Part shown: one piece after another, positions 1 through 24,544 of the stretch
Position numbering within the stretch: position 1 is the first letter of the stretch
How the letters are laid out: every line of letters begins with the position of its first letter
DNA from: a virus
DNA length: 24,544 nt
IMG/VR virus record: IMGVR_UViG_3300042549_000333
Coordinates: 1 to 24,544 of that record
Direction: 5' to 3' (one strand)
Notes under the pieces: generated by a model
What the model was told of the DNA's origin: nothing
The model's input: the letters and a program-made list of their open reading frames with translations, nothing else
The model's database searches: none
Translations under genes and position numbers: made by a program

Positions 1-1937
1 GTTGAATCTAAACTTATGCCTTGTGTTGCCCCAAGCGATGCGTGGTAAGAAAGCCAGTTTGTTCCGCTGTCATTGCGTTGTTTAACAATCACCAAACTAG
101 GCGCAACACCCAACCCATGCCCCACAGTTGCATTAGCACCCGTACCCGTATACGTCACCACACTAAACCCAGCACTAGCATTAACGCTTACAGTCGATGT
201 GATTGTGCCGTTTGTGTTGGAGGATGATGAGCCTTGTCCTGCTTGCCATTGCCAGCCGACATAGTTATTTCCAGTAGCGTTTACATCGCTAGAATCTGAT
301 GTGCCAGCAGAAACAGAAAATCCGCCTGTGTTAAAAGCGCTAACTGTTCCGGTTGTGTCGTTTAACGCCTCAGCATTTGTTGAGTTAGAAAACAAATCTC
401 TGTTTACGCCACGAACGGAATCAACCAAGTTATGCCATTGCACATTAGACCTGTTTTTAATCCACACCAAATCAGGCTTAAAGCTAGCATCGTTTGTAAT
501 AGACCGTGGGCTTGCATTGTTACCTGCCCACAACGTAGCATCCATCACCGTATTGCCCTTGACGATAGTGCTTGTCGGCAAGTTGAATGTGTTCAGTGCT
601 ACAAAGCCAGTGGGGGGTGTGTAAACAAAAGGTTGCTGACCAAAATTACAACTGTAAGCCTGACCGTTAGAGGATGTTCCGTTGCCTACCGCTGGGATAA
701 TGCTTTTACCAGACAGCCCTGTGTTGTAAGCAACGCCTTGCGATACGTTGTTTTTATAAAAACTTAAAGAACCTGTGCCAGCATCATAAGTGATGCCAAT
801 TACATCTCCTGCAACATATGATGCGCCGTAAGAAACTCCAGTGTTATTGTTGTATTTTTGAGCTGCGTTGTAATAATACCAACCGTTTGCTGAACTCCAA
901 CTTCTGTTTGTTGCCGCAGCAGCTTGGTCAGCAACTCCAATCATTGTTGAAAATACAGCAGCAGAATCAGCAATTACTTCCCAATACCATTTGCCAGAAG
1001 TCATTGCAAAATTGCCAAACGCAGTTGAGCTAGTTCCTGATGGAATAGTTGCGTATAAGTTTCCTCTGCTTATTGTTCCGTTGTTGTTATCTATTGGGCT
1101 TAATACGCCAAAGTTAGCCGCCGTAGCACTCGTCAGCGTAGGCACATCGGTCATTGAGTCGTATGTAGCACCACTCGTAATGCTAATGTTGTTCGTTGTC
1201 CAATAGTTACCATTACCGCTAAAGTCTTTGCCTAACCCTGCGTTAGAACTTGTGGTCAGCGCAGAGTTGTCGGTAAACGGTAGATAGAATCCGTTTGTAC
1301 CGTATGTACCTGCGTAGCGTTTAGGCTTCCATACTCCGGTTATTAGGTCTGTTTCGCCGAATGAGGATGGGGTGAGGGCTTGACCGTCAATAAAGTTGAC
1401 TTCGGTTAAATAGCCATCAAAGTAATAATTAGAACCAGTCTGTCCAATCCAATGCGTAACAGTACTATTTATTTTAGTATCTTCATTTAATGACGGGAAA
1501 GTGCCAGACAAAAGCGATATTTGGCTTCCGTTTACATACAACTTTATACGATTGGACGCTGTTGCTTGTGTTGTATCCACCGCAACGACAATGTGATACC
1601 AAGCAGAGGGATCGCGATATGATGCGACAGAATATGTTCCAGTTGTTGTACCTGCCTTAGTTGAAACCGTTATACAGCTACTTGGTCCAATTCCATCTGT
1701 AAAGTTATATCCAATAAATGTGTATGGAGCAGACGCACTTGATCCAAACAACATAGCTTGCTGTGAAAGACTTCCTAATTTAACCCACCCGCTCCATGTC
1801 CATGTTTTTTGATTCCCTGTACTGGTAGGAGTGCGGCTCAAATACGCAGACGCACTAGACCTAAACCGCAGAGAGCGGGTCAGGTTGTAGCCCTCGTCAC
1901 CACTTCCTAGCAAAAGTGTATTGTTGATTATGCTCAT
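1..1937 (-). CDS. Large tail fibre/adhesin with LamG-like and SPRY-like domains (3' end missing)
   Basis: The open frame starts at an ATG that shares one base with the stop of the upstream fibre gene (TAATG) and is still open at the left edge, so 645 residues are visible and the C-terminus is lost. About residues 40-195 look like a LamG/concanavalin-like jelly roll (WTWSGWVKLGSL near the start, YFDGYLTEVNFIDGQ near the end). About 313-435 look like a SPRY/B30.2-type domain (GKWYWEV, then DVIGITYDAGTGSLSFYKN). From about 487 onward comes a module common in phage fibres (KPDLVWIKNRS, VGWQWQAG, VGHGLGVAPSLVIVK), which I recall as DUF7483. The likely role is a distal fibre or spike that binds host surface glycans. 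Domain names are from memory of the families; the open frame is seen directly. Confidence 0.85.
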   Translation of the reverse strand, partial: MSIINNTLLLGSGDEGYNLTRSLRFRSSASAYLSRTPTSTGNQKTWTWSGWVKLGSLSQQAMLFGSSASAPYTFIGYNFTDGIGPSSCITVSTKAGTTTGTYSVASYRDPSAWYHIVVAVDTTQATASNRIKLYVNGSQISLLSGTFPSLNEDTKINSTVTHWIGQTGSNYYFDGYLTEVNFIDGQALTPSSFGETDLITGVWKPKRYAGTYGTNGFYLPFTDNSALTTSSNAGLGKDFSGNGNYWTTNNISITSGATYDSMTDVPTLTSATAANFGVLSPIDNNNGTISRGNLYATIPSGTSSTAFGNFAMTSGKWYWEVIADSAAVFSTMIGVADQAAAATNRSWSSANGWYYYNAAQKYNNNTGVSYGASYVAGDVIGITYDAGTGSLSFYKNNVSQGVAYNTGLSGKSIIPAVGNGTSSNGQAYSCNFGQQPFVYTPPTGFVALNTFNLPTSTIVKGNTVMDATLWAGNNASPRSITNDASFKPDLVWIKNRSNVQWHNLVDSVRGVNRDLFSNSTNAEALNDTTGTVSAFNTGGFSVSAGTSDSSDVNATGNNYVGWQWQAGQGSSSSNTNGTITSTVSVNASAGFSVVTYTGTGANATVGHGLGVAPSLVIVKQRNDSGTNWLSYHASLGATQGISLDS

Positions 1938-2824
1938 TACTTTACATCCCCAAGCAGTTTAGCTGTGATGGAAGTTGACGAATTAACATAGTATGCAAGT
2001 ACATCTACTGCGCTGTTGCTTGCCGTAACCGTAGGCGTTGTGCCGCTTGGGAAGTCCCAAAACGATCCAAACGCTAACGTCTTAGGCGAACTAGCGTGCT
2101 GCGTAAACACGATAATCCCTGACTGTCCGGCAGTTAGGTTAGTAGGATTAGCAAGTGTAGTATTTTCGGTAAACGTATGCGTAAAGTTGCTGTCAGACAT
2201 ATCTACCGCAATAGATGCAGACGAGCTAGTAAGCGCTACAGGCGTGCCCACGCCCTTTTTAGCCGTAATGGTAGTAACGGTAGCCGCAGCAGGAGTTGTC
2301 GATCCTAGAGCCGCAGGAGCAGCCCAATCAGCACCATCTAGCTTGTCTACGTTTAGGTTTGCTACTTTTGTAGTAGATGTAATGGATAATGGCGCAGTAC
2401 CGTTAGAAACAGTAGAAGTAATAACTCCGCTTGCCGATACGGTAGTAAACGCACCCGTAGAGGCAGAGGATGAGCCAATAGCCGCACCGTCTACCGTACC
2501 ACCGTTAATATCCGTTGTGGTCAGGACAGTAGACGCTAGGGTTACAACACCCGTAGAGTTAGCGATAGAACCTGCTGCCGTACCGTCTTTAGCCTTGAGG
2601 TTAGTTACCTCTAGGTTTGTGGTGTCTACAGTAGTAGAGTTAACAGTAGTAAGCGTAAAGGTATCGCCCGATGAGCCTGTTTGCATATCCTTAAGTTGAG
2701 CCATAAGCTCACGGATAGCATTGTTAATACCGGATGGAGCGCAGCCTTCTGCAATGTCGATACCGTCAATGTCGGTGTTATCGCCTGGTGTTGCGCTGAA
2801 CTCAGAGATTTTTGTGCGTGCCAT
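1937..2824 (-). CDS. Tail fibre protein, 295 aa
   Basis: The N-terminal ~50 residues (IAEGCAPSGINNAIRELMAQ) match the common phage fibre N-terminal segment that anchors a fibre to the tail. The middle is a low-complexity Thr/Ser/Ala/Val stretch of the kind that forms beta-helical or repeated beta structure (e.g. STGAFTTVSASGVITSTVSN). The last ~110 residues, with TFTENTTLANPTNLTAG and ending AKLLGDVK, resemble a small C-terminal beta-sandwich seen in many fibre proteins. A GGAATAAAC-ATG ribosome site supports the start. It is translationally coupled to the larger adhesin gene downstream. It probably forms the proximal fibre or adaptor for that adhesin; this part is inference. Confidence 0.85.
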   Translation of the reverse strand: MARTKISEFSATPGDNTDIDGIDIAEGCAPSGINNAIRELMAQLKDMQTGSSGDTFTLTTVNSTTVDTTNLEVTNLKAKDGTAAGSIANSTGVVTLASTVLTTTDINGGTVDGAAIGSSSASTGAFTTVSASGVITSTVSNGTAPLSITSTTKVANLNVDKLDGADWAAPAALGSTTPAAATVTTITAKKGVGTPVALTSSSASIAVDMSDSNFTHTFTENTTLANPTNLTAGQSGIIVFTQHASSPKTLAFGSFWDFPSGTTPTVTASNSAVDVLAYYVNSSTSITAKLLGDVK

Positions 2825-2826
2825 GT

Positions 2827-4383
2827 TTATTCCAATTCAGTAGATAAAAGACCACGAGAAAGTGTGGACGGGACATTAAAAAATGGAGATTGCGGTCTTG
2901 TTCCTGTTCGCATCAAGTCCATCAAACGCTCAACGTCACCAATTCTGATTTGCTCAGTACCCATCCGAGCAGCCATTCCAGCGGCAGGTATTAAACCTAA
3001 ATATGGGTTTGCGGCAGTCATTGCGACAGACCCCATCTGAGGTATAGCGCCTACAGGAGCAAATCTGCCGATATACCGCAGCATATTTTGCAAACCACCA
3101 CCTTCTGCCGCTTTCTTTATTTCCGCTTGCTCTGCTTTGCTAAACAAGCGCATTTCTTTATCGTTTTTAACTAGTTTACGCAATTCGTTAGAAAGATAGT
3201 TTTCAGCGCCGGATTGACCAAATTTCTGTTTTTCAACGCCAAGATTAGTAAGCATAGTGTCGAACACTTCTGCCTTTTTTTCTTGGCTAAATAGCTTTCT
3301 AGCTGTAGACCATGCTTTTACACCTTGCTCTGCGTCACCTGCGGTAATGCTAGATTTAGGTATGTTGTCCAAATAATCATCAAAATTGTTTAATACAACC
3401 TTCATTAAGCGGTATGCGTTTGGATCGTTTGGATTAGCGGATGCTTTAATAGCTGCTCGCAAATCCTGCAATTGCTGCATATCTTTTGGTCCACTTTCCT
3501 TTTTCAGAAGATCAACCAAATCAGTAATATTTGATAACTCTTTGTTTTCAGGTCTCCAACCTGCGCTACGCAATTGACTATCTAAATCAAATGCCTTGTT
3601 TTTAAACGAGCCAATATCAACTTGTAAACCAGCGTCTTGAGCTTGCTTGTAAGCATTAGAAATCTTGGTGCTCATGTCATCCGCAGTAGCAGATGTTCCT
3701 CGTGCTCTTGGTCTAAAGCCTGTAGCCGCACCCGCTGTTGCTCCGGTAGCCAATCCCAACAAAGGATTGCCCGTAACTTCTGTTACATATTGCGTACTAG
3801 CTGCAATAGGGGCTGAAGACGCTACTTGAGTGACGGGAAGTCTACCGGACTCTTCCATTAAAGTGCCTAATGCACCAGGCGCTTTTGCACCTACTAATTT
3901 AGGAGCAACAGCAGGAATTGTTCCTGTCAATGCCGAGCCAACAGCACCAGCAATACGCTCGCCACGGGTTTCAGGCGTAGTTCCACCAACACCAAGACGT
4001 TGCAAAATTCCTTGCATACCTTGAGATGGCAATGGGGCTTGAAATCTTTGTGGAGCTATTGTGTTATACGCTTGTACGGCAGCGTCAGACATAGGGTAGA
4101 TCAACGACCCAACCGTAGCGCCAACAGGACCGCCAAGGGCTGTTCCTAATGCTGTAGCTACAGCGGTAGGTCCCGCTTCTTTTCCGGCAGCTCCAACCAT
4201 ACGAGTAGCTTTTTCTGTTGCCGTAGATGGTGGTGCAATATATTGCAATACTTCTGTTGCCGAGTAGCCAGATTCAATTGCTTTAGAAACACGAGGGTCT
4301 TTGTCAGCAAGAAATTTAATAATTTCATCGTCTGAGTAATTAGCCCTACGAGCCTGGTTAACCTGATCTCTAATATCTGCCAT
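2827..4383 (-). CDS. Probable internal virion/ejection protein, 518 aa
   Basis: I do not recognise a named family. The N-terminus carries two similar short helical motifs (ANYSDDEIIKFLA at about 14-26 and SGYSATEVLQYIA at about 38-50), a pattern common at the start of phage internal proteins. A hydrophobic Gly/Ala segment follows at about 72-97 (TALGTALGGPVGATVGS is its core region), with glycine-zipper spacing. More Gly/Ala-rich stretches occur near 140-225 and 445-475. A charged, probably helical region lies between about 230 and 440. The composition and the place between the tail nozzle and the fibres fit a DNA-ejection protein released into the host envelope. AGGAATTGAC-ATG is a good ribosome site. 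The ejection role is inferred from position and composition. Confidence 0.7.
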   Translation of the reverse strand: MADIRDQVNQARRANYSDDEIIKFLADKDPRVSKAIESGYSATEVLQYIAPPSTATEKATRMVGAAGKEAGPTAVATALGTALGGPVGATVGSLIYPMSDAAVQAYNTIAPQRFQAPLPSQGMQGILQRLGVGGTTPETRGERIAGAVGSALTGTIPAVAPKLVGAKAPGALGTLMEESGRLPVTQVASSAPIAASTQYVTEVTGNPLLGLATGATAGAATGFRPRARGTSATADDMSTKISNAYKQAQDAGLQVDIGSFKNKAFDLDSQLRSAGWRPENKELSNITDLVDLLKKESGPKDMQQLQDLRAAIKASANPNDPNAYRLMKVVLNNFDDYLDNIPKSSITAGDAEQGVKAWSTARKLFSQEKKAEVFDTMLTNLGVEKQKFGQSGAENYLSNELRKLVKNDKEMRLFSKAEQAEIKKAAEGGGLQNMLRYIGRFAPVGAIPQMGSVAMTAANPYLGLIPAAGMAARMGTEQIRIGDVERLMDLMRTGTRPQSPFFNVPSTLSRGLLSTELE

Positions 4384-4391
4384 GTCAATTC

Positions 4392-5879
4392 CTATTGAAA
4401 GATTTGACCAAGAGGAGGTCTATTGGTAGTTGGTGGAGTAGGCGCAGAGAATTTAAATGAGGATTGCCCGTAAGTTCTATTGTATGCGTTTACAACACCG
4501 CTTTCCGCATCTTCTAGTTGCTTTAAAAGTCTACCTAATTCTTTTCGAGCAGCTTCTGCGCTTTGGAATTGTTGCAAAGATGCACGAGACGCTTGTAATT
4601 TATCGCCTTCCCGTTCCGTTGCGCTACCAACCGCCGCACCTGTTTTAGAAGCAGCACGCATTGCGGTAATTGCTTCAACAAACAAATTGCCACCAAGTTG
4701 CTCAAGTTTAGCCAATGCGTCAGCCGCAGCAGAGCCAGGTACAGCAGACCTTACTTTTCCACCGAATCCGAAAGCATCGTCCAAACCTTTGCTTGTAAGC
4801 AATTGGTTGATAGTGTCACGCATTTGACGGTTAGTATTAACAACATACTCAACCGCACCCATTGTCTGCGGTCTAGCAAGCTCAAGCTCTCTCTTTACCT
4901 TTTGAGGTAGCGCTGCGCTTTGCACTAATGGTACTTCGTTAGGGTTTAATGGCGTAACAGCCACGTTAGGATCAATCCTAGGCGCTGATTGACCTTCACC
5001 GCCAGTTGCGCCACCTGTAGTACCGCCTGTAGCGCCGCCAGCCTGTCCTTGCATCTTTAAGATGTTCGGTCCTAGAGTTAACAATTGTTCTCTAGTAAAG
5101 ATTGGAGCAGCGGGGATTCCTGTTTCATCAGCTAATTGTTGAGCTTTAACACGCAAATCTTCTGCATCTTTTGCGTTCGGTGCGTTTTTAAATATCTGAA
5201 CGGCTGTCTGTTGCTCAGGAGTTAACCTAGAAAAGTCTGTAGTACCAAAAGCAGATGACATAAATGCAGAGGTAGGCGCATCAAGATTTATTTGAGACTT
5301 TGGATTTAACGGTTTACCATCTGGACCAATTGCTGGCTTAATAGAACCAAGGTTGCCAACAAACATACCCAAATCTTTGTCGTATCCAAATGTCTCACGC
5401 TGTGCGGCTTGTGGCGCAACACCTTTAGGAATACGAGCAACAATATCGCCCTGTTTCGTGCGAATCTGAATTTCGTTACCAACATCAACCTGAATAGTCT
5501 CAGGTCCGGCAGACTTCTGCAATGCGTCTGCAATCTTGCCGCCCATTTCAGGGAACTGCACAACCAATTGCTGTAGCTTGGCGTAGTCAGGCTTACCGTC
5601 TACAAAGATGCCAGGCAATGCAGCCTTAAGCTCTTGCTGCTCACGCATCTTCTGTTGTTGTTGTAGGCGTTGCATAGAGTCACTTAGACTCTGTTGTGCA
5701 ACTTGCCGACCACCCATAATAGATGATCCTAATGCCGCACCTAATGATGTTGGCATAAGGGATGGACCGCCAGCACCTAACAAGCCACTAGCAACACCAA
5801 GCATACCAGCACGCTGTGCCGCAGCCATTGGGTCTTGCTCGTCCCCAATACCTAATAGTCCTGAGAAAAAATCAGCCAT
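4392..5879 (-). CDS. Probable internal virion/ejection protein, 495 aa
   Basis: The start (MADFFSGLLGIGDEQDP) is followed by a hydrophobic glycine-rich segment at about 25-57 and then a Gln-rich, probably helical stretch at about 60-85 (QRLQQQQKMREQQELKAA). Residues about 281-294 are a Gly/Thr/Ala linker (GGATGGTTGGATGG) that probably divides two structural parts. The C-terminal third is Ala-rich and helical (AKLEQLGGNLFVEAITAMRAA, then repeated Lys/Glu/Arg heptads). No catalytic motif is visible; in particular I see no transglycosylase or peptidase signature. Like its neighbours it is most simply an internal protein that leaves the capsid with the DNA. GAGG with a 5-nt spacer precedes the ATG. 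Function is inferred. Confidence 0.7.
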   Translation of the reverse strand: MADFFSGLLGIGDEQDPMAAAQRAGMLGVASGLLGAGGPSLMPTSLGAALGSSIMGGRQVAQQSLSDSMQRLQQQQKMREQQELKAALPGIFVDGKPDYAKLQQLVVQFPEMGGKIADALQKSAGPETIQVDVGNEIQIRTKQGDIVARIPKGVAPQAAQRETFGYDKDLGMFVGNLGSIKPAIGPDGKPLNPKSQINLDAPTSAFMSSAFGTTDFSRLTPEQQTAVQIFKNAPNAKDAEDLRVKAQQLADETGIPAAPIFTREQLLTLGPNILKMQGQAGGATGGTTGGATGGEGQSAPRIDPNVAVTPLNPNEVPLVQSAALPQKVKRELELARPQTMGAVEYVVNTNRQMRDTINQLLTSKGLDDAFGFGGKVRSAVPGSAAADALAKLEQLGGNLFVEAITAMRAASKTGAAVGSATEREGDKLQASRASLQQFQSAEAARKELGRLLKQLEDAESGVVNAYNRTYGQSSFKFSAPTPPTTNRPPLGQIFQ

Positions 5880-5886
5880 AATTACC

Positions 5887-6210
5887 TCAGATTAAAGATG
5901 CAGGACGTTGCCGCATCTGTTGCATTTGTTGGAGTTTCATTAACTCTTCGTATGGACTTGCCACCGCTACTTGTTGTCCGGCTTTAACTTGTGGACGCAA
6001 ACTAGGAGGAGCAATACCTTGTTGGGCTTGTTGTGCATAACGCTGCATAGCAACATTCTGTAGGTCGTATGGATTACGCCGACCTTGTGAACCTGCCGCT
6101 TGACCGCTTGCTAACATAGCCGCAATTTGCTGACCCTGTGGAGTGTTTAGCAACTCAACCATCTTAGGGTCTAAAGCACCGCCTTCACCTGTTCCGATTG
6201 TTCCTGACAT
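5887..6210 (-). CDS. Small Gln/Ala-rich virion-associated protein, 107 aa
   Basis: Unrecognised small protein between two probable ejection genes. It is rich in Gln, Ala and Gly, with a helical N-terminal part (DPKMVELLNTPQGQQIAAML) and a C-terminal run of Gln/Met (YEELMKLQQMQQMRQR). There are no cysteines and no membrane segment. Its ribosome site (GGGGTAAATT-ATG) overlaps the stop codon of the preceding gene, so the two are probably translated together. The context suggests a minor internal virion component or a chaperone for one of the larger ejection proteins. Confidence 0.65.
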   Translation of the reverse strand: MSGTIGTGEGGALDPKMVELLNTPQGQQIAAMLASGQAAGSQGRRNPYDLQNVAMQRYAQQAQQGIAPPSLRPQVKAGQQVAVASPYEELMKLQQMQQMRQRPASLI

Positions 6211-6213
6211 AAT

Positions 6214-7149
6214 TTACCCCAAGAGTCCAAGAATACCTGCACCTGCGCCGATACCTGCGCCTAGTGGACCGCCACCCAATGCGCTACCTAATGCCGCACC
6301 ACCAAGCACGTTTGCGCCTGTGTTGCGATAAATAGGCTGTGTGGTTTGCTGACCCATAGGAGCGCCATAAGCCGCCGATAGGAAGCTCTGTAACTTGGCT
6401 GCGGGTAGATTCTGTTGGAAGTTATAACGCTGCATAGCGTCTGCAAGAGCCGCTTGCTGATAGCTTTCTTGAGCCTGACCAACTTGGTACAGTTTATCAA
6501 TGTCTGCATAATCAGCTTGTGCAAGTGCAGGAGACATTTGTGCGGCTTGTAATTGGCGAGCGTAATCAGCGCCATACAAGTTACCAATATTGCCCATTGC
6601 AGCCTCTTGGCGTGCTCGCTCGGCATCGTAATTCTGATAGGCTAGTTTACCTGCCGTATCTGTCAATGCCGTAGCAAATGTACCTGCCGCACGATCCTGT
6701 AGTTGACCCATTGCGCCTGAGCCGTAACGACCTGCTCGGCTTGTGTTGGATGCTACTTGTTGCATTTGGTCTTGGAAAGTCGTACCCGCAGCACGAGCCG
6801 CAGCATCGAACGCACCGCTAAAGAATGGATTACCCGATAGGTATTGACCACCCGCCGTACCTTGCATCTGTTGGATAGCAGGGTTAAATGTATTCTGCAT
6901 ACCGCTAACAGTCTGCTGCGCTTGTGGCAGTAACGGGTTTCCAAGTACGGCACGATTAGCGCCGAACTGTAGAGCCTGTTGTGTAGACTCGGTAGGCGAT
7001 ACATAGCCCTGTCCTGGGTAATACCCTGGCACGCTAGGGTTTTGGTATAGCTTCTGCGCCTCTTGTAGACCGTAGCTAATGTACGGCTGCATAGCAGGAT
7101 CAATCTGCTGCGTGACTACCTGTGTGCTAGGTGTGCTTGAACCACTCAT
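6214..7149 (-). CDS. Probable internal virion/ejection protein with C-terminal glycine zipper, 311 aa
   Basis: A Gln/Ala-rich, mostly helical protein. It begins with a polar segment (MSGSSTPSTQVVTQQIDPAM) found in a family of phage proteins that I recall only as uncharacterised. Residues about 110-250 are long amphipathic helices rich in Ala, Gln and Tyr. The last 29 residues (from about 283) are hydrophobic with regular small residues: GGAALGSALGGGPLGAG followed by IGAGAGILGLLG. This GxxxG spacing is typical of segments that pack helices inside a membrane. The gene overlaps the upstream GNAT-like gene by 4 bp (ATGA). A role in forming a conduit through the host envelope during DNA entry is inference. 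Confidence 0.72.
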   Translation of the reverse strand: MSGSSTPSTQVVTQQIDPAMQPYISYGLQEAQKLYQNPSVPGYYPGQGYVSPTESTQQALQFGANRAVLGNPLLPQAQQTVSGMQNTFNPAIQQMQGTAGGQYLSGNPFFSGAFDAAARAAGTTFQDQMQQVASNTSRAGRYGSGAMGQLQDRAAGTFATALTDTAGKLAYQNYDAERARQEAAMGNIGNLYGADYARQLQAAQMSPALAQADYADIDKLYQVGQAQESYQQAALADAMQRYNFQQNLPAAKLQSFLSAAYGAPMGQQTTQPIYRNTGANVLGGAALGSALGGGPLGAGIGAGAGILGLLG

Positions 7150-7544
7150 TTCAACTCCTTAACCCATGTACGGGGTATAAATCCTAATTTAGTTGCGACC
7201 CTTGACCATCCGGCTCGGTTTGTATCAAAAGTGATACGCCTCGCTCCTGTTTCTCTTGCAATCTTTTCTATCTGCTCAACACCGTCTACCAATAAATCAC
7301 TTTCAACAGCCCAAGCGCACCAAACATGGCAAGTATCTCCATTTGGTTCAAGGATGAAAAACCCATCACTATTGCCATTTTCTGATTTAACCAACCATAT
7401 ATGCGCTTGCTGATATATCGCTTTGGCATATACATCTTCCGGTATCCATTCCTCCGGAGATTTCCGTAGGATTTTGTTGAGTCCAAACTTAATAAAGTCC
7501 CAATGCTGTTTGATCGTGGACTGCGTGACGTATTCATATCTCAT
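7146..7544 (-). CDS. GNAT-like phage protein, 132 aa
   Basis: The protein looks like the short GNAT-fold proteins often found among podovirus tail genes. The C-terminal part has the expected late strand-helix-strand order: VDGVEQIEKIARETGARRIT, then FDTNRAGWSRVATKLGF and the ending IPRTWVKELK. The canonical acetyl-CoA loop (R/Q-x-x-G-x-G/A) is not visible, unlike in the other GNAT gene at 15832-16278, so catalysis is doubtful. The region with HIWLVKSENGNSDGFFILEP and CHVWCAWAV gives the central beta strands. It overlaps both neighbours by 4 bp. It may be a structural or assembly protein that has kept only the fold. Confidence 0.7.
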   Translation of the reverse strand: MRYEYVTQSTIKQHWDFIKFGLNKILRKSPEEWIPEDVYAKAIYQQAHIWLVKSENGNSDGFFILEPNGDTCHVWCAWAVESDLLVDGVEQIEKIARETGARRITFDTNRAGWSRVATKLGFIPRTWVKELK

Positions 7545-8320
7545 CCGATAACCACATATCCGTAGGTTTTATCTGCCGTACTGTTGGCATAGTGAGTGAG
7601 TGTTGCACTTCCATTCGTTTGTGCTGAAATGTATACATTTGTTGACGCAGACGGAGCGACATATTGCATTGTTGCTATAACAGATGGTGTAGCAGGTCTT
7701 GTAGGCGTTGTTTGTGCCGCTATGTATTGCAGACTAATCGTTGTGACATGAGTAGACCACATCATTTCAATGTAATCATTAGCTTGCAATTCAAAGTAAA
7801 AGTTAACCGCAAACACAGACCGACCATCTGTTGACCCGTGTTTAGAAGGAATAGTTAACTCTGTATTGCTGTTTACAATATTTGAGCCATTCTTTCTAAA
7901 CCAAACAGAAACAGAATCATCCTGTGAGTCAGAATTAGTAAACTGAATACTTGTTTGAAAGTTGTAAATACCGTAGTTTTTAACCGTAACCCTAGAGCTA
8001 CTAACTACGCTTACACCGTTGGAAAAGTCTGTTGTATCGTAAGTTATTGCGTATGCTGTATCAGCCGCCGCAGCCGTTTGGTCTACAAGGCTCTGAAACG
8101 AGCCATAAGGCGCTGTATCAGCCTCGGCAGCAGCAGATACCGGAACTAGGATAATAATGCTGTCTGCGCCGATCCTAGCGTCATTTATAGTGGTTGTAGT
8201 AGCACCACCTGTGGCTAGAGTAATCAACCCTGTGTTATTCGTCTTACCGTTCATAATGCCGTTGACAATCTCAGCCGTAGCTCGTGGATCGCCACCAAAC
8301 GGAGGTAAAACTCTAAACAT
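7541..8320 (-). CDS. Virion protein with C-terminal jelly-roll (C1q/TNF-like) domain, 259 aa
   Basis: The N-terminal ~60 residues (ATAEIVNGIMNGKTNNTG, then TTINDARIGADSIIILVP) match a segment common in phage head-fibre or tail-fibre proteins, where it is thought to be the attachment region. The rest is beta-rich; about residues 115-205 (YGIYNFQTSIQF, VSVWFRKNGSNI, NFYFELQANDYIEMMW) read like a C1q/TNF-type jelly roll. The C-terminus (ending YGYVVIG) is another short beta module. It is likely a trimeric decoration or short fibre protein, placed after the tail nozzle. It shares one base with the stop of the nozzle gene. The domain match is by eye and from memory. Confidence 0.75.
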   Translation of the reverse strand: MFRVLPPFGGDPRATAEIVNGIMNGKTNNTGLITLATGGATTTTINDARIGADSIIILVPVSAAAEADTAPYGSFQSLVDQTAAAADTAYAITYDTTDFSNGVSVVSSSRVTVKNYGIYNFQTSIQFTNSDSQDDSVSVWFRKNGSNIVNSNTELTIPSKHGSTDGRSVFAVNFYFELQANDYIEMMWSTHVTTISLQYIAAQTTPTRPATPSVIATMQYVAPSASTNVYISAQTNGSATLTHYANSTADKTYGYVVIG

Positions 8321-9747
8321 TATCGAGTACCTATTGGGGTAATGTCTACATCAATCGCTACCGCATGAGTCCAACTAGCACCTGTCGGCACAAGTTTCAG
8401 CCTGTGGTACGAACCCGTAGACCTGAGAGACACACGGTTCTCTGTGCTTGCCGCTGTGGTAGCACCAAAAACTACCTCGGTATCTAGCCTACTGCGAGAA
8501 AACACAGCCACCTCTGCCGAACCATTGTCCACCTGCGGGCGGGCTAGCTTAACGATAGACTGTGGACCTGCTTGAAAGTCTCCGGTCTGTATGTCTGCCG
8601 TTTTAGGTTGACCCGTATAAGTGATAATTTTAGCCCCATCCGCACCTGCCAACAGGACTTTACCACCCGCCCATAGGCGAGAATCTAAGCTCGTGCTCAA
8701 GCTGTCCATCGTGCCGTATGCGTCCAAGCCTTCCAAGGTAATCGTGGCACTAGCAGCCGTAGCGATATAGTCTGCGCTTGTGTCTGCGTGCGTCCATTTC
8801 TTAGTCTGCCAGTTATAAACCAACAGGGACTTAGAGCCAAATACGTTTGTATAGCACCAGATAACTAGGCTGTTAATCGGGTCAATAGCGCTAGACATTT
8901 GGTTAATAAGTGACGGGTTAGCGTCTGCAAAAAAGAATCGGTCTACTTTCTCAGCACCGATAGGAATAATGTTTTGTCCGTCACAAGCATAGAAACCATC
9001 GTCCGAGAGGAAGTACGAGGTCGGTCCGTACTGCACAATTGACCGTGATTCGTAGCATCCCAAATTGCGGGAGATGGTGTCAAACTGAAAGAATAAAGGT
9101 GCGCCGACATAAGACATACGCACAATGGCTCGCTCTAGGAATACTAGACCAAACTCACCACCACGCACGCCCTGAATGTCTCCACCATCCGGTATGTCTT
9201 GATAATCCGATTGAGAGGTAGTACCGGATACCCAATCCGTCTCATCGTTAATATCAGACCATAAGACACGGTTGGCGTTAGCTGCGGTTCTAGCCGCCAC
9301 TACAAAGTCTCGCACAACTGTTACAAAAGCCGCTGCCGGAGCAGATGCGGACAGGTCAGCAAAGTTAGCAGACGAGTTAAGCGTCCAACCTTGCAAGACG
9401 TTTGTACCGTTTGCCGCAATAATTACCCGACCGAACTGTGTGTAAGACCACCGATCCGTACTTGTGTACGCACTAGCAACACGGGACACATCGTCCATTG
9501 TTGCGTCTGCCGAGTCAAACTTAAATATCTTTGTTGCACCTGCGCCAAATAGCGTAGTCGTACCCGCAAACTTACCCGCAAACACCGTTAAGATGTTTTG
9601 GGATGCGTCTTGCGATAAATTAACCTCTGAGGTGAATGGACCGTAGCCAATTCCCATAGGGATTACGTTCTTGGCTTCCGTAAGAGCGCCAGCTAAGCCA
9701 GGCTGATCCGGCATCCATTCGCCTAGATTTATCCTACTCTCTGCCAT
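8320..9747 (-). CDS. Tail nozzle/stabilisation protein, P22 gp10-like, 475 aa
   Basis: The beginning (ESRINLGEWMPDQPGL) and the beta-propeller-like pattern match P22 gp10-type tail proteins, which have T7 gp12 as a functional counterpart: WSYTQFGRVIIAANGTN, VRDFVVAARTA, RVLWSDINDETDWV, FLERAIVRMSY, and YNWQTKKWTHAD. These form the hexameric nozzle that closes the DNA channel and carries fibres. About 475 residues fits the family. Residues 337-359 contain a module (TLEGLD, GT-DSL, SLDS, then W) that is also present at the N-terminus of the neighbouring 196-residue protein. The gene overlaps that neighbour by 19 bp. Confidence 0.85.
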   Translation of the reverse strand: MAESRINLGEWMPDQPGLAGALTEAKNVIPMGIGYGPFTSEVNLSQDASQNILTVFAGKFAGTTTLFGAGATKIFKFDSADATMDDVSRVASAYTSTDRWSYTQFGRVIIAANGTNVLQGWTLNSSANFADLSASAPAAAFVTVVRDFVVAARTAANANRVLWSDINDETDWVSGTTSQSDYQDIPDGGDIQGVRGGEFGLVFLERAIVRMSYVGAPLFFQFDTISRNLGCYESRSIVQYGPTSYFLSDDGFYACDGQNIIPIGAEKVDRFFFADANPSLINQMSSAIDPINSLVIWCYTNVFGSKSLLVYNWQTKKWTHADTSADYIATAASATITLEGLDAYGTMDSLSTSLDSRLWAGGKVLLAGADGAKIITYTGQPKTADIQTGDFQAGPQSIVKLARPQVDNGSAEVAVFSRSRLDTEVVFGATTAASTENRVSLRSTGSYHRLKLVPTGASWTHAVAIDVDITPIGTR

Positions 9748-10319
9748 GTGTTATTCCCCTGAGCCACAGGAGTCCATGTATTAGACCCCGCTGGTATATC
9801 TGTCCATGTGTTAGACCCGAAAGTCTCATCCGTCCAATTCTCGCCTAAACGCTCGCCAGCGCACACAACAGTACCGAACACGGTAATGCTCATGCTTGCG
9901 CTTTTAATCGTCCCTGCGGTCGCATAGGCGCTTGCAATGCCATTAGCTGTGCCGCCACTTAAGTATTCAACACCGCCTAAGCAAGTTACCGACCCGATAC
10001 CCGTAATAGAGGCTGTATCCAATCGGATACGGATTGCATCGCCTGATACCGTAGCATCGCCCGATACACTTGCGTCAGCCATCCGTACACGGATAGGTGT
10101 GCCGGAGACGGTAGCGTTTCCGCTAATGTTTCCTTCACCTGCCAATATACGGTATGCGTCAGCAATGGCTTGTGCTGTGCCTGTGATACTTGAGCTAAAT
10201 TCTAGGATGCAAGTATTTGCTGATTCCCATACGGAACTATCAAGCGAAAATGCGAGACTATCTAGCGTGCCGAACTGATCGAGTCCTTCTAGCGTAAATG
10301 GTCCGCATACGTCAGCCAT
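9729..10319 (-). CDS. Repeat-containing minor virion protein, 196 aa
   Basis: Three parts can be seen. Residues about 9-31 repeat a module found inside the nozzle protein (TLEGLD, GT-DSL, SLDS, W). The centre is a series of degenerate beta repeats in which ISGNATVSGTPIRVRMADAS is followed by VSGDATVSGDAIRIRLDTAS. The C-terminus has 10-residue repeats around Asn-Thr-Trp (NTWTDIPAGS, NTWTPVAQGN, NTWQRVG), plus one degenerate copy before them. It is probably a structural protein that contacts the nozzle or forms a short fibre. The family is unrecognised. The ribosome site is weak, and translation probably depends on coupling with the upstream gene, whose stop is 2 bp away. Confidence 0.72.
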   Translation of the reverse strand: MADVCGPFTLEGLDQFGTLDSLAFSLDSSVWESANTCILEFSSSITGTAQAIADAYRILAGEGNISGNATVSGTPIRVRMADASVSGDATVSGDAIRIRLDTASITGIGSVTCLGGVEYLSGGTANGIASAYATAGTIKSASMSITVFGTVVCAGERLGENWTDETFGSNTWTDIPAGSNTWTPVAQGNNTWQRVG

Positions 10320-10321
10320 AA

Positions 10322-10708
10322 TTAAGCCAACGTAACGGTCAAGCTACCAGAGGCAATCTTAAATACATCGCCTGTTTCAATCGTCTTGCTTGCTGTCAAT
10401 GCTCCGTGGTACATAAGGTTGCCCGTTGTCAGCGCATCAAAAATGCCAAACCAACCAACCGTTCCCCAATTGCCTGTAGCCTGTGGAAACTGAATATCTG
10501 CGTCAGTAGAGCTTGCGCCGTTCGATGGTGCGGCAAATGTAGCGGACTGTCGTGCGTAGGCATTGCCGGATACTTCCGTACCAGAGCCAGCGTCCGTAGG
10601 GTCAGAGGTAAACAATCCCACATAAACGGTTGTAGGTGCTGTGTAAGATGTAGCACGCAACGTACCGTTGATAAGTGCGTTTTCCAAGTAATTGCTAAGA
10701 GCAGCCAT
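10322..10708 (-). CDS. Conserved small phage virion protein, 128 aa
   Basis: The sequence follows a pattern very common in tailed phages: LSNYLENALINGTLRATSY, then TTVYVGLFTSDPTDAGSGTE, AYARQSATF, FPQATGNWGTVGWFGIFD and SLTVTLA at the end. It is beta-rich and lacks cysteines. I know such proteins as uncharacterised structural components near the adaptor and tail genes; a decoration or tail-tip role is possible. The GAGGTAAAC-ATG ribosome site overlaps the stop codon of the adaptor gene, so expression is coupled to it. Confidence 0.75.
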   Translation of the reverse strand: MAALSNYLENALINGTLRATSYTAPTTVYVGLFTSDPTDAGSGTEVSGNAYARQSATFAAPSNGASSTDADIQFPQATGNWGTVGWFGIFDALTTGNLMYHGALTASKTIETGDVFKIASGSLTVTLA

Positions 10709-10710
10709 GT

Positions 10711-11331
10711 TTACCTCGCTGTAAGTGTCATTGTAAGCGGAACGCCACTATATTGTGCGGCTTCATCCGATGTATTTGTTGATGCTAAACCTCTGTCGTA
10801 CATACCCGCCCATACCTGAATCCGACTGTCGTTCATAAGGTACGGCTCTGCCTCGACCAAAGATGCGTAAAGCAGTAGGTCAGGGCAAACGGCTAGGAAT
10901 GTATTGCTAGGGTTTGAGCTTGTTAGGAACGCTGGTGCTGCGTAATACAGAATCTCAATCGTGTACGCAGTATCCGGTACGGGTGCAAACTTAAACTCGG
11001 TAGCCAAGATGGTGTAATCCAATGGTCTACCTGATTCAGTCACACGAGCGTTACGAGAGAATACGGATGGGGAGATGTAGTTTAATGGCGTAACGGGGTT
11101 AGTCAACAACGTAAGGTCACGCACCTCTAGGAAGTCACTAGGCAAGGCTACGGTAGCATCGCCACCAGTAGTGCTTGTAGTGGCTGCGTTCATCATCTGC
11201 CGGATACGCAAGTCCCTACGCAATCGTGTCTCGGCTAAGCGGATAAAGTCCGGTATCTGAGCCGTTAGGTCACTTCTTGCGAGATAGCTTGCAATTGTTG
11301 TTTGCAGGTCGCTGTATGTTGTTATTGCCAT
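10711..11331 (-). CDS. Head-tail adaptor, SU10-type, 206 aa
   Basis: The N-terminus (TYSDLQTTIASYLARSDLT, IPDFIRLAETRLRRDLRIR) is typical of the phage adaptor that binds below the portal ring. It is followed by VALPSDFLEVRDLTLL and, further on, FKFAPVPDTAYTIEILYYAA and PDLLLYASLVEAEPYL. This is the expected adaptor pattern of an alpha-helical bundle with inserted strands; I associate it with the SU10 adaptor family. It sits between capsid and nozzle genes, as expected. Its first 62 bases overlap the end of the glycosyltransferase gene in another frame. The start is well supported because the residues right after M1 are those conserved in the family. Confidence 0.85.
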   Translation of the reverse strand: MAITTYSDLQTTIASYLARSDLTAQIPDFIRLAETRLRRDLRIRQMMNAATTSTTGGDATVALPSDFLEVRDLTLLTNPVTPLNYISPSVFSRNARVTESGRPLDYTILATEFKFAPVPDTAYTIEILYYAAPAFLTSSNPSNTFLAVCPDLLLYASLVEAEPYLMNDSRIQVWAGMYDRGLASTNTSDEAAQYSGVPLTMTLTAR

Positions 11332-11950
11332 GTTTTACGTCATCCCATCCGTATTCTTTTGTGCCTATATGCTTGATTAACGGGCTTAGGTCGTGATCGA
11401 CATAAGTTTCTATCCCGAAATCTAGCGCCTTGACGCAGAAATGTACATCCTCGCCAATAATGTCTCCATCATCCTTCCAGATAATGTTAAACCAAGGCTT
11501 AGGGATTTCCCTAAATACTTGAGATTTAACAAGCGTAACCCCGAATCCTACGGCTGTTACCTGTTCTATCCCTTGCTTGCCTCTACTTTCTACCTTGCGT
11601 AATACGGCAGTATCTTTCTCCATCTCCAGATTTAATGCTGTGGGGAGAATTGGTGTTCTGCGTGTTGTAGCGTTAACTCCCAAGATAGGTACTTTCCGGC
11701 TTAACATCACTTCTAGCGTATTTGCCGGAAACCGCATATCTGAGTCAATCCACAGGAGCGCTTCCGCACCGTCTGCTAAAGCATCGTCTGCCAACATCTC
11801 ACGCTGCGTAAAGATTAGCGTGCCTGGCATCTGTAATAAAGTTATCTTGTGGTCGGTATTTCTTGCTGTGTAACCAACCATATTCGCTAGGTCAAAGGCA
11901 AAGCCCGACATAACGCTATCACGGCATGGTACGCATATAGCTATCTTCAT
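11270..11950 (-). CDS. Glycosyltransferase, GT-A fold, 226 aa
   Basis: The first strand (MKIAICVPCRDSVMSGFAFD) and the metal-binding DxD (WIDSDMRFP, D69 and D71) mark a GT-A glycosyltransferase. Further features are TALNLEME in the middle, AVGFGVTLVK, the probable acceptor/catalytic region GEDVHFC (E167, D168) and a late His (HIGTKEY, H194). It belongs to the GT2-like enzymes found in aquatic phages, which use a nucleotide sugar. It lies between the 106-residue protein and the adaptor, so it is made with the structural proteins; capsid or tail glycosylation is plausible. The last ~18 residues (NNNIQRPANNNCKLSRKK) are basic, low in complexity and encoded within the overlap with the adaptor gene. 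Confidence 0.82.
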   Translation of the reverse strand: MKIAICVPCRDSVMSGFAFDLANMVGYTARNTDHKITLLQMPGTLIFTQREMLADDALADGAEALLWIDSDMRFPANTLEVMLSRKVPILGVNATTRRTPILPTALNLEMEKDTAVLRKVESRGKQGIEQVTAVGFGVTLVKSQVFREIPKPWFNIIWKDDGDIIGEDVHFCVKALDFGIETYVDHDLSPLIKHIGTKEYGWDDVKHGNNNIQRPANNNCKLSRKK

Positions 11951-12267
11951 ATATTCCCTGGGCGAACACGCAAAAATCGGTTATCAGGATTGTTAAGGAA
12001 AGCAGCAAATGCGCCTTCGTCAACAACTGCGAACCCTCTCATAATACCCTTTCTATTCAGATCATCAATGACCGTGTAAGGTATCCGAGCTATGTGTGTT
12101 AAATCACCCCAACGGTCTACAGAGGTAATACTGTTGTAGTCCCGCTTGTTTGCTTCTAGTATTTCTGAAATATCTTGTTTGGTTTCGAGGATTAGTCCAC
12201 CATCTCCGTCATCGTGGGCTACCGTATGTCTACCTACTTCGGTGTCAACATTAAATAGTTTTTTCAT
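11947..12267 (-). CDS. Conserved phage protein after the capsid gene, 106 aa
   Basis: A small acidic/basic mixed protein with a pattern I recognise from podovirus head operons but cannot name: VGRHTVAHDDGDGGLILETK near the N-terminus, WGDLTHIARIPYTVIDDLNR in the middle and FLNNPDNRFLRVRPGNI at the end. It has no membrane segment and no cysteine. Position suggests a head-assembly, decoration or connector-associated protein. The ribosome site is weak and badly spaced (AGGA only 2 nt before ATG). A strong hairpin lies 12 nt upstream of the start, so it is probably expressed far below the capsid protein. It ends in a 4-bp overlap with the glycosyltransferase gene. Confidence 0.72.
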   Translation of the reverse strand: MKKLFNVDTEVGRHTVAHDDGDGGLILETKQDISEILEANKRDYNSITSVDRWGDLTHIARIPYTVIDDLNRKGIMRGFAVVDEGAFAAFLNNPDNRFLRVRPGNI

Positions 12268-12279
12268 AATCCTAGTGGT

Positions 12280-12303
12280 GGGGTAGAGCCGAAGCCCTAC
12301 CCC
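12280..12303 (-). promoter_or_regulatory. Post-capsid mRNA hairpin with cUUCGg tetraloop
   Basis: In the mRNA sense (minus strand) GGGGTAGGGC, TTCG and GCTCTACCCC form a 10-bp stem with one G.U pair and the very stable C(UUCG)G loop. It lies 15 bases after the capsid stop codon. No run of U follows (the next bases lead into AGGATTATG), so it is not a standard intrinsic terminator. It could stabilise the 3' end of processed capsid mRNA or slow transcription and translation into the next gene. Confidence 0.8.
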
Positions 12304-12304
12304 T

Positions 12305-12319
12305 ATCTCAAGTTGAGAT
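12305..12319. repeat. 15-bp palindrome at the capsid stop codon
   Basis: ATCTCAAGTTGAGAT is a perfect inverted repeat around one central base. It overlaps the last base of the capsid gene and sits directly beside the UUCG hairpin. As RNA it would form only a short, nearly loopless stem, so it may be a protein-binding site, part of the same 3' structure, or chance. Confidence 0.5.
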
Positions 12320-13263
12320 TACAGCGCCATGTTCAGGTCAGCGACCAAACCATGAGCTGCTTCGTTACGCATTTCAAGCGTCAACTCAGCAAGAATCTGA
12401 GTCTTGTCGCTATCGCCAGCCTTAGCCAATTCGTTTGTTGCGAATGGGCGTAGGTAGGCAACTGCTGCGTACTCAGGATCGAGCACGAAAGCATCGCTTG
12501 CACGCATGAAACGGTTAGGAACAACAGAGACCGAACCGAAGTCCGACAGGTACACGTCAGCCGCACCAATAATGGTAGTAGGAGCGTCAGCAGGAGCCAT
12601 GTAGCGCTGTGCAGCAATACCTGCAAAGCTCGACACTTTCTGCTTACCTGCCGTACCAACCATCAACACTTTTGGCGAACCGCCCGAAGAGTAAACGGAT
12701 GCAATCACGTTCTTGAGAAGAGTCTCAGTAAACGTGCGAGCAGTACCGTCCGAACGGGTCGACACACCGATAGTTGTTGGGTTTGCACCGTTAGAGGCTT
12801 TGTCTACGTTGCTGGTCAACCACGACAACATCGAACCCATTGTGCGGGCTGTGCTTGACGAACCTGCGCTACGACCTTGGTTTGCACAAAGGATTGTCTC
12901 TATATCGCGCTTTAGCTCGCTCGATGCACGGGCAAGTTGGTAGGCTTTTTCGGATTTTCTGCCTGCTTTGTTAACAGTCTCAAGAGTGCCGGACACTTGA
13001 ATCGTCTTTTGAACGATCTGGGTGTAGTTACCAAGACGGGTTGTTGGGCTGAGTGTTGCCGAAGTAGCGTCAGCACCTTCAACTGCTGCGTTAGCAGTAG
13101 TAGCTGCGGACAGGCTGTCTGTCTGCCACTCGTGGTACACGGCTGTAGCTTTAGCACGAGCCAAAGTGTTCAGCAATGGGGTTTCTGTTGGGGAGATGTT
13201 ATAGATAACATCGGTTAGGTCTTCACGCTGACCAATAGCACTGTGTGCGGTAAATGTAGGCAT
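12319..13263 (-). CDS. Major capsid protein, SU10/DUF5309 type, 314 aa
   Basis: This is the HK97-fold capsid subunit of SU10-like phages. The family is recognisable from the N-terminus (REDLTDVIYNISPTETPLLN, then YHEWQTDSLSAAT), the middle (TRLGNYTQIVQKTIQVSGT, SSELKRDIETILCANQG) and the C-terminal domain (KVLMVGTAGKQKVSSFAGI, VYLSDFGSVSVVPNRFM, AVAYLRPFATNELAKAGDSD). It ends EMRNEAAHGLVADLNMAL, as usual. The length is normal for the family. It follows the scaffold gene by 9 bases and has the best ribosome site of the region (AAGGAATTATT-ATG). The downstream hairpin probably helps set its high output relative to the following genes. Confidence 0.92.
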   Translation of the reverse strand: MPTFTAHSAIGQREDLTDVIYNISPTETPLLNTLARAKATAVYHEWQTDSLSAATTANAAVEGADATSATLSPTTRLGNYTQIVQKTIQVSGTLETVNKAGRKSEKAYQLARASSELKRDIETILCANQGRSAGSSSTARTMGSMLSWLTSNVDKASNGANPTTIGVSTRSDGTARTFTETLLKNVIASVYSSGGSPKVLMVGTAGKQKVSSFAGIAAQRYMAPADAPTTIIGAADVYLSDFGSVSVVPNRFMRASDAFVLDPEYAAVAYLRPFATNELAKAGDSDKTQILAELTLEMRNEAAHGLVADLNMAL

Positions 13264-13272
13264 AATAATTCC

Positions 13273-14241
13273 TTAAATGAATCGTTCAAATACGCTCGCT
13301 GCGTCTCGGACTTTTCCGGTTCGCTTGAGCTGGTTTTGGGCTTTCTTAGTCTGATCTGCATTTGCATCCGTTTGACGGGATACGCCAGGCTTGAGCATCT
13401 TAGGGGCTTCGTTAACCTTTTTGGTTACGGTTGCCTTGTTGCCCATTAGCTTCTCGTATTGCATCGCACGATACAAAGTCAGAACGGCACGAGAGTCATA
13501 CACACTAGCCAACTCTTCGTCCGACCATCCAATCTTTCTAGCATAATCTCGTATGTCTTTTTTGACTTGTACGGACTTTTGCTCGTCTGCATATTCAGGT
13601 ATTGCCTCTGCTAACTTCTGCGCCTCAGTAGCTAAATGACTATTTAAGTTTTGAGTCTGCTCCGCTTGTTGCTGTTGGGCAATGCGTGCTCGCTCTAGCT
13701 GAATAGCTTGTAGCTGCCTCTCTCGCTGAGTTTGTTCGGCTACCTTTACTGCATACCCAATCGGGTCGGTTTCCTTAAGAGCTTCTAGGTTTTCCTGCGG
13801 CTCACGAGACTTTAATGCGTTCTCAATTAGTGCAAGCCTAGCTTGGTACTGATCTCTCTCTGTCTTTGCTTGCTCGATTACTTGGCGCTCAGATTCGACC
13901 TGCTTACGCTGTTCGGCGAGTGTTTGGGTTTTCTTGGTGTAGTCTGCCTCTCGTTGATAACCCTTGATTAAGTCATCGAGCGTGACCTCTATTTCTTCAC
14001 CAGAGGCTTTCACCTTGTAGCGAGGTTGCTCTTCTACTTGCTCTTGGTCTTCAACTTGCTCACTATCTGATTCGGATTGCTCCTCGTCTGACTGTGCTTC
14101 CTGAGTTATCTCTTCGGATTCAGGTGCGGTATCTGGTTGCTCTTGCGAGTCCTCACCACCCATTAGCCCTAAAAATGCTCCGGCGGCTTGATCCACCGAA
14201 AGCGTCCCATTTCCCTCTGAGGGAGTCATGTTTTCGCTCAT
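13273..14241 (-). CDS. Capsid scaffolding protein, 322 aa
   Basis: The protein lies directly before the capsid gene and has scaffold features. Its N-terminal third is very acidic and disordered (about residues 30-75, rich in Glu/Gln/Ser/Asp). A motif YKVKASGEEIEVTLDDLIKG follows at about 75-95, then a long charged coiled coil at about 95-200 (EQRKQVESERQVIEQAKTER is within it). The C-terminus is basic (about 280-322), the part that binds capsid subunits in other scaffolds. It would form the internal core around which procapsids assemble and then leave. AGGGTAATCAA-ATG is its ribosome site. Confidence 0.88.
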   Translation of the reverse strand: MSENMTPSEGNGTLSVDQAAGAFLGLMGGEDSQEQPDTAPESEEITQEAQSDEEQSESDSEQVEDQEQVEEQPRYKVKASGEEIEVTLDDLIKGYQREADYTKKTQTLAEQRKQVESERQVIEQAKTERDQYQARLALIENALKSREPQENLEALKETDPIGYAVKVAEQTQRERQLQAIQLERARIAQQQQAEQTQNLNSHLATEAQKLAEAIPEYADEQKSVQVKKDIRDYARKIGWSDEELASVYDSRAVLTLYRAMQYEKLMGNKATVTKKVNEAPKMLKPGVSRQTDANADQTKKAQNQLKRTGKVRDAASVFERFI

Positions 14242-14245
14242 TTGA

Positions 14246-14299
14246 TTACCCTAATGTTGCTAGATACTGTCTAGCGCAGTTTTGCACCATGTGGCGCAT
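14246..14299 (-). CDS. Possible 17-residue micro-ORF before the scaffold gene
   Basis: Between the 76-residue gene and the scaffold gene lies ATG...TAA for MRHMVQNCARQYLATLG. The stop codon lies within the ribosome site of the scaffold gene, so it could couple translation. AGGA sits only 2 nt before its ATG, which is a poor distance. There is no independent evidence that it is translated. An ORF this short can arise by chance. Confidence 0.25.
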   Translation of the reverse strand: MRHMVQNCARQYLATLG

Positions 14300-14303
14300 A
14301 TTC

Positions 14304-14534
14304 CTAAAATATCTTCCATCGTTTCTCGTTAATCTTTGCGTCATCCGCAATAGATTGAAAGTGAGAAACAATTTGCTCAATCGTGGAGTAATTCCGGTAG
14401 GCTTGTTCCCGACCGTCTATGTCCTCTGCGTTTGAGTTAACAATTTGTGTGACGTACATCTGTTTGAGCCTTTCAATCTCTTCCACAAAGAACTCGTCTC
14501 TCAAAAGGCTTGCTGCACGCTCTGATCTGTTCAT
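14304..14534 (-). CDS. Small helical phage protein, 76 aa
   Basis: A charged, helical protein: SLLRDEFFVEEIERLKQMY, VTQIVNSNAEDIDGREQAYR, then IVSHFQSIADDAKINEKRW. Very similar small proteins occur between portal and scaffold genes in other podoviruses; I know no proven function. Position suggests an assembly cofactor or a minor head protein. It overlaps the preceding gene by 4 bp (ATGA), with AGGG 5 nt before the start. Confidence 0.75.
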   Translation of the reverse strand: MNRSERAASLLRDEFFVEEIERLKQMYVTQIVNSNAEDIDGREQAYRNYSTIEQIVSHFQSIADDAKINEKRWKIF

Positions 14535-15835
14535 ACCAACCCTGTAGGAGATATTGGTGCTGTAGGCAATGCCTGTGGTGCGTAGTAATCGCCAAACCTA
14601 CCCGCACCGAAGTACGGTCCTGCGGTCGGCAAGCTAAAGCCTGGAAACAGGTTAGCTAGGTTTGCATTGGCACTGTCAATCGTGCCGCCACCGTAGCCGT
14701 ATGGATTACCAGCCAAAGACATATACTGCCCCATAGCGCTAGGCATAGTAGATACGATTGCCTTTAACTGATCTGCGCTAAGGCTAGGTGTTCCACCTGT
14801 GCTACCACCACCACCCTGCTTAGGGGCTAGTGCGCTTAACGCTGCTAAACCACCTAAAGTTAGTCCACCCTTAACAAGTGAATCAGCAGCGCCCGCAGGT
14901 AATGCCGCAACAATGGACTCCCATAAGCTAGGAGTACCACCTAATGCACCCTGTACGCCAAACTCAGCGCCTAGACCGCCTTCTGCGGCTGCGGCAATAG
15001 CTTCTGCGGCACTCATGCCACCCGCTGCGGCAGGAGCTCCAAGACCACTTAGACCACCTAGAGCTCCTTGCACTCCAAACTCAGCACCTAAGCCACCTTG
15101 CGCTGCGGCAGCAATAGCTTCTGCGGCACTCATACCGCCCGTTGCTCCGGCTGCGGCAGGTGCGCCAATAGCTGCGTTAGCCAATAATCCACCGCCCGTA
15201 ATAGCAGCCGCAGACGCTAGAAACTTCCAAAACGCAGGGTCTTTAGCTGCTCCGGCAAAGTCACTGCCAATCGTGCCAAAGATACCTCCTTTCTGCTCAA
15301 CAGGGCGGTAAGCAGACTCGCCTAGCGTTCCGGCAATAGCTGGAATACCTGTAATAGCTGTCGTGACAGAGGTAGGGTCGTTTGCATCACGCAAATATAG
15401 CCTTAAGCCTTCCTCGTTTACCATCTGCACAGGAGTGGACGCTGTTGCTGTCTCCCCTGGCTTTAGGATGGCGTTCATAGACTGAGGTGTTACCACGCCA
15501 CCTTGCGATAGCACACCCGCTACATTCCCACCCGCATCGTAATAAAGAGTAGGATTGCCTTTGATATTGGGCGCTTCACCTGTCAATCCGCCTGTGTCTA
15601 CAGATACCTGTGGAGCACCGTATGTAGCCTCCATTGCGGCTTGCATTTGTACTTTCTCTGCTTCTTTTTGGCTAAGCCCCGCATCCATTGCGGCGTAGTA
15701 AATATCCATCAACCGCATATCTTCTGCCGTTGGCTCGTATCCACCACCATGCAAGCGCATAGAGCGTCCACCGACCACGCTACCACGCTGTCTAAATGCG
15801 CCAAGCGGCAACATACTATCGTGTTTGTATCTCAT
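14531..15835 (-). CDS. Gly/Ala-rich probable virion protein with internal duplication, 434 aa
   Basis: Unrecognised family. The N-terminus (about 1-120) is soluble (YEPTAEDMRLMDIYYAAMD, LSQKEAEKVQMQAAMEATYG). About 200-232 is hydrophobic (FWKFLASAAAITGGGLLAN). Two copies of a 28-residue unit, GMSAAEAIAAAA[Q/E] followed by GGLGAEFGVQGALGG, stand at 234-261 and 273-300. The copies are identical except for one Gln/Glu but differ at synonymous bases. The C-terminal ~80 residues are Gly/Pro/Tyr-rich. It could be an internal head protein or an ejection protein encoded apart from the others. M8 (MLPLGAF) is an alternative start. It overlaps both neighbouring genes by 4 bp. Confidence 0.72.
   Translation of the reverse strand: MRYKHDSMLPLGAFRQRGSVVGGRSMRLHGGGYEPTAEDMRLMDIYYAAMDAGLSQKEAEKVQMQAAMEATYGAPQVSVDTGGLTGEAPNIKGNPTLYYDAGGNVAGVLSQGGVVTPQSMNAILKPGETATASTPVQMVNEEGLRLYLRDANDPTSVTTAITGIPAIAGTLGESAYRPVEQKGGIFGTIGSDFAGAAKDPAFWKFLASAAAITGGGLLANAAIGAPAAAGATGGMSAAEAIAAAAQGGLGAEFGVQGALGGLSGLGAPAAAGGMSAAEAIAAAAEGGLGAEFGVQGALGGTPSLWESIVAALPAGAADSLVKGGLTLGGLAALSALAPKQGGGGSTGGTPSLSADQLKAIVSTMPSAMGQYMSLAGNPYGYGGGTIDSANANLANLFPGFSLPTAGPYFGAGRFGDYYAPQALPTAPISPTGLV
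14936..15136 (-). repeat. Internal tandem duplication (84-bp units, 117-bp period)
   Basis: Unit 1 is 15053-15136 and unit 2 is 14936-15019, within the 434-residue gene. The encoded 28-residue units differ at one position, while the DNA has several silent differences (for example in the Ala-Ala-Ala codons). The duplication is therefore not very recent, and the protein sequence has been kept by selection. Confidence 0.8.
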
Positions 15836-16278
15836 GCAATCACCTTAGTGAAATTCTTTTCGTAATTCGTGTAGCCTAAAGACTCTATTAAGCCCGTGTG
15901 GTCGTGATCTACTTTGCAGCTAATCATCACCCGTTTAACATCGGCATTACGCAATACATTCTCTGCGTACTTAAACATTCCCTTGCCAATGCCGTTACCC
16001 CTGTACTCAGGATCAACGTAATACCAATCCTCTTTTGCTATCCTGTAACCTTTGTGCCGGATGTGGTCAGCAATAAAGAATCCGATCCATCCGACAAGTT
16101 TGCCATCAACTCGGCAAGTAATTAGCCTATAAGAGTGTTTTGCAACTGAGTACCTGCGCCAATCTATGTCTAGCTCGGTATCAGGGAAAGCATTTACTTC
16201 CGCATGGTGCTTAATAGCTAGTGGCAACATCTCGTCCACTATGTCCTCAATGTGCTCAACCTTTAGGGATGGCTTCAT
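15832..16278 (-). CDS. GNAT-family N-acetyltransferase, 148 aa
   Basis: The acetyl-CoA signature is clear: WYYVDPEYRGNGIGKGMF, with R93-G94-N95-G96-I97-G98 forming the pyrophosphate-binding loop, followed by a helix (YAENVLRNADVKRVMIS) and a late strand (GLIESLGYTNYEKNFTKVI). The strands before it (YRLITCRVDGKLVGWIGFFI) complete the fold. The length is normal. The substrate is unknown; GNATs in phage late operons may acetylate host or virion proteins, but nothing here shows which. It lies 3 bp after the portal gene and overlaps the next gene by 4 bp. AAGGA directly touches the ATG, an unfavourable spacing, so translation may rely on the portal ribosomes. Confidence 0.85.
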   Translation of the reverse strand: MKPSLKVEHIEDIVDEMLPLAIKHHAEVNAFPDTELDIDWRRYSVAKHSYRLITCRVDGKLVGWIGFFIADHIRHKGYRIAKEDWYYVDPEYRGNGIGKGMFKYAENVLRNADVKRVMISCKVDHDHTGLIESLGYTNYEKNFTKVIA

Positions 16279-16281
16279 TCC

Positions 16282-18333
16282 TTATACGCTTCGTATATTT
16301 GCGCTAGTGACAATGCCAGCGCTTAACTCTGCGGCTTTTAGCTGAATCTCAGCCTCTAGCTCACGAGCCTTAAGCGCCATTTGTGCCTCTGTCTTTTCCC
16401 GCATTAACTGTATCTCTGCGGCTGCTTTCTCACGCTGTAACTGAATGTCAGCCATAGCCTTTTGTTGTGCTGCCTGTACATCTGCCTGTGCTTTCTGTTG
16501 GGCAATCTGAATCTGTGCTTGGGATTGCTGAATCAGAGCGGCTGTAGTTGGGTCAGGCTGTGGTTGCTTAGGTTGTGCAAGTTGCGCCTCAATCTCAGGA
16601 GTAATCTCCTTAAAGAACTCTGCGCTGTCTGTAAACCCTGCTGCCTCGATAAACCGACCTAGCGTGCCACGATACTGTCCGACAGATACTAGCGGGTTGT
16701 TAGGACCGAACTGTTGCAGGATCGCCTCTTGTTTAGCAAGAACCATCTGCAACATAGTCATCTGCTCGGCTTTCGAGCCTGTCCCTAAACCTACCGAAAT
16801 GTCTACATCGTACTGATTCGACCACTCACGAGGGTCTACAGGCACATACTTGCCACGCAGACGCATGACAGTAGGCTTGTCCTGATACTTACAAAGTAGC
16901 TGTAGGATGCCTTGGAACAGGGTTTTAACGCCTGTCTCGGCAAAGATACGAGCCACTAGCTCTAGCTTGCCACCTGCCGCAGCGGTAGACGCAGCAACAG
17001 CCGCAGCCGTGACATTTTGCAACACATCGGGGTTTAACCCTTGTTGCATATCCGATACGCCTGTGCGCTTAGCTTGTGCGTCATCCAAGTATTGCAACAT
17101 TGGGAACGCTTGGGCGATAACGCTTGGCACTTGCATGGGTACGACTGCGTTTGGAGATTTCATGCGAACCACGCCACCAGGCGTAACGGTCAGCAAGTCA
17201 TCCAAGTTAACCTGACCCTCTACAGCACCGACTCGGGCGTTGTTAGACAGGTAAAGGTTATCTAGCATCTGACGGACAACAGTAGACTTAATCAACTGAA
17301 TGTCCATGCTCCGGTCTGCCAACGATTCGCCAAAGAACTTATGCGGAATCGGGATAGGGCAGAGCGAGTGGAACGGGTTGTAATCTGTTGCTACGTTGCT
17401 CAGGATGTCTGAACCTGCGTAGAATATCTGACGCAACTCAGCGATACCGTCACCGTCATAGTCTGTCATAAGATAGGCTTCGTACACCTCAATCTCTTGC
17501 ATACTATGGTCAAGTGATGCCTCTTCGTCCGGCTGCTCACCTCGGCTGTATCGTGCCAATCGCTCGTCTGTGAAACTCAGGTCGTTATAAGACGGTAAGT
17601 TTTCCACAATCTCAGGGTCAAAGCCCATTGCGATAAGGTCTGAACGTGGCAACAGCTTACGATGCGCAACAAACGGACTGTCAGCAATTGATCTTGCACG
17701 CTTGCTGATTAAGAACTCTTCAGGCGGCACATTCTCTACCTTGACTGCGCCATGTTGTGTACGTTTTGAGACAATTACATCATTTGTCTGCATAACGATA
17801 GGCTGACCATCCATGCCTATCTCTTCTACTATTGTGGTGTCCTGAGCTACAACCTCACGGCTACCGTCCGACATTAGGAGCATCAACTCCTCGTCTGTCA
17901 GCCCACGGTATTCCTCTTTGGTTACATCTTCCTTGACATCCCAATAGCACTTAACCACGCCATTCTTTTGCAGGAGAGCGTCTTTAAACCAGTTATGCAG
18001 GATCGTAAAGCCTGGGTTCTGCGAGTAAAACACCCAATTACAGTAGTCCGTAGCTTGCTTAGCGCCTTCCTCATCGCCTGGTCCCTTTGGCTCAAAGCGG
18101 ACAATATCATCCGACTGAGTAAAGACACGCACGAGTTGTGGCAGAGCGCCATCTATAGCCTCTGCAACCTCACCCGTGACGATCTGACTGCGACCATCTA
18201 CCTCGTTGCCATACGGCTGACGTAGGTAGTATTCAAGGGCTTTGGTTCTCGCTTCCGTTGTCTCTGTGTCCAGATACCCGATTGCGTTGTCGATTTCGTT
18301 TTCCAGAATCGACTTCAGTTTCCCATCGTCCAT
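16282..18333 (-). CDS. Portal protein, P22-like, 683 aa
   Basis: Dodecameric ring at the capsid vertex through which DNA enters and leaves. Family features are seen at the N-terminus (LKSILENEIDNAIGYLDTET, YYLRQPYGNEVDGRSQIVT), then WFKDALLQKNGVVKCYWDV, ENVPPEEFLISKRARSIAD, and FFGESLADRSMDIQLIKSTV near the centre. About residues 600-672 form a long Gln/Ala/Lys/Glu helix like the barrel of P22-type portals. An upstream in-frame ATG (18357) would add 8 residues, but GAGG with a 6-nt spacer precedes the ATG at 18333, which I prefer. The 5' end overlaps a small ORF in another frame. Confidence 0.92.
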   Translation of the reverse strand: MDDGKLKSILENEIDNAIGYLDTETTEARTKALEYYLRQPYGNEVDGRSQIVTGEVAEAIDGALPQLVRVFTQSDDIVRFEPKGPGDEEGAKQATDYCNWVFYSQNPGFTILHNWFKDALLQKNGVVKCYWDVKEDVTKEEYRGLTDEELMLLMSDGSREVVAQDTTIVEEIGMDGQPIVMQTNDVIVSKRTQHGAVKVENVPPEEFLISKRARSIADSPFVAHRKLLPRSDLIAMGFDPEIVENLPSYNDLSFTDERLARYSRGEQPDEEASLDHSMQEIEVYEAYLMTDYDGDGIAELRQIFYAGSDILSNVATDYNPFHSLCPIPIPHKFFGESLADRSMDIQLIKSTVVRQMLDNLYLSNNARVGAVEGQVNLDDLLTVTPGGVVRMKSPNAVVPMQVPSVIAQAFPMLQYLDDAQAKRTGVSDMQQGLNPDVLQNVTAAAVAASTAAAGGKLELVARIFAETGVKTLFQGILQLLCKYQDKPTVMRLRGKYVPVDPREWSNQYDVDISVGLGTGSKAEQMTMLQMVLAKQEAILQQFGPNNPLVSVGQYRGTLGRFIEAAGFTDSAEFFKEITPEIEAQLAQPKQPQPDPTTAALIQQSQAQIQIAQQKAQADVQAAQQKAMADIQLQREKAAAEIQLMREKTEAQMALKARELEAEIQLKAAELSAGIVTSANIRSV

Positions 18334-18418
18334 ACATTTCCTCAAGCGCTTGAACACGCCTTAATAAATTATCGTACTCTTCACGAGTTACCGGATTGCC
18401 TCGGCGTTCTACTAGCAT
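18233..18418 (-). CDS. Small ORF between large terminase and portal, 61 aa
   Basis: The ATG immediately follows the terminase stop (TAA-ATG) and a GGGTGG sequence lies just upstream. The first ~38 residues (NPVTREEYDNLLRRVQALEE in part) are charged and heptad-like, as in a real short coiled-coil protein. The rest lies within the first 101 bases of the portal gene in another frame and is polar and disordered (RNRQRNRVSGHRDNGSENQS). The gene fills a space that would otherwise be empty in a very compact operon, which supports it. Function unknown. Confidence 0.55.
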   Translation of the reverse strand: MLVERRGNPVTREEYDNLLRRVQALEEMYGRWETEVDSGKRNRQRNRVSGHRDNGSENQSP

Positions 18419-19681
18419 TTAGACCACCCAACTTGTATTTACTTTTAATGGCTTACCCCATCCTGAGCCTCGTTCGTCCATACCCACCGCTAAGTAGCGG
18501 AAAGCATCTGAACCGTGGCTCGACCAATCGTGCAAAGGCTTGTCGAAAAACACTTGTCTCTTTTCGTCAAACTCTCGCCTATAGTTACGCAAACAATCCA
18601 ATCCTTGCTTAACCTGTGGCACATTGAAATAACACCTCGGCAGCAGCCTTCTAACGGCTTGTATGCCATCATCTACGCCTAGCCTACCCACTACCGTACA
18701 GTCTAGCCCTGCCTCTTGTAGAACCTCTAAACGGCTCTTACCTGTGCCTAGCTCTCTGACCTGTACATCGTGCGGTAGTAACTGAGGTGCTTTGTGCCAT
18801 CCTCGATTAGTCAACTCCCGAACGTACCAATCTAAACCTTGCCCATGATTCTCTATGTAATCCATGAGCCTTACTTCGTTATTAGCCAACTGAGCGACCC
18901 AGATAGATGTACTGTCACCCATACCCAAGTCCCACGCAACAAATGTCTTGCAAAGGTCATCACGCTCTATCTTGTGGTATCTACCCTCGGATTCTAAGCC
19001 ATTCAAGATTTGACCGTAGTAGCTTCCCTCTACGCTTGCTGAGAAACTACACTCGAACTCTTGGTTGTACTTATCCTCGCCCATCTCACGCTTGGCGGCT
19101 TCTAGCTCAGACTCAAGTACAAGTTTGGTCTCGCTCGCCTTAAACTCAAGCATCTTCCAGTTAGGCTCTACCTCTGCCCTATCCCGCAAGTCCTTAAAGT
19201 GGTTTTGACCTTTAGGAGTACCGATAAACATTGCCCAACCTTGGCGATCAGCTAGGGCAGGGCGGATAATCTCGTTCCAAATCTTAGGGTTTTGATCTGC
19301 AATCTCGTCTAAGATCACGCCATCAAAATACTGTCCACGCAAGCTATCAGGGTTATCAGACCCGTACAACTGTATCCTGCGATCCCAAAAGTCTACCCGC
19401 ATCTCGGCAATGTTAGCCTCTGCGCCTAGCGGTCTCGTATAGTGCAACAAGTAATCCCACGCTACCCTTTTAGCTTGAGAGTATGTAGGTGCAATATACG
19501 CAAACCTTGGGCGTTCTCTATCGCACTCGATAGCAGACTTAATCAACTGGTTAATAGCACTAACCGTTTTACCCATCCTACGATGCGCCACAACCACCAC
19601 AAAGCGGCTGTTATCCATCGCCTTGTGTATCTCTAGCTGCGGCTCTCTAGGTGAGTATGGAATCTCGATTACTTTTGCCAT
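18419..19681 (-). CDS. terL: Terminase large subunit, 420 aa
   Basis: Motor that cuts concatemeric DNA and drives it through the portal with ATP. All motifs are visible: Walker A AHRRMGKT (32-39), Walker B VILDE (122-126, with D125 and catalytic E126), coupling motif GTPKG (154-158), and the RNase H-like nuclease acidic residues D251 (AWDLGMGDS), D305 (HDVQ) and D392 (HGSDAFRY). The ATPase comes first and the nuclease second, and the length is at the compact end for the family. The gene overlaps the small terminase gene by 13 bp, which is typical of coupled pairs. Nothing is missing, so it should be active. Confidence 0.95.
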   Translation of the reverse strand: MAKVIEIPYSPREPQLEIHKAMDNSRFVVVVAHRRMGKTVSAINQLIKSAIECDRERPRFAYIAPTYSQAKRVAWDYLLHYTRPLGAEANIAEMRVDFWDRRIQLYGSDNPDSLRGQYFDGVILDEIADQNPKIWNEIIRPALADRQGWAMFIGTPKGQNHFKDLRDRAEVEPNWKMLEFKASETKLVLESELEAAKREMGEDKYNQEFECSFSASVEGSYYGQILNGLESEGRYHKIERDDLCKTFVAWDLGMGDSTSIWVAQLANNEVRLMDYIENHGQGLDWYVRELTNRGWHKAPQLLPHDVQVRELGTGKSRLEVLQEAGLDCTVVGRLGVDDGIQAVRRLLPRCYFNVPQVKQGLDCLRNYRREFDEKRQVFFDKPLHDWSSHGSDAFRYLAVGMDERGSGWGKPLKVNTSWVV

Positions 19682-19953
19682 GTGATAACGGCTTGAATCG
19701 GTCCACCTTCCTCACCACTCACCTGTACGGGTAGCAGCTTGGTGTAAATGCTAGTCCAAAACGCTTTCTCGTTAGCAGGGTCTTCCTGCGCCCAAGCAAT
19801 TAACCTGTCAGCACCACCCAATCCCTCTGCAGCTAAAGCAATTGCTTCCTTAGCAGAGGTTGTTGTCTTGTTTAGTGCGCCTTTTGGTCTACCCTTACCC
19901 GCATTGGGAGGTATCCACTTTGGCTTTGTATTAGTTTCTATTTTACTATCCAT
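19669..19953 (-). CDS. Probable small terminase subunit, 94 aa
   Basis: A small protein directly before the large terminase, with an N-terminal basic, Gly/Pro-rich part (PPNAGKGRPKGALNKTTTSA) followed by helices (KEAIALAAEGLGGADRLIAW, then FWTSIYTKLLPVQVSGEEGG). Such proteins usually precede TerL in this phage type and are annotated as DNA-binding small subunits or as uncharacterised. It would recognise the packaging site and load TerL. It is shorter than classic TerS proteins and lacks an obvious helix-turn-helix, so the assignment rests mainly on position and family resemblance. AGGAATCGT-ATG is a good start signal. Confidence 0.75.
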   Translation of the reverse strand: MDSKIETNTKPKWIPPNAGKGRPKGALNKTTTSAKEAIALAAEGLGGADRLIAWAQEDPANEKAFWTSIYTKLLPVQVSGEEGGPIQAVITWQK

Positions 19954-19987
19954 ACGATTCCTAATGGGTCATCGTGTTAAGTGCAAT

Positions 19988-20986
19988 TTAGTCTAAATAT
20001 TCTCTTTTTGGTTTAAACGGCTGCGGATCGTATCCAAATTCATAAATAGAATCACCGTTTGTATATAAATCTCTAGCCTTTACTGTTTTCTTAACTATTT
20101 TGTAATCGCCGTTAAGAGCACCTTCACCATGCTCTTTTGCATACTGTCTATCCAATGTAACCCAATCGCCAACATTTAATGCGCTTTTGTTCTCAACAGA
20201 TTTTGGAACAGCACGATAAATTGTTACAGGTCTGTCAGGTCTTCCCTTAAAAGATTGCATTTGCGATACGATACGCAAATCTCTAGCATAATCAGCGCCA
20301 TCACCATAATACTTTGCGCCTACTGAAGAATAAAAATCATCTGGATAAATTCCAGAAAGATTCCACACTGGCGAGCCGCTATCTTTCATTGGGGCTTGAT
20401 GTTCACCTTTATAAGTCTCTGACACAGTTGCGGGAACAACAGCTTCATCAGGCTTAAAAATAATTGAACTTAATTCTGACTTTCTTGCATCCAAATCTCT
20501 GTATTGATTTATTAAAGCTGGGTCTTGATTGTTAGCCCTAAGTTTTGGATAAATTTCATTTAATTTTGAAACAGTTGCATAGTACTCATCTTGCATTTGC
20601 TTCATTGACTGAGATGCAATCGGCTTATCTCCAGCAAACATACCAATGTTTACGCCGTCAGTCTGTTTTGGAGTTACTTTGCTTGACAACAATCCACTAC
20701 CCATGAAATTCATCGCCATGTTTGCGGCTTCTTTCTCAGGGTAAAAGTCTGCATCTGTACCAAGCAGCGCACGAGCAGGTGAGGTAAATGCGTTTACCGC
20801 TTCTGCAAGCAGCCCTGGTAACGCAAACTCACGCTTGTTAAACACAGAGCCAGGCATCGTGTCACGAAACGGCAGAATAGTAGCTCTACCTTCCATCGGC
20901 AAGGCTTTAGCATACCAAGGTTGCTCACCGCCTTGGGCTGCGTTAAATCTACGCAACTCCTCTTCTTCACTGAGCAATCCTTTCAT
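19988..20986 (-). CDS. Protein with ADP-ribosyltransferase-like C-terminal domain, 332 aa
   Basis: The C-terminal ~90 residues fit the ART-like domain of phage polyvalent or toxin-type proteins: TIYRAVP (R258), GDWVTLDRQYAKEHG (T277) and YTNGDSIYEFGYDP (E316). These could supply the R-[ST]-E triad that binds NAD and catalyses mono-ADP-ribosylation. The motif NIGMFAGD (about 113-120), seen in related proteins, lies in the middle. The N-terminal ~100 residues (ALPGLLAEAVNAFTSPARAL) may be a virion- or membrane-associated part. It stands just before the terminase pair. If active it might be injected with DNA or made late to modify host proteins. The ART assignment is by motif only. Confidence 0.65.
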   Translation of the reverse strand: MKGLLSEEEELRRFNAAQGGEQPWYAKALPMEGRATILPFRDTMPGSVFNKREFALPGLLAEAVNAFTSPARALLGTDADFYPEKEAANMAMNFMGSGLLSSKVTPKQTDGVNIGMFAGDKPIASQSMKQMQDEYYATVSKLNEIYPKLRANNQDPALINQYRDLDARKSELSSIIFKPDEAVVPATVSETYKGEHQAPMKDSGSPVWNLSGIYPDDFYSSVGAKYYGDGADYARDLRIVSQMQSFKGRPDRPVTIYRAVPKSVENKSALNVGDWVTLDRQYAKEHGEGALNGDYKIVKKTVKARDLYTNGDSIYEFGYDPQPFKPKREYLD

Positions 20987-20989
20987 ATA

Positions 20990-21241
20990 TCACCATTTAA
21001 CTTTGTCTGCCCAATATGCAGCCGACATTTTACCTTTAGCTATGTTTTTAGCGTGTCTAGCTTTGAACGCTTCATTACGAGCAGAGCCTTCAGGACTGCC
21101 CTTTACGCCTTGTTGACCAAAGCGAATAAGTTTTGTGTCTTCGCCTGATTTGGCAAGTACAGCATGGGACTTAGTAGGATGGCTAGGTGTGCGCTTAGGC
21201 TTGTTAAAGCCCGAGAATGTTTCCTTGCCACGCTTAATCAT
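20990..21241 (-). CDS. Small basic phage protein, 83 aa
   Basis: Very basic, with two recognisable parts: an N-terminal FNKPKRTPSHPTKSHAVLAK plus TKLIRFGQQGV, and a C-terminal RNEAFKARHAKNIAKGKMSA ending YWADKVKW. The same arrangement is found in many phages; I recall it as a DUF (possibly DUF6321) with no proven role. Nucleic-acid binding is possible from the charge. Its ATG overlaps the stop of the upstream 47-residue gene (ATGA), and 3 bp separate it from the next gene. Confidence 0.75.
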   Translation of the reverse strand: MIKRGKETFSGFNKPKRTPSHPTKSHAVLAKSGEDTKLIRFGQQGVKGSPEGSARNEAFKARHAKNIAKGKMSAAYWADKVKW

Positions 21242-21381
21242 TTCTTTTTAGCCGTCTTAGCGGCTTTCTTAAAGTCTTTAGCACTAGGTGCTGCCTTGCT
21301 ACCAACCTTGTTCATCTTCTCGCCTGATCCGGCTGCAATGCGCTTTTGTTTGGCATTGATATTTGCGTAGAGACCTTTCAT
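21238..21381 (-). CDS. Lysine-rich small protein, 47 aa
   Basis: A short gene fixed by 4-bp ATGA overlaps at both ends. The product begins MKGLYANINAKQKRIAAGSG and ends AKDFKKAAKTAKKK, with about a quarter Lys and no acidic cluster. Similar Lys-rich proteins accompany the head and packaging genes of many phages. DNA or RNA binding, or DNA condensation, is possible, but no function is known. The double coupling to its neighbours is the main reason for accepting it. Confidence 0.7.
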   Translation of the reverse strand: MKGLYANINAKQKRIAAGSGEKMNKVGSKAAPSAKDFKKAAKTAKKK

Positions 21382-21818
21382 TCGTCATCTTCCCGTTCGT
21401 ACTCTACCTTTGCCATTGCAACAGTATTGCGCTGTCTTTCGGTAGGAATTTTAGTAATAGGACCGCCGTAAAGCCATGCCGAACACGTCCGGCTACCTGC
21501 ACACTTGAACTCAAATAGCTCGCAATAGCCTAAATCGGCAGCGTCTGCAATTGCCTCGTATTCCTCGCCGCCTGTGCCTGAACCCATGCCGTTGACAATG
21601 CACATCTCCATCTCGGGAGTGACAATAAACGCAGCACAGTTACCGCAGCGCATGGACTTAGCCTCGTCTTCTGTCGTGTTCCATTCTTTAGCACGTTCAG
21701 CCCAAAACTCGGTATCTTCGTAGTCTGGGTTTGCAGGTCCGTAGCCTACATTCTTAAATGCCCAATCCCGATTCTTGAGATTTAGCTTTACGTCTTGCGT
21801 GGATGCGGGACATTTCAT
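21378..21818 (-). CDS. Cysteine-rich putative metal-binding protein, 146 aa
   Basis: Several cysteines appear in ordered positions: C3 (MKCPAS), a CGNC pair (MRCGNCAAF, with a third Cys just before), MEMCIVNG, LGYCELFEFKCAGSRTCSAW. This set could hold zinc or an iron-sulphur cluster. The middle is acidic (NPDYEDTEFWAERAKEWNTT). I have seen this pattern in phage genomes of several types, always as a conserved protein without proven function. It is not an obvious redox enzyme such as thioredoxin or glutaredoxin. It overlaps its upstream neighbour by 1 bp and its downstream neighbour by 4 bp. Confidence 0.72.
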   Translation of the reverse strand: MKCPASTQDVKLNLKNRDWAFKNVGYGPANPDYEDTEFWAERAKEWNTTEDEAKSMRCGNCAAFIVTPEMEMCIVNGMGSGTGGEEYEAIADAADLGYCELFEFKCAGSRTCSAWLYGGPITKIPTERQRNTVAMAKVEYEREDDE

Positions 21819-21997
21819 TAGTACATCCCCGTCTCTTCTTTCTTTAGCTGCTTCTTGTAGCCGTACTTGCCGGACTTCTTGTCCTCAGCCATGTACTCTT
21901 TAGCTACCTTTGCAGGGATACCTACTTTCTTAGCGAACTTAGGTGAGTTGGCTGCGGCACGCATAAACTGCGCTTGGGCTTTCGATACGCTTGGCAT
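21818..21997 (-). CDS. Small basic phage protein, 59 aa
   Basis: Short gene held between two one-base TAATG overlaps. The product starts MPSVSKAQAQFMRAAANSPK, continues FAKKVGIPAKVAKEYMAEDK and ends with a Lys/Gly/Tyr-rich tail. The pattern SKAQAxFMRAAANSPKFAKKVGIP is widespread in small phage proteins of unknown role, often near terminase genes. It is basic and probably helical. The clear family pattern and exact fit between neighbours make it a real gene despite its size. Confidence 0.8.
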   Translation of the reverse strand: MPSVSKAQAQFMRAAANSPKFAKKVGIPAKVAKEYMAEDKKSGKYGYKKQLKKEETGMY

Positions 21998-22650
21998 TAT
22001 TCCTTTTCCTCTATCGCTTCAGCCATGTATAGGCTGTCGTAAATCTTGCGGGTTGATCCCCAAAACTGTTTGGCAAAGATGTGTCCCTCTCCCTTGTATT
22101 CCTGACCCGTAAAGTGTCTAGGGATAAAGTAGTGGGATGGGTAAATGGTTAGCCCGTATTGGAAACGCTGCCAAATGTCCGTAAGCCTTTGCGGTCCGAC
22201 TGTCTGCCAAGCAGGTCTGTCTGTGACGGTTTGCTCGGCGTAAATGTCTTCGATAATTTGTCCAATGAAAGGACTGCTCTTTTGCGCTGCAAGGTAGCCA
22301 GCCGCCAATAGTCCAGGGCGTTGATGTTCGTTCTCCCAACAAGTGAACTCGTTAGCTTGCAACATCCAATCCGGTATGGGCTTGACGCAGATACTATCCG
22401 CATCCACCGCAAACCCGCCATGCTCGTACAGTATCTCGTACCGCATAAGGTCAGCTACACCGTTTAGCTCTACCTTCCACATATCCTGTAGGTGTTTGGC
22501 ATTGCGCCACGAGGTCTTTACTAAATCCTCGTTGCCCCAAACTTTAATATCCCAATCAGGATTATGATTGCGCCAAGTATCAATACAATTATCAGGTCGT
22601 TTAGATTCATCGCCTACCCAAACTATATGTAGTTTCTTAGGTATCACCAT
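21997..22650 (-). CDS. Glycosyltransferase, GT32-like (DxD type), 217 aa
   Basis: Typical start of the Gly_transf_sug/GT32 group (IPKKLHIVWVGDESKRP), then CIDTWRNHNPDWDIKVW and the core GVADLMRYEILYEHGGFAVD with the metal-binding D83-A-D85. GLLAAGYLAAQKSSPF and the late PAWQTVGPQRLTDIW complete the family pattern. Such enzymes transfer a sugar from a nucleotide donor in capsule or lipopolysaccharide synthesis. The size, about 220 residues, fits the soluble bacterial and phage members. It overlaps the GT2 gene by 7 bp, so both probably work on the same acceptor. The acceptor is unknown. Confidence 0.85.
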   Translation of the reverse strand: MVIPKKLHIVWVGDESKRPDNCIDTWRNHNPDWDIKVWGNEDLVKTSWRNAKHLQDMWKVELNGVADLMRYEILYEHGGFAVDADSICVKPIPDWMLQANEFTCWENEHQRPGLLAAGYLAAQKSSPFIGQIIEDIYAEQTVTDRPAWQTVGPQRLTDIWQRFQYGLTIYPSHYFIPRHFTGQEYKGEGHIFAKQFWGSTRKIYDSLYMAEAIEEKE

Positions 22651-23249
22651 ACACCTTGTCGTTTCATGTCCCGTATTTCCTCCGACTTAGCCCTTGCGTT
22701 AACTGTGGCAAGTGAGCCAGACGGACGGCTGTAGAAATATCGAGGTGTCATATCAAACTTGACGGATGCACCAGCCTTGCGTAAATCTAACCAAAGCGCC
22801 CAATCCTCCCACCCGACATTACGGTATGGATGTTTGAGCAACAATTCTCGTTTTACAGCGGAGGACACAATAAGCGGGTTTTGAGCGTTTATTTCCAAAG
22901 CCACGTCCCATGTATAGGGATCGGGATTCATGCGCCCACCACCCTCTATATCAAGCGCAAAGCCTATTATGTCGTGGACACCATCCACACCATCGAAATA
23001 GTGTGTGTAAGGTACATCGTCTATATCCGAACACGATACATAATCGCCCGTAGCCACTTGGATACCTGCGTTCCTAGCTAGACCTGCGTGCTTGGTCGTA
23101 TTGATAACGACCCTGTGCTCTGTGTCCAACGGTTTGTCAGACACAATAATAATCTCAGGCTTGCCGGAGATTGCGGTAGCGGCTTGTAGCCATTGCTTAC
23201 CGTATGTCTCCCAGTAATTGCCCCAACATATCGTAACGATTGTGTGCAT
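22644..23249 (-). CDS. Glycosyltransferase family 2-like, 201 aa
   Basis: GT-A fold glycosyltransferase: MHTIVTICWGNYWETY is the first strand and nucleotide loop, GLARNAGIQVATGDYVSCSD contains the approach to the DxD (D75-I-D77), and GWEDWALWLDL carries the expected catalytic Glu-Asp pair (E148, D149). The frame is open upstream to a TTG at 23285, but the family N-terminus and an ATG are at 23249, so I use that. The only Shine-Dalgarno-like sequence (GTGGGG) lies within the 3' arm of a hairpin directly before the ATG. It is first in the tight gene series that runs to the left edge. Confidence 0.85.
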   Translation of the reverse strand: MHTIVTICWGNYWETYGKQWLQAATAISGKPEIIIVSDKPLDTEHRVVINTTKHAGLARNAGIQVATGDYVSCSDIDDVPYTHYFDGVDGVHDIIGFALDIEGGGRMNPDPYTWDVALEINAQNPLIVSSAVKRELLLKHPYRNVGWEDWALWLDLRKAGASVKFDMTPRYFYSRPSGSLATVNARAKSEEIRDMKRQGVW

Positions 23250-23273
23250 AAAAAAATCCCCACAAGAGTGAGG
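23250..23273 (-). terminator. Attenuator-like hairpin with U-tract before the GT2 gene
   Basis: In the minus-strand RNA CCTCAC and GTGGGG pair around a TCTT loop (6 bp, one G.U) and are followed by A and seven T, ending at the GT2 start codon. This has the form of an intrinsic terminator. It also hides the only ribosome-binding-like sequence of the GT2 gene. It could end transcripts of the 52-residue gene, or reduce or switch expression of the downstream block. Confidence 0.65.
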
Positions 23274-23326
23274 ATAAAGAACCAAGGAGATTGAGGCACG
23301 TTTTCAGAAAACACTACCCCGCACAA

Positions 23327-23355
23327 ATGATACTATTTTTTGCTTTTAGGCGCAA
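23327..23355 (-). promoter_or_regulatory. Possible promoter for the late block
   Basis: On the minus strand TTGCGC (23355-23350) and TATCAT (23332-23327) are spaced by 17 bp. The -10 matches the sigma70 consensus at 5 of 6 positions, the -35 at 3 of 6. Transcription would begin about 23320, giving a ~70-nt leader that ends with the attenuator-like hairpin. The boxes are weak evidence alone. Confidence 0.3.
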
Positions 23356-23491
23356 GTTGTTTACATTCTTGTTGTTTTTCAGCAAATACAGACTTGTACA
23401 AGTTACCGCCGATAAGTGATGGCTTCCTGAGAATCTCCATTGCACCTTGCCGGATAGGTAGCTGGTCGATAGTAAATCCTTTGTATTCCAT
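23333..23491 (-). CDS. Small hypothetical protein, 52 aa
   Basis: The product starts MEYKGFTIDQLPIRQGAMEI and ends Lys-rich (QLAPKSKK). The frame continues upstream to a TTG, but the ATG at 23491 has a good ribosome site (GGAGACAACA-ATG) and is preferred. Unrecognised; the first part resembles the short beta-hairpin start of many small phage proteins (EYKGFTI). It precedes the GT2 gene by 83 bp with a terminator-like hairpin between, so it may be its own transcription unit. Confidence 0.6.
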   Translation of the reverse strand: MEYKGFTIDQLPIRQGAMEILRKPSLIGGNLYKSVFAEKQQECKQLAPKSKK

Positions 23492-23596
23492 TGTTGTCTC
23501 CAGAATTAGGTGTGGGTTTCCATAAAGCAGGATCGAGATCAAAGAATTGGGTGAAGAGTGCGAGCGCCCGCCAAGATGCTCATGTTTTTCATACCC

Positions 23597-23617
23597 ACTA
23601 AGCCGCTAACGCTTAGT
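23597..23617. repeat. Perfect 7-bp inverted repeat
   Basis: ACTAAGC, a 7-base spacer CGCTAAC, then GCTTAGT. No T-run follows on either strand, so it is not a terminator. It may be a protein site or an RNA stem in the leader of the 52-residue gene. Confidence 0.6.
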
Positions 23618-23719
23618 ACCCACGCAATAAATGTACCACAGGATAACTAACAGTTTTTACTATCGCTAACCCTAGTATTGTTAGTGTGCATTATCTTGAG
23701 TGATAGTCTCCCCAAGGGT

Positions 23720-23748
23720 GGTAAGCGTGTAGTTTCCTACGCCTTACC
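23720..23748. repeat. Long imperfect hairpin
   Basis: GGTAAG-C-GTGTAG, loop TTTC, then CTACGC-CTTACC: 12 paired positions with a single bulged C. In plus-strand RNA the odd pair is U.G; in minus-strand RNA it is C/A, although the loop there would be GAAA, a GNRA type. The strand is therefore undecided. No U-tract follows. Confidence 0.65.
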
Positions 23749-23758
23749 TGCCTGACCC

Positions 23759-23783
23759 ATATATACCTGTAGAGATATATACC
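23759..23783 (+). repeat. Two direct copies of ATATATACC, 16 bp apart
   Basis: The copies are at 23759-23767 and 23775-23783. The 16-bp centre distance places them about one and a half helical turns apart. Two copies are too few to call iterons; they may be a binding site pair. Confidence 0.5.
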
Positions 23784-23962
23784 AGTCCTACACGGAGTTA
23801 ATGTTCAATCAGCATAGGTCTTGTCCCACCATGTCCCTATACCTTGTGCCGTACCCATTTAAGTCGGCGAGGCTTGCTACGGGGTGTACGTTAGCCTATG
23901 TTCTATTCCACGCAGCCCATGTAGGCTCTTGCTATCGTGTGGAGTACGGATGGTTAAGAAAC

Positions 23963-24053
23963 AAAAAACCGCTTAAATCTGCATCTTGGTGAGAGACCCC
24001 CTTGTGAGGGGCAAGATACAGACTTAAACGGTCTAATCGGCTCTCACACCAAC
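23963..24053 (-). ncRNA. Candidate ~90-nt small RNA with 21-bp stem and U6 end
   Basis: A TATAAT box lies at 24065-24060 on the minus strand, so transcription would start near 24053. The RNA would then contain 24032-24012 paired with 23988-23968: 21 consecutive positions, 18 Watson-Crick and three G.U. A small inner hairpin CCCC-TTGTGA-GGGG (24011-23998) sits inside, and TTTTTT ends it at 23963. The three odd positions pair only in the minus-strand transcript; in plus-strand RNA they would be C/A mismatches. A 5' GTGAGAG segment (about 24048-24042) could also pair with CTCTCAC in the interior loop, making a pseudoknot. No known RNA family is recognised. It could equally be a long terminator for an unknown upstream minus transcript. 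Confidence 0.5.
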
Positions 24054-24059
24054 AACTGA

Positions 24060-24065
24060 ATTATA
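24060..24065 (-). promoter_or_regulatory. Consensus -10 box of the small-RNA candidate
   Basis: TATAAT on the minus strand matches the sigma70 consensus exactly. The hexamer 17 bp upstream (AGGTTT) is a poor -35, so activity may need an activator. Confidence 0.4.
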
Positions 24066-24070
24066 CACGG

Positions 24071-24110
24071 AAAAAATCCCAAAAACCTAGCAAACAGTTA
24101 ATGGGATTTT
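24071..24110. terminator. Possible bidirectional terminator hairpin
   Basis: AAAATCCCA (24073-24081) and TGGGATTTT (24102-24110) are perfect complements around a 20-base loop. On the minus strand the stem runs into six T (24076-24071); on the plus strand into TTTTATTT. The A/T content of the stem and the large loop make it a weak terminator. It could insulate the rightward promoter from the rest of the region. Confidence 0.5.
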
Positions 24111-24137
24111 ATTTGCTACAACTTAGGGAAAACACCT

Positions 24138-24167
24138 AGTGTACATTTGCAATAAAATGTATACAAT
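24138..24167 (+). promoter_or_regulatory. Promoter region with 26-bp operator-like palindrome
   Basis: GTGTACATTT, 6 bases, AAATGTATAC (24139-24164) form an inverted repeat with one mismatch per arm pair. On the plus strand TGTACA (24140-24145) and TACAAT (24162-24167), 16 bp apart, match sigma70 boxes at 4 and 5 of 6 positions. On the minus strand TTGTAT and TACACT are 17 bp apart (weaker). A dimeric repressor bound here would block both. No repressor gene is in the window. Confidence 0.5.
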
Positions 24168-24174
24168 TTCTTAC

Positions 24175-24190
24175 ATGGCACTAACGCCAT
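24175..24190 (+). promoter_or_regulatory. Stem-loop at the 5' end of the rightward mRNA
   Basis: ATGGC, loop ACTAAC, GCCAT: 5 bp, starting where transcription from the plus promoter would begin and ending directly before the AGGAG ribosome site (24191-24195). It may protect the mRNA 5' end or tune translation. Confidence 0.45.
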
Positions 24191-24201
24191 AGGAGATAAC
24201 A

Positions 24202-24444
24202 ATGTACGACTACGAGCTACCTATGTATATCCAGACCGATACGGATGACGAGCAACCTTGCGTTGTGGGTGTATCTGTACGTAAGCATATCCTATCGTCA
24301 GGCGAGGATTGCGGGATTTTGGATTACGACTACGACATTCTGGATACGGACGGTAACGTGCGTAAGGATTGGAATAGGTTTGATGACAGACGGTTTGCAA
24401 AGTGTGTCCATTACAAACTTGAGATTGCAATGGGGGATAAATGA
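24202..24444 (+). CDS. Small acidic phage protein, 80 aa
   Basis: First gene of the rightward unit, with a strong ribosome site (AGGAG, 6-nt spacer). The product is acidic (YIQTDTDDEQPCVVGVSVRK, then YDYDILDTDGNVRKDWNRFD) and contains three cysteines. The family is not recognised. The 4-bp ATGA overlap with the methyltransferase gene shows they are made together; a regulator of, or partner to, the methyltransferase is possible but not shown. Confidence 0.7.
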   Translation: MYDYELPMYIQTDTDDEQPCVVGVSVRKHILSSGEDCGILDYDYDILDTDGNVRKDWNRFDDRRFAKCVHYKLEIAMGDK

Positions 24445-24544
24445 ATGAGTTGGCTCTTTTCGCAGGTGCTGGTGGAGGAATACTTGGGGGACACCTCCTT
24501 GGATGGCGAACAGTCTGCGCCGTTGAATGGGAACAATACCCAGC
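24441..24544 (+). CDS. DNA (cytosine-5) methyltransferase, 5' end only
   Basis: Only 34 codons are inside the window. They contain the cofactor-binding motif I of C5 methyltransferases (LALFAGAGGGILGGHLLGW) and the start of motif II (CAVEWEQYP), at the very N-terminus as usual. The enzyme transfers methyl from S-adenosylmethionine to cytosine in a specific DNA sequence. It probably protects phage DNA from host restriction or marks it for regulation. The catalytic Pro-Cys motif and the target-recognition region lie beyond the edge, so specificity and completeness cannot be judged. The ATG overlaps the previous stop (ATGA). Confidence 0.85.
   Translation, partial: MNELALFAGAGGGILGGHLLGWRTVCAVEWEQYP

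Follow-up and report, generated by a model that had tools for sequence, protein, structure and literature searches.

The window analysed here, a stretch of 24,544 nucleotides, represents the 24.5-kb record of a virus akin to Methylophilales phage Venkman, with which its terminase shares 65% identity, and carries a compact structured element on its minus strand, at positions 23963-24065. Read in the direction of this strand, the element begins with the -10 hexamer TATAAT (24060-24065) and continues with a 5′ hairpin (P0, 24036-24053), in which a 6-bp stem (GUUGGU/GCCGAU) encloses a GUGAGA loop. There follows a long stem (P1) whose two 21-nt arms (24012-24032 and 23968-23988) form 21 base pairs with exactly three G·U pairs and zero mismatches, enclosing an apical CCCC/GGGG hairpin (P2, 23997-24011) that appears in the fold and differs among relatives. 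The element ends with a U6 tract (23963-23968). The hexamer, the stem with its three G·U pairs and the U6 end are all as the original prediction from the sequence described them; the P0 hairpin had been overlooked. The 5′ code GUGAGAG (PK5, 24041-24047), displayed in the P0 loop, is the exact complement of the 3′ code CUCUCAC (PK3, 23989-23995), located by a complementarity scan in an internal loop immediately 5′ of the P1 3′ arm.

The minus-strand RNA has a predicted minimum free energy of -43.9 kcal/mol, where shuffled sequences average -22.4 +/- 3.3 (z -6.57); the plus strand reaches only -24.3 (z -1.99), with the stem interrupted at the three G·U positions, which bears out the strand asymmetry suspected from the letters. 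A G+C stem (ACCG/CGGU) followed by U6 gives the element a predicted intrinsic terminator. The proposed promoter stands in part: TATAAT is exact, but a recognisable -35 is missing from the window element, although several relatives have one, and a promoter scan gave no minus-strand promoter there despite the hexamer. The Rfam comparison recommended at the outset gave zero matches of the element at the gathering threshold and only chance-level ones below it; a mir-5595 match at a relaxed threshold was discarded as chance. No tRNA or tmRNA was detected in the window.

A new phage RNA family supported by covariation

Scanning for exact matches to a single stem arm recovered 22 viral loci, and looser scans added L104-L106, L111 and more contigs among L169-L176. 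Relatives occur in more than 20 other phage contigs, and the element is single-copy in every searched phage record having it. A divergent member in the podovirus genome ctn9Y15 (MW202674, 4966-5113, plus strand) was reached via its downstream RNA, and is matched by an element model that counts it among its training sequences. Four loose-pattern matches (L107-L110) were rejected as chance. A degenerate two-arm pattern was not found in a collection of 84,980 species genomes, and the element model matched none of 294 genomes of one family, a weak negative that lacks a positive control.

The window element belongs to what we call type A, in which the order along the RNA is -10 hexamer, 12-15 nt, P0 with the PK5 loop, short junction, P1 5′ arm, P2, PK3, P1 3′ arm and U5-U8. 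All type A members possess -10-like hexamers at this constant spacing (12-15 nt) from the 5′ arm and code, some of them forming part of a complete sigma70 promoter, as in L011 (TTGACA-17-TAGAAT), and a tract of at least five U ends every member. In an alignment of 19 members, standard pairs fill 97.4% of the pair cells, 17 of the 33 pairs have changed on both sides (shuffles gave 6.1, and 0 of 500 reached 17) and the covariation score is 0.342, compared with 0.167 for shuffled and 0.06-0.08 for slid alignments, these values being pair counts rather than R-scape statistics and not fully corrected for relatedness. In P1, 98.2% of cells are paired and nine pairs have changed on both sides, the compensatory changes that the original prediction had set as its check. 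The P0 stem also covaries (GUCGGA/UCCGAC, GUCGAG/CUCGAC, GUUGCA/UGCAAU). In relatives, G-C, C-G or A-U pairs take the place of the G·U pairs of P1, a pattern that only an RNA of the minus strand would be expected to show, and model scores are 56-110 bits on the RNA strand versus 22-31 bits on the opposite one. The G·U/Watson-Crick alternation and the two-sided changes thus sustain the early view that selection acts on a minus-strand RNA and not on a DNA site. The locus nearly certainly encodes an RNA, which constitutes a new phage RNA family outside all known RNA families tested; our literature search returned only loosely related papers, none describing it.

Three phages close to that of the window (L030, L031 and L035, terminase 94-97%) carry at the same locus an element, type B, whose P1 sequence is unrelated to that of type A and whose plan is alike, running from a promoter and a 5′ loop through a long stem and a complementary apical loop to U6. 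It comprises hairpins at the 5′ end, a 6-nt loop, a P1 of 18 bp that includes two G·U pairs, an apical hairpin with a complementary 6-nt loop and a U6 tract. Support for type B comes from the code and the apical stems, since P1 is invariant among the seven sequences of its alignment. Types A and B thus stand in for each other at one locus, each occurring with different downstream RNAs.

A hypervariable self-complementary code

The GTGAGAG/CTCTCAC match, initially put forward as a pseudoknot or an alternative fold, turned out to be the most informative feature of the element. PK5 and PK3 are exactly complementary in 24 of 24 elements compared, with 18 distinct codes of 6-10 nt; these arms had been selected as complementary, and dealing the 3′ arms at random gives a mean of 2.0 cognate pairs and a maximum of 9. 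A longest-match scan without preset arms put PK3 right next to the P1 3′ arm in almost every type A member. Near-identical codes excepted, non-cognate codes pair mostly over 2-5 nt. Code evolution far outpaces that of the remaining element and proceeds almost in isolation: between the window element and L010, 4 of 14 code positions differ and none of 89 others, and between L030 and L124, all 12 code positions and 10 of 142 others. Some codes (GUGAGAG, GUGGAAG and GUGAGAAA) recur among phages with differing flanks. The leader region contains no additional copy of the longer codes, and second copies within the same phage stay at the chance level.

Downstream RNAs and genomic surroundings

In every flank checked, the same strand enters, behind the U-tract, one of several unrelated noncoding regions that look structured. 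In the window, this region (23543-23958, minus strand) precedes the first late-side gene, folds somewhat better than shuffled sequences on the minus strand alone (z -2.26, plus strand z -0.80) and has a conserved core in common with ctn9Y15; it is probably a second undescribed structured RNA. Absent from the window, the Betaproteobacteria-1 RNA (RF02932) follows the element on its strand at 15 or more loci, separated from the U-tract by 9-80 nt; no promoter was recognised in this gap in the two loci scanned. The element itself never matches RF02932, only the neighbouring stretch does. A third kind of downstream region, containing CCGUGGGAGU, is found in L136 (1750-2150), L017 (2330-2700) and L170 (upstream of 1452) and has no Rfam match, and L016, L106 and L111 present further kinds. 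In most phages, late-side or replication genes then come on the strand of the element. A free RNA between divergent units, as first envisaged, is therefore an incomplete description: the RNA itself is strongly supported, but because its strand runs on into other noncoding RNA, the element would also be the promoter-proximal leader or attenuator of a longer unit.

The Betaproteobacteria-1 RNA also exists without the element. It does so in Burkholderia-group genomes, with a promoter-like GTATAC just upstream; in these genomes (L138-L156) up to two scanned copies per genome are followed by a repeated GGGGCAT-like word. In Acidovorax phage AP1 (L157, 5001-5085), it lies within a gene block, again without the element. 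Several other features surround the element in individual phages. Two glycosyltransferase-like genes adjoin it on the late side in the window (21997-23285, minus strand), and a tRNA-Thr (TGT) stands immediately upstream of it in L003 (4302-4377, plus strand). Another related phage has a group I intron match at the Rfam gathering threshold (L045, 11889-12147, plus strand). Direct repeats (GTCACGACTTAT, ACCGGT) between the divergent units of L035 (880-1390) and L013 (near 300-420) are possible iterons or regulator sites.

A possible self-recognising RNA switch

As a tentative explanation, and the one that we prefer, the element may be a phage RNA switch, an attenuator that releases an RNA of ~90 nt and recognises its own kind, like the P4 CI RNA and IsrK. 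Transcription would begin immediately behind TATAAT, and the 5′ hairpin would display the 6-10 nt code in its loop. Once the complement emerges, the nascent RNA would pair code with code, thereby holding the P1 5′ arm in a loop, until the emerging P1 3′ arm allows P1 to zip, oust the code pairing and terminate with the U6 tract. If the code pairing lasted, or if a molecule of the same code interfered, transcription would read through to the downstream structured RNA and, usually, late-side genes. The terminated RNA would expose both code arms in loops and might act in trans on sister transcripts with the same code.

Predicted nascent folding is consistent with this sequence of events: just after PK3 emerges, code pairing is the minimum free energy structure in 17 of 18 members, and P1 supersedes it some 6-16 nt later, an outcome that is partly a consequence of the arms being complementary. 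In the predicted complete RNA, both code arms are largely unpaired. Code pairing and the complete terminator stem thus appear to compete in these models. In type A, PK3 abuts P1 and the P0-P1 junction is short (a few nucleotides in most members); from A-form geometry we infer that one molecule can accommodate the full 21-bp P1 together with the code helix only if several P1 pairs open. The predicted alternation between P1 and code pairing, together with the unpaired arms, favours a switch that either terminates at ~90 nt or reads through, and the exposed arms and the fast concerted change of the codes suggest recognition between molecules, as in the P4 CI RNA and IsrK.

Other observations weigh on the opposite side. 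P1 is far more stable than code pairing (-43.9 versus -23.5 for the full window RNA with the code helix enforced), so that read-through would have to rely on kinetics or on a factor. The second code copy behind the element that P4 seqC would predict was not found, and a search behind the U-tract for an antiterminator complement gave no significant result (only L045 and L030 at 0.01-0.05 among 18 tests). The absence of any codirectional gene within 3.9 kb behind the element in L020 also speaks against a switch. An extension of the same idea, which we regard as unlikely, is that the code is an RNA identity mark: the released RNA would recognise nascent leaders of the same code and turn their late unit off (or on), leading to superinfection immunity or incompatibility and to code diversity through frequency-dependent selection.

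The L020 locus is easier to reconcile with a free-standing stable small RNA, a rather less probable explanation than the switch, in which code pairing would be an ordinary tertiary contact, either a kissing loop or a pseudoknot, that gives shape or protection to a molecule with targets in host or phage or with a protein partner, the downstream RNA being independent of it. The promoter-like -10 and terminator-like end of all complete members, the single copy per phage and the geometry of type B, whose two 6-nt loops suit an intramolecular kissing contact, agree with it; diversification of the code alone, and the close downstream structured RNA devoid of a recognised promoter of its own, would be left unexplained. 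The same-strand noncoding RNA found behind the element in the examined flanks, combined with the terminator-like end, could alternatively mean that the element merely serves a longer noncoding or late-leader RNA as its 5′ domain or as a leaky terminator, with codes that drift neutrally in a compensatory manner. We consider this doubtful, since neutral drift predicts mismatched intermediates and changes elsewhere, neither of which is seen in the window/L010 and L030/L124 pairs, and since the element alternates with type B and is joined to downstream RNAs of several kinds.

The two exposed, complementary and phage-specific loops of each molecule recall the interlocking loops of phi29 pRNA (PMC5340915) and could let a structural RNA form multimers by pairing each loop with that of the next molecule. 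This is nevertheless quite improbable: the Rfam pRNA model is unmatched, and the window, a genome fragment, shows a weak Terminase_6N match (just under the cut-off) and an SU10-type portal, with no phi29-type packaging ATPase seen. That the element is a DNA site (origin, packaging or binding) which happens to be an inverted repeat is hardly credible, as the G·U positions, the opposite-strand scores, the kept -10 spacing and the U-tract all indicate a one-strand RNA, despite the nearby repeats between divergent units in some relatives (L013, L035).

In the models considered here, the element has the appearance of a self-recognising RNA switch. A phage RNA family not described before, whose covariation is unusually clean and whose complementary code changes fast, would make RNA-based self-recognition between phages open to direct test. 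It also ties the Betaproteobacteria-1 RNA, an orphan, to transcription units of phages.

Comparison with known phage RNAs

Several known RNAs resemble the element in part. The c4 antisense RNA (RF01695) is also a phage-encoded small RNA with a conserved scaffold, but the element does not match its model and no antirepressor target was identified. Phi29 pRNA (RF00044) shares with it two complementary, phage-specific loops; unlike pRNA, the element has neither that three-way junction nor an RF00044 match, and no phi29-type packaging motor was seen in the window fragment. The Betaproteobacteria-1 RNA, which adjoins it on its own strand in 15 or more relatives, is a separate RNA.

The closest parallels are found in leader RNAs. 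The CI RNA of satellite phage P4, with its seqA and seqC sites, provides a phage precedent for the control of termination, conferring immunity by premature termination; like the element as proposed here, it involves a promoter-proximal untranslated leader, complementary segments and an RNA product (PMC4825925). P4 CI, however, arises by processing of the leader and has pairing sites to either side of it, whereas in the element the complement of the code lies inside the same short RNA and a seqC-like copy was not found. IsrK, of prophage Gifsy-1, has a short form that arises at a Rho-independent terminator, the read-through of which gives a longer RNA (PMC4825925) including a second stable RNA; this longer RNA is the target of the short form. 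The element differs from it by the absence of a sequence match in Rfam, by the nature of what follows (a structured RNA, often Betaproteobacteria-1) and by its hypervariable codes. A target copy outside the short RNA on the same transcript, of the kind used by P4 CI and IsrK, was not found in the leader region for the longer codes. With these differences, the architecture of the element fits that of a leader small RNA of the P4 CI/IsrK kind, and it would most likely work like known phage leader RNAs.
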